Positions 1 to 54,820 of a stretch of DNA of 54,820 nucleotides are shown piece by piece; positions within the stretch are counted from its first letter, which is position 1, and every line of letters begins with the position of its first letter. The position numbers and the translations under genes were made by a program. Source of the stretch: Verrucomicrobiota bacterium JB023 (lineage in GTDB: Bacteria > Verrucomicrobiota > Verrucomicrobiia > Verrucomicrobiales > Akkermansiaceae); assembly GCA_030673895.1 (NCBI GenBank), contig JAUTCR010000069.1, forward strand, positions 1-54,820, written 5' to 3'. Below the pieces are notes generated by a model, which was not told the origin of the DNA, did not search any database, and was given only the letters and a program-made list of their open reading frames with translations.

Positions 1-92
1 GGGCATGAGTCCGAATTGCAAGGCGACGCCCTATCACTCGCAGTTTTCATTCTTCTCCACGAAGAGGCCGCCCGGGATGCTGACGTTCCGAC
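1..92. repeat. Imperfect direct repeat, copy A
   Basis: This stretch reappears at about 507-598 with scattered substitutions; both begin GGGCATGAGTCC and share CGACGCCCTATCACTCGCAG. Read on the minus strand, both copies keep a short frame that runs through VSIPG and ends in ENCE before a stop. They may be duplicated 3' ends of a decayed gene. I do not recognise the protein. No convincing intact gene is visible from 1 to 632. Confidence 0.6.
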
Positions 93-237
93 TTCTCCAA
101 CCCTTCTTATCGAAGGTCTTACCAACACGGGCTAGCCTCAACGCAGTCCACCTATCGGAACGCTTCTTAAGTCAGGGCCATTGGCCAAGCCTATCACCCT
201 CCTTGACCCGCTTTCTGCACCAGACGATCCCCGGACT

Positions 238-283
238 GCGGCAGCCTGCTGCCGCTTTTTTGCCTCGCAGCCTGCTGCGAGGC
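238..283. repeat. Two REP-type hairpins (forward core)
   Basis: Two perfect hairpins stand side by side. At 238-255 a 7-bp stem (GCGGCAG) closes a CCTG loop and is followed by six T residues. At 262-283 a 9-bp stem (GCCTCGCAG) closes the same CCTG loop. Both carry the core CAGCCTGCTG, although the outer stem bases differ. The same core recurs at 12.6-13.9 kb around a RAYT gene and at 53.95 kb. Confidence 0.8.
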
Positions 284-445
284 ACGTGGCTTGACCTTAA
301 CGGGAATCCAAGTTCTCAACGCGAGTTCACCGAAGCTCGATGGCATGAGTCTGCTCCCTAGGCTTCTACTTTACAGAAGCGATGAAAGCTCTGACGGTGT
401 GAGTTTGCCTAACTTGATCCACTTGGCGGTACCTCCCCGAGCTTC

Positions 446-489
446 GGGCCAGCAGGCTGGCCCTGACTCAAGCGGCAGCAGGCTGCCGC
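446..489. repeat. Two REP-type hairpins (reverse core)
   Basis: Hairpins at 446-463 (stem GGGCCAG, loop CAGG) and 472-489 (stem GCGGCAG, loop CAGG) carry the core in the opposite orientation, CAGCAGGCTG. Together with 238-283 they give the order forward, forward, reverse, reverse. Each 228-bp unit near the RAYT gene at 13 kb has the same order, which is a BIME-like arrangement. Confidence 0.8.
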
Positions 490-506
490 AGTCCATGGCC
501 TTCGGC

Positions 507-598
507 GGGCATGAGTCCAAATTGCAAGGCGACGCCCTATCACTCGCAGTTTTCCTTATTCTCCACGATATGTTCGCCCGGGATGCTGACGCTCCGGT
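507..598. repeat. Imperfect direct repeat, copy B
   Basis: Second copy of the sequence at 1-92. It lies between the REP hairpin ending at 489 and the end of the HAD-FolB gene at 633. On the minus strand its frame reads SVSIPG and ends in ENCE plus stop, matching copy A. It may be a duplicated gene tail or a repeat edge. Confidence 0.6.
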
Positions 599-632
599 CC
601 TTGACCCCGATTTTTTCAGGTGCAGCTGCCCC

Positions 633-1610
633 CTACTTCACGGCGGTCACAGAGACTGCTTCACAATTCTGAAGAATCATCTTCTCAACTGTCACGCGAA
701 TGCTTCGCAGGTGAAACTCGCTCTTGATCTCCACCGCGATATCCTCGGCCAAGGTTTCGATCAACTTACGCTCCCCACGACCCGCAATCGCTCTCACTTG
801 CTCGGAGACCTCGAAATAATCAACAGTCTCCGAAAACTCATCGTCCAAGCCCAAGATCCCATTCCGAGTCTCCATCACGAGAGAGATTTTCACAGTTTGC
901 GGCTTCGATCGCTCGCCTTCCGGCACCCCAATACGGGTCTCAGTAGCTAGCTTTCGAATCACAATGTCTTCCCGCACCGAGCGGGAGCCCATCTGCTCAA
1001 GAAGCGGGATGATTCCCCCGATACTTTGAAGGATCAGGTCGGGCCGACTACCCGCGAGCCGGGCTGGCGGATCATATCCCGAGAGAACTGCCACGGTGGT
1101 CACCCCACCTGCCTGGCCAGCCTCGATGTCGTGCACCATGTCACCGACATAAGCGGTATCACGGGCATCAAGTCCGTGGGTCGACAACATGCGCTCGATT
1201 TGACCGCGCTTATCCAAGACTCCCGCATAGGTGGCCTCAAAGTAATCAGTGAAGCCAAATGCCCGGGCCTGGCGGTCGAACGCTTCCCGGTTCATGCTAG
1301 TTAGGACAAACAACCTTAGCCCGAGCCGCTTGGCGGTCGTCAGGAAGCGCTCCGTATGCTCGAGAGGGCGGACACCCTCTTCCGCGGTCAGAAAAGCCTC
1401 CTTGAACATCGTTTCCAGCTCCTCCAGGTGATAACCGGGGAGAAACTCCTCGTAGAAATCGGGATAGGGAAGACGGAAATGCTCGCGGAACTGCTCCGCA
1501 TCCATCCTCGGCTTCTTGTGATGATCGAAAATGACGTTCGTCGCATGTAAGGTAGGATGGAAGTCATCCACCAACGTGCCCGACCAATCGAGAATGAGAT
1601 TCGCAAACAT
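633..1610 (-). CDS. HAD-family hydrolase fused to dihydroneopterin aldolase (FolB)
   Basis: A 325-aa two-domain protein. Residues 1 to about 205 are a HAD fold: nucleophile motif DWSGTLVDD (D8), motif II around VLTSMN, a Lys in the LDKRGQ stretch, and metal motif GDMVHD. Residues from about 213 to the end match FolB: GVPEGERSKPQ near its start, TVDYFEV, and K310 in VEKM at the catalytic-lysine position. FolB converts dihydroneopterin to 6-hydroxymethyl-dihydropterin and glycolaldehyde in cytosolic folate synthesis. The HAD domain could remove the phosphate from dihydroneopterin phosphate just before that step; this is inference. Odd point: the second motif-I Asp expected of most HAD phosphatases is Ser10, as in some phosphonatase-like or dehalogenase-like members, so the reaction is uncertain. 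The ATG lies 5 nt after the dciA-like stop, so it is co-transcribed with that gene. Confidence 0.85.
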   Translation of the reverse strand: MFANLILDWSGTLVDDFHPTLHATNVIFDHHKKPRMDAEQFREHFRLPYPDFYEEFLPGYHLEELETMFKEAFLTAEEGVRPLEHTERFLTTAKRLGLRLFVLTSMNREAFDRQARAFGFTDYFEATYAGVLDKRGQIERMLSTHGLDARDTAYVGDMVHDIEAGQAGGVTTVAVLSGYDPPARLAGSRPDLILQSIGGIIPLLEQMGSRSVREDIVIRKLATETRIGVPEGERSKPQTVKISLVMETRNGILGLDDEFSETVDYFEVSEQVRAIAGRGERKLIETLAEDIAVEIKSEFHLRSIRVTVEKMILQNCEAVSVTAVK

Positions 1611-1615
1611 CCTGC

Positions 1616-1999
1616 CTATCCTGTGACCAATTTGACGTCCCGTATTTTTTCCGCTCCCAGCTCTTCTTTCAGCTTCGCAAGAAGATGACCTCTCGATTGC
1701 TCGAGATGAAACCTCATCGCGGGCTGGAGAACCCGGAGCATCAAAATGCCATGCCTCAGACTCACCACTTGGGTTTGCGAGGCGATAAAATCACCGGCGA
1801 TACGGCTCCATCCTTCTTGGATAGCCCCTTCCTCTAGCCCTTCGGAGAGCTTGAGACCACCAAGGATATCGCCCACCCAATCCTTCGCTTGAGAGGAATT
1901 CTTCTCCGTCGAGGAGGGTTCGTCACCTAGCCGCCACTCCCGCAGCATGCGCCAGCGCGCATACGAGGAGCGATCACCCCGTGACTTGGAGCGCTTCAT
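1616..1999 (-). CDS. dciA: DUF721 / DciA-like replicative helicase loader
   Basis: About 127 aa. The C-terminal half has the DUF721 pattern: a Trp then a hydrophobic Gly-Asp stretch (EGWSRIAGDFIASQTQ), followed by the L-M-L-R-V strand and a helix of the kind HLLAKLKEELGAEKI. DciA proteins deliver the replicative helicase DnaB to the origin in bacteria without DnaC or DnaI. The N-terminal 40 residues are basic and low in order. The ATG at 1999 overlaps the ferredoxin stop (TGATG), a sign of translational coupling; a TTG one codon earlier is possible. The HAD-FolB gene follows 5 nt downstream. The family call is fairly secure; the loader role is carried over from other bacteria. Confidence 0.75.
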   Translation of the reverse strand: MKRSKSRGDRSSYARWRMLREWRLGDEPSSTEKNSSQAKDWVGDILGGLKLSEGLEEGAIQEGWSRIAGDFIASQTQVVSLRHGILMLRVLQPAMRFHLEQSRGHLLAKLKEELGAEKIRDVKLVTG

Positions 2000-2235
2000 C
2001 AATCGTCACCGTCCTCGCCGATCGCTTCGACGGGACAACCTTCCATTGCCTCACGGCAGAGCTCAAGCTCGTCGTCGTTTTCCGGCTGCTTGAAGACGTA
2101 GGAGTAACCCTCGTCTTCCTGACGCGTGAAATTCGCGGGTGCGGTTTCGCGGCACAAGTCGCAATCGATACACTGCGTATCGACGTAGAATTTGCCACCC
2201 ACATTTTCCTCATGCTTATCGTCTCGGTCTGCCAT
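1999..2235 (-). CDS. Single-cluster 4Fe-4S ferredoxin
   Basis: A 78-aa acidic protein with CIDCDLC giving three cysteine ligands and a later EGCPVEAI giving the fourth; a further Cys lies at LCREAMEG. This is the layout of small single [4Fe-4S] ferredoxins, soluble electron carriers. It is the first gene of a minus-strand set with the DciA-like and HAD-FolB genes; its stop overlaps the next ATG. The start at 2235 follows a weak purine-rich AGAGAAG. The redox partner cannot be told from context. Confidence 0.88.
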   Translation of the reverse strand: MADRDDKHEENVGGKFYVDTQCIDCDLCRETAPANFTRQEDEGYSYVFKQPENDDELELCREAMEGCPVEAIGEDGDD

Positions 2236-2391
2236 AGCTTCTCTTGAATTGAGCTAGGGTAATCTCCTACCCCCGCATGGCAAGCAAAGCATTTTTTCGC
2301 ACATGCCGGTTTTTCCGACCTTTCGCAAGCTCCCCTTGATTTCAACGCTGGCCAAGGGCAGCCTCCCCCCCTAAACCTCTCTCAACTAATA

Positions 2392-3657
2392 ATGAGCCGC
2401 CGCCGGAGACGTTCCAAAACCAAACGATCGGCTACCGAAAGGGAGTTTGATGAATCGACCGCACCCGAGGAGGCATCCGAGAATCCGGAATTGCCCCTCG
2501 ATGATGGGACTGAAGTGTCTGGTGAGCTGACGGAGCCGGAACCCGAGGCAATCGAAGGTCGGGCCGAGGTCGATATCGATCCCCTGGATCTTGATGACGA
2601 CGACTTCGATTTTGAAGCGAGCATTGAGCCCGAACCCGATCCGATTGCCCCCGCCCCCATCATTCACGAGTCACCTGAGGAGCCAGAGACGAACGCTCTG
2701 CCGGATGAGCAGGAGCCCACCTCCGAGGTGGGTGACACCGAGGATTCAGCCCAAGCTTTGCCACCCCGTATCGCTCTGCAAAAAGAGGACCCGCCGCTTA
2801 AAAACGCGGATGCCCTTGGCGAGCTGGATAGCGACGAGGAATCCCCATCAACGGAAGAGTCGCCAGCTGCTCAGCCAGTCACTCAACAAGACTCTTCTGA
2901 TGCGCCGACAGAGATGGCGACCTCGGATGACCAAGCCGATGACCCGATGACTCCCGGGACGGCGCAGGCAGCTGATACTCCGGACGCCTCCCCCGAACAG
3001 GCTCCGGCGGAAGACGTGCCCACGCCAGCCCCACCCGAGGATAACTCGACGGCCGGAACTGGCTTCCGATCGTTTGTCACCCGCCTTTCGCTTTTTGAGA
3101 AGGTTTCGCTCCTCATCGTCGGCGCGACTGTCCTCACTCTGGGTCTTTGGGGCTATTCCGCCACTCTGGGTAGCCTGCCCAAGAGCTCGGATGAGCGGGA
3201 ACTTGATTTCCCCATTGAAGGTCAGCATGCGGTCCTCAAGGATTTGAAAACCTTCTGGCGCTCTCCCCGGCGCGAGGGAGAGCAGATCGACGAGATTTCG
3301 CAGGAGGTGGAGCTCCTTCCTTATGTCGAAATCGAACTCGCTTCCTCGGCCAAGAGAGGGACGCTTCGTTTCCTTTTCCGCGATGAGAATGATCAATCGG
3401 CGGGCGATCCGACAACCCTCACGTTCGAGAACGGGAAATTCCTCCCCTCCTCGAGACCAACGGCTTCCGTCAATGGCTCGAAGGCCAGCATCAGGGCCAC
3501 CACCGGCTTCGAGCGGGAAGGCGAGATCCTCTCCTATGTCTCTGATCCCACCTTCCGCTGGGAACTGGTCATCCTTGAGTCCAGCGGGGATGAAGACGAC
3601 GACTTCCCCGTTCTGCTCGAGTGCCCCATTTCACCGAATCGAAAAGATCTACCATGA
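2392..3657 (+). CDS. Acidic single-pass membrane protein, unknown function
   Basis: A 421-aa protein I do not recognise. Residues 1-12 are Arg/Lys-rich (MSRRRRRSKTKR). Residues about 15-225 are strongly acidic, Pro/Glu/Asp-rich and probably disordered. A single membrane segment follows at about 237-260 (VSLLIVGATVLTLGLWG), then a compact domain of about 155 residues that should lie outside the cytoplasm if the positive N-terminus is inside. The stop overlaps the start of the coproheme decarboxylase gene (ATGA), so the two are probably co-translated and may be functionally linked. A role in haem synthesis or envelope biology is only suggested by that coupling. Confidence 0.75.
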   Translation: MSRRRRRSKTKRSATEREFDESTAPEEASENPELPLDDGTEVSGELTEPEPEAIEGRAEVDIDPLDLDDDDFDFEASIEPEPDPIAPAPIIHESPEEPETNALPDEQEPTSEVGDTEDSAQALPPRIALQKEDPPLKNADALGELDSDEESPSTEESPAAQPVTQQDSSDAPTEMATSDDQADDPMTPGTAQAADTPDASPEQAPAEDVPTPAPPEDNSTAGTGFRSFVTRLSLFEKVSLLIVGATVLTLGLWGYSATLGSLPKSSDERELDFPIEGQHAVLKDLKTFWRSPRREGEQIDEISQEVELLPYVEIELASSAKRGTLRFLFRDENDQSAGDPTTLTFENGKFLPSSRPTASVNGSKASIRATTGFEREGEILSYVSDPTFRWELVILESSGDEDDDFPVLLECPISPNRKDLP

Positions 3658-4487
3658 ACGAAAACGACCTTCCGTCCGTTACCCCTCCCGAGGGCTGGCA
3701 TGTCCTCCACATTTATTACCAGATCGACCATTCCCAATGGAGTGTTCTCAACCGTGATGAACAGCGAGCCGCCAAGGTCCGCCTTACCGAGCTGATCCAG
3801 GAAATCCGGTCCCATCCGGACACCCAACTGCTAGTCTTCGCCGTGGCGACGCCCAAGGCTGACTTGGGCTTCATGCTACTCACCCCTGATTTGGTGGATG
3901 CCGTTGCCTTTGAGAAGAAACTGACCCTCGGATTGGGTGCCGACGTGCTCGCCCCGACTTACTCCTACCTCTCGCAGACCGAACGCTCCGAATACACGAC
4001 AACGCGCGAGCAGTACGGGGAAGAGACCCTCGTCTCTGAGAAGGGATTGACCCCCGGCTCGGCAGAATATGAAGCCGGTCTGGAGGAATTCGACGAACGC
4101 ATGAAGCATTACACCAAGCATCGCCTCTATCCCGTGCTTCCCCCGTGGCCGGTCGTCTGCTTCTACCCCATGTCAAAGCGACGTTCGGCTCATCCCGACT
4201 ACAACTGGTATTCGACCGACTTTGACGCTCGCAAACAGCTGATGAAAGGCCACGCCACCACCGGCAGAAAGTATGCTGGGAAGATTCTACAGTTAATCAC
4301 CGGTTCGACAGGCCTTGATGAGCATGAGTGGGGTGTCACCCTACTTTCTCATAACACGAGCTTCGTCAAAGACATCGTCTACGAAATGCGTTTCGACGAT
4401 GTCTCATCTCGATATGGTGAATTTGGAGATTTCTACATCGGCCTCCAACTTCCTTTGGACGAGATCTTCCGCCGCATTTGCCTCTGA
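3654..4487 (+). CDS. chdC: Coproheme decarboxylase / chlorite dismutase-family protein (ChdC/HemQ)
   Basis: 277 aa from the ATG at 3654, which overlaps the upstream stop (ATGA); the GTG at 3621 is an in-frame extension. Family signatures are clear in the second half: FYPMSKRR, NWYSTDF with the likely catalytic Tyr, MKGHATTGRKY with the haem-ligand His, GLDEHEWGV, and YEMRFDDVSSRYGEFGDF. ChdC oxidatively decarboxylates coproheme to haem b as the last step of the coproporphyrin-dependent pathway. That route is best known from Gram-positive bacteria, so its presence here is informative about haem synthesis in this organism. The ending motif set favours ChdC over true chlorite dismutase. A terminator follows at 4536. 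Confidence 0.9.
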   Translation: MNENDLPSVTPPEGWHVLHIYYQIDHSQWSVLNRDEQRAAKVRLTELIQEIRSHPDTQLLVFAVATPKADLGFMLLTPDLVDAVAFEKKLTLGLGADVLAPTYSYLSQTERSEYTTTREQYGEETLVSEKGLTPGSAEYEAGLEEFDERMKHYTKHRLYPVLPPWPVVCFYPMSKRRSAHPDYNWYSTDFDARKQLMKGHATTGRKYAGKILQLITGSTGLDEHEWGVTLLSHNTSFVKDIVYEMRFDDVSSRYGEFGDFYIGLQLPLDEIFRRICL

Positions 4488-4535
4488 GCCGATTCGAAAA
4501 GAACCTCCAAACGCTCCGACACTGACTTTTCACCG

Positions 4536-4567
4536 AAGGCCGCCCCTCAAAGGGCGGCCTTTGTCGT
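4536..4567 (+). terminator. Rho-independent terminator after chdC
   Basis: A strong hairpin, AAGGCCGCCC paired with GGGCGGCCTT, with a short loop and a short T run. It lies about 50 nt after the chdC stop. Confidence 0.8.
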
Positions 4568-4810
4568 TCCCGAGCGAATCTCCCAATTCCAGCTCAATCA
4601 GGCTATGGCTCGCGGGAAATACCTCAACCTCTCTGAGATTAGCCACTTACTTTACAAACCGCCGATTGCCAGGATCCGGTTCAGCATACTGGAACGACTT
4701 TGAATGACTTCCCGAAGAGCCTCATGTGTTGTTCGACTCAACTTGCTCGTTCTTTGGACGTGATGAGATGCGGCTACCCCTTCACTTCAAACAAAGAAAC
4801 TATCTTTTAA
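4568..4810. other. Intergenic stretch without a recognisable gene
   Basis: Between the chdC terminator and the small minus-strand ORF. A plus-strand open frame crosses it but overlaps chdC and has no family features. I see no RNA gene or clear repeat here. Confidence 0.5.
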
Positions 4811-5113
4811 CTAGTTAGCTTCCAACTCGTTATCCACCTCATAATCAGAGATGAGCAAGTCCTCGTCTTCTTCCAAAAAACCTGTCTCATCAGATGCGTC
4901 AACCTCCTGTGGTTTCCACAACAGCGGCAATAGCAAAAGCGCCGCGGCTGCAGCGAAAAGCCAATAACCTGAGCGAGTACTTCCTAGCTTCAATATATTC
5001 AATCTAACCAAGAAGATGACTGATATAAATGAAAAAATTCGATATCTTTTCACGAACTGATAAGCTGCGCCTATTTCCGGCTGCTTGCAGACCGTGTCCG
5101 GGATCTCAGCCAA
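4811..5113 (-). CDS. Small putative membrane protein with acidic tail
   Basis: A 100-aa frame starting at TTG. It has one or two hydrophobic stretches (about residues 27-42, and a clearer one at about 50-66, YWLFAAAAALLLLPLLW) and a very acidic C-terminus (EEDEDLLISDYEVDNE). No family is recognised. The stretch is more A+T-rich than its neighbours. It is divergent from the VWA gene. It resembles, in layout only, the small membrane protein at 35495-35695. The start is uncertain and the gene may be spurious. Confidence 0.45.
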   Translation of the reverse strand: MAEIPDTVCKQPEIGAAYQFVKRYRIFSFISVIFLVRLNILKLGSTRSGYWLFAAAAALLLLPLLWKPQEVDASDETGFLEEDEDLLISDYEVDNELEAN

Positions 5114-5178
5114 CCGCCTCTAAGACCATTCGTATCGTTGACTAACGGGGATTCGCGGAGAAGCTAGGAGCGAAGCTC

Positions 5179-7416
5179 TTGAAATTCTCGATTAGCCAAC
5201 TCCACCTTGCGGCCCCGCCCCTCTTCCTCTGGTTAGGCCTCGCTCTCCTAGCTGCCATTGGTTGGTATTGCTGGACTGCCTGGCGCCGCGCCACCCGCCC
5301 GATCCGCACCGGCTCTCTCGAGCTTCTCCGCTTCATCATCGCGTGTCTGGTCGTTTTTGTCCTACTGCAGCCCGAGTGGCACCGGGTCATTAATCCCACC
5401 GATGAGCCCGAGATCGTCATCCTCGCCGATGCCTCGGGGTCAATGGCGACAGTAGATGCCGTCTCGGAGCAACAGGGCTCCGGGTCGCGAGTTTTGTCCC
5501 GCAATGAGCTTAGCCAAGAAATCCTGGCTTCGGAGTTCTATCTCCCTCTCCTTGAGGACGGCAAAACGTCCGTCAACGTCGAGACCTTCGGCTCGCCGCC
5601 CGAGAATCCCGCCCCAGGCGAGCAGGCGGGGACCAATCTCGATAGAGCACTCTCCTCGCTGCTCGAGAATCGCCCCAATCTGAGGTCGGTCGTCTTACTT
5701 ACTGACGGCGATTGGAATCAGGGGTCTGCACCTGTCACCACGGCGCAGAAATACCGCCTGCGGGATATCCCAATCTTTCCCATCCCACTCGGCGCGGAAA
5801 CCCGTCTGCCAGACCTTGAGCTCACCTCCGTCAGCGCGCCCACCTACGGCATCATTGGAGAGAATGTGCAGATTCCCTTCACTATCACCTCGTCACTCGA
5901 CCGCGAGCTGCGAACCATCGTTCGCCTGAAGGATGAAAACGGAGTCGAAACTTCCAAGGATCTGACAATCCCCGCGCGCTCGACCCATTACGATTCCATT
6001 CTCTACCGGGTGCAAAAGGAGGGGTCCACGACCCTGGAGCTCACGCTACCCGTGGCGGGCGGTGAATTGCTAGAGGACAATAATGCGCGCACCTTCACCA
6101 TCGCGGGCAAGCCTGAGAACATCCGTGTGCTGGTGGTCGAAACCCTGCCCCGTTGGGAATACCGCTTCATCCGCAATGCCCTCTCCCGCGATCCCGGCGT
6201 GCAGGTTGACTGTTTGCTCCTCCACCCTCAATTGGACCCCGGTGACGGCCCGGACTACATTCAAAGCTTCCCAGAGAAGCCGGAGGAGCTTCAACAATAC
6301 GACGTCATCTTTCTGGGTGACGTCGGCATTGGCGACAAGCAGCTGACGCCCGAACAGGCCGAGATGCTCAAGGGCTTGGTGAGCAATCAGGCCTCGGGGC
6401 TGGTCTTCATCCCAGGGAGCCAGGGGAACTGGCAGAGCTTGGTTGGCTCCCCCCTCGGCGATCTTCTCCCGGTCGAGCTTGACCCCAAGCAATCGTCCGG
6501 CATCTCGGATGTGGCTCCCTCTCCTCTGGATCTCACCACCCCGGGCCGCTCCTCCCTTCTCACCATGCTCGCCGATACCGAGGAGCAGAACCCCGCCGTA
6601 TGGTCCTCTCTGCCCGGCTTCCACTGGCACGCCCCCGTGGTGCGCGCCAAGTCCGGCTCCGAGGTCCTCGCCGTCCACGCCAACCGGCGCAACGAGTACG
6701 GCCGCATCCCACTTCTGGTCACCAATCGCGTCGGCTCCGGCAAGGTCCTCTTTCTCGGCCATGATTCCGCCTGGCGCTGGCGCCGGGGCGTGGAGGATCT
6801 GTATCACTATCGCTTCTGGGGACAGGTTGCGAGATGGATGTCCTATCAACGGAATATTGCTGCGGATCAGCGGCTTCGTCTCTATTTCGCCCCCGAGCGA
6901 CCCAAGCCCGGCGATACCGTCACCATCACCGCCAATGCCTTCGATACGAACGGGGCCCCCATCAAGGAGGGCACCCTACCTCTTAAGCTGGTCGCCCCAT
7001 CCGGCAATACCAGCCGCCTGGCGCTGGAGGCAGAGGAAGGCGAAAACCCGTGGGGCTCCTTCAGCGGTTCCTTCCGGGTCAGCCAATCCGGCCCTTGGCA
7101 GATCGAAGCCTTTCTCCCTGATGATCCGGAAGACCAGCCCCGTCTTTCGACCACCGTCCTCGCGCAAGAGGATCAACTGGAAAAAATCGGCCAACCGGCG
7201 AGGCCCGAGATCCTGGCTGAAGTTGCCTCCCTCTCCCGCGGAACGATTGCCTCACCGGACGATCTTCCCAACCTGCTTGAGAAGCTGCAACTTCTACCAA
7301 CCCCAAGACCGCAGGTGATCCCCCTCCGGCTGTGGGCTCATCCTTGGACCGCGATCCTCATCATCAGCCTACTCGCCCTCTTTTGGACAGGGCGAAAGTT
7401 CAACGGGACGTTCTAA
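5179..7416 (+). CDS. VWA-domain membrane protein with glutamine-amidotransferase-like domain
   Basis: 745 aa. Two N-terminal membrane segments (about 10-30 and 48-63) precede a von Willebrand A domain whose MIDAS motif is DASGSM, with a TNLDRAL Thr and an LTDGDWN Asp. A class I glutamine-amidotransferase-like domain follows (IRVLVVETLPRWEYRFIRN onward), then beta-rich sequence and a last membrane helix near the C-terminus. It resembles the large membrane VWA proteins that sit with MoxR ATPases and DUF58 proteins in planctomycetes and verrucomicrobia. Those partners are not adjacent here. The start is a TTG supported by AGGAG 8 nt upstream. Metal-dependent protein binding is likely; the GATase-like domain is probably non-catalytic. 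Confidence 0.85.
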   Translation: MKFSISQLHLAAPPLFLWLGLALLAAIGWYCWTAWRRATRPIRTGSLELLRFIIACLVVFVLLQPEWHRVINPTDEPEIVILADASGSMATVDAVSEQQGSGSRVLSRNELSQEILASEFYLPLLEDGKTSVNVETFGSPPENPAPGEQAGTNLDRALSSLLENRPNLRSVVLLTDGDWNQGSAPVTTAQKYRLRDIPIFPIPLGAETRLPDLELTSVSAPTYGIIGENVQIPFTITSSLDRELRTIVRLKDENGVETSKDLTIPARSTHYDSILYRVQKEGSTTLELTLPVAGGELLEDNNARTFTIAGKPENIRVLVVETLPRWEYRFIRNALSRDPGVQVDCLLLHPQLDPGDGPDYIQSFPEKPEELQQYDVIFLGDVGIGDKQLTPEQAEMLKGLVSNQASGLVFIPGSQGNWQSLVGSPLGDLLPVELDPKQSSGISDVAPSPLDLTTPGRSSLLTMLADTEEQNPAVWSSLPGFHWHAPVVRAKSGSEVLAVHANRRNEYGRIPLLVTNRVGSGKVLFLGHDSAWRWRRGVEDLYHYRFWGQVARWMSYQRNIAADQRLRLYFAPERPKPGDTVTITANAFDTNGAPIKEGTLPLKLVAPSGNTSRLALEAEEGENPWGSFSGSFRVSQSGPWQIEAFLPDDPEDQPRLSTTVLAQEDQLEKIGQPARPEILAEVASLSRGTIASPDDLPNLLEKLQLLPTPRPQVIPLRLWAHPWTAILIISLLALFWTGRKFNGTF

Positions 7417-7501
7417 AGGCGGACCATCTTGCAGGGGAAGCCGCGCTCTCATTTTACGGGCTCAGTCTTCCAGCCGGCGCGCCAAGTTGCTCCGACAAAC
7501 T

Positions 7502-7519
7502 GACCCAGGTGGGTCGTTT
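7502..7519 (+). terminator. Possible weak terminator after the VWA gene
   Basis: GACCC-AGGT-GGGTC followed by GTTTT, about 85 nt after the stop. The stem is short, so the call is tentative. Confidence 0.35.
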
Positions 7520-7605
7520 TGGAACGTTTTTGGAAGGTTCTGACTTCTTCGGACGAAACACCCCATTCACGCAACTCTCTGCATATCAGCAATATAGGAA
7601 TCTGA

Positions 7606-7620
7606 AGACCAATCTGGTCT
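7606..7620. promoter_or_regulatory. Inverted repeat upstream of hsp20, possible operator
   Basis: AGACCA-ATC-TGGTCT is a perfect 6-bp inverted repeat about 50 nt before the Hsp20 start, and GCAGACC recurs just inside the gene. It could be a repressor site. It is neither CIRCE nor a clear sigma-32 promoter. Confidence 0.35.
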
Positions 7621-7671
7621 GCGGTCTGCAACTTAGGTGTCGTTAACCCAATAACAACCCTAACAAATATC

Positions 7672-8058
7672 ATGACTAATAATCTGACTTGCAGACCAAA
7701 CAGTGTAGCGACCGAACTTGACCGCGTCTTCCGTGCCTTTGCCACTCCTTCCACAATCAGCCAATGGCGCTGGCTGGAGAAAGATGAAGCTTGGGTCGGA
7801 CAAATCGACCTTCCCGGTTTCGCTAAGGAAGAAGTGACCGTGAATCTCGACAAGGATCGACTCCTGGTGATCGAAGCAAAGCACAGCGAAGACGACGAAC
7901 GCGAGTTCAAGCGCGAAGCCGTCAGCTACCGCCTCCGACTCCCTAACGAAGCCAATGCCGAGAACATCAGCGGCAAGCTGGAGAACGGCGTCCTTGAGGT
8001 GATAGTTCCCAAGGTGACTCCCGATTCCCAGATCGCCCGCCGCATCGAGCTGAACTGA
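7672..8058 (+). CDS. Hsp20/alpha-crystallin small heat-shock protein
   Basis: 128 aa, nearly all alpha-crystallin domain: a WVGQIDLPGF strand, VTVNLDKDRLLVIEAKH, the FKREAVSYRLRLP segment, and the A-x-x-x-G-x-L-x-N-G-V-L motif (GKLENGVLEVIVPK). Small heat-shock proteins are ATP-independent holdases that form oligomers in the cytoplasm. The N-terminal arm is short, about 35 residues, and the C-terminal extension ends ARRIELN. The gene stands alone with its own upstream region and a strong terminator downstream. Confidence 0.93.
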   Translation: MTNNLTCRPNSVATELDRVFRAFATPSTISQWRWLEKDEAWVGQIDLPGFAKEEVTVNLDKDRLLVIEAKHSEDDEREFKREAVSYRLRLPNEANAENISGKLENGVLEVIVPKVTPDSQIARRIELN

Positions 8059-8121
8059 CACGCTCCTTCTGCCGCCTCCGGGCGGCTCCCACTTTCAAGG
8101 ATTGGTGTGATTGGTAAGCAG

Positions 8122-8158
8122 ACCGTCCCGGTACATCCGGGGCGGTTTTCTTTTTTTC
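8122..8158 (+). terminator. Rho-independent terminator after hsp20
   Basis: A 10-bp stem (ACCGTCCCGG against CCGGGGCGGT, with one G-U pair) and a TACAT loop, followed by TTTCTTTTTTT. Confidence 0.85.
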
Positions 8159-8173
8159 TCAGGATGGTCCGGC

Positions 8174-10600
8174 CTACCGATGGCCCTTCTTGGCTTCGGT
8201 CCAGGCCAATCCCTCAAGGTATTCAGAGTCCTCAGGATCGGCCTCCAGCAGGAACCGCCAGGACTCGATTGCCCGATCCAGCGCGGCAATTCGTCTCTCC
8301 TCTTTCTCCACGCTATCGGCAAGGTCGACGCAGAGATATCCCAAGACGTGATGCACCTGGAGGATCGTAGGCCGCACCGACTTCTCATCATCAAGGAGGC
8401 TCACTAAGAGTTCGTAACCCTCTTCAATCAACTCCTGCTCACCAGTCAGGTCACCCAACTGAGCTTGCACAATCCCCATCTGCCACCGGAACATGCCTTC
8501 CCGGTAGGTGCGCAGACGCTCCAGCTCGTCTTCCACGGGCTCGGCCAAGAGGGCCAGTGAATCACGGAGATGGGCCTGCGCCACTTTCGTGTGGGAACGT
8601 TCTCGCTCGCAGCCAGCGAGGACGGCGTAATTCACCGCCAGGGAGATTCGTGCTTCCCCCCGCCGGGTCACCTTGAGAAGAGATATCGCCTCATCCGCCA
8701 AGTTATAAGCGGCTACCAGATGCCCGGCGCCATAGTCTGCCTCAGCCAGACCTGCAGCCGCGATCACGAAGGCTTCCTTAAGCTCGCGCTTCATCTCATC
8801 GGTCAAGCCTTCGGCTCCGAGCAGGTTGCGCAGCTCCTCCACCACTTGTTCCCGGAATAGGCGGGCCAAGCGATCATCCCCGGCCCCGTCTGCCATTGTC
8901 GCCGCTTCGCTCCGCACCCGCGTCCGCCACAGAATGCCAGCCCCGGGCTCGATCGCGCGCAGATGCTCAAACTTCGGCAGCATCCCTGCAAATATTCGGA
9001 GCGCGCTCTCCGGCCCTTCGGAAAGCTCAACACTGCGCGCCTCGGCTAGATCCAGGACCACCCCAAGCCAAGGTTCGGCCGCACCGCCCTCGCGCATCGC
9101 CAGGGCACGGGCAAGCGCAAGTTCCTTTTCATTGAGCGGGCTCGTGCGAGATTCCCGCAAGAGGAGCTCAGCCAAGCCGCAAGCTCCCAACCGGGCAACC
9201 TCACCCTGCAAGCGCGCCCTCGCCTCCCGGGTCTCCCCCCGGGCGACAGCCAGTAAAGCGGCCTCCGTTTCCCATTGCTTCCGCAGTTCAGCGTTTCCCG
9301 CTAACCGGTCACTTTCGAGCAGGCGCTCATAATCTTCCGCCAGCACCTCGAGCCGTTCCGCCCGCCCGAGGAGAACCGGTAATTCTCCCCCTCCCTCCCG
9401 CAAGGCCCAGTTGATCAACGTTTCCCGCCCCTGAGAAAGCAACTTCACCTTGTCACGGGTCTTGGTGAGCATCTCATCACTCTCCTGCTTGGCCGTCTCG
9501 GCTTGCGATTGCAGCTCCTCGGCCCGGTCCTTGGCTTCCTCCGCGGCCCTCTTCTCCAGCTGATAGTTTGACGTCCTTTGTGCCAAAATCACTTCACGCC
9601 AAGCCCAGCTTCCTCCCAGACCCGCCGCCACCGCCACTGCGGCAGCCAAACCTACCCCGAGAGACTTCTTCACAGCCCTCGTCCGGCGCAGCTTCTTGCC
9701 GACCACCTCCATTTCAGAAGAATGCCGGGCGAGGATCGACTCCTTCTCCCAATAGTCGCAGAGCTCCACCATATCGCGGAACCGGTCAGCAGGATTAAGC
9801 TGCAAACAACGCTCAATGACTGCCATCAGGATTGGGTCATGCTGCCGCTGCCATGGCCGAATCTCCTCTTGCACCAGCTGCTCCGCTACCCCGGCGAAGT
9901 CAGCTTCGATTCCTTCGACATGGCTCAGCCCGGGAGGCGGAGCAACATCCTCGAAGCTCTGCGAGCACCGGGGGAAAGCGCCTTCCAAAAGCCGGTAGGC
10001 CATCACTCCGAAGGCGAAGACATCCCATTGATATCCCTCTTCGCTCAACACCCCCGCCGGATTGCGCAGCTGCTCCGGCGACATGTAAAGAATCGCATCG
10101 GTGAAGCCCAGAACATCGAGCCCAGGCATCCAACCCATGGCGTAGTCGGCTACCAACAGCCTCCCTCCATCACCGAGGAAGAGATTACCCGGCTTCAAGT
10201 TGCCATGCACCACCCGATGCCGGTGAAAGACCGCCAAGGCTTGGGAAAGCTTTTGGATCAGCTCCCCGGCCTTCTCCGTGCCAAGGTAGATGCCAAGTGA
10301 CGTTTGAACCGTTGCCGGAAGGTAGAGGTCCCCCTCTTTCCGTCCGATCAATGGCGTCACCAGCATCGCGGGGCGCAGGTCGAGAGCCTGCAGCCAGATG
10401 GGCATCGGGCCATGGCCCTCCGACTTGACCGTGGCCAAGCGCCGCACCGACTCGCGGATGTGCTCAAGATTGACCGATAGAGTGCTCAGCGCGCGAATGG
10501 CGACCTGGTTCCCCACCGGATCCTCTGCAGCCCACACCGGGCCACACACGCCTTCGCCAATGAGCTGGTCAATCTGATAACCGGGCAGAGTTGGTTTCAT
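8174..10600 (-). CDS. Receptor Ser/Thr kinase-like protein, probable pseudokinase with C-terminal repeat domain
   Basis: 808 aa from the ATG at 10600, which has GGAGGG upstream; longer frames run into the divergent gene. Residues about 8-270 have the Hanks kinase fold: glycine loop GEGVCGPVW, HGNLKPGN at 132-139, DYA at 152-154 in place of DFG. Two key residues are replaced: the beta-3 lysine is Arg36 (VAIRAL) and the catalytic HRD aspartate is Asn134 (HGN). Catalysis is therefore doubtful, though ATP or ligand binding may remain. A membrane helix (about 312-333) is followed by a coiled coil and a long helical region that could hold TPR-like repeats, placed outside the cytoplasm. It is divergent from a secreted DUF1501 protein, with a promoter at 10644-10671. 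Confidence 0.85.
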   Translation of the reverse strand: MKPTLPGYQIDQLIGEGVCGPVWAAEDPVGNQVAIRALSTLSVNLEHIRESVRRLATVKSEGHGPMPIWLQALDLRPAMLVTPLIGRKEGDLYLPATVQTSLGIYLGTEKAGELIQKLSQALAVFHRHRVVHGNLKPGNLFLGDGGRLLVADYAMGWMPGLDVLGFTDAILYMSPEQLRNPAGVLSEEGYQWDVFAFGVMAYRLLEGAFPRCSQSFEDVAPPPGLSHVEGIEADFAGVAEQLVQEEIRPWQRQHDPILMAVIERCLQLNPADRFRDMVELCDYWEKESILARHSSEMEVVGKKLRRTRAVKKSLGVGLAAAVAVAAGLGGSWAWREVILAQRTSNYQLEKRAAEEAKDRAEELQSQAETAKQESDEMLTKTRDKVKLLSQGRETLINWALREGGGELPVLLGRAERLEVLAEDYERLLESDRLAGNAELRKQWETEAALLAVARGETREARARLQGEVARLGACGLAELLLRESRTSPLNEKELALARALAMREGGAAEPWLGVVLDLAEARSVELSEGPESALRIFAGMLPKFEHLRAIEPGAGILWRTRVRSEAATMADGAGDDRLARLFREQVVEELRNLLGAEGLTDEMKRELKEAFVIAAAGLAEADYGAGHLVAAYNLADEAISLLKVTRRGEARISLAVNYAVLAGCERERSHTKVAQAHLRDSLALLAEPVEDELERLRTYREGMFRWQMGIVQAQLGDLTGEQELIEEGYELLVSLLDDEKSVRPTILQVHHVLGYLCVDLADSVEKEERRIAALDRAIESWRFLLEADPEDSEYLEGLAWTEAKKGHR

Positions 10601-10643
10601 CGCAGGATTTCCCTCCAATCTCACCTTTGAAAGAGGGAAGCCA

Positions 10644-10671
10644 GACTTATCGTTTAAGATTACGCAGTCAA
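10644..10671 (-). promoter_or_regulatory. Candidate sigma-70 promoter for the kinase-like gene
   Basis: On the minus strand, TTGACT (10671-10666) and TAAGTC (10649-10644) are separated by 16 nt. The start codon is about 45 nt downstream. Confidence 0.5.
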
Positions 10672-10705
10672 CCGAACGACTGATCAACCCGATCTCTGTC
10701 TTGTC

Positions 10706-12040
10706 ATGAAACGCTCTCCCTGCCCCGGCAACCCGCTCGCCCGCCCTACGAATCGAAGAGAGTTTCTTTACGTCGGATTGGTCGGCACCCTCGGGCTTAA
10801 TCTCCCCACCTTCCTCCGCCAGGAAGCCGCTGCCGCACAGAAGACCTACGCCCTGCATCAGCCAGTGGCGCACTCCATCATCAATATCTTCCTCCCCGGT
10901 GGCATGGCCCACCAGGAATCCTTCGACCCCAAGCCCTACGCTCCATCAGAGTATCGCGGTCCCTTCGACAGTATCAAGACGGCCCTGCCAGGGGTCCGCT
11001 TCGGTGAGAAGATTCCGCATCTTGCCAAGCTTGCCGATCAGTTCACTGTCATTCGCTCAATGGCTCATGGCGAAGCCGCTCACGAGCGGGGGACACACAA
11101 TATGTTCACCGGCTACCGACCCTCTCCCGCCCTGCAGTATCCCTCGCTTGGCTCGGTCGTCTCCCACGAGCTCGGCCCGCGTGACAATCTCCCGCCCTAC
11201 GTCTGCATCCCTCAGGTGCCCAATGAGTTCGCCAATTCCGGTTACCTCTCGTCTGCCCACGGTCCCTTTGCTATCGGCTCCGATCCCTTCCGCGGCAACT
11301 ACCAAGTCCGCGACCTCAATCTCCCCGAGGGGGTCTCGCCAGCGCGCTTTGAGCGACGGAAATCCCTTCTCGAAACCGTGGATGCTCACTTCCGGGACTT
11401 GGAAAACAGCGATCAGATTGCCTCTGTCGACGCCTTTTACCAACACGCCTATAAGCTCATCTCCTCGCAAGAGGCGCGTGAAGCCTTCGACATCAAACAA
11501 GAATCCGGAAAGACTCGGGACTTCTATGGACGCAACCAGCCCGGCCAACGGATGCTCTTGGCCCGTCGCTTGGTCGAAGCAGGCGTTCGCTTCGTCTCCC
11601 TTACCGCTGGAGGCTGGGACCATCACCAAAAGCTGAAAGACAACTATCAACGAAACATGCCCGATGTGGACAAGGGCGTGGCCGCTCTTTTGACCGATCT
11701 CGGCAACCGCGGACTTCTCGACTCCACTCTAGTCATGCTGACCACCGAGTTTGGCCGGACTCCTAAGATTAATAAAGATGGGGGCCGCGATCACTGGCCT
11801 CGCGTCTTCTCGGTGATGCTTGCCGGAGGCGGAATCAAAAAAGGGCTCATCCATGGCTCATCCGATGCCTTGGGCGGCGAACCCGAGGAGAATCGCGTGG
11901 GGGTGGAAGACCTAATGACTACCGTTTACCACCAACTCGGCATCACCGCGGACAAGGAACTCATGGCTCCGGGCGAGCGGCCTGTTGAAATCGTCGACGG
12001 CGGTCAAGTCCTTGACGACATTCTGGAAAATAAAGCCTAG
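10706..12040 (+). CDS. DUF1501 secreted protein (sulfatase/phosphatase-like fold), probable Tat substrate
   Basis: 444 aa. The N-terminus has twin arginines followed by a hydrophobic run (NRREFLYVGLVGTLGLN), which fits a Tat signal. The mature part has DUF1501 features: NIFLPGGMAHQESFDPKP, RSMAHGEAAHERGTHNMFTG, GGWDHHQ, and TEFGRTPKIN near the C-terminus. DUF1501 proteins abound in planctomycetes and verrucomicrobia. They have an alkaline-phosphatase-like fold with metal-binding His/Asp and are often paired with DUF1549/DUF1553 cytochrome-like proteins; no such partner is adjacent here. The substrate is unknown. The gene diverges from the pseudokinase and converges on rnpB. Confidence 0.9.
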   Translation: MKRSPCPGNPLARPTNRREFLYVGLVGTLGLNLPTFLRQEAAAAQKTYALHQPVAHSIINIFLPGGMAHQESFDPKPYAPSEYRGPFDSIKTALPGVRFGEKIPHLAKLADQFTVIRSMAHGEAAHERGTHNMFTGYRPSPALQYPSLGSVVSHELGPRDNLPPYVCIPQVPNEFANSGYLSSAHGPFAIGSDPFRGNYQVRDLNLPEGVSPARFERRKSLLETVDAHFRDLENSDQIASVDAFYQHAYKLISSQEAREAFDIKQESGKTRDFYGRNQPGQRMLLARRLVEAGVRFVSLTAGGWDHHQKLKDNYQRNMPDVDKGVAALLTDLGNRGLLDSTLVMLTTEFGRTPKINKDGGRDHWPRVFSVMLAGGGIKKGLIHGSSDALGGEPEENRVGVEDLMTTVYHQLGITADKELMAPGERPVEIVDGGQVLDDILENKA

Positions 12041-12115
12041 AGCATTCACCGAAGCTCGAGAGGCAGACAATTGGCTGGGAAGCGGACCCAGCCAACGCCG
12101 GCACAAAAAAAGCGC

Positions 12116-12460
12116 CCGCTCCCCTATAAGCCGGATTCTGTTCCCCCGGCGCTCTGCCGGGCTCGATGACCATTTCTCTAGGCGACTATTACCCGGGGAT
12201 AAGCGGACGGGTCGTCCTACCCCTGTTCTGTCTTGCACCACGCGGGGTTTGCCCTGCCACCTCGGTTACCCTCGGCGCGGTGGGCTCTTACCCCACCTTT
12301 TCACCCTTACCCGGCGGACCGGGCGGTTTGTTTTCTGCGGCACTTTCCGTCCAAAGGCCTTCCAGCCTCCGTCCCTCGTTTTCACAAGGCGCGCTACCCT
12401 TTGGTGTCCGGACTTTCCTCAATGCGGCACAAGACCACACTGCGATCATCCGGGGAGCGG
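12116..12460 (-). ncRNA. rnpB: RNase P RNA, bacterial type A
   Basis: The minus strand carries GAGGAAAGTCCGGAC near the 5' end and ACAGAATCCGGCTTATAG near the 3' end, the conserved ends of bacterial RNase P RNA. The terminal helix P1 is visible: CCGCTCCCC at the 5' end pairs with GGGGAGCGG at the 3' end, which sets the limits to about 345 nt. The RNA is the catalytic subunit that removes tRNA 5' leaders, together with the RnpA protein. A sigma-70 promoter lies at 12467-12496, and a run of seven T follows the 3' end on the minus strand. Confidence 0.95.
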
Positions 12461-12466
12461 ATGGGG

Positions 12467-12496
12467 ATTCTAGACAGACCTACCAACGAACGTCAA
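12467..12496 (-). promoter_or_regulatory. rnpB promoter
   Basis: On the minus strand, TTGACG (12496-12491) and TAGAAT (12472-12467) are 18 nt apart. The -10 box ends about 7 nt before the first base of P1 at 12460, so the predicted transcription start matches the RNA end. Confidence 0.8.
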
Positions 12497-12530
12497 TTTC
12501 CGTCTCTTGGACAGCCTGGACGCGACGGTA

Positions 12531-13119
12531 TATGAGGAGATTCACCCACGCTCCGAGCTATCCTTCCCCAAGCCAAGAGTCGAAGACTCCACGAACTGCG
12601 TCAGCCTGCTGACGCTCTCCTCAGTTCCAGCCTGCTGGAACGCGTCACGAGCGCCTAAACGCCCGTAGCACCCAACACGACCGGAAACGCCAGCAGGCTG
12701 GCTTCACCAAAGCGGCAGCAGGCTGCCGCAGTCCAAGGACCGTCTAGGCAGGACAGCTTGTGAGGAGATTCACCCACACTCCGAGCTGTCCTTCTCCAAG
12801 CCAAGAGTCGAAGACTCCACGGACTGCGTCAGCCTGCTGACGCTCCCCTCAGTTCCAGCCTGCTGGAACGCGCCACGAGCACCTCAACGCCCGAAGCACT
12901 CAACACGACCAGAAACGCCAGCAGACTGGCTTCACAATAGCGGCAGCAGGCTGCCGCAGTCCAAGGACCGTCCAGGCGGGACAGCTTGTTAGGAGATTGA
13001 CCCACGCTTCGAGCTATCCTTCCCCAAGCCAAGAGTCGAAGACTCCACGGACTGCGTCAGCCTGCTGACGCTCTCCTCAGTTCCAGCCTGCTGGAACGCG
13101 CCACGGGCATCTCAACGCC
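12531..13119. repeat. Tandem 228-bp REP/BIME units, copies 1-3
   Basis: The anchor GAGTCGAAGACTCCACG recurs at 12577, 12805 and 13033, an exact 228-bp period. Each full unit holds four hairpins with a 4-nt loop: forward core CAGCCTGCTG twice (12598-12615 and 12624-12641 in copy 1), then reverse core CAGCAGGCTG twice (12689-12702 and 12712-12729). Copy 2 has one substitution in its third hairpin. Copy 3 stops after its two forward hairpins, at about 13119, where the RAYT gene segment begins. The array starts soon after the rnpB promoter. Confidence 0.9.
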
Positions 13120-13153
13120 TATCTCTCACCCAAAACGCCAGCAACCCAATCCA

Positions 13154-13753
13154 CTACGAGGCCACTTCCTCGTCTCCATCTGCACGCGCAATCTCGTCGA
13201 ACCGAAAACTTGCGACTGTCTTGACCCAAGCGGGCGAGACAGACTTCACGAACTCGCCAGCACTGCACCATCGGTATTCGGATGCTTTTTTGACAATCCC
13301 GTGATGGACAGCATTTTGGTGCACATAGTTCAGTCGAGCTAGGTAGGACTCTTGCCGGGTGAGCAACCGGTCACGATAATTTTGCCAGATTTTCTCTCCT
13401 TTTTTTAGTTTCCCCCTCCCGATTAGCTCTTTCGAGGTTAGGCTATGGAGTTTTCTAAGCATGGGGACAAGAGTGGACGCGTCATCTTCACCCATTGGGC
13501 TATGCCCCACGAAATGATAATGATTACTGAGGACAGCCCAAGCTTCCAGTTTCCATCCCGACTCAGAAAAACGGTCCTTTAGGTTTTCGACAAACCAGTC
13601 CCTGATCCCTTCTTCCTCCAGCCAATGTTTTCCCTCTCGAAACCTTGCTGTCACCATATAGACTCCCATCTGAGCAAGCCGGTGCGGGGGAGCATGGGGC
13701 CAGTCACGGCTTCCTTTCGCTGACTGTTCGGGGGTAGGCAGTTCAAACGACAT
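13154..13753 (-). CDS. REP-associated tyrosine transposase (RAYT, Y1/HUH family)
   Basis: 199 aa, about the usual size for the short RAYT class. The HUH metal motif is HYH at residues 78-80 (LSNHYHFVGHSP). The likely catalytic tyrosine is Tyr143 in LNYVHQNAVHHG, and the typical WQNYRDRLL segment precedes it. RAYTs are single-strand nucleases related to IS200/IS605 transposases that bind and cut REP hairpins and are thought to spread them. This gene stands inside an array of 228-bp REP units: half a unit lies downstream and a full unit upstream (13794-13983). All catalytic residues are present, so the protein may be active. Confidence 0.9.
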   Translation of the reverse strand: MSFELPTPEQSAKGSRDWPHAPPHRLAQMGVYMVTARFREGKHWLEEEGIRDWFVENLKDRFSESGWKLEAWAVLSNHYHFVGHSPMGEDDASTLVPMLRKLHSLTSKELIGRGKLKKGEKIWQNYRDRLLTRQESYLARLNYVHQNAVHHGIVKKASEYRWCSAGEFVKSVSPAWVKTVASFRFDEIARADGDEEVAS

Positions 13754-13793
13754 CGTCGATTTCTACTCCTTCCGTCAACCCCCTCCCCGCCCA

Positions 13794-13983
13794 GAGTCGA
13801 AGACTCCACGGACTGCGTCAGCCTGCTGACGCTCCCCTCAGTTCCAGCCTGCTGGAACGCGCCACGGGCACCTCAACGCCCGAAGCACTCAACACGACCG
13901 GAAACGCCAGCAGGCTGGCTTCACCAAAGCGGCAGCAGGCTGCCGCAGTCCAGGGACCGTCCAGGCGAGACAGCTTGTTGGGA
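13794..13983. repeat. 228-bp REP/BIME unit, copy 4
   Basis: On the far side of the RAYT gene. The anchor starts at 13794, and all four hairpins are present: forward 13815-13832 and 13841-13858, reverse 13906-13919 and 13929-13946. Similarity ends just after GACAGCTTGTT, at about 13983. It is nearly identical to copies 1-3. Confidence 0.9.
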
Positions 13984-14116
13984 TGATAAACTGCCCCCTT
14001 TTACCTTGTCTCTTCCTCAGATCAGTTTCTGAGGGAACGTTCTACTAAAAAACCATCAGTAGGTCTCGAGCCTTTGGAATCAGGCCAAGACGAAAGAGAC
14101 GAAAGAGAAAAACCAA

Positions 14117-14806
14117 TCACCCTCCTTTCGGCTTCTTGCCTTTCTTCGCTTCCTTGGCGCTTGGCTTTTCGGGCGAGTGAACCTTGACTGAAGAATCCTT
14201 ATTCTGCTCTCCCGATTCTGACTCCTGCTCTTCTTCCTCCACCTCCTCATCGGTGGCTTCTTCTTTCGCTTCAAGAAGCTCCAACTCGTTCGTTGCATCC
14301 TCTAGCTTGTTCGAAAGCTCTTCGTTCAGTTTTCGCAACTTGACCAACTCCGCATCTTTCGCGTCCCTCTCGGCCCGAACTTGCTTCAACTCATCCCGCT
14401 CGGTCGCCCTTCGCTCATTCTCCTCTTTGGCAGCGCTATCTAGTTCTTCTCGAATCTCTGCCAACTCTGCTTCGAGTTCTTTTCTCTTCTTCCACGCTTC
14501 TTCCAGACGTTTCTTTTGATGCTCGATGGCGGTACGCGCGGCCTCGAGTTCGATTGCCACATCTCCCGCACCCACGCCCCGACCTTCCGCTACTTCAAGG
14601 TCCGCGCGCAGTTGCTCCAAGTCGGCCTGCATCTGCCTCATCTCGGACTCTGCCAAGTTCAGCTCTGCGGCTGCACTCTGGGCGCGCTCTTTGTAGGGCC
14701 CCCATATCCAATGCCCCATCATCACTCCTAACAGAAAGGCCGCAGTCGCCAGAATGACGTCCCAGATCCCCAAGTTCAGCAAAAACCAAGTCAACGCATC
14801 CATCAT
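14117..14806 (-). CDS. Membrane-anchored coiled-coil protein, unknown function
   Basis: 229 aa. A hydrophobic N-terminal segment (about residues 5-35, FLLNLGIWDVILATAAFLLG) is followed by a long heptad-rich Glu/Lys/Ala/Leu coiled coil (about 40-180), an acidic stretch (EEVEEEEQESESGEQ) and a basic Lys-rich end. I recognise no family. It begins 4 nt after the stop of the BON/OmpA-like gene at 14811, so the two are probably co-transcribed and may act together at the cell envelope. Confidence 0.75.
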   Translation of the reverse strand: MMDALTWFLLNLGIWDVILATAAFLLGVMMGHWIWGPYKERAQSAAAELNLAESEMRQMQADLEQLRADLEVAEGRGVGAGDVAIELEAARTAIEHQKKRLEEAWKKRKELEAELAEIREELDSAAKEENERRATERDELKQVRAERDAKDAELVKLRKLNEELSNKLEDATNELELLEAKEEATDEEVEEEEQESESGEQNKDSSVKVHSPEKPSAKEAKKGKKPKGG

Positions 14807-14810
14807 CTCA

Positions 14811-15815
14811 TCACCTAATTAAAATTTCTACGAGTCCAGCCGACTCTTCATCCGAGGTCGGCTCGAAGTCGACAACTTCCAAGCGCTTGGCAGAGGCGCC
14901 TTGCTCAACCAACAGGCGCTTGACGACTTCCGCCCTTTCTCGCGCCAATCTTCTATCATTGGCTTCCGCCCGGCCACCGATTACGAAACTCACCGTCTGC
15001 GGAGCCCTGATAAGGACGCCTGCCAAGGGGGCCAGTTGAATGCCTCCGGAAGGAAGCCCGGCCTCTCCGTCTCCAAAGCGAATCTCGCTCGCCGCCAGAT
15101 TTCTCCGCAGGTCGAGGACCTGCTCTCCTTCAATCCCCGACTCCAACTTCCGCGAGGGGAAATGCCAAACCGAAGGAAACAGGGTGAAGTCATCCAGGAT
15201 GGTTTGCCCGTCACTTAGGAGACCCTCTCCGGTCTGGAGCCACTGCCGCGCCAAGGTTGGCGTCGCCTCGCCGGAGAGAAGGATCTTCTCAGCCCGCGCC
15301 TCAATGCGGCGATCTCCGACCACTTCAAAATAGCGATCCACGAACAATCCCCAGCCCACCGGGTCAGCCTCCCAGCGAATCGACCGTTGATGCTTCACCT
15401 CGCCACGCTGCGCGTCGGGGTGATTCTCGAGCAGCTCGTCGGTCCACGCTTCCGGCAGAAGCCCGCGCATGCTCAAAGTGTCACCTTGCCTTTCGAGAAC
15501 CATCCAGCCACGCATGACAAGCTGGTTATGCGCTGGCAGAATCCGGACGGGAGGGGCTTTTTCCTCAATCAAACGGAGAGCTGCTTCTGCAGCCTCCTCA
15601 TCAGCGATCTCGCCCTCGATGATCGCGTCAAAGAAGGTCATCTTCACCTGCGGTCGGTCGACGCCAGCTTCTTTGAGAGCAGCCATCACCGAGGCCTGCA
15701 GCCTGTCCTGCTCCCCGCCCTCCCGTTGGAAGTCCCGTTGCTGGAACTTCATCACAATTGGGAGCAGAAGAGCGACTGCCAACAGGAACAAGAGTCTCAC
15801 TGCCGTTAGCTTCAA
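14811..15815 (-). CDS. Membrane-anchored protein with BON-like and OmpA-like regions
   Basis: 334 aa. An N-terminal signal or anchor (VRLLFLLAVALLLPIVM) is followed by a BON-like alternation of helix and strand (about 40-90) and a central region of unknown fold. The C-terminal 100 residues resemble OmpA-type peptidoglycan-binding domains (an IGGRAEANDRRLARERAEVV stretch). The order BON then OmpA recalls mycobacterial ArfA, but the similarity seen here is only at pattern level. The start is unclear: a TTG at 15815 without a Shine-Dalgarno, or a GTG six codons later. It lies directly upstream of the coiled-coil gene at 14806. Confidence 0.65.
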   Translation of the reverse strand: MKLTAVRLLFLLAVALLLPIVMKFQQRDFQREGGEQDRLQASVMAALKEAGVDRPQVKMTFFDAIIEGEIADEEAAEAALRLIEEKAPPVRILPAHNQLVMRGWMVLERQGDTLSMRGLLPEAWTDELLENHPDAQRGEVKHQRSIRWEADPVGWGLFVDRYFEVVGDRRIEARAEKILLSGEATPTLARQWLQTGEGLLSDGQTILDDFTLFPSVWHFPSRKLESGIEGEQVLDLRRNLAASEIRFGDGEAGLPSGGIQLAPLAGVLIRAPQTVSFVIGGRAEANDRRLARERAEVVKRLLVEQGASAKRLEVVDFEPTSDEESAGLVEILIR

Positions 15816-15862
15816 ACATTCTGCGACCGATCACAAATAGAGAATCGAATAAGCTCGCGAGG

Positions 15863-16708
15863 CTAGTTGTCTCGGCGCCCCCGGCAAGTGGTCCACTTCC
15901 CTTTTTGCCGGGGCTCCTCGAAGGATATCCCTTCCTTGTTCCCGGCGGCGCACACCGCCTCCCACTGTTCGTTCAGGATACCCGAGACGATGAGAGTCCC
16001 GCCGGGCTTAATCCAAGGAACCATGCGCGGCATGGCGGCAATGAGCACATCCGAGAACAGATTGGCCGCCACTACTTCGAATTGCCCCTCCGGCTCCCAC
16101 TCGAAGACATCGGCGAATGAGAGTTCAAGGTCCTCCGCATCATTGCGGAGGGCATTCTTAATGGCCACATCAACGGCAGCCTGATCGTAGTCGATTCCAA
16201 CATTTCTTTTCGCGCCGAGGTGCTTGGCCGCGATAGCCAGCAGTCCGCTTCCGGTGCCTAGGTCGAGGAAATCCCAGCTCTTCCCCGCCAGCTTGTCGGC
16301 TTCCTCTAGAAGCAATCGCAGGCAGGTCGCGGTGGTGGGATGGTCACCCGTGCCGAAGGCCATCTCCGGAGGGACCGAGATGACCAGCCGTTCCGGATAC
16401 TGGGCTCGAAGTGCGTCAAGGCCCTCGCCGTCATTCTCCATCGTGACCACAATGCGGTCTTTAATCTTCAAAGGTGGCTTCACGACAGCACTGGCTGCCA
16501 CCCAGTCCTTGTTCGGCAGATGCCTCACCGAGCCTCCCCAATAGGCCTTCAGCTCCATCGCATCCGGCTCTGTCTGGCAATAGACTTCGACTCTCACCCT
16601 ACCGCCTCCCTTGAGAAGGGTGATCACGGCGTTCTCATTGCCATAGAATCGTTCCTCCCAAGCATCCATCCACTTCACTGACGATAATTTTGACCACACC
16701 CACATCAT
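15863..16708 (-). CDS. prmA: Ribosomal protein L11 methyltransferase
   Basis: 281 aa, a typical length. The C-terminal half is a class I SAM-dependent methyltransferase: FGTGDHPTTATCLRLL, the SAM-binding motif LDLGTGSGLLAIAA, GIDYDQAAVDVA, and ANLFSDVLI as motif IV. The N-terminal domain is the substrate-recognition part. PrmA methylates L11 at several amino groups, usually not essential. Two ATGs stand in tandem at the start; 16708 is used. The flanking genes are unrelated in function. Confidence 0.92.
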   Translation of the reverse strand: MMWVWSKLSSVKWMDAWEERFYGNENAVITLLKGGGRVRVEVYCQTEPDAMELKAYWGGSVRHLPNKDWVAASAVVKPPLKIKDRIVVTMENDGEGLDALRAQYPERLVISVPPEMAFGTGDHPTTATCLRLLLEEADKLAGKSWDFLDLGTGSGLLAIAAKHLGAKRNVGIDYDQAAVDVAIKNALRNDAEDLELSFADVFEWEPEGQFEVVAANLFSDVLIAAMPRMVPWIKPGGTLIVSGILNEQWEAVCAAGNKEGISFEEPRQKGKWTTCRGRRDN

Positions 16709-16890
16709 GCGACCCGACTTTCACCAGTTTTCGGGAGACGAAAAGCGCAATTCGTCTTTGGCTCCGAGGCTGACAAGCTCATTTGCCGGTGGGAACGGGC
16801 AAAACGATTGCGAACGCTGGACGAGGCTCTTGCCAATTTTCAAATCATCGCTAGGCGATTCACCGGAAAACCTTTAGATCTCGTCCACCG

Positions 16891-18120
16891 ATGAACCACC
16901 TGCTCGCACTCATCTTTCTCCTCCCTCTGCAAGCTCAGGACTCCCCCCCGCCTCTTCCCGACGCTGAACAAGGCTACGAGCAAGTGGAACGCTTCATCCA
17001 GGTTCTGGAGGAAGTGCGCGCCCATCACCCGGATGCTGAGAAGCTGAGCTACGAGCGACTCGTCAATCACGCCCTCGAGGGCATGCTCGGTTCGCTCGAT
17101 CCGTTTTCCTCCTTCTACCATCCCGAGACGGCGCCCTATCTCGATCCAAATGCTCCCGCCGACGAGCAATTCCTCTTACCCGGTCTAGGCATCTCGCTGG
17201 GTCAGCGGGAGAACGAGTTTTACCTCTCAAGTGTTCGCGAGCACTCACCAGCAGCCGAGGCGGGGCTCCGCCGTGATGATATCCTGCTCAAAGTCAACGC
17301 AGAAGAGCTCTCGGGATTCGATCTTCCGGCCACCGTGCGAGCGCTCTCCGGGCCTGCTGGCCAGACGGTCAAATTGCAGCTGTATCGTCCCCTCTCTCGA
17401 GAAACGCTTGAGGTCTCGCTTCTCCGCTCAGTCATCAAGCAGGAGCCTCTGCCCGACCATTACCTTCTCGAAGAAAGCGGGGACCATCGCATCGGCTATG
17501 TGCGGTTGACCGAGTTCACCGCCACCGCTCCCGCCGAACTGGAGGCTGCACTTGATGAGCTGGAGGATCAGGGCATGCGGAGCCTCATCCTCGATCTCCG
17601 CGGTAATCCCGGCGGTTTGCTCGACGCTTCGGTCAAGATTCTTGGGCTCTTTCTACCTCCCGGGAAGGAAGTGGTCACCATTCGGGGCCGCTCCCCTCGG
17701 GCAAACCATCCCGCCTTGAGCACGCCCGACCGACAGCGGGTCAAGCGCGATTACCCTCTCGTGGTTCTCCTCGATCGGCAGAGTGCATCCGCCTCCGAGC
17801 TCACTGCTGCCGCGCTTCGCGACCTCGAGCGAGCCACCATCGTGGGAGAAACTTCATTCGGCAAAGGCTCCGTCCAGAGCATCAATCCACAGCCCGGCGG
17901 CACAGCCATCCGCCTCACCTACGCAACCTATCACACCCCGAGCGGCAAGACGCCTCATCTGGTCGGAGTGACCCCGGACATCGAGGTTCCTTGGAGTGAT
18001 GATGATCGGGCCAAGTTCGAGCTATTCAAGAACCGGCGCGATGCCACCGCCGAACAAGCGGCCTCACTCGAGACCTGGACCGATCCCATCCTTGAAGCAG
18101 CAATGAAGGAGCTGCAGTAG
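16891..18120 (+). CDS. S41 family C-terminal processing peptidase (CtpA-like)
   Basis: 409 aa with an N-terminal signal peptide (MNHLLALIFLLPLQAQ) and hence periplasmic. A PDZ domain (about 95-170) precedes the protease core. In RQSASASELTAAALRD the nucleophile is Ser300, and the general-base Lys325 lies in TSFGKGSVQ, the same 25-residue spacing as in E. coli Tsp. Such proteases trim or degrade envelope proteins, recognising their C-termini. The gene is divergent from prmA. Confidence 0.93.
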   Translation: MNHLLALIFLLPLQAQDSPPPLPDAEQGYEQVERFIQVLEEVRAHHPDAEKLSYERLVNHALEGMLGSLDPFSSFYHPETAPYLDPNAPADEQFLLPGLGISLGQRENEFYLSSVREHSPAAEAGLRRDDILLKVNAEELSGFDLPATVRALSGPAGQTVKLQLYRPLSRETLEVSLLRSVIKQEPLPDHYLLEESGDHRIGYVRLTEFTATAPAELEAALDELEDQGMRSLILDLRGNPGGLLDASVKILGLFLPPGKEVVTIRGRSPRANHPALSTPDRQRVKRDYPLVVLLDRQSASASELTAAALRDLERATIVGETSFGKGSVQSINPQPGGTAIRLTYATYHTPSGKTPHLVGVTPDIEVPWSDDDRAKFELFKNRRDATAEQAASLETWTDPILEAAMKELQ

Positions 18121-18190
18121 CACAGAGCAGTTCTCTTGAACAATTTTCTTGCGAACAGCTCTCTCTGGTGACCATCGTGGGTCTTCTACG

Positions 18191-19543
18191 GTGAATTCCC
18201 CCTATCAGCACCTTCTTGAGAGTCTGCGTTCCTCCCGCCTCCGGGAGGATGCCCTCGAACTCCCGTCGGAGATTGAGCTGCAATCGCTGTTCTTCGCCGG
18301 CCATTTCGGCCGTGACTTCATCGGAGCTGATAACGAAAGCATTCGCATTATCCAGTTCGGAGAATGGAATCACGGACCCGGACCAGACTTTCTGCACGGC
18401 GCAATCGAGGTGAACGGCAAGCTGCGCAAAGGACCTATCGAGCTCGATATCCGGCCATTGGATTGGGAAGCGCACGGTCATGCGACCAATCCCGCCTTTG
18501 ACGAGGTCATCCTCCATCTCACCATCGAACCCGCCTCCCGCACCCACTTTACCAGAAATTCCCGCCACCAGCAGATCCTCCACGCCCCCATCCCGCGTCA
18601 GCGAATCATCGATGCCCTGCCTGCTCCGCCCGCACAAGCCCCGGTGACCCTCGGCCGCTGCTCGGTCCCCCTTGCCGATCTGCCTGTCTCCCGCATTGCC
18701 GACCTCTTGAAGCAAGCCGCACTTCATCGTGCCACCCGCAAGGCTAATCACTTCCGTCGCATCGCGGACAGTCATGGCTACGCGCAGGCGCTGTGGCAAA
18801 CACTCGCCACGGCTCTAGGTTACCACCAGAACCGGCTGGCCATGACCCTCCTGGCACAGCGGGCTCCCCTTTCGCAATTGCGTAATCTGGCTCCTCTTGA
18901 GCGCAGCTCGCTACTCTTCGGGCTAGGAGGCTTCTTGACCGCTGACTTGCCCGATTCCGCTCCGCCAGAATCGCGGCTCTGGCTAGCCGATCTCTGGTCG
19001 GCGTGGTGGAAACACCGTCCCCATCCCGATCCACGCCCCATTCCCTGGCAACTTGCTGGCGTGCGCCCGACCAATCACCCGCAGCGCCGGACTGCAGCGC
19101 TGGCCTCCACTTTGGAGCATTGGCCATCGCTCGAGAAAGCGTCCCGGCAATCACTCGCCGATTTTGAAGCTCGCTTGACCGGGCTATCCGACCCGTTTTG
19201 GAACGAGCATTATACCCTGACCGCGCCTCGAACGGCTCGGAAGCTATCACTGATTGGTAAGCAGCGGGCCCGCGACTTCTTGATCAATACCCTTCATCCT
19301 CTGGCTCTTCAGGAAAACCCGGAGAGCCACTGGCCCCTATTTGCCAAAATTGCGGGAGGCCCGCCCTCCGACCGGGTGAAGAGAGCGGCCTACCGCCTCT
19401 TTGGCAACCGTCCCGACCAAGCCTCTTTTCTCCGCAAAGCTTGGCAACAGCAGGCTTTGCTACAAATTTACCAAGACTTTTGCCTCGTCGATCACAGTGA
19501 TTGCCAGAGGTGTCAATTTCCCGAACAACTGCAGACTTGGTAG
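18191..19543 (+). CDS. DUF2851 family protein
   Basis: About 450 aa from the GTG at 18191; a TTG at 18149 would add 14 residues. It matches the DUF2851 pattern: YQHLLESL at the N-terminus, LQSLFFAGHFGRDF, WNHGPGPDFLHGAIEVNG, IELDIRPLDWEAHGH, and a C-terminal cysteine cluster (CLVDHSDCQRCQFPE). The four acidic/His residues in the N-terminal third suggest a nuclease-like or metal-binding core, but the function of the family is not established. The gene immediately precedes dprA and ends 24 nt before its start. Confidence 0.8.
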   Translation: MNSPYQHLLESLRSSRLREDALELPSEIELQSLFFAGHFGRDFIGADNESIRIIQFGEWNHGPGPDFLHGAIEVNGKLRKGPIELDIRPLDWEAHGHATNPAFDEVILHLTIEPASRTHFTRNSRHQQILHAPIPRQRIIDALPAPPAQAPVTLGRCSVPLADLPVSRIADLLKQAALHRATRKANHFRRIADSHGYAQALWQTLATALGYHQNRLAMTLLAQRAPLSQLRNLAPLERSSLLFGLGGFLTADLPDSAPPESRLWLADLWSAWWKHRPHPDPRPIPWQLAGVRPTNHPQRRTAALASTLEHWPSLEKASRQSLADFEARLTGLSDPFWNEHYTLTAPRTARKLSLIGKQRARDFLINTLHPLALQENPESHWPLFAKIAGGPPSDRVKRAAYRLFGNRPDQASFLRKAWQQQALLQIYQDFCLVDHSDCQRCQFPEQLQTW

Positions 19544-19566
19544 TCTTCCCTTCCCCTCTTCCCGCT

Positions 19567-20685
19567 ATGCAGGCTCTTCTCACCCTCAATGCCCTCCCTA
19601 AGGTCGGTCCCATCCGCATCAGACGCTTGATACAGCAGTTTGGCTCACCGGAAGCGGTCTTAAAGCAGTCGACGACCGCTCTCTTGTCCGTCCATGGGGT
19701 CGGGCCTGAAATCGCGGAGATCATCCGTAGCCATGGTTCCATCTTCGACCCTGACAAGGAGTTGGCCGCCTGTGAACAACTTGGCATCACCCTCCTGACA
19801 CCGGAGAGCGAACTCTGGCCGCGGGGCCTGGATGAAGTGGATGGAGGCCCCGTCCTTCTCTACGTTAAGGGCGAGCTCAGCCCGGCTGACCGTCACGCGG
19901 TCGGCATCGTAGGCTCCCGGCGCTGCTCTCATTATGGCCGCGAGGTCACCCGCCTTTTTGGCTCCCGCCTCGCCCGCTCCGGCTACACCATCCTCTCCGG
20001 CCTCGCCCTGGGCATCGACACGATTGCCCATGAAGCAGCACTCGAAACCGGCGGACGAACGATCGCCATCCTCGGCTCGGGATTGACCCGGCTCTACCCC
20101 CGCGAGAACAAGCCGCTCGCGCAAGCCATCGCTGACGGCCAAGGTGCGGTCATCAGTGAGTTCCCGCTTGGTAGTCCTCCGGACAAACAGTCCTTCCCGC
20201 AGCGGAACCGGATCGTCGCCAGCTGGTCGAAGGCTCTGGTGGTCACCGAATGCTCGCGCCGCTCAGGCTCCTTGATCACCGCCGGTTATGCCAATGATGC
20301 CGGCCGGTCCGTCTTCGCCGTCCCCGGCCCCATTGACCGTCCCAGTTCCGAAGGCTGTCATGATCTCATCCGGGACGGCGCGATCCTCGCCTATCATCCC
20401 GACCAAGTGGCCGACGATTTGAGGAGCCTGCCCATGCATAGCCGGGCACGGGCCGAGCCCGCCAAACAGCAGGAACTCCTTCCTCTTCCGACCCTAACGC
20501 CGGAGGAAGAGCTGGTCTTCTCACACCTCGACACCCGCGAGCGCTCGATTGATGAACTCACCGCCGCAGCTGGTTTGCCTGTGTATCAAGTCTCGACCAT
20601 CCTGCTGGGCCTCGAGATGAAGGGTGCTGCCCGACAAATCGCTGGTCAGCGCTATGTCCGTAATGGCATCATTGGGCACAGTTGA
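19567..20685 (+). CDS. dprA: DNA-processing protein DprA
   Basis: 372 aa from the ATG at 19567. An N-terminal helix-hairpin-helix region (LPKVGPIRIRRLIQQFG, VHGVGPEIAEII) leads into the Rossmann-type DprA core: GIVGSRRCSHYGREV, SGLALGIDTIAHEAAL, ILGSGLTRLYPREN, FPQRNRIVASWS, TECSRRSGSLITAGYAND. A C-terminal winged helix follows. DprA loads RecA onto incoming single-stranded DNA during natural transformation. Its stop overlaps the TTG start of the next small gene. Confidence 0.95.
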   Translation: MQALLTLNALPKVGPIRIRRLIQQFGSPEAVLKQSTTALLSVHGVGPEIAEIIRSHGSIFDPDKELAACEQLGITLLTPESELWPRGLDEVDGGPVLLYVKGELSPADRHAVGIVGSRRCSHYGREVTRLFGSRLARSGYTILSGLALGIDTIAHEAALETGGRTIAILGSGLTRLYPRENKPLAQAIADGQGAVISEFPLGSPPDKQSFPQRNRIVASWSKALVVTECSRRSGSLITAGYANDAGRSVFAVPGPIDRPSSEGCHDLIRDGAILAYHPDQVADDLRSLPMHSRARAEPAKQQELLPLPTLTPEEELVFSHLDTRERSIDELTAAAGLPVYQVSTILLGLEMKGAARQIAGQRYVRNGIIGHS

Positions 20686-20897
20686 AAGAGAATCCCCAGT
20701 TTCAAGTCACCTTCCCCTGCCCCGGCTGCCGAGCCAGTCTCACCCTCACAATGCCGGATGCCAAGGGGCCCTGTCCCCATTGTCATCAAGAGATTGAGGC
20801 CATCTTCTCAGTGCGGCTGGCGTCCCAGCGTGATGAGGAGCGCCCCTTCCGGAGACGCTTCGAAAGCCGCCGCTTTCGTCCCGCATCGACCCGTTAG
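20682..20897 (+). CDS. Small zinc-ribbon protein
   Basis: 71 aa starting at TTG, overlapping the dprA stop (TTGA). Two CxxC pairs (CPGC and CPHC, about 17 residues apart) form a zinc ribbon of the kind found at the start of many verrucomicrobial and planctomycete proteins. The rest is Arg-rich (RPFRRRFESRRFRP). The function is unknown. The overlap and the cysteine pattern support a real gene, although the start codon is weak. Confidence 0.6.
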   Translation: MKENPQFQVTFPCPGCRASLTLTMPDAKGPCPHCHQEIEAIFSVRLASQRDEERPFRRRFESRRFRPASTR

Positions 20898-20987
20898 GTC
20901 CGGGCCCCTCCACGGTTCCACAGAGCCGGATTGTCGTCAAAAATCCTTGGCAAAATCCGCCATCCATCGGTAAGTCGCCGCCGAACG

Positions 20988-23573
20988 ATGGCCAAAACCC
21001 TGATTATTGCAGAAAAACCTTCTGTGGCGACCGACCTCTCTCGCGTGCTCGCCAAAGCCCCCGGTTTCTCGAAATTTGAGAAGAAGGGAACTGGTCGGCA
21101 GAGCTATTTTGAAAACGAGAACGCCATCATCACCTCGGCCGTGGGACACCTCGTGGAGCTGAAGATGCCGGTCGGTCCAAATGGGAAGGGACTTCCTTGG
21201 AAGTTTGACGTTTTGCCCGCCATTCCACAACGCTTTGAACTGCAGGCCTCTGAAAAAACGGAGGCCCAGCTGAAGATGGTGCTTAAGCTCGCCCGCCGCA
21301 AGGATGTGGATTTGATCGTCAATGCCTGTGATGCCGGCCGCGAGGGTGAACTGATCTTCCGCTACATCATCGAATTCGGAAACCTTGCGAAGCCGACCAA
21401 GCGGCTCTGGATGCAATCCATGACGCCCAATGCCATTCTCGATGCCTGGAGCAAGCTCCGCCCCGAGGAGGACATGAAGCCGCTCACCGACGCAGCCAAA
21501 TGCCGAAGTGAATCCGACTGGCTCATCGGACTCAATGCCACCCGCTCCCTCACCGCCTTCCGCTCGCGCCACGGCGGCTTCAACATTACCGCCGCTGGCC
21601 GCGTGCAGACACCGACGCTGGCCATCCTCAACAAGCGGGAACGGGAGATTCGCGACTTCAACCCCACTGACTTCTGGGAAGTGGAAGCCGACTTCGAGGT
21701 CGCTGCCGGCTCCTATCCCGCCAAGTGGTTCAATCCGACCTACGACAAGTCCACAAACACCAATCCCAATCTGACGGATAATCACCTGCGAGATACCCGT
21801 CTCTGGAAGGAAGAAGACGCCAAGGCCGTCATTGAGCGCTGCACCGGCAAAACCGGAACGGTGACCGAAGAAACCAAGCCGCAGACCCAGTCCGCGCCCC
21901 TGCTCTACGACCTGACCTCCCTGCAGCGGGAAGCTCCATTCTCGGCCAAGCAAACGCTGCAGATTGCGCAGGCTCTCTACGAAAAGCACAAGGTGCTCAC
22001 CTACCCCAGGACGGACTCCCGCTATCTGCCCGAGGACTACATCGGCACGGTCAAGCAGACCCTGCAATCCGTCTCCAACGAAGGGCTGGTGCTCTCCTCT
22101 TTCGCTAGCGACATCCTGAACAACCGGAATGGCGCCGCCCTGGTGAAATCCAAGCGGGTCTTCAATGACAAGAAAGTCTCCGACCACTTCGCCATCATCC
22201 CGACCGGCAAGATTTCCAAGCTGAATGATGCCGAGCAGAAGGTCTTTGACCTCGTTCTCAAGCGCTTCCTCGCCGTCTTCCACCCACCGGCCGAGTTCAC
22301 CGCCACCAAGCGAATCACCAAGATCGACAGCGGTGAAATCACTGACCACTTCAAAACCGAGGGCCGGATCCTCGTCAAAACCGGCTGGCTCGCTGTTTAC
22401 GGCCGCAAGCCGGGCGTCGCGGGGGACAAGGACGAGCTCTGCGCCGTGACGAATGGCGAGAAAGCCACTCCCGAGCGCCTCGAGGTCATTGCCGATACCA
22501 CCCGCCCCCCGGCCCGCTACACGGAAGCCACTCTTCTCTCTGCCATGGAGTCCGCAGGGAAACTGGTCGATGACGAAGAACTTGCCGAAGCGATGTCCGA
22601 GCGAGGTCTCGGCACTCCGGCCACCCGCGCGGCCATCATCGAGGGCCTCATCTATCAAAAGTATCTCGCCCGCGAAGGTCGCGAGCTCATCGTGACTGGT
22701 AAAGGGCAGCGCCTCATCGAGCTGCTTGAGAGCATGCAGATTGATGGTCTTGCCTCACCCACCATGACCGGCGAATGGGAGTACAAGCTCCGGCAGATGG
22801 AGCAAGGCAAGCTCCAGCGAAAAGAGTTCATGGGAGACATCATCTCCTACACCGAGGACATCGTGGGACGGGCCAAGGAGCACATGCGCACCATGGTCTC
22901 CCGCACCTTCCCCGATCTTGAGGTCACCTGCCCGAATTGTGGCGCACCCTCTCTCAAGGTGACTGACGGCACCTTCGAATGCCGCGAACCTGAGTGTAAA
23001 TTCAAGATCTCCCGCTACATCGCGGGACGCGAGTTGAGCTACGAGGAGGCCAAACAGCTCTTCACCACCAAATTCCTTGAGGAGCGGGACGGCTTCCTCT
23101 CTCGCTTCAATAAGCCCTTCTCCGCAGCTCTCAAGCTGGAGCAATCGGTCTCCAAGACCGGCAAACTCGGCAAATGGAAGACCGACTTTGTCTTCGAAGG
23201 CGACGAGGAGGTCGATCCCGAGGACCTGAAAGATGAACAGATCATCGGCACCTTCGAGCGAGATGGCGAGGAGCACAAAATCTACGAGACGGACAAAACC
23301 TACTTCGTCCCCAGTATGAAGACGAAGAAGAACCCCGACGGGGTCAAGCTCTCCAAACGGCTTCTCTCGCACGAGCTGACCGCGGCGGAAGCTGTGGCAA
23401 TCCTCAAGGGAGGCAAAACGCCCAAGATCGACGACTTCGTCTCCAATCGGACGAAGCGCAAATTCTCGGCATTCCTTCTCTACGATTTCGATCAAGAGCG
23501 TCCGACCTTTGAATTCCCGCCTCGCAAAAGTGCAAAGAAAGCGGCGAAGAAAGCAGCCAAGAAGGCCGACTAA
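20988..23573 (+). CDS. topB: DNA topoisomerase III (type IA) with Lys/Ala-rich tail
   Basis: 861 aa from the ATG at 20988 ([14 protein letters not shown]). A Toprim domain (ending near [11 protein letters not shown]) and the type IA core are followed by the active-site tyrosine in [26 protein letters not shown] and a zinc-finger region (CPNCGAP ... CREPEC) come next. The C-terminal half has extra repeat-like domains. The last 15 residues ([15 protein letters not shown]) are histone-H1-like. The enzyme relaxes and decatenates DNA. A terminator follows. Confidence 0.93.
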
Positions 23574-23606
23574 ACCCGCCTCCGAGGGCAGGAGAGCTTT
23601 CTTTCT

Positions 23607-23636
23607 CCCCGGAAAGGAAGCCGCGCTCCGGGGTTT
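23607..23636 (+). terminator. Rho-independent terminator after topB
   Basis: CCCCGGA pairs with TCCGGGG around a 14-nt loop, followed by TTTT, about 35 nt after the stop. Confidence 0.65.
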
Positions 23637-23668
23637 TCAAGCTTCAGCCATTCCGGCAGGCTTTCACC

Positions 23669-24952
23669 GTGGCCAACGCATTTTATAACGCTTTCGATTG
23701 CGAGCGCTTGGACGGCACGATGCCGCGCGAGGACTATCGCAGCGCATTCCAGATCGACCGGGATCGCGTGCTACATACCCCCGCCTTCCGCTCCCTCCAG
23801 AGCAAGACACAGGTCTTCTGGAGCGGAGAATATGACTTCTATCGAACGCGTCTGACCCATTCTCTGGAAGTCGCTCAGATCGGGCGCGGCATTTGTGATT
23901 GGCTGAAGGCCTCTAGTGATGACCTTCATGATGGCTTCCATATCGATGCCGACCTCGTCGAGGCGGCCTGTCTCTCCCATGACTTGGGGCACCCCCCCTT
24001 CGGTCATGCTGGCGAGCGCTCGCTCAACCATTTCATGAGAAATCATGGGGGCTTCGAAGGCAATGCGCAGACGCTACGGCTCCTGACGAATCGCATTTTC
24101 TCCGAGCGACGCTCAGGGATGAACCCTAGCCGGGCTTTTCTCGATTCCGTCCTGAAGTATAAGACTCTTTGGTCCGAGCTGCGAGAGGGAGACCAGACGC
24201 CCGAGCATCATTTTCTTTATGATGATCAATCTCATCATCTTGATTTCGCTCTAGGTGGAGCCGATTTTCCGGCCGAACTAACTCCCGGCGAAGTCAGGGA
24301 TAGCTTCAAGTCCATCGAATGCCAGATCATGGACTGGGCGGATGATACCGCGTATTCGCTCAATGACTTGGCGGATTCGGTACGCGCGGGTTTTCTCACC
24401 GAAGAAAAAATCCGTCTTTGGGCTGAGAAAGAAGGCGTTGAGAGCACCGACGACAGCCCCTTGGGTGAACTTTTGAAGGCCCTGCGCAAAGGGCGGGTGG
24501 ACTCCTTCGCCGGGCGTCATATCGGAGACTATATTCGTGCGACCCAGCTGGCCACTGACAGCAACTTCCTCTCGGCACAGAGTAACCGCTATCGCTTCCG
24601 CTTGCAGATTGATGCCGACGTCCGGGCTCGCAGCCGGGTTTATAAAAAGTTGGCCTTCGAACTCGTTTTCCTCTCCCCCGCCCTCAAGCAATTGGAGCAC
24701 AAAGGCAGCTATCTCCTGCGGCAGCTCTGGAATCTCTTGGAGACCCGCTATGTGCAAGGAGAGCCAATCGACGGGCAGCTCTTCACGCTAATTCCCGAAG
24801 CCGACGAGCAGGAAATCGCCGGGGCGGACACCCCGACGCAGAGGGCCCGCCTCGTTTGTGACATCCTCGCAGCAATGACCGATTCCTCCGCTTCACGGAT
24901 GAGCCGGCGGCTCTTTGAACCTGGGTATGGCTCGATTGCCGACCTTGTTTAA
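23669..24952 (+). CDS. dgt: Deoxyguanosinetriphosphate triphosphohydrolase (dGTPase)
   Basis: 427 aa from a GTG start (no good Shine-Dalgarno). The HD domain is intact: TRLTHSLEVAQIGRGI, SHDLGHPPFGHAGE, WADDTAYSLND. Dgt enzymes hydrolyse dGTP to deoxyguanosine and triphosphate, tuning dNTP pools and sometimes limiting phage. The gene stands between topB and a DAHP synthase, each with its own spacing, so no operon is implied. Confidence 0.93.
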   Translation: MANAFYNAFDCERLDGTMPREDYRSAFQIDRDRVLHTPAFRSLQSKTQVFWSGEYDFYRTRLTHSLEVAQIGRGICDWLKASSDDLHDGFHIDADLVEAACLSHDLGHPPFGHAGERSLNHFMRNHGGFEGNAQTLRLLTNRIFSERRSGMNPSRAFLDSVLKYKTLWSELREGDQTPEHHFLYDDQSHHLDFALGGADFPAELTPGEVRDSFKSIECQIMDWADDTAYSLNDLADSVRAGFLTEEKIRLWAEKEGVESTDDSPLGELLKALRKGRVDSFAGRHIGDYIRATQLATDSNFLSAQSNRYRFRLQIDADVRARSRVYKKLAFELVFLSPALKQLEHKGSYLLRQLWNLLETRYVQGEPIDGQLFTLIPEADEQEIAGADTPTQRARLVCDILAAMTDSSASRMSRRLFEPGYGSIADLV

Positions 24953-24960
24953 GAGGCATT

Positions 24961-24999
24961 CCTGCCTCGGCCAACCGAGGCAGGAGGCAGTCTGCCTCC
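24961..24999. repeat. Double hairpin after dgt
   Basis: A perfect 10-bp stem (CCTGCCTCGG, loop CCAA) at 24961-24984 is followed by a second, overlapping 7-bp stem (GGAGGCA, loop GTC) at 24983-24999. There is no T run. It may slow 3' decay of dgt mRNA or be another mobile palindrome. Confidence 0.6.
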
Positions 25000-25070
25000 G
25001 CGAGATTGCCAAATGTCCCTTTCAGGATTGAAAATCGAACCTTTGGCCTTATGTCTCGCCTCCGCAACCC

Positions 25071-26141
25071 ATGAGCAAACCCCAGACCGACGACCTGCGC
25101 ATCGAGGGCATCAATCCACTAATTTCGCCCGCCGTGCTCAACTACTACCTGCCAATCACGGATGAGGCCGCAAGTCTGGTGGCCAAGAACCGAAAGGAAG
25201 CCGCCGATATCCTGCACGGGCGGGACGACCGGCTCCTCGTTGTCGTCGGCCCCTGCTCGATCCATGATCCGGAAGCCGCCATCGAGTATGGTGAAAAGCT
25301 CAAGCCCCTCATTGAGGCCCACTCCGAGGATCTGCAAATTATCATGCGGGTCTACTTCGAGAAACCCCGCACCACGGTGGGATGGAAGGGGCTCATCAAT
25401 GATCCTCATCTCGACAACTCTTTCGATATCAATCGCGGGCTCCGCATCGCGCGCGAGCTCTTGCTGAATCTAGCCCAGCGTGGCATCCCCGCTGGCACCG
25501 AATTTCTCGACACCATCTCGCCGCAATACATCGCCGACCTTATCGCGTGGGGAGCCATCGGGGCCCGGACCACCGAGTCGCAGGTTCACCGCGAGCTTGC
25601 CAGTGGCCTCTCCATGCCGGTCGGGTTCAAGAACGGAACCGGAGGCTCGGTCCAGCTCGCACTGGATGCCATTGCTTCCTCTTCACGCCCCCACCACTTT
25701 CTCTCGGTCACCAAGCAGGGGGTCTCCGCCATCGTCTCAACAGCGGGCAATGAGGACTGTCACATCATCCTCCGCGGAGGCTCAGGAGGCCCGAATTACG
25801 ACGAAGAGAGCATTGCGGAAGCGATCTACTGCCTCCGGGAGCAGAACTTACCTCCTCACCTGATGGTCGACTGCTCCCACGGCAATTCCCGCAAGGATTA
25901 CCGCAATCAGCCACTCGTCGCCAAGGCCATTGCCCATCAGATCGAGGGAGGCTCGCAATCCGTTGCTGCGGTGATGATCGAATCCAATCTCGTCGAGGGT
26001 AACCAAAAGCTCGGCAGTGGAGACTTGAGCAAATTGACCCGCGGCCAATCCGTAACCGATGCCTGCATCTCGCTGGAAACAACGGAAGAAGTCCTCGAGA
26101 TGCTGGCGAGCGCCGTCAGGAAACGACGCCAGTCAAGTTAA
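25071..26141 (+). CDS. aroG: Class I 3-deoxy-7-phosphoheptulonate (DAHP) synthase
   Basis: 356 aa, the usual length for AroF/G/H. The marks are VVVGPCSIHDP, MRVYFEKPRTTVGWKGLINDPHLD, TEFLDTISPQYIADLIAWGAIGARTTESQVHRE, FKNGTGG, and VDCSHGNS near the end. The enzyme condenses phosphoenolpyruvate and erythrose-4-phosphate in the first step of aromatic amino acid synthesis and is normally feedback-inhibited. The subtype (Phe-, Tyr- or Trp-sensitive) cannot be read from the sequence. It converges with the amber-containing gene, whose full-length frame ends 12 nt away. Confidence 0.93.
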   Translation: MSKPQTDDLRIEGINPLISPAVLNYYLPITDEAASLVAKNRKEAADILHGRDDRLLVVVGPCSIHDPEAAIEYGEKLKPLIEAHSEDLQIIMRVYFEKPRTTVGWKGLINDPHLDNSFDINRGLRIARELLLNLAQRGIPAGTEFLDTISPQYIADLIAWGAIGARTTESQVHRELASGLSMPVGFKNGTGGSVQLALDAIASSSRPHHFLSVTKQGVSAIVSTAGNEDCHIILRGGSGGPNYDEESIAEAIYCLREQNLPPHLMVDCSHGNSRKDYRNQPLVAKAIAHQIEGGSQSVAAVMIESNLVEGNQKLGSGDLSKLTRGQSVTDACISLETTEEVLEMLASAVRKRRQSS

Positions 26142-26153
26142 GCCTCGTGTCCT

Positions 26154-26555
26154 TCACCGGACCTCGACTTCTCCGCGTTTCTCGCTCCAAATTTGGAAGA
26201 TGGTGACGCCGAGGCGCTCGCCCTCGGCGAAAAGGAACCAACCGTTTTCCTCATTCCAATAGAGCATGGTCTCACAAAGCTCCCGAGTTTTCTAACCATC
26301 GACAATCATCGGGCCGAAGTAGACCACCTTCGCGGCATTCTCGAGTTCGATGCCGCCGAGATCTGCTCGACCGGGGAGAATCAAGGCCACGGTATAGTCC
26401 TTGGATAAGCGGTCTTCACTCTCGGAGATCAACCTCACCGCCAGTTCCTTGGAAGGTGATGGGGGCGCGACAACTGGATCGGTGGTGAATTCTTGGGAAA
26501 AGGCTCCTTGTGCCAGGCAGAAGGCGAGAAAGAGAGCGGTAATGAGACGGGACAT
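26154..26555 (-). pseudogene. Small secreted protein gene with an in-frame amber codon
   Basis: The frame starts at an ATG with a signal peptide (MSRLITALFLAFCLAQG, then AFSQEF) and meets TAG at 26292-26294 after 87 residues. The same frame then runs on for 45 more codons to a TGA at 26154, and that part reads as normal protein (ETMLYWNEENGWFLFAEGER and onward). Replacing TAG by TGG (Trp) or CAG (Gln) would give one 132-aa protein. The full frame also fills the gap to the convergent aroG-type gene, leaving 12 nt. It could be a recent nonsense mutation, a sequencing error or real read-through. No family is recognised. The 87-aa product alone is possible. Confidence 0.6.
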
Positions 26556-26588
26556 ACCGGCAGGACGCCTCTCGTGAGCGTTTTATTC

Positions 26589-26616
26589 AAAAAAAATCGC
26601 CCTCCGAAGAGGGCGA
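26589..26616 (-). terminator. Rho-independent terminator for the YciF-like gene
   Basis: The minus strand has an 8-bp stem (TCGCCCTC, tetraloop TTCG) followed by eight T. It lies about 35 nt beyond the stop of the gene at 26652. Confidence 0.9.
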
Positions 26617-26651
26617 CCAACCAGACAGGGTTGTAGAAAAGTTAGAGGAAG

Positions 26652-27149
26652 TTAGGCCGTGGCCATTGCCTCGACGTTCACTTCGCTCTCGGCCAAGCGG
26701 GAAAGAATGCGGTCTGTTTTCCCTTCTTCTTCGAGAGTCTTCGTCAGAATATCGGCGATCTTATCATGTCCGAGCTTGCGGGCGAACGCTACTGCCGTTC
26801 CGTAGCCGGCCATTTCGTAATGTTCCACTCGCTGGGCGGCTCCGATCAGCCCGGCATCCCGGACATCACCTTTGTCAATGGATTCGATAATCTCCTCACC
26901 TTCTTTGATGAGGCCTTCGCAACCTTCGCAATGCTCGCCGGTCGGCGCATATCGCATATGCTCGAAGATTTCCTCCAAGCGCTTGATTTGTCCTTTGGTT
27001 TCTTCCAAGTGCTCACGGAAGGCTGCTTTCAGCTCTTCGCTGGAGGCTGCTTCTTCCATCTTCGGCAGAGCTTTTTCGATCTGAGTCTCCGCACTGTAGA
27101 GATCCTTCATTTCGTGGATGAGTAGGGTTTCGAGAGAGTCAATTTTCAT
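26652..27149 (-). CDS. YciF/DUF892 ferritin-like stress protein
   Basis: 165 aa from the ATG at 27149 (MKIDSLETLLIHEMKD); the longer frame to 27188 lacks support. The four-helix DUF892 pattern is plain: LLIHEMKDLYSAETQIEKALPKM, EHLEETKGQIKRLEEIF, a Cys-containing EHCEGCEGLIKEG, AAQRVEHYEMAGYGTAV, and LTKTLEEEGKTD. The conserved Glu and His residues could bind a di-iron centre. YciF-like proteins are linked to general stress in other bacteria. The gene is divergent from nadA and has its own terminator. Confidence 0.9.
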   Translation of the reverse strand: MKIDSLETLLIHEMKDLYSAETQIEKALPKMEEAASSEELKAAFREHLEETKGQIKRLEEIFEHMRYAPTGEHCEGCEGLIKEGEEIIESIDKGDVRDAGLIGAAQRVEHYEMAGYGTAVAFARKLGHDKIADILTKTLEEEGKTDRILSRLAESEVNVEAMATA

Positions 27150-27349
27150 GGCTCTTCTCTTTTGGCAATCGTCGTACCGGGTAGCCACTCATCTCATAAC
27201 CGGCTTATCGTTCGAAGATTATGAAATACACACCCTTCTAACCTCCCATTGGCTCCGAACGCATCTTGCACAGTTTGCCTGTCGAAAGGTTGCAACACGC
27301 ATCCGAGCTCTTCGCCACGCTTCACGACAAAAATTTTAAGGGACAGAAG

Positions 27350-27363
27350 AGGGAATTTTCCCT
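27350..27363. promoter_or_regulatory. Palindrome just upstream of nadA
   Basis: AGGGAA-TT-TTCCCT is a near-perfect 14-nt palindrome ending 11 nt before the nadA ATG. It could be an operator or an RNA hairpin that limits translation. This is only a candidate. Confidence 0.3.
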
Positions 27364-27374
27364 TAGATTCCCGC

Positions 27375-28310
27375 ATGGCCATCGCATTGGACCTCACCGA
27401 AGACATTCTCCGCCTGAAGAAGGAGAAGAATGCTGTAATTCTTGCCCACAATTATCAGGTCGGCCCTATCCAGGACCTAGCGGACTACGTGGGCGATTCT
27501 CTTGGGCTCGCTTATCAGGCCCAGAAAACCGATGCCGATGTCATCGCCTTCTGCGGAGTGCATTTCATGGCTGAGACCGCGAAGATTCTCAATCCGGAGA
27601 AAACCGTGGTCCTGCCGGACCGCGACGCGGGCTGCTCATTGGAGCAAGCTTGCCCTGCCCCGCAGCTTGAGGCCTTCCTCAAAGAAAATGAGGAAAAGAA
27701 CTACTACGTCATCGCCTACATCAATTGCTCCGCCGGAGTGAAAGCTCTCTGCGACGTCATCTGCACGTCCGGCAATGCCCCCTTGATCGTCGAGAAGGCC
27801 CCCCTCGACCGACCCATCCTCTTCGTTCCCGATGCCAACCTTGGGCAGTGGGTCATGGAGCAAACCGGGCGCAAGATGGACCTCTGGCAGGGCGCTTGCT
27901 ATGTGCACGTCGAGTTCACCCGCGATTCCATCCAACAAATTAAGGATGAGTACCCCGACGCGCTCGTGGTCGCGCACCCGGAGTGCACCCAGGCAGTTCG
28001 CTTGCTCGCCGATGAAGTCTGCTCCACCGAGAAGATGATCCACTTCTGCAAATCCGCGCCGAGCGATAACATCATCGTCGTCACCGAGTCCGGCATGCTC
28101 CACCGCCTCCGCAAGGAATGCCCGGACAAGAACCTGATTGCCGGACCCACCGACCGCTGCGCTTGCGCGGACTGCAAATACATGAAGCTGAACACGCTCG
28201 AGAAGCTGCATGCCTGCCTTGAGAATTTGGCTCCCGCCGTCGAGCTGGATGAAGACGTTCGCCTCAAGGCTGAGAAGTCACTTCTCCGCATGTTGGAGCA
28301 ATCACGCTAA
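27375..28310 (+). CDS. nadA: Quinolinate synthase NadA
   Basis: 311 aa from the ATG at 27375. The marks of NadA are ILAHNYQVGPIQDLADYVGDSLGL, VIAFCGVHFMAETAKILNP, PDRDAGCSLEQACP, YINCSAGVKALCDVICTSGNA, FVPDANLG, VHPECT-like VAHPECTQAV, and ESGMLHRLRKECP. Three conserved cysteines hold the [4Fe-4S] cluster. NadA condenses iminoaspartate with dihydroxyacetone phosphate to quinolinate in de novo NAD synthesis. The partner NadB is not in this window; the last step, NadE, is encoded at 42.5 kb. dapL follows after about 80 nt. Confidence 0.95.
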   Translation: MAIALDLTEDILRLKKEKNAVILAHNYQVGPIQDLADYVGDSLGLAYQAQKTDADVIAFCGVHFMAETAKILNPEKTVVLPDRDAGCSLEQACPAPQLEAFLKENEEKNYYVIAYINCSAGVKALCDVICTSGNAPLIVEKAPLDRPILFVPDANLGQWVMEQTGRKMDLWQGACYVHVEFTRDSIQQIKDEYPDALVVAHPECTQAVRLLADEVCSTEKMIHFCKSAPSDNIIVVTESGMLHRLRKECPDKNLIAGPTDRCACADCKYMKLNTLEKLHACLENLAPAVELDEDVRLKAEKSLLRMLEQSR

Positions 28311-28391
28311 GTTAGCACCGTTTCAGAGACCGCGGAATCAGCGCAAATTTTCCTTTGGCAGTCCGCCTCGACACGCTATCCCCCTCCCATC

Positions 28392-29624
28392 ATGGCACGT
28401 ATCAACGACAACTTCCTGAAGCTGAAAGCCGGTTATCTCTTTCCTGAAATTGGTCGCCGGGTCAAAGCCTACAATGACTCGAATCCCGACAAGGCCGCCG
28501 CTCTGATTCGTTGCGGCATCGGTGATGTCACCGAGCCCCTCCCCGAGGCCGCGCGCGAAGCCATCAAGGGAGCCGTCGACGAACTGGGTAATCGGGACAC
28601 CTTCCGCGGCTATGGGCCCGAGCAAGGTTACGACTTCCTCCGCGAGGCCATCGCCTCCAACAACTACGCCGGCCTCGGCATCTCTGCGGACGACATCTTC
28701 GTCTCCGACGGCTCCAAGTGTGATACCGGCAACATCCTCGACATCTTCGGCCCCGGTAACCGCATCGCCATCACTGACCCGGTTTACCCCGTGTATGTGG
28801 ACACCAACGTCATGGCCGGCAATACCGGAGAGGCTGATGAGAACGGGGCTTATGAAGGCCTCGTCTATCTGCCCTGCACGGCAGAGAACAACTTCGCGCC
28901 GGCGCTCCCCGAGGAAAAGGTCGACCTCATCTACCTTTGCTATCCCAATAACCCGACCGGCACGACAGCCAGCAAGGAAGAGCTCACCAAGTGGGTGGAC
29001 TATGCCAAGGCCAACGACGCCATCATTCTCTATGATGCCGCCTACGCCGCCTTCATCCAAGATGAGAGCATTCCGAAGTCAATTTATGAGATCGAGGGCG
29101 CTGACGAGTGCGCTATCGAGTTCTGCTCATTCTCCAAGAATGGCGGCTTCACCGGCATTCGCTGCGGATGGGTCGTCGCGCCTCCGGGAGTGACCGGAGC
29201 CTCTGCCAGCGGTGAGCGCATCCCTCTCCGCCAGCTGTGGTCCCGCCGCACCTCGACGAAGTTCAATGGCGCCAGCTACCCAATCCAACGGGGAGCGGAA
29301 GCCCTCTACAGCGAGGCCGGTAAGGCACAGGTGAGTGAACTGATCTCCCACTACATGGAGAATGCCCGCTTGCTGTGTGAGGCCTGTCAAAAGGCGAATC
29401 TCACCGTCTTTGGTGGCGTCAATGCTCCATACGTCTGGGTGAAATGCCCTGAGGGTATCTCCAGCTGGGAAATGTTCGACAAAATGCTCAACGAAGCGCA
29501 GGTGGTGGTCACTCCCGGCTCCGGCTTCGGCTCCGCTGGTGAGGGCTACTTCCGTATTTCCGCCTTCAACTCCCGCGAGAATGTGGAAGAGGTTTGCCAA
29601 CGAATCCTTGATAATCTGGCATAA
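28392..29624 (+). CDS. dapL: LL-diaminopimelate aminotransferase
   Basis: 410 aa, a fold-type I PLP aminotransferase of the DapL class: [62 protein letters not shown], and the PLP lysine in [12 protein letters not shown]. The usual DapL motif has SKTAGFTG; here two residues differ. DapL converts tetrahydrodipicolinate directly to LL-diaminopimelate, bypassing DapC/D/E, in lysine and peptidoglycan synthesis. The pathway has been reported in Verrucomicrobia, Chlamydia and plants. Confidence 0.95.
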
Positions 29625-29715
29625 AACCATTTAAGGCTTGCATCCTCGGGCTATTTTCCAGCCTCGAGGATTGAAACCTTGGAGGGGATTCGCTATTGGA
29701 GCGTTTCCCCCTTCC

Positions 29716-31599
29716 ATGCAACTGAACCCATTTCCCCAATTTTGCGCACTAGCTGGCGCCGCGCTCCTCTTGAGCGGGTGCGGGTCAGACCAGTCCAGAG
29801 CAGAAAAGCTGTTATCTGATCGAGAGGTTGCCGCTACCTCGGACAACCTCGCGGACGCGCTCTTGCAAGATCAGACCGAACTAGCGATCGCTCTGATTCG
29901 TAGCGGGGTTGAACTTTCCTCCAAGGATGCCGGTGGCACCCCTTTAATTGCTCGCGCGATTAACGGACAACACACCCGAGTTCTCTGGCAGGCGCTCGAG
30001 AGCGACCAAGAGCTGAGTAACGGCAAGACCGAGCAAGACGCTCCTCTTGTCTTGGCGACTCGAGCCAATGAGCCTTGGCTAGTCAAAGAGCTTCTCGACC
30101 GGGGTGCATCTGCCGACATTGAGCTCCCGGAGGGAGGGACGCTCGTAGCTGAAGCGCTCGCGACCGGAAGAACCGCCATTGCCCAACTTCTTCTTGAAGC
30201 CGGTGCCGATATGAATTCCAGATGCCCGGATGGCGAGCGGCTGGTGACTATCGCCACTCGGCGTGGGGCCTCCTGGCTCGTTCGCGATCTCATCGAGAAA
30301 GGGGCTGATTACCAAGACGATGAAGGACAAACATCGAGCTTGGCTCACGTCGTCGCCGCAGCAGGTCGACCCGAGCTCGTCAGCTACTTGGCATCCAAGG
30401 GCGCCAACCTCGCTGCTCTCAACGAAAATGGCGAGAAACCTATCCACGTCGCAGTTGCAAGGGCGACATCGGAGGTCATTGAATCTTTCGTTAGGGAGGG
30501 AGTCTCCCTTGATGCTCCCGACCGTAGCCAAAACCGACCACTTCACCTTGCGGTAATGAGGCGGGACCCTGCAAGCGTGCGAGAGCTCTTGCGATTGGGT
30601 GCGGACCCCAACCTACGCGGTGCTCAGGACAAACGCCCCATCGACTATGCCCTTGAAATGCGCGAGTTTGAGTTCGCCTCTCTCCTTATCGAGCACGGTA
30701 GCTCAATGAGCGGACTCCTTGCACCGGCCCTGCTTCAGGACGACAACGACATCGTCAATTTTCTGCTCGCAAATTCCGCGTCTCCGAATGAGAGCCAGAA
30801 CCTGGAGGAAGACTGCCTTCTGGGCATCGCCCTACGCCGGGGGAACTCTGAGGCGGCTATCAAGCTCGTCCGCGCTGGAGCCAACCCGATGGCGATGACC
30901 AGAGAAGGGCAAACCGCCTTTCACGTTGCCATGGCGCAGCTCGATAAACCCGTGATTCAGGAAATGCTAGAGCATGGGGCCGATCCCGATGCCCCGTTCA
31001 GCGACTCCCCCACCGATGAGTTTCTCCGCCTGGTAGCGAGTGAGAATATCTCGAAGTGGTCGCTCTCCAATGACCAAGGCTTCCGCCCGCTCATGATGGC
31101 CGCGGATAGTGGAGACTTCGAGCTCACCAAGATGCTCCTCGACTACGGAGCATCGACCAAGGTCTATACCAACAAACGCCACTGGTATCCCATCAGCTGG
31201 GCGGCCCGCCGCGGCGATGTGCCCATCATGCAGATCCTTTTGGGACGTGAGCCTGAGGAGGTAACCCGCTGGGCCAAGGTGGATCTCTCACAACAGAAAG
31301 CCTACGTCTATGAAGGCGAGGAAGAAATCTTCACCACCCCCGTCTCGACGGGAAAACCCGGGCATCGGACCCGCACCGGCACCTTTGTCATCACCAACCG
31401 CCACCGGCACTGGAACTCCACCCTTTATGGCTCGTCCATGCCCTTCTTCCAGCGTTTCAGTTGCGGTGACTTCGGCTTCCACGAAGGCTACGTGCCCGGC
31501 TATGCCGCCTCCCACGGCTGCATTCGGGTCCCTCGCCGCAACGTCCGGAAACTCTGGAATCTCCTCTCTCTCGGAGACGTCGTGAAGATTCAGCCTTGA
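29716..31599 (+). CDS. Ankyrin-repeat lipoprotein with C-terminal L,D-transpeptidase (YkuD) domain
   Basis: 627 aa from the ATG at 29716. The N-terminus is a lipoprotein signal (LAGAALLLSGC, cleavage before the Cys). About a dozen ankyrin-type repeats fill residues 45-510 (for example NRPLHLAVMRRDPASVRELLRLG). The last 110 residues are a YkuD domain whose catalytic cysteine is in SHGCIRVPRRN. YkuD enzymes form 3-3 peptidoglycan cross-links or attach proteins to the wall. An ankyrin array could bring a partner to the wall from the periplasmic side. A strong terminator follows. I do not know of this exact architecture. Confidence 0.85.
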   Translation: MQLNPFPQFCALAGAALLLSGCGSDQSRAEKLLSDREVAATSDNLADALLQDQTELAIALIRSGVELSSKDAGGTPLIARAINGQHTRVLWQALESDQELSNGKTEQDAPLVLATRANEPWLVKELLDRGASADIELPEGGTLVAEALATGRTAIAQLLLEAGADMNSRCPDGERLVTIATRRGASWLVRDLIEKGADYQDDEGQTSSLAHVVAAAGRPELVSYLASKGANLAALNENGEKPIHVAVARATSEVIESFVREGVSLDAPDRSQNRPLHLAVMRRDPASVRELLRLGADPNLRGAQDKRPIDYALEMREFEFASLLIEHGSSMSGLLAPALLQDDNDIVNFLLANSASPNESQNLEEDCLLGIALRRGNSEAAIKLVRAGANPMAMTREGQTAFHVAMAQLDKPVIQEMLEHGADPDAPFSDSPTDEFLRLVASENISKWSLSNDQGFRPLMMAADSGDFELTKMLLDYGASTKVYTNKRHWYPISWAARRGDVPIMQILLGREPEEVTRWAKVDLSQQKAYVYEGEEEIFTTPVSTGKPGHRTRTGTFVITNRHRHWNSTLYGSSMPFFQRFSCGDFGFHEGYVPGYAASHGCIRVPRRNVRKLWNLLSLGDVVKIQP

Positions 31600-31601
31600 T
31601 C

Positions 31602-31662
31602 AGGGAGCACCTCAGGTTCCAGTCAGTGGCATTGCTATGAGGTTTCGCTCCCTCTGTTTTTT
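31602..31662 (+). terminator. Terminator after the ankyrin/YkuD gene
   Basis: AGGGAGC pairs with GCTCCCT across a 38-nt loop that has its own CCTCA/TGAGG stem, then CTGTTTTTT. Confidence 0.6.
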
Positions 31663-31700
31663 ACTGCGGTTGGCAAGCTTGGCGCGGATGTCTCAATCTC

Positions 31701-31721
31701 GGGGAGAGCGCTGAGCTCCCC
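31701..31721. repeat. Intergenic hairpin
   Basis: GGGGAG-AGCGCTGAG-CTCCCC with an AGCGCT inner palindrome, in the gap between convergent genes. It may be a repeat-family member; I see no second copy in the window. Confidence 0.35.
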
Positions 31722-31751
31722 CCTACAGCATCACCGGAGGGTTGAACGCAT

Positions 31752-31779
31752 AAAAAAACCCCGGCTTTTCAGCAGGGGT
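31752..31779 (-). terminator. Terminator for the PEP-CTERM gene
   Basis: On the minus strand ACCCC pairs with GGGGT around a 12-nt loop and is followed by seven T. The gene at 31851 ends about 70 nt upstream. Confidence 0.6.
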
Positions 31780-31850
31780 CTCATCAAGAAAGTATTCTGG
31801 CGTCGAAGGCCGAAAATAACGCGGTCCTTGAGGACGCACGGGCTTCGCAC

Positions 31851-32327
31851 TTAGCGTCTGCGTCGAAGGAGGGTGAGCAGACCCAATGCGCCGAGAAGCG
31901 CGGCCGAGGGCTCAGGCACGACATTGGCTTCAAATCCAGCAAGGCCCAGCCCGTCGACTTTGTCTGTGGAAGTATTGACAACCTGAATGGAGTATTGATT
32001 GGCAGCCAAGGTGCTCAGTTGAGCCTCCATGCGAGGATCTTCGCCGACGACTTGAAAAGTGAAATTCTCAACCGGGGCTCCTTCAAAGGAAATGAAGAGA
32101 GTGCTAGCTGGCGGGACTTCGAAAGCGAGAGTGTCGTCGAAGAAGGTCCCCACCGAAATTGATTGCCCAGCAGGTGTGCTGAAAGTCACGTCTCCATACC
32201 CATCAATGTTTACTGTCGCGCCAGTGTCATCCACGACGGTCCCATTGAGGCCCGAGAAATCGATCGAAAATGCTCCTGCCTCGAGCGCGACGAGGGAAAG
32301 AGCGAGGGTGAAGAACTTGGTTTTCAT
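31851..32327 (-). CDS. Secreted PEP-CTERM-tailed protein
   Basis: 158 aa: signal peptide (MKTKFFTLALSLVALEAGA), a beta-rich Gly/Thr/Asp-rich body, and a C-terminal sorting tail with VPEPS, a hydrophobic stretch (LLGALGLLTLL) and four Arg. PEP-CTERM proteins are exported and processed by exosortase, usually for surface or matrix display. The exosortase is not in this window. The body has no recognised domain. Confidence 0.85.
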   Translation of the reverse strand: MKTKFFTLALSLVALEAGAFSIDFSGLNGTVVDDTGATVNIDGYGDVTFSTPAGQSISVGTFFDDTLAFEVPPASTLFISFEGAPVENFTFQVVGEDPRMEAQLSTLAANQYSIQVVNTSTDKVDGLGLAGFEANVVPEPSAALLGALGLLTLLRRRR

Positions 32328-32412
32328 AAAGGCTGCGACGATTATTTAGGGAATTCGAATCAGTTAGTCAATTATTTTCAACCGAAACAACCCATCCTTG
32401 CTCTATTTCGCA

Positions 32413-32438
32413 CAAAAAAGCTCCCTTAGAGGGAGCTT
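32413..32438 (-). terminator. Terminator for the helical lipoprotein gene
   Basis: A perfect 9-bp stem (AAGCTCCCT/AGGGAGCTT, loop CTA) on the minus strand, then TTTTG. The stop of the gene at 32473 lies about 35 nt upstream. Confidence 0.85.
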
Positions 32439-32472
32439 GAGGCCAATTCGTTCAATTTTAATCGCAGAATTA

Positions 32473-32937
32473 TTATTCTTCTCCCATGACACTCTTTGCC
32501 GCGTCCTGCAATTTTTCAACGCCTGCCTTGGCTGCGTCGGCAGCTTTCTCCTTGGTGACTTCCATCGTTTCTTCGATCGCCTCTGCCGTTTTGGCCGTGC
32601 TCTCCTCAATGGCTTCGTCAATGGCCTCCGAGGCCTTTTCCGCAACCTCATTGGCCTTACTCATCGAATCGTCGAGCGATTGTTTCACCTCTTCCAGTTT
32701 TCCACTCGCGCTCTCGGAGGCCTCCTCGAGCTTCTCCCCCATTTCCTCGGAATTCTCCTTGAGGGAATCAGACGCTTTGTCAGTCGATTCTTTGATCGAT
32801 TCGGATGTCTTGGCTGCAACCGCCGAGACTTCGTTGGATACTTTCTCCGAGACTTCGGCAGCATTCTCGGTGGCTTCTTTGCAGGAGACGAGGGCTCCTC
32901 CGAACAGGCAGGCAATTAGAATTGTCTTCGATTTCAT
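32473..32937 (-). CDS. Helical Ala/Glu/Lys-rich lipoprotein
   Basis: 154 aa. The lipobox GALVSC follows a short signal peptide, so it is membrane-anchored outside the cytoplasm. The mature protein has repeating 11-residue-like A/E/K/S patterns (for example SESIKESTDKASDSLKE), giving a long amphipathic helix that recalls LEA-like or apolipoprotein-like proteins. Its role could be envelope stress protection or spacing, but this is only from composition. It has its own terminator. Confidence 0.75.
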   Translation of the reverse strand: MKSKTILIACLFGGALVSCKEATENAAEVSEKVSNEVSAVAAKTSESIKESTDKASDSLKENSEEMGEKLEEASESASGKLEEVKQSLDDSMSKANEVAEKASEAIDEAIEESTAKTAEAIEETMEVTKEKAADAAKAGVEKLQDAAKSVMGEE

Positions 32938-33092
32938 TGTTATTCAGGGATTGCTATGATGAGCGACGGCAGCGGTCACTCCTTCAGGTGAAGAACATGC
33001 CGTCATACTTGCGAATGGGTTGACAGGTCTTATTACTCATTTGGTCACGAAAAATTACTTCTCCTTGCTCGTGGCAATTCACCTCTCAACCC

Positions 33093-33269
33093 ATGGAAAC
33101 GGAAACGGTGCAATGCCCCTCGTGCTGGCAGCTCTTTGATGTCCCCTCACCGGGGGATGGTGAACGGCCTTGCGAGGTCGACTACGATTGCTTTGTCTGC
33201 TGCCGTCCGCTGGTCATTCATTTTCCTAGTGACGGAGAAGCCTTCACCAGCAGCCTCGCCGACTCATGA
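33093..33269 (+). CDS. CPXCG-motif cysteine-rich protein
   Basis: 58 aa, read directly from the sequence. Its first CxxC is CPSC (VQCPSCWQLFDV) and the second cluster is CFVCCRPLVI, matching the small CPXCG family, probably a zinc ribbon. The function of the family is unknown. Its stop overlaps the start of the glycosyltransferase gene (ATGA), which argues that both are real and co-translated. Confidence 0.75.
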   Translation: METETVQCPSCWQLFDVPSPGDGERPCEVDYDCFVCCRPLVIHFPSDGEAFTSSLADS

Positions 33270-34270
33270 CGCAGCCTCCCGTCACTGCCATCCTTCCCGT
33301 CCGCGATGCGGAGACGACCTTGCCGAGGGCCCTTCGTAGCCTGCTTAACCAGACATGTCCTTTGCACGAAGTGATCGTCGCCCTCAATGGATGCCAAGAT
33401 CGCTCCCCTGAGATCGCGGCTTCTTTTGCCTCGGAGAACAAGTCAATCCGGCTGATCGAGACACCTGCCAGCGAAGGAGTGGCCGGGGCCTCCCGCCGAG
33501 CTTGTGCGGAAGCGCGAAACGAGCTGCTCTTTCGCTTGGATGCCGATGATGAGGCCCATCCCGGACGCCTTGCGGCGCAACTGGCCATCTTACTAAATCA
33601 TGATGCCGATCTCGTGACCTCGCGCATCGTGGTGCCTGATGCATTGGGCGCAGGCATCCTGCGGTATGTCTCTTGGGCCAATCACCTCAAGCAGCCGCAA
33701 GATTTCGCTAAGGAAAGATTCGTCGAGAGCCCGGTGATTCAGCCAGGCACCCTGATGAAGAAAGAAACCTACCTCCGGGCTGGCGGCTATCGAGTAGAAG
33801 ACGGCCCCGAGGACTATGACCTGTGGTTACGCATGCTGGAGGCCGAGATGAGGTTCTATCAGGCGGAAGACGCCATTCACTACTGGCACGATTCCTCCAC
33901 GCGGCTGACTCGCAGCCATCTCGACTACTCAAAGAACCTCATGACGCTCGCCAAGGCCCGCGCGCTCAACATCCTCGCCCAACGACAGAAGAAGACCTTC
34001 CTCATCGCCGGTGCGGGCCCGCAAGGGAGGCGGATGGTCCGGCACCTCCAGGCACTAGGAGCCTCAATCAAGGGAGTCTTCGACGTTGATCCCAAGAAGA
34101 TTGGCAGCAAGGTCCACGATGTGCCGGTCTACCCCTCCGAGGCGATGCCGCCACTCCTCTCCCAGGCCATCCTTCTTGGTTGCGTCGGACATGCCGGACG
34201 AGCGAGGGTGCGAGCCCTCGCCCTTGAAGCCGGATGCAGGGAAGGAGTCGACTTCTTCGCTTGCTGCTGA
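33266..34270 (+). CDS. GT2 glycosyltransferase fused to a nucleotide-binding Rossmann-like domain
   Basis: 334 aa. Residues 1-220 are a GT-A glycosyltransferase: VTAILPVRDAETTLPRALRSL, RLDADDEAHPGRL (DxD at the metal site), QPGTLMKKETYLRAGGYR, and GPEDYDLWLRML as the acidic acceptor motif. Residues about 245-334 (FLIAGAGPQGRRMVRHLQALG, then DVDPKKIGS) are a Rossmann-like half resembling the N-terminal part of PglD-type or sugar-modifying proteins. The two parts may act on the same nucleotide sugar. Start overlap with the CPXCG gene shows coupling. The transferred sugar is unknown. Confidence 0.85.
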   Translation: MTQPPVTAILPVRDAETTLPRALRSLLNQTCPLHEVIVALNGCQDRSPEIAASFASENKSIRLIETPASEGVAGASRRACAEARNELLFRLDADDEAHPGRLAAQLAILLNHDADLVTSRIVVPDALGAGILRYVSWANHLKQPQDFAKERFVESPVIQPGTLMKKETYLRAGGYRVEDGPEDYDLWLRMLEAEMRFYQAEDAIHYWHDSSTRLTRSHLDYSKNLMTLAKARALNILAQRQKKTFLIAGAGPQGRRMVRHLQALGASIKGVFDVDPKKIGSKVHDVPVYPSEAMPPLLSQAILLGCVGHAGRARVRALALEAGCREGVDFFACC

Positions 34271-34315
34271 CTTTCGACTTCGCAAGCCCTAAGCCCGCCG
34301 CTTGACTTGGCCGTC

Positions 34316-35077
34316 ATGAAGCACTCGGTTTCCTACTGGCCTTTTGAAGCCATTCCGCTCGAAGAATTTGCCGAAAAAATTCTCCCTCTCGGCTACACCG
34401 GTATCGACCTGCTGCATCCCGAGCAGGCCCGGCGCGTTCGCCCTTTGGGAATCGAATGCCCCGTCTCCGCAGCACCGGAACACGAGAGTGGCTTGGGATG
34501 CATTGAGCGGGCATTCAATCGCAAGGAGCATCACCCGACCCTCCACCAAATCTACGAAAAACTGATCCCGGAAGCTGCAGAAGCGGGAATCTCCCAAGTC
34601 ATCTGCTTCTCCGGCAATCGGGAGGGACTCGACGACGTTACGGGGATGGAAAACTGTGCCGCTGGAATTGCTCCCCTTCTCCCCCTGGCTGAGCGGAACG
34701 GCGTCACCTTGATCATGGAATTACTCAACTCGGATGTCGACCACCCCGATTACCAATGCGACCACTCCGATTGGGCGGCCGGTCTGGCCTCCCTGCTCGA
34801 CTCCCCCAACTTTGGCGTGCTCTACGATATCTATCACATGCAGATCATGGAGGGAGACATCATCCAGACGATTCGCCGTCACCATCGCCACTTCACCCAC
34901 TATCACACGGCGGGCAACCCTGGCCGGAACGAGATTGGCCCGAACCAAGAACTCAATTATCCCGCAATCTGCCGAGCCATCCGAGAGACCGGATTCGAAG
35001 GCTACTTGGCTCAGGAATTTGTTCCCCTGGGTAACCCGCTAGCCGCTTTGCAAGAAGCCATCGACCTCTGTTCGTGA
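34316..35077 (+). CDS. Hydroxypyruvate isomerase-like TIM-barrel protein
   Basis: 253 aa from the ATG at 34316. It is an AP-endonuclease/xylose-isomerase-like TIM barrel of the hydroxypyruvate isomerase class: GYTGIDLLHPEQ, ICFSGNREGLDD, LIMELLNSDVDHPDYQCDHS with the metal-binding Glu, LYDIYHMQIMEGDI, YHTAGNPGRNEIG, and LAQEFVPLG with the second Glu. Hydroxypyruvate isomerase interconverts hydroxypyruvate and tartronate semialdehyde. It could belong to the same sugar or organic-acid metabolism as the isomerases at 36.7-39.4 kb, but it is not in that operon. Confidence 0.85.
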   Translation: MKHSVSYWPFEAIPLEEFAEKILPLGYTGIDLLHPEQARRVRPLGIECPVSAAPEHESGLGCIERAFNRKEHHPTLHQIYEKLIPEAAEAGISQVICFSGNREGLDDVTGMENCAAGIAPLLPLAERNGVTLIMELLNSDVDHPDYQCDHSDWAAGLASLLDSPNFGVLYDIYHMQIMEGDIIQTIRRHHRHFTHYHTAGNPGRNEIGPNQELNYPAICRAIRETGFEGYLAQEFVPLGNPLAALQEAIDLCS

Positions 35078-35155
35078 CGCCTCGAAAAAAAATGAATTTT
35101 TCGTAAACCTTTTCTTGCAAAGACCTCGGTTCTCCGTCAGCCTCCCCGCCCACTC

Positions 35156-35240
35156 GCTCGGGTGGCGGAATTGGTAGACGCGCCAGACTAAGGATCTGGT
35201 GGCCATTGCGGCCGTGGGGGTTCGATTCCCCCCTCGAGCA
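35156..35240 (+). tRNA. tRNA-Leu, anticodon AAG
   Basis: A full cloverleaf: acceptor GCTCGGG/CTCGAGC (one G-U pair), D arm GCG...CGC, anticodon stem CCAGA/TCTGG with loop CTAAGGA, a long class II variable arm with a GGCC/GGCC stem, and T stem GGGGG/CCCCC. The anticodon at 35190-35192 is AAG, decoding CUU and, if A34 becomes inosine, CUC. The 3' CCA is not encoded. A short T-rich tract follows. Confidence 0.93.
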
Positions 35241-35494
35241 CTTTTTCTCTTTTTGAGGATTACCTTCACTAACGAGGCATTCTCTAACTTGAAGAATTCT
35301 TCTTTTTCCGCAGGCTCTTTTGCTTGTTGGCTTGCTCCAAGAGTTTCTTGTTCGCCACCCATTCGACAGCGAACAGCGAACTCCATTACCGAGTTGCAGG
35401 CCCTTTAACTGGCAAATGATAGTAGCCGATGACCGACGACCCACCGACCGAGGGTGCCAAGTCTTTGGGTCATACGATTCCAAGAAGAGGGCAA

Positions 35495-35695
35495 TTATTC
35501 CTCTTCGTCGGCGTAAGGGTCAGGCTCGCCAACGACTCGCTCATTCGGTCGATGGGTAGCCCGTGGTTCCCCTCCCTCAAAAACTTTCGAGGTAAGCGCC
35601 AATGCTCCAATGCCAATGAAGCAAATCAAGGTCAGCATGAGAATTGTCGAAAGCATCGACAAATTGGCGAAGAAAGATAGGGCCTTGGTCATCAT
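35495..35695 (-). CDS. Small putative membrane protein with acidic tail
   Basis: 66 aa starting with two ATGs. One hydrophobic helix (about residues 17-37, TILMLTLICFIGIGALAL) follows a short N-terminal segment, and the tail is polar and acidic (PYADEEE). No family is recognised. No clear Shine-Dalgarno. Layout (membrane helix, acidic tail) recalls the frame at 4811-5113. Coding is likely but not certain. Confidence 0.5.
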   Translation of the reverse strand: MMTKALSFFANLSMLSTILMLTLICFIGIGALALTSKVFEGGEPRATHRPNERVVGEPDPYADEEE

Positions 35696-35828
35696 GGGGG
35701 GGCTTTTTAGAATCGAAAAATTCCCTTCTGGGGAGAGAAGGTCTATTAAGAGGAGCGGAGGAAAATTCCCTTGTAAAGTTCTTTCTTTTCCGACGAGAAC
35801 GTCATCGCAAGCGGCCTAATAGGGTAAG

Positions 35829-35862
35829 AAAAAACCGGAGAAGCAACTTAGCGCTTCTCCGG
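35829..35862 (-). terminator. Terminator for the sugar-isomerase operon
   Basis: A long hairpin (CCGGAGAAGC/GCTTCTCCGG, loop of 8 nt) followed by six T on the minus strand, about 45 nt after the stop at 35907. On the plus strand CTTTTTGG follows, so it may act both ways. Confidence 0.85.
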
Positions 35863-35906
35863 CTTTTTGGTTTAAAAAAGAGCGCAGCATCCAAGCTGCC
35901 TCGCGG

Positions 35907-36710
35907 TCAGCCTCTTGCTAAAAACTCGAGAACACGGCGATTGAAATCCTCGACGTTCTCGAAGTGGAAGCCGTGCCCAGCATTTTTATAAAGAAAAAGT
36001 TCAGAATGAGGGAGCTGGGAGTGGATCTCTTCGGCCATCCATCGGGGCGTGAAAATATCGTTCATGCCTCCAATGATTAGGGTTTCATTGGTGATGGTTG
36101 GTAGCTGTTCGTAAACATCGTGATTCACACAGGCTGCAGCCTGCCCTGCCAAACCGTGGAGAGGCTGCGGATTGTCATTCTCCAACGCCTCCTCACGCCC
36201 TTCCAGCATTGACTGGTAGAATTCCTCATCATCCCAGCTGCTCTTATCGAAGATAAGAAGCTGAATGTATTCCATGAAATCGTCGGCGGTAAGGTGGGCT
36301 TTGATCTTCTCCAAGTGAGAAAAAATAGACTTCGCATGACGATCACACCGTGCCCAGGGGCACATCAAGACCAGCTTGCGCACCTTCGCGGGATGCCGCA
36401 ACGCGAGCTGCTGCCCGACGATACTGCCCATCGAGCAACCAACGACATGGGCGGAATCGATGCCTGCACCATCCATCAGGCCGGCAATGTCGTCAGCCAT
36501 CATTTCGCTGGTGTAGTCAATCTCGGGCTTCTCCGTGCAGCCCACTCCACGATTGTCCGGGGTGATGCATTGGAAGTGCTTCTTCCACTCCTCGACGTGC
36601 GGCTCCCAAACCTCATTCGAGGCTGTGATCCCCATGATGCAGATGACAGGCTCCCCTTCCCCATGCACCTCATAGTGCATCTTGATTCCATTGGTTTCGA
36701 TCTCAGGCAT
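35907..36710 (-). CDS. Alpha/beta hydrolase
   Basis: 267 aa. A typical alpha/beta-hydrolase: oxyanion region IMGITASNEVWEP, nucleophile elbow GCSMGS, acid in IGGMNDIFTP, and His in NAGHGFHFENV. It resembles 3-oxoadipate enol-lactonase-like enzymes, which would fit hydrolysis of a lactone or ester. It is the last gene of a four-gene minus-strand operon, 3 nt after the isomerase gene at 36714, so a role in the same sugar or acid pathway is likely but not shown. Confidence 0.88.
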   Translation of the reverse strand: MPEIETNGIKMHYEVHGEGEPVICIMGITASNEVWEPHVEEWKKHFQCITPDNRGVGCTEKPEIDYTSEMMADDIAGLMDGAGIDSAHVVGCSMGSIVGQQLALRHPAKVRKLVLMCPWARCDRHAKSIFSHLEKIKAHLTADDFMEYIQLLIFDKSSWDDEEFYQSMLEGREEALENDNPQPLHGLAGQAAACVNHDVYEQLPTITNETLIIGGMNDIFTPRWMAEEIHSQLPHSELFLYKNAGHGFHFENVEDFNRRVLEFLARG

Positions 36711-36713
36711 GAT

Positions 36714-37529
36714 TCAACCCTCCTCTACCGCTGGAAGCAGTGTTTCGCGAATCCATTTGCCATCGTGAAGTGTCACGCCGTCTGGATCATCCACTGCGGA
36801 GGGAGCTTCATCCTCGCAGATGACCCAGCCGCCATAGCCTCGGCATTTCAGCCACTTGGTGACGCCAACAAAGTCGACCTCCCCTTCGCCCATTAGCGAG
36901 AACTCGGGGTTGCCGTCCCAGTCTTTGAAATGGACGTGGTTAATGAGTGAAGCGAACTCCTTCATCTTACCCAGTGGATCCATCCCTCCATTGATGAGGT
37001 GGCCCACATCCGGTGTCCATCCCGTGACTTCGCTATCGAGGCCATTGATGATCACCTCGTAATCCTCTTCCGTCCGATTGATTGAGCTCTCGGGAGAATT
37101 GGGATGGAAGGAACAAGTCAGGCCGGCCTCAGCCGCCCGACGGGAGACCGCATTGACATTGGCCACCAGGTTCTGCCGGCGGGTTTCCAGTTCATGGCGC
37201 CCGGTAGGCATCTGCACGGTGCAGAACACGGCCTCGGGGAACTGCTTGAGAAAGGCGATCGCCTCCTCGGCGGCCGCCTTCTCCTCCGCTGTTTCTTCGG
37301 GATGATTCCAATCCTGCACGAAGGCAATCGCCGCCAGACTGATGCCGTGGCGGTCCAAGCTCTCTTTCAGCTTCACCGGATCGGACAATTCGCCCATCCA
37401 GCCCCAGATGGGCTCAATCCCCGACATCCCTGCCCTCGCGGTGACCTCGATCATGTGATCAAGCTTCCCGTCCCAGTAAGCCCCTGATTCCTTCATGAAC
37501 CAGGTGTAGCATTCGTTTCCAAATTTCAT
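36714..37529 (-). CDS. Sugar phosphate isomerase/epimerase (IolE-like), third of three
   Basis: 271 aa from the ATG at 37529, 2 nt after the upstream stop. An AP-endonuclease-2 type TIM barrel: GNECYTWFM, GMSGIEPIWGWMGEL, FHPNSPESS, WTPDVGHLINGG, INHVHFKDWDGNPEFSLMGEGEVDF, and VICEDEAPSA with the Glu at the metal site. The pattern HVHFKDWD...GEGEVDF is typical of inosose dehydratase-like and related proteins. The substrate is unknown. Confidence 0.85.
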   Translation of the reverse strand: MKFGNECYTWFMKESGAYWDGKLDHMIEVTARAGMSGIEPIWGWMGELSDPVKLKESLDRHGISLAAIAFVQDWNHPEETAEEKAAAEEAIAFLKQFPEAVFCTVQMPTGRHELETRRQNLVANVNAVSRRAAEAGLTCSFHPNSPESSINRTEEDYEVIINGLDSEVTGWTPDVGHLINGGMDPLGKMKEFASLINHVHFKDWDGNPEFSLMGEGEVDFVGVTKWLKCRGYGGWVICEDEAPSAVDDPDGVTLHDGKWIRETLLPAVEEG

Positions 37530-37531
37530 CT

Positions 37532-38380
37532 TCACGCCGTGTGTTTCTCGAGCATTCCTTTCACAAAGGAGTAGCCGTCGCGACAAATATCCATCCGTTC
37601 ATTGTAGTTCCGCCAGACATTGATTGCGTTGGCAAAGTCCACATCATCGCGGGAAAAAGCCTCGATGGTATACCAACCGTCATAGCCCACCTTCGCCAGC
37701 GTTTCAAAGGACTCATCCCATGGCACGTGTCCCGAGCCAGGCGTGCCCCGATCATTCTCGCTGATGTGCACATGCCCGAGCACGGGGGCAATCGTCTCAA
37801 TCGCCTCCGCGTAAGACTTCTCCTCAATATTAGCGTGGTGGGTATCGAACATGCCGCGCACATTGGGATGATCCACAAGGTCAACGAGTTTGCGCAATTG
37901 AGCCATCGTGTTGCAGAGATAGCACTCGAAGCGATTGAGCGCCTCCGGAGTCAGGACGACACCAGCTTGGGCCGCGTGCTTCCCTGCCAAGCGCAGCATC
38001 TCGGCCGAGCGCTCATACTCCACCTCCTGCGGGGAATTACGCGAGAAGGTAGCGAAAGCCGAATGGAAGGGGCCGCAAATATTCGTCCCCCCCGCAGCGT
38101 GGATGTTGTCGATGGCTTCTTTGATTTTATCGAGCCCCGCCTGTCGGATTGACGCGTCCTCGCTGATCAGATTCTGGTCCTCACCCATCCCGAGACAACC
38201 ATTGACCTCCATCCCGATTGATTGGGCGAAGCGGCCAACCTCTTCGTAACTTGAGCGCTCGGGGCTTGCCAAAAAGATCTCAACTCCATCGAAGCCGATT
38301 TTCTTCAATTCCTCGATCGCCCCGAAGTGTTCCTTCGTGATGTGGGTCGACCACAGGTGCATGTTTAATCCAATTTTCAT
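37532..38380 (-). CDS. Sugar phosphate isomerase/epimerase (ketose 3-epimerase-like), second of three
   Basis: 282 aa from the ATG at 38380, one nucleotide after the upstream stop (TGATATG). TIM-barrel marks: NMHLWSTHITKEH, GFDGVEIFLASPERSSYE, TPEALNRFECYLCNT with a metal-binding Glu, MFDTHHANIEEK, HVHISENDRGTPGSGHVPW, YTIEAFSRD. These fit D-tagatose/D-psicose 3-epimerase-like proteins. It sits between two paralogues of different subfamilies, so the operon likely acts in successive steps on one sugar. Confidence 0.87.
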   Translation of the reverse strand: MKIGLNMHLWSTHITKEHFGAIEELKKIGFDGVEIFLASPERSSYEEVGRFAQSIGMEVNGCLGMGEDQNLISEDASIRQAGLDKIKEAIDNIHAAGGTNICGPFHSAFATFSRNSPQEVEYERSAEMLRLAGKHAAQAGVVLTPEALNRFECYLCNTMAQLRKLVDLVDHPNVRGMFDTHHANIEEKSYAEAIETIAPVLGHVHISENDRGTPGSGHVPWDESFETLAKVGYDGWYTIEAFSRDDVDFANAINVWRNYNERMDICRDGYSFVKGMLEKHTA

Positions 38381-38381
38381 A

Positions 38382-39407
38382 TCAGTTTGAGCCAAGTTGC
38401 TGATCCACGGCGACCATCACGTCGAGGATCTCGTTCCAAGTTTCCTGCTTCTCGAGCGTCGCATTCGGGAACATGCAGCCGTCCCAGCAGAGATGCGAGA
38501 TCTCGGGGCGAGGCTTGCCCTCCTCATCAAGCAGCCAGTACTTCGAGTACTCGACAATATCGAGCTTCCCTTGCGGGTCGCCTGCCGGGCAATGCCGCCC
38601 GGTCTTATCATGCGAGCCTGAACCATGGACCGTGCCGTCATTCTGCGCGACGTGGAAATCGTATGTCCACGGACGCAATGCCGAGGTCATCTTGGTGTAG
38701 GCTTCCTTGAATTCCTCATCGCTGTAGTCATCGGACAAGAGGCGATGCGGCTCGGCATTGTAGCCTAGCAAAAATAAGTAGGTATGAGCCAAATCGGCTT
38801 GGAAGCCCACACGCCCGGGACGGCCCACCTCTTCCAAGAGGTCGAGCATGTCTTTCCAAGAATGCATACCGCCCCAGCAGATTTCACCTTCTGCCACCAA
38901 GACCTCATCATGATCTTCTGCCACGCGGGCACACTCGCGGAATGTTTCCGCAATCTTCTTGGTATTGCCGAGCGGGTCCTCTGCCCAATCCTCCACGCTA
39001 CTCGCCGAGTCGATTCTCATGTTCCCATAGCTTCGCACGCCATGCTCGCGAAGGATGGCGGTGTAGCGACAGGCCTTTTTAACGGCATCTACAAACGCTC
39101 TCCGCTCCTCGGCCGACCCCATCGCCCGACCTCCGCCGGTGGGAGTCCAGATCGGAGCGACCACGGTGCCGACCTTGAAGCCTTTGTCCGCGATCTCGTC
39201 GGCCAACTTCCGGACTTCCACCTCGGGGGCATCAATGTCCAGATGAGGAAAATAGAGGAACAAATCGACGCCATCATAGCCTCGACCTCCACTCTCACTT
39301 CCTGCCGTCAGCTCCAGCATACGCTGGAGCGAAATGGGAGGCTGTTCGCTCCCTTCTTCCTTCCCGACCAAGCCGGGCCACATTGCATTGTGTAATTTCC
39401 AAGCCAC
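38382..39407 (-). CDS. Sugar phosphate isomerase/epimerase, first of three
   Basis: 341 aa starting at GTG, without a strong Shine-Dalgarno. TIM-barrel sugar isomerase features: [87 protein letters not shown], and [13 protein letters not shown]. It is larger than its two neighbours and belongs to a different subfamily. It opens a compact operon of four genes with gaps of 1-3 nt, divergent from the SMP-30-type lactonase. Confidence 0.83.
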
Positions 39408-39547
39408 TGGGCAGCTATGTTGGCAAACATCCGGCGATACGAAAGGGTTTCTCGCAGAAATGGCAAAAAATCAGGCTCTTCTTCCAGAAAGCTCTCCCTG
39501 CCCATTTCAGGCTTCCCGCCCATCACCGCCTGCCCGACAATTCCGTG

Positions 39548-40537
39548 GTGAACACCGTCTTGCTCACTCATCTCACCACCCTCTCCCTCCTGTCCGCCAA
39601 CCCAGCACCCGAGCCGGTTGGGAGCGTCAACCGCATCGACGACAGCCTGGACCGGTTGCTCGCCCCCGAGGCCAAGCTGGAACGTATCGCGGAAGGATTC
39701 GAATGGGCCGAGGGTCCGGTCTGGGACAAGGAGAACGCGCGCCTTCTCTTCTCCGATGTCCCGGAGAACACCGTTTATTCATGGTCTGAGGAAGAAGGGC
39801 TGGCGGTGTATCTCAAGCCTTCCGGCTTCACCGGGCCGGTGAGCCTTTCGCGCGAACCCGGCTCCAATGGACTCGCCTTCGACGCCCGCGGCCAGCTTCT
39901 CTCCTGCGAGCACGGCGACCGCCGCCTCTCGACGCTCACTCCGTCGGGTGGCAAGATGACCTTGGCCGACAATTATGAGGGGAAACGATTCAATTCCCCC
40001 AATGACCTCGCCGTCCACTCCTCGGGCTCCCTATTCTTCACCGACCCGCCCTATGGGCTCCCCGGTGGAGCGCAATCCGAGTTCAAGGAATTGGATCATC
40101 AAGGCGTTTACCGTCTCGACCCTGATGGGTCGGTCACTCTGCTCATTGCCGATCTTCCCCGGCCGAATGGAGTGACTCTCTCTCCGGATGAGAAGACCTT
40201 GTATATCGCTCAATCACACCGCCCCGCTCCCCACATCCTTGCTTATCCTATCAATGCCGACCTGGGACTCGGGAAAGGCTCGCTTCTCTTCGATGCCAGC
40301 GATCTCGCCGGGCAATACGCCGGCAGCCCCGACGGTCTCAAGTGTGATCGCGAGGGGAACATCTGGTCCACCGGACCCGGCGGCGTCCTCATCATCACCC
40401 CGGATGGCAAGCTACTAGGACACCTTCTAACCGGTCGCCGCACCGCCAATCTTGCTTGGGGCGATGATGGTAAGACTCTCTACCTGACTGCGGATAGCGA
40501 CCTTCTCCGCATCCGGACATTGGTCGGTGGGTGGTAG
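39548..40537 (+). CDS. SMP-30/gluconolactonase family lactonase, exported
   Basis: 329 aa from the second of two adjacent GTGs at 39548; the longer frame reaches into the divergent isomerase gene. A short signal-like stretch (VLLTHLTTLSLLSANPA) precedes the six-bladed propeller. Motifs: EWAEGPVWD with the metal Glu, PGSNGLAFDARGQLL, FNSPNDLAVHSSGSLFFTDPPYGL with the Asn/Asp ligands, RPNGVTLSPDEKTLYIAQS, and GSPDGLKCDREGNIWS with the catalytic Asp. Such enzymes hydrolyse sugar lactones in the periplasm. Divergent from the three-isomerase operon, which fits a shared sugar route. Confidence 0.87.
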   Translation: MNTVLLTHLTTLSLLSANPAPEPVGSVNRIDDSLDRLLAPEAKLERIAEGFEWAEGPVWDKENARLLFSDVPENTVYSWSEEEGLAVYLKPSGFTGPVSLSREPGSNGLAFDARGQLLSCEHGDRRLSTLTPSGGKMTLADNYEGKRFNSPNDLAVHSSGSLFFTDPPYGLPGGAQSEFKELDHQGVYRLDPDGSVTLLIADLPRPNGVTLSPDEKTLYIAQSHRPAPHILAYPINADLGLGKGSLLFDASDLAGQYAGSPDGLKCDREGNIWSTGPGGVLIITPDGKLLGHLLTGRRTANLAWGDDGKTLYLTADSDLLRIRTLVGGW

Positions 40538-40570
40538 GCACAGCTTGCCATAACAAGCCGTTGCTTCTTT

Positions 40571-42448
40571 CTATTCCTCCACGGGAAGAGCTTTGATAAT
40601 GGGTCGCTCCTCGACCTTGGTGAGATCCGCATCCAGCCATTTCTCACGGCCACTGTTCTCGCTCATCTCGTTGTCTTCCTCTTTGGTCAAGACAGCTCCG
40701 CCGCCGACCACGAGCCCGGCTTCCCCATTCTTCTCAATCTTGTTCGAGAACAAGGAAAGGGTCGTGCCTTCATCCCGGGCAAAGACTCCACCTAACAAAT
40801 TAGAAGCTATCAAACCGCCTTTGAACTCTGCGGAAGCCCCATCCGCAACCACGAGGCCAACCTCGCGATTGCGCTCAAGACTGCAGCCATCCAGCTCCAC
40901 AGATGAATCCGCCGAGGTCACGAATACTCCCGTCAGAGTGTTCTCTTGAAATCGGGAACGCTCCAAGGAAGCCCGGCCTCCATCCCAGACATCCAATCCA
41001 TGATTCATGTTCCCAATGAGACGAGAATCATTGAGGACGGCCAAACTCCCTTCGCCGACCACGGCGACCCCATCCCAGGAACTTCCCCTGACCTCCGAGC
41101 CAATCATCTCAAGTTCACCCCCATCAGTCACCGCCACGCCATGGCCAGAGGCAAATTCCACTTGGCAATCTTCCATCAGCGCGTTCCCCCCTTGGATCAG
41201 GACCACGGGATAGCGTTCTTCCTCGTCCGTCAGCCCAGTCTGACGGAAAACCAGCCTGACTAGACGGGCAGCCTCACCCTCTCCTGTCACCACGGCGGCG
41301 CTCCCTTCCGTAGCCGGTGTTGAGATCACGGTTTTGCCCTCGGTCCCTTCGAGAATGACGCCACTGGGCACCAACAAACGTTCCTCATAAGTTCCCTCGG
41401 CAATGTAGATCGTATCGCCTGCCTTCACCTTGGCCAAGGCCTCGGTAATGGACTCGAACTCTTCGGGCACCTTCACGGTCCGGGCATAGGTAGACATCTT
41501 GCGATAGAGCTCCGATGCCGCCGCGCTCGGCGAGATGCGTTGCGCTTCTCTGAGCAGCTCCAAGGCCTCTTCATCATACTCTCCCTGATCGCGGGCTGAG
41601 GCCTGCTCATAAAGCATGCGCGCTTCCTTTGCATACTCGGTCAAGATGACCTCGGCTTCCGCCCGCGCCTCACGAAAGGCAGGAAGCTCCGCGTTGTCAG
41701 GATCCAGTTCCTCCAATTGGTCGACCTTTTCTAACACGATTTCCCACTGCTCTTCGCGACGAGCCTGCTCGATCTCCTCCACCAGAGTCTCCACTGCTGC
41801 CACTCGCTTCCCCTCTTCCATGCGAGCTTGCATCGAGAGCAGCTGCTCATTGTCGGGGTCCATCTCCATGGCCAGCTTGAGTTGCTTCTCAGCGGACTCC
41901 CAACGATTCTCCTCCATCAGGCCTTGCGCGATTCCTACGATGAAACCCACTTTCATCGAGCGCTCGGTCTCCAAGCCTTGCTCAATCTTGGCCAGGCCAT
42001 TCTTGGCCGCCTCCGACTTGGGATAGAGAGCCAATGCTTCGTTGAAGATTTGCTTCGCCTTGACCCAATCATGGGCTTCCAGCGCCTTGTCTCCTGCCGG
42101 GATGAGAGCCGCAGCCTGCGTCCGGGCCTTGTTCTCATCGATCACCTGGGGTAGAAAAAATGCCGCAGCGGTGCCCAAGCCGCCAAGAACGAGAAGAGTC
42201 AGAACAACCTGAAGAACCCGACTCTTCTTGGGGCCGTGTTGTGAAGCGACCGCAAGAGCTTCCTCAAACCGGGCCAGCTCCTGCTGGTAGTTCTCTTTCT
42301 TCTCAGCTGAGTCGGCTTCATCCCGCAACCGCGCCATGTGCTTGCGAACCTCGTCAAAGGCCTTGCGGTAGTTTTCCACCGTCTCGCCTTTTTTCAGGCC
42401 AAGGATCTTGGCCGCTTCGTCATAGGTCATGGCTGGGGAATCTTTCAT
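40571..42448 (-). CDS. Membrane protein with J-like N-terminus, TPR region and right-handed beta-helix
   Basis: 625 aa. Residues 7-65 (MTYDEAAKILGLKKGETVENYRKAFDEV and onward) look like a J-domain relative without a clear HPD motif. A membrane helix lies at about 78-100 (VVLTLLVLGGLGTAAAFFLP). TPR-like repeats (about 115-330) follow, then a parallel beta-helix from about 345 onward (EEFESITEALAKVKAGDTIYIAEGTYEERL, ending in many G-x-x-V repeats) as in NosD/CASH proteins. The beta-helix should be periplasmic and may bind polysaccharide. The start is 7 nt from the nadE stop, so it is co-transcribed downstream of nadE. The combination of parts is one I do not recognise. Confidence 0.75.
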   Translation of the reverse strand: MKDSPAMTYDEAAKILGLKKGETVENYRKAFDEVRKHMARLRDEADSAEKKENYQQELARFEEALAVASQHGPKKSRVLQVVLTLLVLGGLGTAAAFFLPQVIDENKARTQAAALIPAGDKALEAHDWVKAKQIFNEALALYPKSEAAKNGLAKIEQGLETERSMKVGFIVGIAQGLMEENRWESAEKQLKLAMEMDPDNEQLLSMQARMEEGKRVAAVETLVEEIEQARREEQWEIVLEKVDQLEELDPDNAELPAFREARAEAEVILTEYAKEARMLYEQASARDQGEYDEEALELLREAQRISPSAAASELYRKMSTYARTVKVPEEFESITEALAKVKAGDTIYIAEGTYEERLLVPSGVILEGTEGKTVISTPATEGSAAVVTGEGEAARLVRLVFRQTGLTDEEERYPVVLIQGGNALMEDCQVEFASGHGVAVTDGGELEMIGSEVRGSSWDGVAVVGEGSLAVLNDSRLIGNMNHGLDVWDGGRASLERSRFQENTLTGVFVTSADSSVELDGCSLERNREVGLVVADGASAEFKGGLIASNLLGGVFARDEGTTLSLFSNKIEKNGEAGLVVGGGAVLTKEEDNEMSENSGREKWLDADLTKVEERPIIKALPVEE

Positions 42449-42455
42449 GGGAGGA

Positions 42456-44093
42456 TTAGCCTTGGAAGTTTTGCACGATGGGCATGCGACGACCGACGCC
42501 GAAAGCTTTGGATGTCACGCGTAGCCCGGGGGCTGCTTGTTGCCTTTTCCACTCATTCAAGTCAACCCGCCTTTGCACCCAGCGCACCGTGGTTTCATCA
42601 AATCCGTGACATTCAATGATGTCGGCTCCGCTCATTTGCTTCTCGACGTAGAGCTCCAGGATCGCATCCAGCTCCTCATAGGGCGGCAGCGTATCCTGAT
42701 CCTTCTGATCGGGAGCCAGCTCCGCGCTGGGGGCCTTTTCAATCGTCGACCAAGGGATGATCTCGTTTTCCCGGTTCATCCATCGAGCCAAGGCGTAAAC
42801 CCGCGTCTTCGGTAGGTCGGAGATCACAGCCAGACCACCACACATGTCCCCGTACATCGTACAGTAGCCGACCGCGAGTTCACTCTTGTTCCCGGTGGTC
42901 AGCAAAAGAGCCCCCGTCTTGTTAGACAATGACATCAGGAGAAGACCCCGGATTCGGGCCTGCATGTTTTCCTCGGTCACGTCTTCAGGTGCTCCATCAA
43001 AGGAGGGTTTGATCGTCTTCTTCACCTCCTCGAAGATGCTGCCGATAGGGACTTCGTCACATCGGATTCCAAGAGTCCGTGCCAGATGGAGTGAATCGTT
43101 GATACTTCCCTCCGAGCTGAAGGGGCTCGGCATGGTGAGGCCCCGCACATTCTCCGCCCCGAGAGCTTCCACAGCCAATGCCGCCGTTAGAGCAGAGTCG
43201 ATCCCTCCACTCAAACCTAGACAAGCCTGCGAAAAACCACACTTCGTTAAGTAATCCCGCAATCCCAATACCAGCGCCTCATAAAGCTGTGCTTCCTCCT
43301 CCAAATCCGGCCACACGACAGCCTCATCTCTCTTCGACAGATCGACGACCTTCACCGCCTCCCTGAAGCCCGGCAAGCTAGCCAGCACCTGCCCCTTCTC
43401 TCCCACCGCAGCCGAATGGCCATCGAAAATCAGCTGATCCTGCCCTCCCACCGCATTGCAATAGACTAATGGAACGCTCGCCTTGTCCGCCACGGCCGCG
43501 AAGAGATCACGTCGCGAGACAGGCTTATTGAGCGCGAACGGAGAGGCACTCAAATTGAGAATCAGCTCAGCGCCCTGTTCTTTGAGCTCGGCTACCGGAT
43601 CGCGTTCGTAAAGTGGCCGATAGAGAAAATCGTCCGTCCAAATATCCTCACAAACGGTAACTCCGATCCTCATTCCCGCGAACTTGATCACCCGACACTC
43701 TTCCGAAGGCTCGAAATAGCGCCACTCATCGAAGACGTCGTAAGTCGGCAAGAGCGTCTTATTGAATCGCTCTCTGATGGCCCCCTTTTCCAACCAAGCA
43801 ACGGAATTGCGAAAGGGACGCCCCGGGCGCTTGTCGCAGCGGTCAACGTAACCAACCAGAAGAGGCACCTCTCCCACCTCCTGCCTTAGATAATCCAAGG
43901 CTTGCAGCCCCTTGGGCACGAACTGGGACTTGAACACCAAATCACGCGGCGGATACCCCGCCAAGGAGAGTTCAGGGGTGACGACAATCTCCGCCCCCTC
44001 ATCGAGAGCCTCCCGATAAGCCTTCAGAATCCGCTTCGCGTTACCCGGGTAATCCCCGATGACCGCGTTGATTTGTGCAATACCGACCTTCAT
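42456..44093 (-). CDS. nadE: Glutamine-dependent NAD+ synthetase
   Basis: 545 aa. The N-terminal nitrilase-type glutaminase domain has VVTPELSLAGYPPRDL (Glu), RFNKTLLP (Lys) and the nucleophile Cys in GVTVCEDIWTD. The C-terminal synthetase has the P-loop-like LGLSGGIDSALTAAL and the TTGNKSELAVGYCTMYGD segment. NadE amidates nicotinic acid adenine dinucleotide to NAD+ using glutamine-derived ammonia. It complements NadA at 27.4 kb in NAD synthesis. The J-like/TPR gene follows closely. Confidence 0.95.
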   Translation of the reverse strand: MKVGIAQINAVIGDYPGNAKRILKAYREALDEGAEIVVTPELSLAGYPPRDLVFKSQFVPKGLQALDYLRQEVGEVPLLVGYVDRCDKRPGRPFRNSVAWLEKGAIRERFNKTLLPTYDVFDEWRYFEPSEECRVIKFAGMRIGVTVCEDIWTDDFLYRPLYERDPVAELKEQGAELILNLSASPFALNKPVSRRDLFAAVADKASVPLVYCNAVGGQDQLIFDGHSAAVGEKGQVLASLPGFREAVKVVDLSKRDEAVVWPDLEEEAQLYEALVLGLRDYLTKCGFSQACLGLSGGIDSALTAALAVEALGAENVRGLTMPSPFSSEGSINDSLHLARTLGIRCDEVPIGSIFEEVKKTIKPSFDGAPEDVTEENMQARIRGLLLMSLSNKTGALLLTTGNKSELAVGYCTMYGDMCGGLAVISDLPKTRVYALARWMNRENEIIPWSTIEKAPSAELAPDQKDQDTLPPYEELDAILELYVEKQMSGADIIECHGFDETTVRWVQRRVDLNEWKRQQAAPGLRVTSKAFGVGRRMPIVQNFQG

Positions 44094-44194
44094 TCGAAGT
44101 CGGCACCCTAAGAGCGAATCGCTCCCGCATCAATGCCTGTGCGTGCCTTCGGAAGCCATTCGAAGGAGGAGTCAAGGAGCCTCGCTGCCTCAAG

Positions 44195-45640
44195 TCATCG
44201 CAAGATGACGAAGCCGTTGCCGTTCGTCACAGCCGCAGCCTCCTCCAAGTGCACCCAGCGCAACTCATAAGCCGCACCCCAGGAATCAGAGACAGCGACT
44301 TCGTTGGTCACCTCATTATAGCCAATGATCATGCAGACGTGGAAGTTCGCCTTCACGTTCTCCATCTCCTCGGCATTGATTTCTGCCTCTTGGGCAATTC
44401 GGGCCGAGTAAGCCGCCCAGTCTTTGATTGAGCGACGATCCCTGGTCCGCCGGTTGGCGATTTGATTGTATTCCGAGAGGCTGCACATCTGCCACATGAT
44501 CGGCACGCCTTGATCGACGTATTTCTTAATATCCCGCATCCGCAATGGATCCAGGCTCATGTCCTTGGGCCTCCGCCCCTTGCGATAACACGCCGAGCGG
44601 ACCTCTTCGAACAACCGCCGCGTGTTGGTCCCCCCTCCCGGGGCCGTCCCCCCCGCGACCGCCAGCAGATACATGTCCGCAGGAATGCCAAGGTAGCGCA
44701 TCGCACGCTCGAAGGTGGCAGGCACACAGTATCCCTTGGGGCCTTGGTTCACCATGGGGATATTCTTCACATAAACGTCGCCCTGATCCTCTCGGACGAC
44801 GCTGCTCTCGAGACGGGCCTGCATCTCGAAGTCCGAGATCCGACCTGTCCGGCCGCTTTCGTCGGCCTCTTCGGTGGAGACAATGAGGAGCCCCACATAC
44901 TCATCGTCCTCGTGGGAGAGTATGAAGGAATGGTGATTCCAATCCCACCGCTCGACGGTGCGCCGGTCTCCACCTTCTCCAAAGCGTTGCCTCTCCCCCT
45001 CGCCCAGAACCTCGGAAAGCGATTCCGCGAGAATCTCCGCATCCCGCTTGAGCATGTCCTCGAAAAGCTCTTCGGTCGTGGCGCTCTCCCCTCGCTCAAA
45101 GTGGTCCTCCCCCATCCCTGCAGCGGAGAACGAATCACCCTTATTGGCAAAAACCAACGAGAGCCCGCTCGTCTGGCCTCGGTCGTCACCATAAGCCACC
45201 ACCGAGAATGGCCGGGCACCGAGGAAGCGGTAGTTGCTCCGGGTATAGCGCCGGTAGCTGCTGGAATACGGCGTGGAGGACTCGCGCGGCCACTGCAGCC
45301 GGGCAGCGACATCAGCGACTTTCTCATCCCAGAGCCGCCAGGAATCCCGAAAAACCGGCTGACCAATTACCCCGTTCAGCTTCGCTCCGATCGCGGCCCG
45401 CTTCTTCCACTCATCCTGCCAGCCTAGGAAGAACTCCCGATCCGGTCGGGAAAGATACTCGAGGGGTGTCTCGAATTGCTTGCCCGCCTCGTTTTCAAGA
45501 AGGATCTTGCCTTCATCGAGGAGAGCGACAGCCCGGGCATTGACTCCTCCACCCTTGCCATCGGAGAGACGTCGCCACTCGGAATCGAAACCCAAGCCGG
45601 CTTGAATGGCGAGGATCCAGATAAGAAAACCGTGTTGCAT
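44195..45640 (-). CDS. Secreted C39-like cysteine peptidase with SHD1-like N-terminus
   Basis: 481 aa from the ATG at 45640, which has AAAGGGGG upstream; a longer frame starts at 45697. A signal peptide ([17 protein letters not shown]) is followed by a region like SHD1 ([35 protein letters not shown]) common in planctomycetes and verrucomicrobia. A middle part is unassigned. The C-terminal 180 residues form a papain-like/C39-like domain: [21 protein letters not shown] (Cys nucleophile), [10 protein letters not shown] (His) and VAVSDSWG (Asp). Secreted or periplasmic peptidase; the substrate is unknown. It is divergent from rpsB. Confidence 0.78.
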
Positions 45641-45804
45641 CCCCCTTTCAACGCCACGAAGCCTCATTCCTTTGTGGAAAAGAGTTATCAAATTCAATCG
45701 ATCAGCAAATCAGGAGAAATTCGACTCATTCACCAACACCTCCTCCAAGCGCCACTCCAGCCAGCCCCCTTTGGCGAAAAGCCTGCTGTCACAAACCTCG
45801 GTTT

Positions 45805-45833
45805 GACATTTCCTCCCTGCTCGCCTATGCCCA
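45805..45833 (+). promoter_or_regulatory. rpsB promoter
   Basis: TTGACA at 45805-45810 and TATGCC at 45828-45833 are separated by exactly 17 nt. Transcription would start near 45840, leaving a leader of about 100 nt before rpsB. Confidence 0.75.
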
Positions 45834-45849
45834 CCGCCCCTTCGGCTTG

Positions 45850-45897
45850 CGCCGCCTTATCAACCAATGAAAATTCGCCGGAAGGGTCCAGGCGGCG
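45850..45897 (+). promoter_or_regulatory. Possible structured rpsB leader
   Basis: CGCCGCC (45850-45856) pairs with GGCGGCG (45891-45897) over a 34-nt loop in the 5' untranslated leader. Ribosomal protein S2 represses its own mRNA in other bacteria, so a regulatory RNA is plausible. The pairing alone is weak evidence. Confidence 0.35.
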
Positions 45898-45943
45898 GGA
45901 TTTTCGAAAGCGCCCGACGTGCTTTAACGCGGGACCAGAGAAT

Positions 45944-46627
45944 ATGGTAAATGACTTATTGAAAGAGATGGTTGAGGCTGGAGTTCACTACGGACACCAG
46001 ACCCGCAAGTGGAATCCCAAGATGAAGCCCTTCCTCATGAAGGATAAAGGCGGCATCTTCATCATCAACCTTGAGCAGACCGTACGCCAGCTCGACAAGG
46101 CCGCCGAATTCCTCGCGGGCCTTGCCAAGAACAACAAGAAGGTTCTCTTCGTTGGTTGTAAGCACCAGGCCCAGAAGGCCGTGCAGGAAGCCGCGGAAGC
46201 AACCGGCCAATTTTACGTCAACCACCGTTGGCTCGGTGGCATGATGACCAACCTGACCACCATCCGTCAGTCCGTTGAGCGTCTGCGCTACCTCGAGAAC
46301 ATCGAGAAGCAGCCTGAGTTCAAGAACATGTCCAAGAAGGAACTCGCCGCTCTGAATCGTGAGAAAGAAAAGCTGCAGCGCAACCTTCACGGTATCCGGG
46401 GCATGGAGAAGAAGCCTGACGCGATGATCGTCGTCGACTCCGCTCGCGAGTCCATCGCCGTCGCGGAAGCCCGTCGCCTTGGTGTGCCCGTCATCGCTCT
46501 GATCGACACCAATGGAGACCCCTCCATCATCGACCACCCCATCCCTGCCAACGACGACTCGATGCGCTCCATCCGTCTCGTCCTTCAGAATCTCGTCGAT
46601 GCCTTCCTTGCGGCAGGCAAAAACTAA
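45944..46627 (+). CDS. rpsB: 30S ribosomal protein S2
   Basis: 227 aa from the ATG at 45944 ([27 protein letters not shown]). Family marks: [93 protein letters not shown]2 is assembled late on the small subunit. The frame continues upstream without a natural start, so the ATG next to the AGAGAAT-like region was chosen. tsf follows 30 nt later. Confidence 0.97.
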
Positions 46628-46657
46628 ATCCAAAAGAAATCACACCTCTTCAGAACC

Positions 46658-47527
46658 ATGGCGATCACCGCATCCCAAGTTAAAGAACTCCGCGAGCGCA
46701 CGAACGTGGGCATGATGGAGTGCAAGAAAGCACTCTCCGAAACCAACGGCGACCTCGACGCAGCAATCAAGCTTCTCCGCGAGCGCGGCGAACTCAAAGC
46801 AGCGAAGAAGGCTGACCGGGACGCCAAGGAAGGCCTCGTTGCAGCCAAGCTCTCCGCCGACGGCAAGACCGGCGTAATGGTGGAAGTGAACTGCGAAACC
46901 GACTTCGTTGCCAAAAACGACAACTTCGTCGCCTTCGTCAACGAGTTGCTCGACACCGTCGCATCTTCCGACGCCCAAGACCTCGAGTCGGCCCTCGCCG
47001 TCTCTCATGGCGACAGCAATGTCGACGCTTTCGTCAAAGCCAAGGTCATTGAGCTCGGCGAGAACCTTCAGTTCTCCCGCTTTATCCGCTTTGACGTTGA
47101 AGGCGAAGGAGCCATTGCCTCCTACATCCACCTTGGCGGCAAGGTTGGCGTTCTTCTCGAGGTTGGCTGCGACAAAGCAGACACACCTGCCCAAGCCGGC
47201 TTCCAAGACCTCGTCAAGGACCTGACCCTGCACATCGCCGCAGCTGCTCCTGCTGGTCTCAACCGGGAGGACATCCCTGCTGAGCTCGTCGAGGCAGAGA
47301 AAGAAGTCTTCCGCAAGCAGATGGAGAACAGCGGCAAGCCTGCCGATATCATCGAGAAGATCATCACCGGCAAGCTCGGAAAATTCTACAGCGAGCAGTG
47401 CCTGGTCGACCAAGGTTTCGTCAAGGAGCCTGACACATCGATTTCCGGACTGCTTGAGGCAAAAGGCAAGGAGCTTGGTGACACCCTCACCATCCGCCGC
47501 TTTGCCCGCTTCGCCGTCGGTAGCTAA
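46658..47527 (+). CDS. tsf: Elongation factor Ts
   Basis: 289 aa. The N-terminal UBA-like segment (VKELRERTNVGMMECKKALSE), the conserved VNCETDFVAKND and the C-terminal EQCLVDQGFVKEP are diagnostic. EF-Ts recycles EF-Tu by exchanging GDP for GTP. It is co-transcribed with rpsB, the common bacterial order, and a strong terminator closes the operon. Confidence 0.97.
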   Translation: MAITASQVKELRERTNVGMMECKKALSETNGDLDAAIKLLRERGELKAAKKADRDAKEGLVAAKLSADGKTGVMVEVNCETDFVAKNDNFVAFVNELLDTVASSDAQDLESALAVSHGDSNVDAFVKAKVIELGENLQFSRFIRFDVEGEGAIASYIHLGGKVGVLLEVGCDKADTPAQAGFQDLVKDLTLHIAAAAPAGLNREDIPAELVEAEKEVFRKQMENSGKPADIIEKIITGKLGKFYSEQCLVDQGFVKEPDTSISGLLEAKGKELGDTLTIRRFARFAVGS

Positions 47528-47571
47528 AGCTTCTGACCCTCAAGCTTCTGCTTGATTATCCTCTAAGGAAT

Positions 47572-47599
47572 AAAGCCCGCCAATCGGCGGGCTTTTTTT
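47572..47599 (+). terminator. Rho-independent terminator after tsf
   Basis: A 10-bp stem (AAAGCCCGCC, AATC loop, GGCGGGCTTT) with the T run extending to seven T. Confidence 0.95.
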
Positions 47600-47666
47600 G
47601 TCGCCAGAGAGATTGCCCACTCCCCTTCCCCCTCCCCGGCACCTCAATTTGAGCGTCCCCCACAAC

Positions 47667-47694
47667 AGAAAAGCCGGAGGATCACCTCCGGCTT
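47667..47694 (-). terminator. Terminator after the sigma factor gene
   Basis: Perfect 10-bp stem AAGCCGGAGG/CCTCCGGCTT with a TGAT loop on the minus strand, then TT. The sigma gene stops about 30 nt upstream. Confidence 0.85.
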
Positions 47695-47723
47695 CAATCG
47701 AAAATTTAGTGAGGCTGGCAAGC

Positions 47724-48587
47724 TTAGGCCTCGGCGCCACCCATGCCAACGGCCTGTGGAAGTGGCTTCTCTTTCTTCTGAAGAGCCCGGCGCATCTTGT
47801 TCAAGGCCACGTTCTGAAGCTGGCGAATCCGCTCCCGGGTGACTCCGAACTCGCGGCCGACTTCCTCCAAAGTCATTGGCTGGCGACCATTCAGGCCAAA
47901 GCGAGCGTCAATGATCTTCGACTCGCGCTCATCGAGAAGCTCAAGCAACTCATCGAGATGCCCGTGAAGGTTCTTGTCTGAGAGAGCATCGAAGGGGTTG
48001 ACCGCCCGCTCGTCCCCAATCACTTCGCCGTAGCTCCCGCGCTCTTCATCACCAACGGGCTCGTCAAGAGAGGTTGGGCGCTGTGAAGCTCGCTTCAGCA
48101 AAGCCAACTTCTTGGGTGCGAGTCCCAATTCCTCGGAAAGCTCCTCGTCGGTTGGTTCACGGCCCAGCGCTTCTGTCAAAATCATCGAGATACGGCGCAT
48201 CCGGGCAATCTTGTCCACCATGTGGACGGGAAGACGGATGGTCTTGCTCTGGTTAGCCAATGCACGCTTGATCGACTGCTTAATCCACCAGGCACCATAG
48301 GTGCTGAGTTTACCACCCTTGGTCGGGTCGAATCGCTCAACAGCCTTCATCAGGCCGATATTCCCCTCGGAAATGAGGTCGGCGAGCGGGAGGCCATAGC
48401 CAGAATAATCTTGGGCGATTTTGACGACCAAGCGGAGGTTGGCCTTAATCATTCGCGTTCTGGCCTCTTTATCACCCTTTTTAATTTTCTCAGCCAGTTC
48501 GACTTCCTCCTGCGGAGTCAACAAGGGCGTCTTTGAAATTTCCCGCATATAAACTCGCAGGCTACTTTCGGCTTCGTGGTCTCTCAT
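47724..48587 (-). CDS. Sigma-70 family RNA polymerase sigma factor (group 1/2-like, short)
   Basis: 287 aa. Regions 1.2 to 4.2 are present: LRVYMREISKTPLLTPQEE, the core-binding and -10 region with ANLRLVVKIAQDYSGYG, DLISEGNIGLMKAVERFDP and YGAWWIKQSIKRAL, region 3 (IARMRRISMILTEALGREPT) and region 4.2 with LEEVGREFGVTRERIRQLQNVALNKMRRAL. Region 1.1 and the long non-conserved insert of primary sigma factors are absent, which fits an RpoS/group-2-like alternative factor, although verrucomicrobial housekeeping factors can differ. A 370-nt upstream region holds a promoter at 48756-48784. Confidence 0.88.
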   Translation of the reverse strand: MRDHEAESSLRVYMREISKTPLLTPQEEVELAEKIKKGDKEARTRMIKANLRLVVKIAQDYSGYGLPLADLISEGNIGLMKAVERFDPTKGGKLSTYGAWWIKQSIKRALANQSKTIRLPVHMVDKIARMRRISMILTEALGREPTDEELSEELGLAPKKLALLKRASQRPTSLDEPVGDEERGSYGEVIGDERAVNPFDALSDKNLHGHLDELLELLDERESKIIDARFGLNGRQPMTLEEVGREFGVTRERIRQLQNVALNKMRRALQKKEKPLPQAVGMGGAEA

Positions 48588-48958
48588 GATTTTTTGGGTT
48601 CGTGTGAAAGTGGGAAAGATTTCTCTTTGCTAATAGAACGCCTCAGTCGGCTCTCTTATTCCCTATTTATTTTCTGCAACCTACTTTGCAGAAGTCATTC
48701 CACTTCCTTACCCAGAATAAGAACTATTCCAATCCGAAACGCAACCCACTGATAATCAATACCAAGAGAACTGTCACCTGACAAGATTTGCTTTAGATTT
48801 CTAAAACACTTGCTTCAAATTCGGGTCAATTTGTCCCGTGACAGACTAATCCACGGAGACAAAACGCCCTTAGCACGGGCAAGATGCAATCCTCCTAAGA
48901 CTGCAGAAAGCAGTTTGCACGATTACATCAGAGTCACACGATGACCCCGTAGGATAAC
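48588..48958. other. 371-nt non-coding region upstream of the sigma gene
   Basis: Between plsX and the sigma factor, both on the minus strand. It is more A+T-rich than its neighbours. It holds a candidate promoter (48756-48784) and an A/T-rich stretch 48640-48660. I found no gene or RNA here that I can name; an unannotated small RNA or long leader is possible. Confidence 0.4.
48756..48784 (-). promoter_or_regulatory. Candidate promoter for the sigma factor gene
   Basis: Minus strand TTGTCA (48784-48779) and TATTGA (48761-48756) with a 17-nt spacer. It leaves an untranslated leader of roughly 160 nt. A second possible pair, TTGACC with TTTAGA, lies nearby upstream. Confidence 0.45.
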
Positions 48959-50011
48959 TCAACTTCCCTCCGAAGGCAACTTAACCTTGGGAAGAGTCAA
49001 TTCGTGGAGAGCATGCTCAATCTGATGATTGACCTCATTCCGAATCGATTTGCTGGCCATCGTCAATGCGTTGCGGATTGCCAGCGCGGAGGAAGAGCCA
49101 TGGGAGATGATGACTGTCCCCCGAACGCCCAGAAGGGGTGAACCTCCGTAGGTTTCGTAATTCGTTCGGTCTTTGACCGCTCCAAAAGCTCCTTTACTCA
49201 GGAGCGCTCCCATCACGCGGAAGGGATTGCGTTTGAACTCACGCTTGAGCCATTTGCTCATCGCCTTTGCGGTCGCTTCGCAAGATTTCAGCACCACATT
49301 CCCCGTGAAGCCGTCGCACAGGCACACATCGAGATGAGTCTCAAAAAGATCGTGTCCCTCGACATTGCCGCGAAAATCAAAATTGGCGCGACCTGATTCG
49401 ACCATGTGTTTAAGGAGAATCAGAGCTTCCTTGGTCAACGTGGTGCCCTTCTCATCCTCTTCGCCATTCGACATGATGCCGACCACTGGCTTTCCTTGCA
49501 CACCGAGCACTTGGCGCGCGTAAACCGCTCCCATCACCGCATAGGTTGCGAGATGCTTGGCCTTGGCTTCCGGATTTGCTCCCGCATCCAAGATATTGCA
49601 CGTCCCGAACTCATTCGGGATCGGAGAGGCGATTCCCGCGCGTTCGACGCCTTTGAGAAGGCGGAGCTTAATGGTGGCACAGGCGACAGCCGCGCCCGTA
49701 TTCCCGGCGGAGACCACGGCCTGCGCCTCCCCTTGCTTCACCAGGTCGGTCGCTATCGAGATTGAGGAATCCCGCTTTCTGCGGACAGACTTGGCGCCGG
49801 ACTCCTCCATCCCAATCACTTGGGAGGCGTGCAGAATCTGGGCACGCCGATCGGTCAGCTTGTGTCTTGTACAAGCTTCCCGGAGAGTCGCATCATCACC
49901 GACGAGGATGATTTTCTCGAGTTCTGGATGAATTTTGAGAGCGTCGCGGGCTCCGATGACGTTCACATCGGGGGCATTGTCCCCTCCCATTGCATCCAGC
50001 GCGATAATCAT
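48959..50011 (-). CDS. plsX: Phosphate acyltransferase PlsX
   Basis: 350 aa from the ATG at 50011 (MIIALDAMGGDNAPD). Family signatures: LDAMGGDNAP, VSAGNTGA, GTCNILDAGANPEAKAKHLATYAVMG, DGFTGNVVLKSCE. PlsX converts acyl-ACP to acyl-phosphate for phospholipid synthesis. It follows rpmF and the DUF177 gene in the usual order, with 78 nt separating it from rpmF. Confidence 0.96.
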   Translation of the reverse strand: MIIALDAMGGDNAPDVNVIGARDALKIHPELEKIILVGDDATLREACTRHKLTDRRAQILHASQVIGMEESGAKSVRRKRDSSISIATDLVKQGEAQAVVSAGNTGAAVACATIKLRLLKGVERAGIASPIPNEFGTCNILDAGANPEAKAKHLATYAVMGAVYARQVLGVQGKPVVGIMSNGEEDEKGTTLTKEALILLKHMVESGRANFDFRGNVEGHDLFETHLDVCLCDGFTGNVVLKSCEATAKAMSKWLKREFKRNPFRVMGALLSKGAFGAVKDRTNYETYGGSPLLGVRGTVIISHGSSSALAIRNALTMASKSIRNEVNHQIEHALHELTLPKVKLPSEGS

Positions 50012-50089
50012 ACTCGTGGCTAGTTGACGAAAAACGGCGACAGTTTGCAACCGTCGCCGCTGAATCGTTCGTTCGAGCCGGAACCCCTA

Positions 50090-50272
50090 TTAGAGGACAT
50101 CGACCTCGATGACCTGACGCTCGCGATAAGTGCCACAAGAAGGGCAAGCGATGTGGCCGGGGATGCGGGAACCGCACTCGGGGCATTCCTTGAGCAAAGG
50201 CTTGCGCCAGCGGTTGCCGGCCAAGCGCATCTTCTGCTTGGACTTGGAGGTTCTGCGTTTCGGTGCTGCCAT
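50090..50272 (-). CDS. rpmF: 50S ribosomal protein L32
   Basis: 60 aa from the ATG at 50272 ([16 protein letters not shown]). The C-terminal zinc ribbon has [18 protein letters not shown], four cysteines, so this is the zinc-binding form. Upstream in-frame codons belong to a longer open frame and are not used. It lies between DUF177 and plsX as in many bacteria. Confidence 0.96.
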
Positions 50273-50300
50273 AGTATTAAGAAGGTTAGATTTAGAGAGG

Positions 50301-50810
50301 TTAAGGCTCTGGATTCTCGCGGGATGAGAGTTCAATGGAATCCAGGGCATCCCAGCGACTATCCCCTCCCGCAGGGGGCGGGGTGTTTAGCTCATCTCCC
50401 TGTGACTTGTCCACTGCTAAATAACGCGGATCGATTTCACAGTCTTGGGGAGTGTCTGCCAATTCGCAAGTCGGGAAGTTCGGCATCTCGATAAGAAGCT
50501 CTTCACGAAGGGCTTCGGTCGCATCAATTTTGGTCTCGCCCTTAATCTCGAGGGAAATGGCCGCGTCCTTGAGTTCGAGCGTCATCTCGAATGGGTGCAA
50601 GGTCCGCACGCACTCCATCTCGAAGAGGCAGGAGAGACGCCCCTGAAGCAAAAGCTCGTCTCCAAAGCGCTGGGCATAAAGACGGTAGGAGAAGTCTCCC
50701 AGTGGTTTCGGATCTTTCTCGGTAAGCTCGAAAACGGTTGGTTCGAGCTTTCCAGAGAATTCCTTTCCCTCTTCAGGAAGCTCATCCAGGTCGATAAGGA
50801 GTTTGTTCAT
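50301..50810 (-). CDS. DUF177/YceD family protein
   Basis: 169 aa from the ATG at 50810 ([12 protein letters not shown]). The YceD pattern shows in [19 protein letters not shown], a region normally with two Cys pairs, and acidic C-terminal [19 protein letters not shown]. The Cys pair count is low. In other bacteria this gene is co-transcribed with rpmF and linked to 23S rRNA processing. The order DUF177-rpmF-plsX is conserved here. It is divergent from aat by 48 nt. Confidence 0.85.
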
Positions 50811-50858
50811 TGCAGAATTGTAGGTTGCGTGAGCGGAAAAGCCTATTGAAATGACGGG

Positions 50859-51452
50859 GTGGAACAGATTCCCCCACATGTCCTGCTAGGCGCGTATTCC
50901 GAAGGTGTTTTCCCGATGGCCGAGAACGGAGAAATCTACTGGTTTTCTCCCCTGAAGCGAGGAGTGATTCCGCTTGATGAGCGATTTCATATCCCTCGCG
51001 GTCTGCGCAAGACCCTGCGCCGCGACCCGTTCGAGGTCCGCTTTGACACCGCCTTCCGCGAGGTGATGCAAGGGTGCGCCAGCCGCGAAGAGACCTGGAT
51101 CGATGAAATCATCATGACCAGCTACTGCGGCCTCTTTGAGATGGGCTTTGCTCATTCCGTAGAATGCTGGGATGACGATGGCCTTCAGGGAGGACTCTAT
51201 GGAGTCCGGCTGGGGAAAGCGTTCTTTGGAGAATCGATGTTCAGCCGCAAGACCGATGCCTCGAAGGTCGCGCTAGTCCACCTTGTCGAATGGATGCGGG
51301 AGGACGGGATGACCCTCCTGGACACGCAGTGGATGACCGACCACCTACGTCAATTCGGAGGCTACGAGATCCCCAGAGGCATCTACCACGACCTTTTAGC
51401 CGAAGCCATCGAAGGCGAGGAAGTTCCAGAAAGCAGCCTCTTCAGCACTTGA
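50859..51452 (+). CDS. aat: Leucyl/phenylalanyl-tRNA-protein transferase
   Basis: 197 aa from GTG. Signatures include GAYSEGVFPMAENGEIYWFSP, an HIPRGLRKTLRR segment, HSVECWDDDGLQGGLYGVRLGKAFFGESMFSRKTDASKVAL and LDTQWMTDHLRQFGGYEI. Aat adds Leu or Phe to proteins with N-terminal Lys or Arg and marks them for ClpS/ClpAP (N-degron) decay. It converges with the Nudix gene with no gap. The N-terminus lacks the leading residues of longer homologues, so the start may be a few codons off. Confidence 0.93.
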   Translation: MEQIPPHVLLGAYSEGVFPMAENGEIYWFSPLKRGVIPLDERFHIPRGLRKTLRRDPFEVRFDTAFREVMQGCASREETWIDEIIMTSYCGLFEMGFAHSVECWDDDGLQGGLYGVRLGKAFFGESMFSRKTDASKVALVHLVEWMREDGMTLLDTQWMTDHLRQFGGYEIPRGIYHDLLAEAIEGEEVPESSLFST

Positions 51453-52061
51453 TTAGAAAAGCGCCTGCACGCAGTGCGCCGACCATGTTTCCAAATGCGG
51501 CAACAGCTCGCCTAGGAGTCGCTCACGGCTCTGGAAGGCAAGATTGGCCAAAGCATCTTCATTCGAGGAAACATCGGCGCTGTCCAAATCAAACAAGTGC
51601 ACAATCCCGAGATGCACTTTGCCAACATTATTGGAATCGTCATTGATGAGGCCGATAATCCGATTGCTGTGTCCCCCATCGATTGTCAGCTCCTCGGCGA
51701 TTTCACGCTCGACAGCGGCATAGTAGGTCGCCTCGCCCAAGTGCTCCTCTCCGGCATCGACTGGGTTGATGTGGCCGCCGATCCCGACCGAACCCTTCGC
51801 GTGCAGTCGGGATTCCCCGGAGCTCTTTCCCCGCGTGTAGTGTAGGAGCGCCCCCTGGTAGTGAAACAGGCAGTAAGGAATCAGCTGCTTGTGAGATGGG
51901 TCTTCCTCTGCCACAGCGCGATCCATGAAGAAATTGTTGCCCGGATCGAGCAGAGCCTGAAGATAGCGGTCGGCATCCGCACAAAAACCCTCGAAGGCCC
52001 CCAGCTCATCAAAGAGCGCGCGAGGGACCACGAGGATTTGCTCACCTTGGTATTTTGACAT
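51453..52061 (-). CDS. Nudix hydrolase-like protein
   Basis: 202 aa from the ATG at 52061 (MSKYQGEQILVVPRALF); 52094 is an upstream alternative. The Nudix box is seen as GIGGHINPVD with downstream AAVEREIAEELTIDG, which gives the G-x5-E-x7-REUxEE pattern except for a longer insert. The N-terminal part (YLQALLDPGNNFFMDRAVAEEDPSHKQLIPY) is shared with a group of verrucomicrobial and other bacterial proteins annotated as phosphoesterases. Hydrolysis of a nucleoside diphosphate derivative is likely, the substrate unknown. It is 51 nt downstream of the DUF5069 gene. Confidence 0.82.
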   Translation of the reverse strand: MSKYQGEQILVVPRALFDELGAFEGFCADADRYLQALLDPGNNFFMDRAVAEEDPSHKQLIPYCLFHYQGALLHYTRGKSSGESRLHAKGSVGIGGHINPVDAGEEHLGEATYYAAVEREIAEELTIDGGHSNRIIGLINDDSNNVGKVHLGIVHLFDLDSADVSSNEDALANLAFQSRERLLGELLPHLETWSAHCVQALF

Positions 52062-52112
52062 CGCGGGCATCTCATCCCGCAATGCCAAATCCATAAAGCT
52101 CTGTTTCCGCCA

Positions 52113-52628
52113 TCAACCCTTCTGGGATTTGACGTAAGCGAGGATCTGCTCGTCATCATCGCCAGCTGCCCAGACATTGCGGAGGAAGTCCGCAGGGTGG
52201 ATATCCCCGTTTTGCCGCAGGAACTTCCGGTCTCCGCCACATCCGAACATGATGTCGGGATCAAGCTCGCCAGCCAGCTTGTGCCGCGCCTTCTTGATGA
52301 TACGTGGCAGATAAGTCAGCCCACCCAGTTCATCCCCGAAGGTGGGCAAGTCCTTGGTCGTGATCTCATGAGAAGAGAGCTTGCCCTCCTGCACCACGTT
52401 CAAATAATCACGACGGACCGAGGCCACAAGAAGCGCGGTCGTCGGGTGAGGCGCATTGTCATCCACCCAGTCTTCCACGAAATCAAACAGCTCTCTTGGC
52501 TTGTAGCCAATCGATTCAAGAAAGGCCAAATCCTGCTCGCTGTAGTAATTCGCGAAGTCAGAGTCGCCTCCGCGATATTTCTCAACGCAACGGTCAAACA
52601 GTTCTAAAAAAGTTTCGTTCCAAGTCAT
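52113..52628 (-). CDS. DUF5069 domain protein
   Basis: 171 aa. The C-terminal segment LGGLTYLPRIIKKARHKLAGELDPDIMFGCGGDRKFL matches DUF5069, a small family common in verrucomicrobia and planctomycetes; the quoted pattern is given in two overlapping parts, LGGLTYLPRIIKKARHKLA and ELDPDIMFGCGGDRKFL. The N-terminal 80 residues are acidic and aromatic. No enzyme activity is known for the family. The Nudix gene lies downstream on the same strand. Confidence 0.83.
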   Translation of the reverse strand: MTWNETFLELFDRCVEKYRGGDSDFANYYSEQDLAFLESIGYKPRELFDFVEDWVDDNAPHPTTALLVASVRRDYLNVVQEGKLSSHEITTKDLPTFGDELGGLTYLPRIIKKARHKLAGELDPDIMFGCGGDRKFLRQNGDIHPADFLRNVWAAGDDDEQILAYVKSQKG

Positions 52629-52674
52629 TGGTTCCGCAAGATTGCGCAGTCACGGCAGACTGCCATCAAAAAAA

Positions 52675-53538
52675 TCAGTTCACCTGCTTTGCTTTGCCCA
52701 GCTTGGCTTCCTGCTTGGCCAGAAGCTGCTTCTGATAACGCCCCTGCACGAAGTCAGTGAGCGCGAGCACCACGATAACGAAGTAGAATGTCGTCTTCGT
52801 CATGGGCGTGATTTCATTCCCCGCAATATGAAGGTGGGCCAAGTGTCCCCCCTCGGTGAGGAGCATGATGCCCACCACGAGAAGAATAAAGAGCCCGAGA
52901 ACTTCATACATCCGGTTCTTCTGCAGAAACGAAGACACCCCGTCGGCCAACCAAATCATCAGTCCACCACCGATCAAAATAGCGATAACCATCAGGATGA
53001 GCCGGGGATCGCCAGTCTCCTCGTTGCGAGCGAGGGCCATGGCCGAGAGAATGGAATCGAACGAGAAGATCACGTTCATGATCACAATCATGGCAATCGT
53101 CTTACCAACTGAAGCCGGCTGGTGGTCGCCGTGAGCGAAGTCATGCTCCCCGATCATGTGGAAAATCTCCTTCACCGCCGTATAAAGGATGAAGACCCCT
53201 CCGAAGAGGACGATGAGCGCGTGGAAGTTGAACTCACCATCGATGATGTTCTTAATCGTCCCCCCTTTTTCCTCACCGTGAATGTTCTCCGGGGTGATAT
53301 CCGAGCCAAGATGGATTCCAAAGAGAGGGTCCTTGAACTTCTCCACCAGCGCCACCACGATGAAAAGCAGCACGATACGAAATCCAACCGCCAGACCAAT
53401 GCCCATCCGACGGACGAACGCCTGTTTCTCGGGAACAACCCGCTTCGACTCTAGAGATATATAAAGCAAGTTATCAAAACCCAGAACGGCTTGTAACAGA
53501 ACCAACATGAGGAGGGTAATCACGTATTCAATGATCAT
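52675..53538 (-). CDS. TerC-family integral membrane protein (probable metal exporter)
   Basis: 287 aa with seven or so hydrophobic segments. The two TerC signatures with paired acidic residues are present: LGFDNLLYISLESKRV near the start and IFSFDSILSAMALARN in the middle. A His/Glu/Asp-rich loop (GEHDFAHGDHQ) lies between. TerC relatives such as Alx and MneA export manganese; a role in tellurium resistance is historical. The last 25 residues are basic. It is alone on the minus strand. Confidence 0.88.
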   Translation of the reverse strand: MIIEYVITLLMLVLLQAVLGFDNLLYISLESKRVVPEKQAFVRRMGIGLAVGFRIVLLFIVVALVEKFKDPLFGIHLGSDITPENIHGEEKGGTIKNIIDGEFNFHALIVLFGGVFILYTAVKEIFHMIGEHDFAHGDHQPASVGKTIAMIVIMNVIFSFDSILSAMALARNEETGDPRLILMVIAILIGGGLMIWLADGVSSFLQKNRMYEVLGLFILLVVGIMLLTEGGHLAHLHIAGNEITPMTKTTFYFVIVVLALTDFVQGRYQKQLLAKQEAKLGKAKQVN

Positions 53539-54009
53539 GTCGGGCTGAATCTGGAGTTCATCCCAATCATTGCGAGGAAAAATTGAGGGTGCCGATCAAT
53601 CGGGGACTCAGACGCCTTGAAATGAGCAGCTTCCTCGCAAAGTGAACCCAGAGCCGAGAAAGACCTCATTAAGTCGCAACCAGAGAACACCTCCTTGAAG
53701 CTAAGGCGCAACCTCCTAACACGGCAGAGACAAGCTCGCCGTATTCGGTTCTCGGCCAATGCATCGAAGAAAGCCGGTTCCTCCTTCGACTAATGAAAAG
53801 AATGCCCGAGCAGACTTTGCTAACAATACGCTTTCGCACCCAGAACGAAGCGCAGGCACATCCAATCCCCCACCTCCAGCAGCAGAGTCTACTGCTAGCC
53901 TCTGCCATCCCAATTCACCCAAGCACTTCCCACCCTTCACGTCCCCGGACTGCTGCAGCCTGCTGCAGCTCTCTATCCCCGCAGCCTGCTGCGGGGTGTG
54001 CCATCGCCA
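53539..54009. other. Gene-free stretch with two REP-type hairpins
   Basis: No convincing gene here. Two forward-core hairpins stand at 53952-53969 (stem GCTGCAG, loop CCTG) and 53977-53996 (stem CCCCGCAG, loop CCTG), the same family as near 13 kb. The remaining frames are short and compositional. Confidence 0.6.
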
Positions 54010-54321
54010 TCAAGGCCAGCCCAACCTCAGAAATCCCCCACCGCCTCTCAACCCCGGCCTCCTTCCTCCTGCCAAGTCCCGCAACGACCAGATCCGGTCT
54101 CCCAAAGCCTGCAACGCTCCCCTCGGTTTCCGGGCGCCACTCCTCCGCCTCTCCCCAAACCGCCTCCGATTCCCGGCAAAAAACTCATTAACAAACTCCT
54201 TCCCTCCAATCGCCACCCCGTCACTGAAGTAATGGGCGCGATGCCGGATGACCTCCGCTATCGCCAGGTCGCTCTCGCGGTTCTCCTGTGCCGCCAATTC
54301 CTTCTCCGCCAGCCAACTCAC
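54010..54321 (-). pseudogene. C-terminal remnant of a longer RAYT-type transposase
   Basis: The minus-strand frame reads ESDLAIAEVIRHRAHYFSDG, then VAIGGKEFVNEFFAGNRRRF, then a basic SGARKPRGALQALGDRIWSLRDL. This matches, from memory, the C-terminal extension of longer RAYTs in verrucomicrobia. No HUH or Tyr part is present: the upstream side meets the IS4-type frame at about 54317-54321. The end (after SLRDL) looks frame-shifted or extended. It is therefore a fragment, possibly left after an IS insertion or a deletion. Homology should be checked. Confidence 0.6.
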
Positions 54322-54820
54322 CGCTGAGCAATGGACTGCTCTCCCCGAGACTCTTACCGTGCGCTACATCAAGATGGGCTACGAGAATCGCAGTGGAGAA
54401 AAGAAAATGCTCGTCGTTGTCACTGACCTGTTAGACGCCACGAAGTACCCCGGCGAAGAACTCATCGACCTTTATGCGCGGCGTTGGGAAATCGAAGTCA
54501 AACTCCGCGATCTCAAGCCCCCCCTGGGCTTCGAGTTCATCCGCGCGCAAAGCCCCGCCATGGCCCGCAAGACCTTGCTCATGACGCTCATTGCCTACAA
54601 CCTCATCCGCGCCCTCATGCAATCGGCCGCTGCCGAGGCCGGAATCCCAGTCCGCGAACTCAGCTTCAAGGGAGTGCTCGACCAAATCATCTCCAGCCGC
54701 GACCACTTTAAAACCCTTTACGAGCGCCCCGCCGCGAGGCGCAAGCACCGGTCTGCCCTCATCACCCTCTGCGCCACCAAAAGGCTCAACATTCGACCCT
54801 TCCGCCACGAACCCCGGGCC
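54317..54820 (+). mobile_element. IS4-family transposase, 3' part, truncated at both ends of view
   Basis: An open frame of 168 codons runs from about 54317 to the end of the window. It includes TAEQWTALPETLTVRYIKMG, LDATKYPGEELIDLYARRWE, the characteristic YARRWEIEVKLRDLK (the Y...R...E...K signature with the third catalytic Glu), and ARKTLLMTLIAYNLIRALMQ. This is the C-terminal half of an IS4-type DDE transposase. The part carrying the first two Asp residues is missing to the left, where a RAYT-like fragment lies. The frame is open at the window edge, so the true end is not seen. Confidence 0.85.

Follow-up and report, generated by a model that had tools for sequence, protein, structure and literature searches.

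What does a gene for a REP-associated tyrosine transposase (RAYT) do inside a tandem repeat, and did its product help to build that repeat? The question is raised by a locus in the window, by which we mean the whole stretch of 54,820 nucleotides analysed (contig JAUTCR010000069.1 of Verrucomicrobiota bacterium JB023). A sequence-only reading had placed the RAYT within a tandem array of 228-bp four-hairpin units, and this was borne out by the anchors, by TRF and by an intact 199-aa ORF. The anchor GAGTCGAAGACTC was found at 12577, 12805 and 13033, at a spacing of 228 bp, and again at 13794; TRF reported 12533-13119 with a period of 228, 2.6 copies and 93% matches, and a repeat search of the window returned four copies at spacings of 228, 228 and 761. 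Units 1 (12533-12760, with weaker homology reaching left to 12509), 2 (12761-12988) and 3 (12989-13119, ending beside the RAYT stop codon) were delimited by the repeat search and TRF; unit 4 (13783-13983) lies beyond the RAYT gene. The proposed forward-forward-reverse-reverse layout holds in units 1, 2 and 4, where the hairpins follow the order F1 F2 R1 R2 with loops CCTG, CCTG, CAGG and CAGG, the R1 loop of unit 2 showing one change from CAGG. Unit 3 contains F1 F2 alone and then the RAYT, the stop codon of which faces this unit.

The gene (13154-13753, minus strand) encodes an intact protein with HYH at residues 78-80 and Y143, which is a member of the RAYT/TnpA-REP family, with the HUH motif and the catalytic tyrosine. 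It matched the NCBIfam model of REP-associated tyrosine transposases, NF047646, at 80.8 bits, just above the cut-off of 80, and a Pfam search of the protein gave nothing above cut-off; H78, Y79, H80 and Y143 are invariant across 21 aligned relatives. Its fold is the Y1 HUH fold of TnpA-REP. Indeed, E. coli TnpA-REP (PDB 4er8) was matched by the sequence (E 1.3e-4) and was also the best PDB match of the AlphaFold model (pLDDT 80.6, pTM 0.78), with E 5.1e-10 and a TM of 0.59 by query and 0.70 by target, followed by the IS608 and ISDra2 transposases. At E 1e-8 this RAYT is the single match of its kind in the genome, where six further RAYT loci belong to other groups, and a plasmid search with it as query yielded no match. 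The protein is a domesticated transposase that probably recognises the surrounding hairpin blocks and aids their multiplication.

The four hairpins of a unit are two inverted two-hairpin REPs, each with a GGACT tag at its outer end: F1-F2 is one REP and R1-R2 the same REP inverted, so that the tags point outward. Two inverse REPs acting as a unit, often in tandem, define a REPIN or BIME, and both the F..R pairs and the arrays are present here. Among the tagged copies of the examined stretches, the element reads TCCNNGGACTGC in most of those from this genome, with hairpin 1 around the core CAGCCTGCTG and then hairpin 2, the core of which usually begins 25-27 bp after that of hairpin 1. In unit 1, the forward REP (12593-12641, plus strand; hairpin 1 at 12598-12615, hairpin 2 at 12624-12641) has GAACT as its tag, GGACT being found in the other units, and the reverse REP occupies 12689-12734 (minus strand, tag 12734-12730). 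Forward and reverse REPs lie at 12821-12869 (plus) and 12917-12962 (minus, with one change in the loop of hairpin 2) in unit 2, and at 13810-13858 (plus) and 13906-13951 (minus) in unit 4; the forward REP of unit 3 is at 13049-13097 (plus). F and R together form a single hairpin on folding (-42.2 kcal/mol, z -7.15), and the best fold of the reverse REP alone is a different structure. In a scan that required G[GA]A[CG]T, the tag was GGACT in 44 of 46 elements of the genome itself and in 52 of 55 elements of relatives; the GTAG or GTGG at the hairpin foot, canonical for the GTRG superfamily, was not found, this place being taken by GGACT.

As expected of a REP, a short palindrome with many genomic copies, the element is abundant. 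The core CAGCCTGCTG occurs 109 times in the 4.03-Mb genome versus 6 times for the reversed control, and the tagged hairpin pattern 41 times versus 0; a core no commoner than chance, which would have undermined the sequence-only reading, is thus not what was observed. The claim that outer stem bases differ and still pair was tested on 99 cores from the examined stretches, of the 109 in the genome, and stood as well. In the 91 cores with a REP context, 352 of 364 pairs outside the core are formed, whereas shuffles, which make no correction for shared descent, reach 227 at most (mean 204.1). The 8 isolated cores form 11 of 32, no different from shuffled ones, and the 21 distinct stems keep 78 of 84 outer pairs (shuffle maximum 53). 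By shuffles of the same kind, likewise uncorrected for descent, hairpin 2 follows hairpin 1 in 29 of 34 elements of the genome (mean 2.6, maximum 7) and, among relatives, in 38 of 50 distinct ones (mean 4.4, maximum 9).

Read in gene orientation, the layout of the window locus is FR-rayt-RFRFR: the RAYT is flanked by cognate REPs in inverse orientation, which is the arrangement of a REPtron, as had been suggested. The earlier account also held that a fourth copy lies past the RAYT, which was confirmed, and that the gene interrupts copy 3 at about 13119, which was not supported. Unit homology stops at 13119; beyond it, by the RAYT stop codon, persists an 11-bp piece of an R1 hairpin arm (13133-13143, minus strand) identical at 11 of 11 positions to 12685-12695, 12913-12923 and 13902-13912. 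The survival of this remnant indicates that a reverse REP was deleted beside the gene. Distinct orthologue loci numbered 39 once duplicates between two locus sets had been removed and L123 and L147 dropped for want of an intact ORF. Tagged REPs were found within 1 kb at 31 of these and on both sides at 28, and the commonest layout was FR-rayt-FR (11 loci), 8 loci having none and the remainder variants. Since the orthologues normally sit between two REPINs, the RAYT of the window is in its usual place and no copy was interrupted; an insertion that broke a copy was rejected as a reading. One locus of another kind was observed in Verrucomicrobia bacterium SZAS-18 (L150), with the layout FFF-rayt-RRR, the gene having on either flank three REPs in direct orientation at a spacing of 84 bp, and no REPINs.

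We consider it very probable that the locus is a REPtron in this sense: a RAYT with its cognate GGACT-tagged two-hairpin REPs, accompanied by the spread of REPINs and by their local amplification in tandem. Mechanistically, the Y1 HUH protein would recognise a REP by its GGACT tag, its 7-bp hairpin with loop CCTG and its second, variable hairpin about 26 bp downstream, and two inverse REPs with their tags outside would form the REPIN, which as a single strand could adopt one long hairpin. If it acts as E. coli TnpA-REP does, the RAYT may cleave single-stranded REPs at the tag and rejoin them, and may in this way mobilise REPINs, one RAYT serving those of the whole genome. Some REPINs would then have been amplified locally, together with flanking DNA, into tandem arrays, including that beside the RAYT, after which the REPs would have been conserved while the filler drifted. 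REPINs as mobile units, the action of RAYTs on single-stranded REPs and the growth of BIMEs by RAYT cleavage have all been published or modelled (PMC3116915, PMC8266576, PMC2817692). The 8 of 39 orthologue loci with no tagged REP within 1 kb count against this reading, as do the 5 of 23 clade genomes and the 10 orthologue-less genomes described below, the different fold of the reverse REP alone, the varying array ends and the duplication-like array C75.

The part that the RAYT may play in tandem copying can be approached through the seven other tandem REPIN arrays of the genome, with mostly unrelated filler and periods that range from about 228 to 506 bp. The periods are about 228 bp in C71 and about 232 bp in C42, the fillers of which are related to each other, about 315 in C8, 318 in C15, about 350 in C58 and 355 in C75. 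The seventh is in the window itself, at the contig start, with a forward REP at 233-284 (plus strand) and a reverse REP at 446-494 (minus strand); its lag of 506 bp was seen only as a 90-bp repeat, positions 1-90 recurring at 507-596. Whole-unit identity between arrays is 0.34-0.57, except among C69, C42 and C71 (0.66, 0.67 and 0.85). Comparison within seven arrays, by pairs that are not independent, gave 30 differences over 1045 positions for REPs and 187 over 1793 for inner spacers: REPs have been conserved within the arrays while the filler drifted. Where both ends are visible the arrays are intergenic, and several lie just 3' of a gene. Near the other end of the window is a single two-hairpin REP (53947-53996, plus strand). 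Close to several contig ends (53947-54820 of the window; C4, C17 and C39) there is a REP with one and the same hairpin 2, which may travel with a repeated insertion sequence, as a transposase-like reading frame follows the REP in the window.

A first rival to the REPtron account concerns how such arrays arose. In ordinary tandem duplication, slippage or unequal recombination at the hairpins would have copied the REPINs, and the RAYT, having spread REPINs formerly, would have had no part in the tandem copies; we regard this as evenly balanced. It agrees with units that carry locus-specific flanking DNA, as the low identity between arrays indicates, and with array C75, which resembles an ordinary duplication with 5-bp microhomology. 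It is also in line with the varying phase of array ends, which are found 15-139 bp on the outer side of the first F tag and 17-137 bp on that of the last R tag (contig-start array excluded); such variable ends argue against simple cleavage at the tag and leave slippage open. The possibility that arrays begin or end at a tag was considered, and three ends alone, the left ones of C8, C58 and C69, fell near an R-tag position; because the other ends do not, we claim no RAYT-made array boundary. On the other side, tandem REPINs adjoin the RAYT in two relatives, with a period of about 148 bp in G148, which has a second array about 3.5 kb away, and of about 160 bp in G115, as they do in SBW25 (PMC3116915). 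The array survey covered hairpin-bearing loci, which bears on any comparison with the duplication of other DNA. At the left end of C58, a unit without F..R has its flanks joined at GGAC (L086, about 1609-1700, where GGAC stands between the upstream and the downstream flank), a single case that would suit equally an excision by the RAYT or slippage between short direct repeats.

A stronger proposal gives the RAYT the whole task: under a lineage-wide code apart from GTRG (tag TGGA[CG]TGCG), the RAYT would read the two-hairpin REP and itself drive both local tandem amplification and the excision of REPINs with captured flanking DNA, which would yield eight arrays of different period and make the GGAC join of C58 an excision scar. 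We find this proposal rather doubtful. Among 34 loci of more distant RAYTs (40-48% identity), 32 have TGGA[CG]TGCG in at least one flank and 26 in both, with 0 for the reversed control, once 21 of 55 loci lacking an intact ORF by the pattern used had been dropped; strings shared between flanks first pointed to this tag, and the direct count was then made.

The link between the RAYT and its REPs extends across the order. A RAYT match was found in 96 of 288 genomes, 23 of which were assigned to the clade of the window RAYT (matches above 180 bits, plus G203, whose gene is split into two parts with 55 and 59% identity); the relatives found are, by name, Akkermansiaceae, Verrucomicrobiaceae and some Planctomycete-labelled MAGs, and orthologue loci are present in Brevifollis gellanilyticus and Haloferula sp. 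BvORR071, among others. Tagged REPs occur in 18 of the 23 genomes with an orthologue versus 19 of the 265 without (Fisher p 2.5e-14, with no phylogenetic correction), so that the clade is associated with tagged two-hairpin REPs; its five genomes without the exact tagged pattern are G087, G176, G051, G173 and G095. The sequence-only reading would have been undermined by arrays in RAYT-less genomes, and here the outcome is divided: same-genus genomes without the RAYT have no such REP, but the 19 orthologue-less genomes keep tagged REPs, 10 of them in three or more copies, including G264 with 10 tagged REPs and no RAYT match at E 1e-8. REP-holding genomes below the 180-bit line often carry a more distant RAYT.

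This distribution bears on another explanation, in which the hairpins are kept for a host function, as transcription terminators, protection of mRNA 3' ends or sites for gyrase or another protein, and the RAYT is incidental. The intergenic position of the arrays, several just past the 3' end of a gene, and the fewer changes in REPs than in filler would suit such a function; however, the REPs accompany a single RAYT clade in different families and border its gene, and same-genus genomes do without tagged REPs, which makes this explanation unlikely. Indeed, the tagged pattern had 0 copies in each of the same-genus genomes G001-G003 versus 41 in the window's genome, and the core was present in 13, 18 and 10 copies. 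In G001 the only RAYT is a distant one (40% identity), and the search of G002 and G003 at E 1e-8 gave none.

At the site itself, the RAYT of the window and the array are absent from all three same-genus genomes, although rnpB adjoins the same gene in each. After rnpB, G002 and G003 have orthologues of the two genes that lie past the array; G001 has just one of these, separated from rnpB by an additional reading frame. Between rnpB and the gene next to it lie 1655 bp in the window's genome, about 175 bp in G002 and 54 bp in G003. The block has therefore either been acquired in this lineage or been lost three times, in the others. This absence would also suit an insertion-sequence-like unit, RAYT and flanking REPs transposing as a whole, but with one RAYT copy (E 1e-8) against many REPs in the genome, and published RAYTs showing no multiple copies (PMC2817692), such a unit is very unlikely.

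Tandem REPIN clusters beside RAYTs are already known. In Pseudomonas fluorescens SBW25, REPINs are tandemly repeated with flanking sequence, one such cluster lying beside each RAYT (Bertels and Rainey 2011, PMC3116915), and the inverted REP pair is likewise the unit here. Those REPs have one hairpin each, with spacings of 71 and 110 bp and clusters of 184 bp, whereas the present arrays have two hairpins per REP, another tag, units of about 228-506 bp and filler special to most arrays; the 228-bp unit was rightly described as larger than usual by this comparison. In gammaproteobacteria, RAYTs also lie between inverted REPs, a third of them are associated with BIMEs, and REP number follows the cognate RAYT; those REPs have GTAG-like heads, and the authors reported qualifying RAYTs only from gammaproteobacteria (Nunvar 2010, PMC2817692). 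The TnpA-REP classes of PMC6006769 share the HUH-Y1 protein and the REPtron-like layout, and REPs without GT[AG]G are described there for subclass 2.6 and class 3; the foot of class 3, compared by foot sequence, is CnGA versus GGACT here. TIRYTs, tyrosine transposase genes flanked by self-complementary, non-GTAG and sometimes double palindromes (Di Nocera 2013, PMC3733652), resemble the window RAYT in its double palindromes without GTAG; they would differ in their shared motif, GGGGWSAS. Among verrucomicrobia, REPs were already known in Opitutus terrae, with GTAG repeats. A search of the open-access literature found, among the entries and text passages it covered, no description of a GGA[CG]T-tagged two-hairpin REP. 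What differs here is the non-GTRG tag, the double hairpin, the lineage and the many arrays. The study of REP recognition by RAYTs has been based on proteobacterial systems with GTRG tags, and a GGA[CG]T-tagged double-hairpin clade offers an independent test of RAYT-REP coevolution. Eight arrays in one genome, differing in unit length and mostly with their own filler, could help to distinguish the construction of REPIN arrays by RAYTs from simple slippage, the step left open by published models.

Other RAYT families were also observed. One lies in frame inside host protein genes (C66, that is L061 1-3198; L209 on C9 of G001; L216-L220): inside leuS in the window's genome and in G001, leuS being uninterrupted in G002 and G003, inside metH in G001 and G003, inside an hsdR-like gene in G001, and in frames ending in adenosine deaminase in the window's genome (C35) and in G002. 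A literature search for RAYTs in frame inside host genes found none among the entries listed. The leuS copies, inserted near LeuRS residue 400, keep the HUH motif and a single open frame. A third RAYT-like family (C34, C39, C65 and C43; L064-L070), three members of which are on contigs shorter than 5 kb, has frames of up to 441 aa with an insert between the HUH and tyrosine parts.
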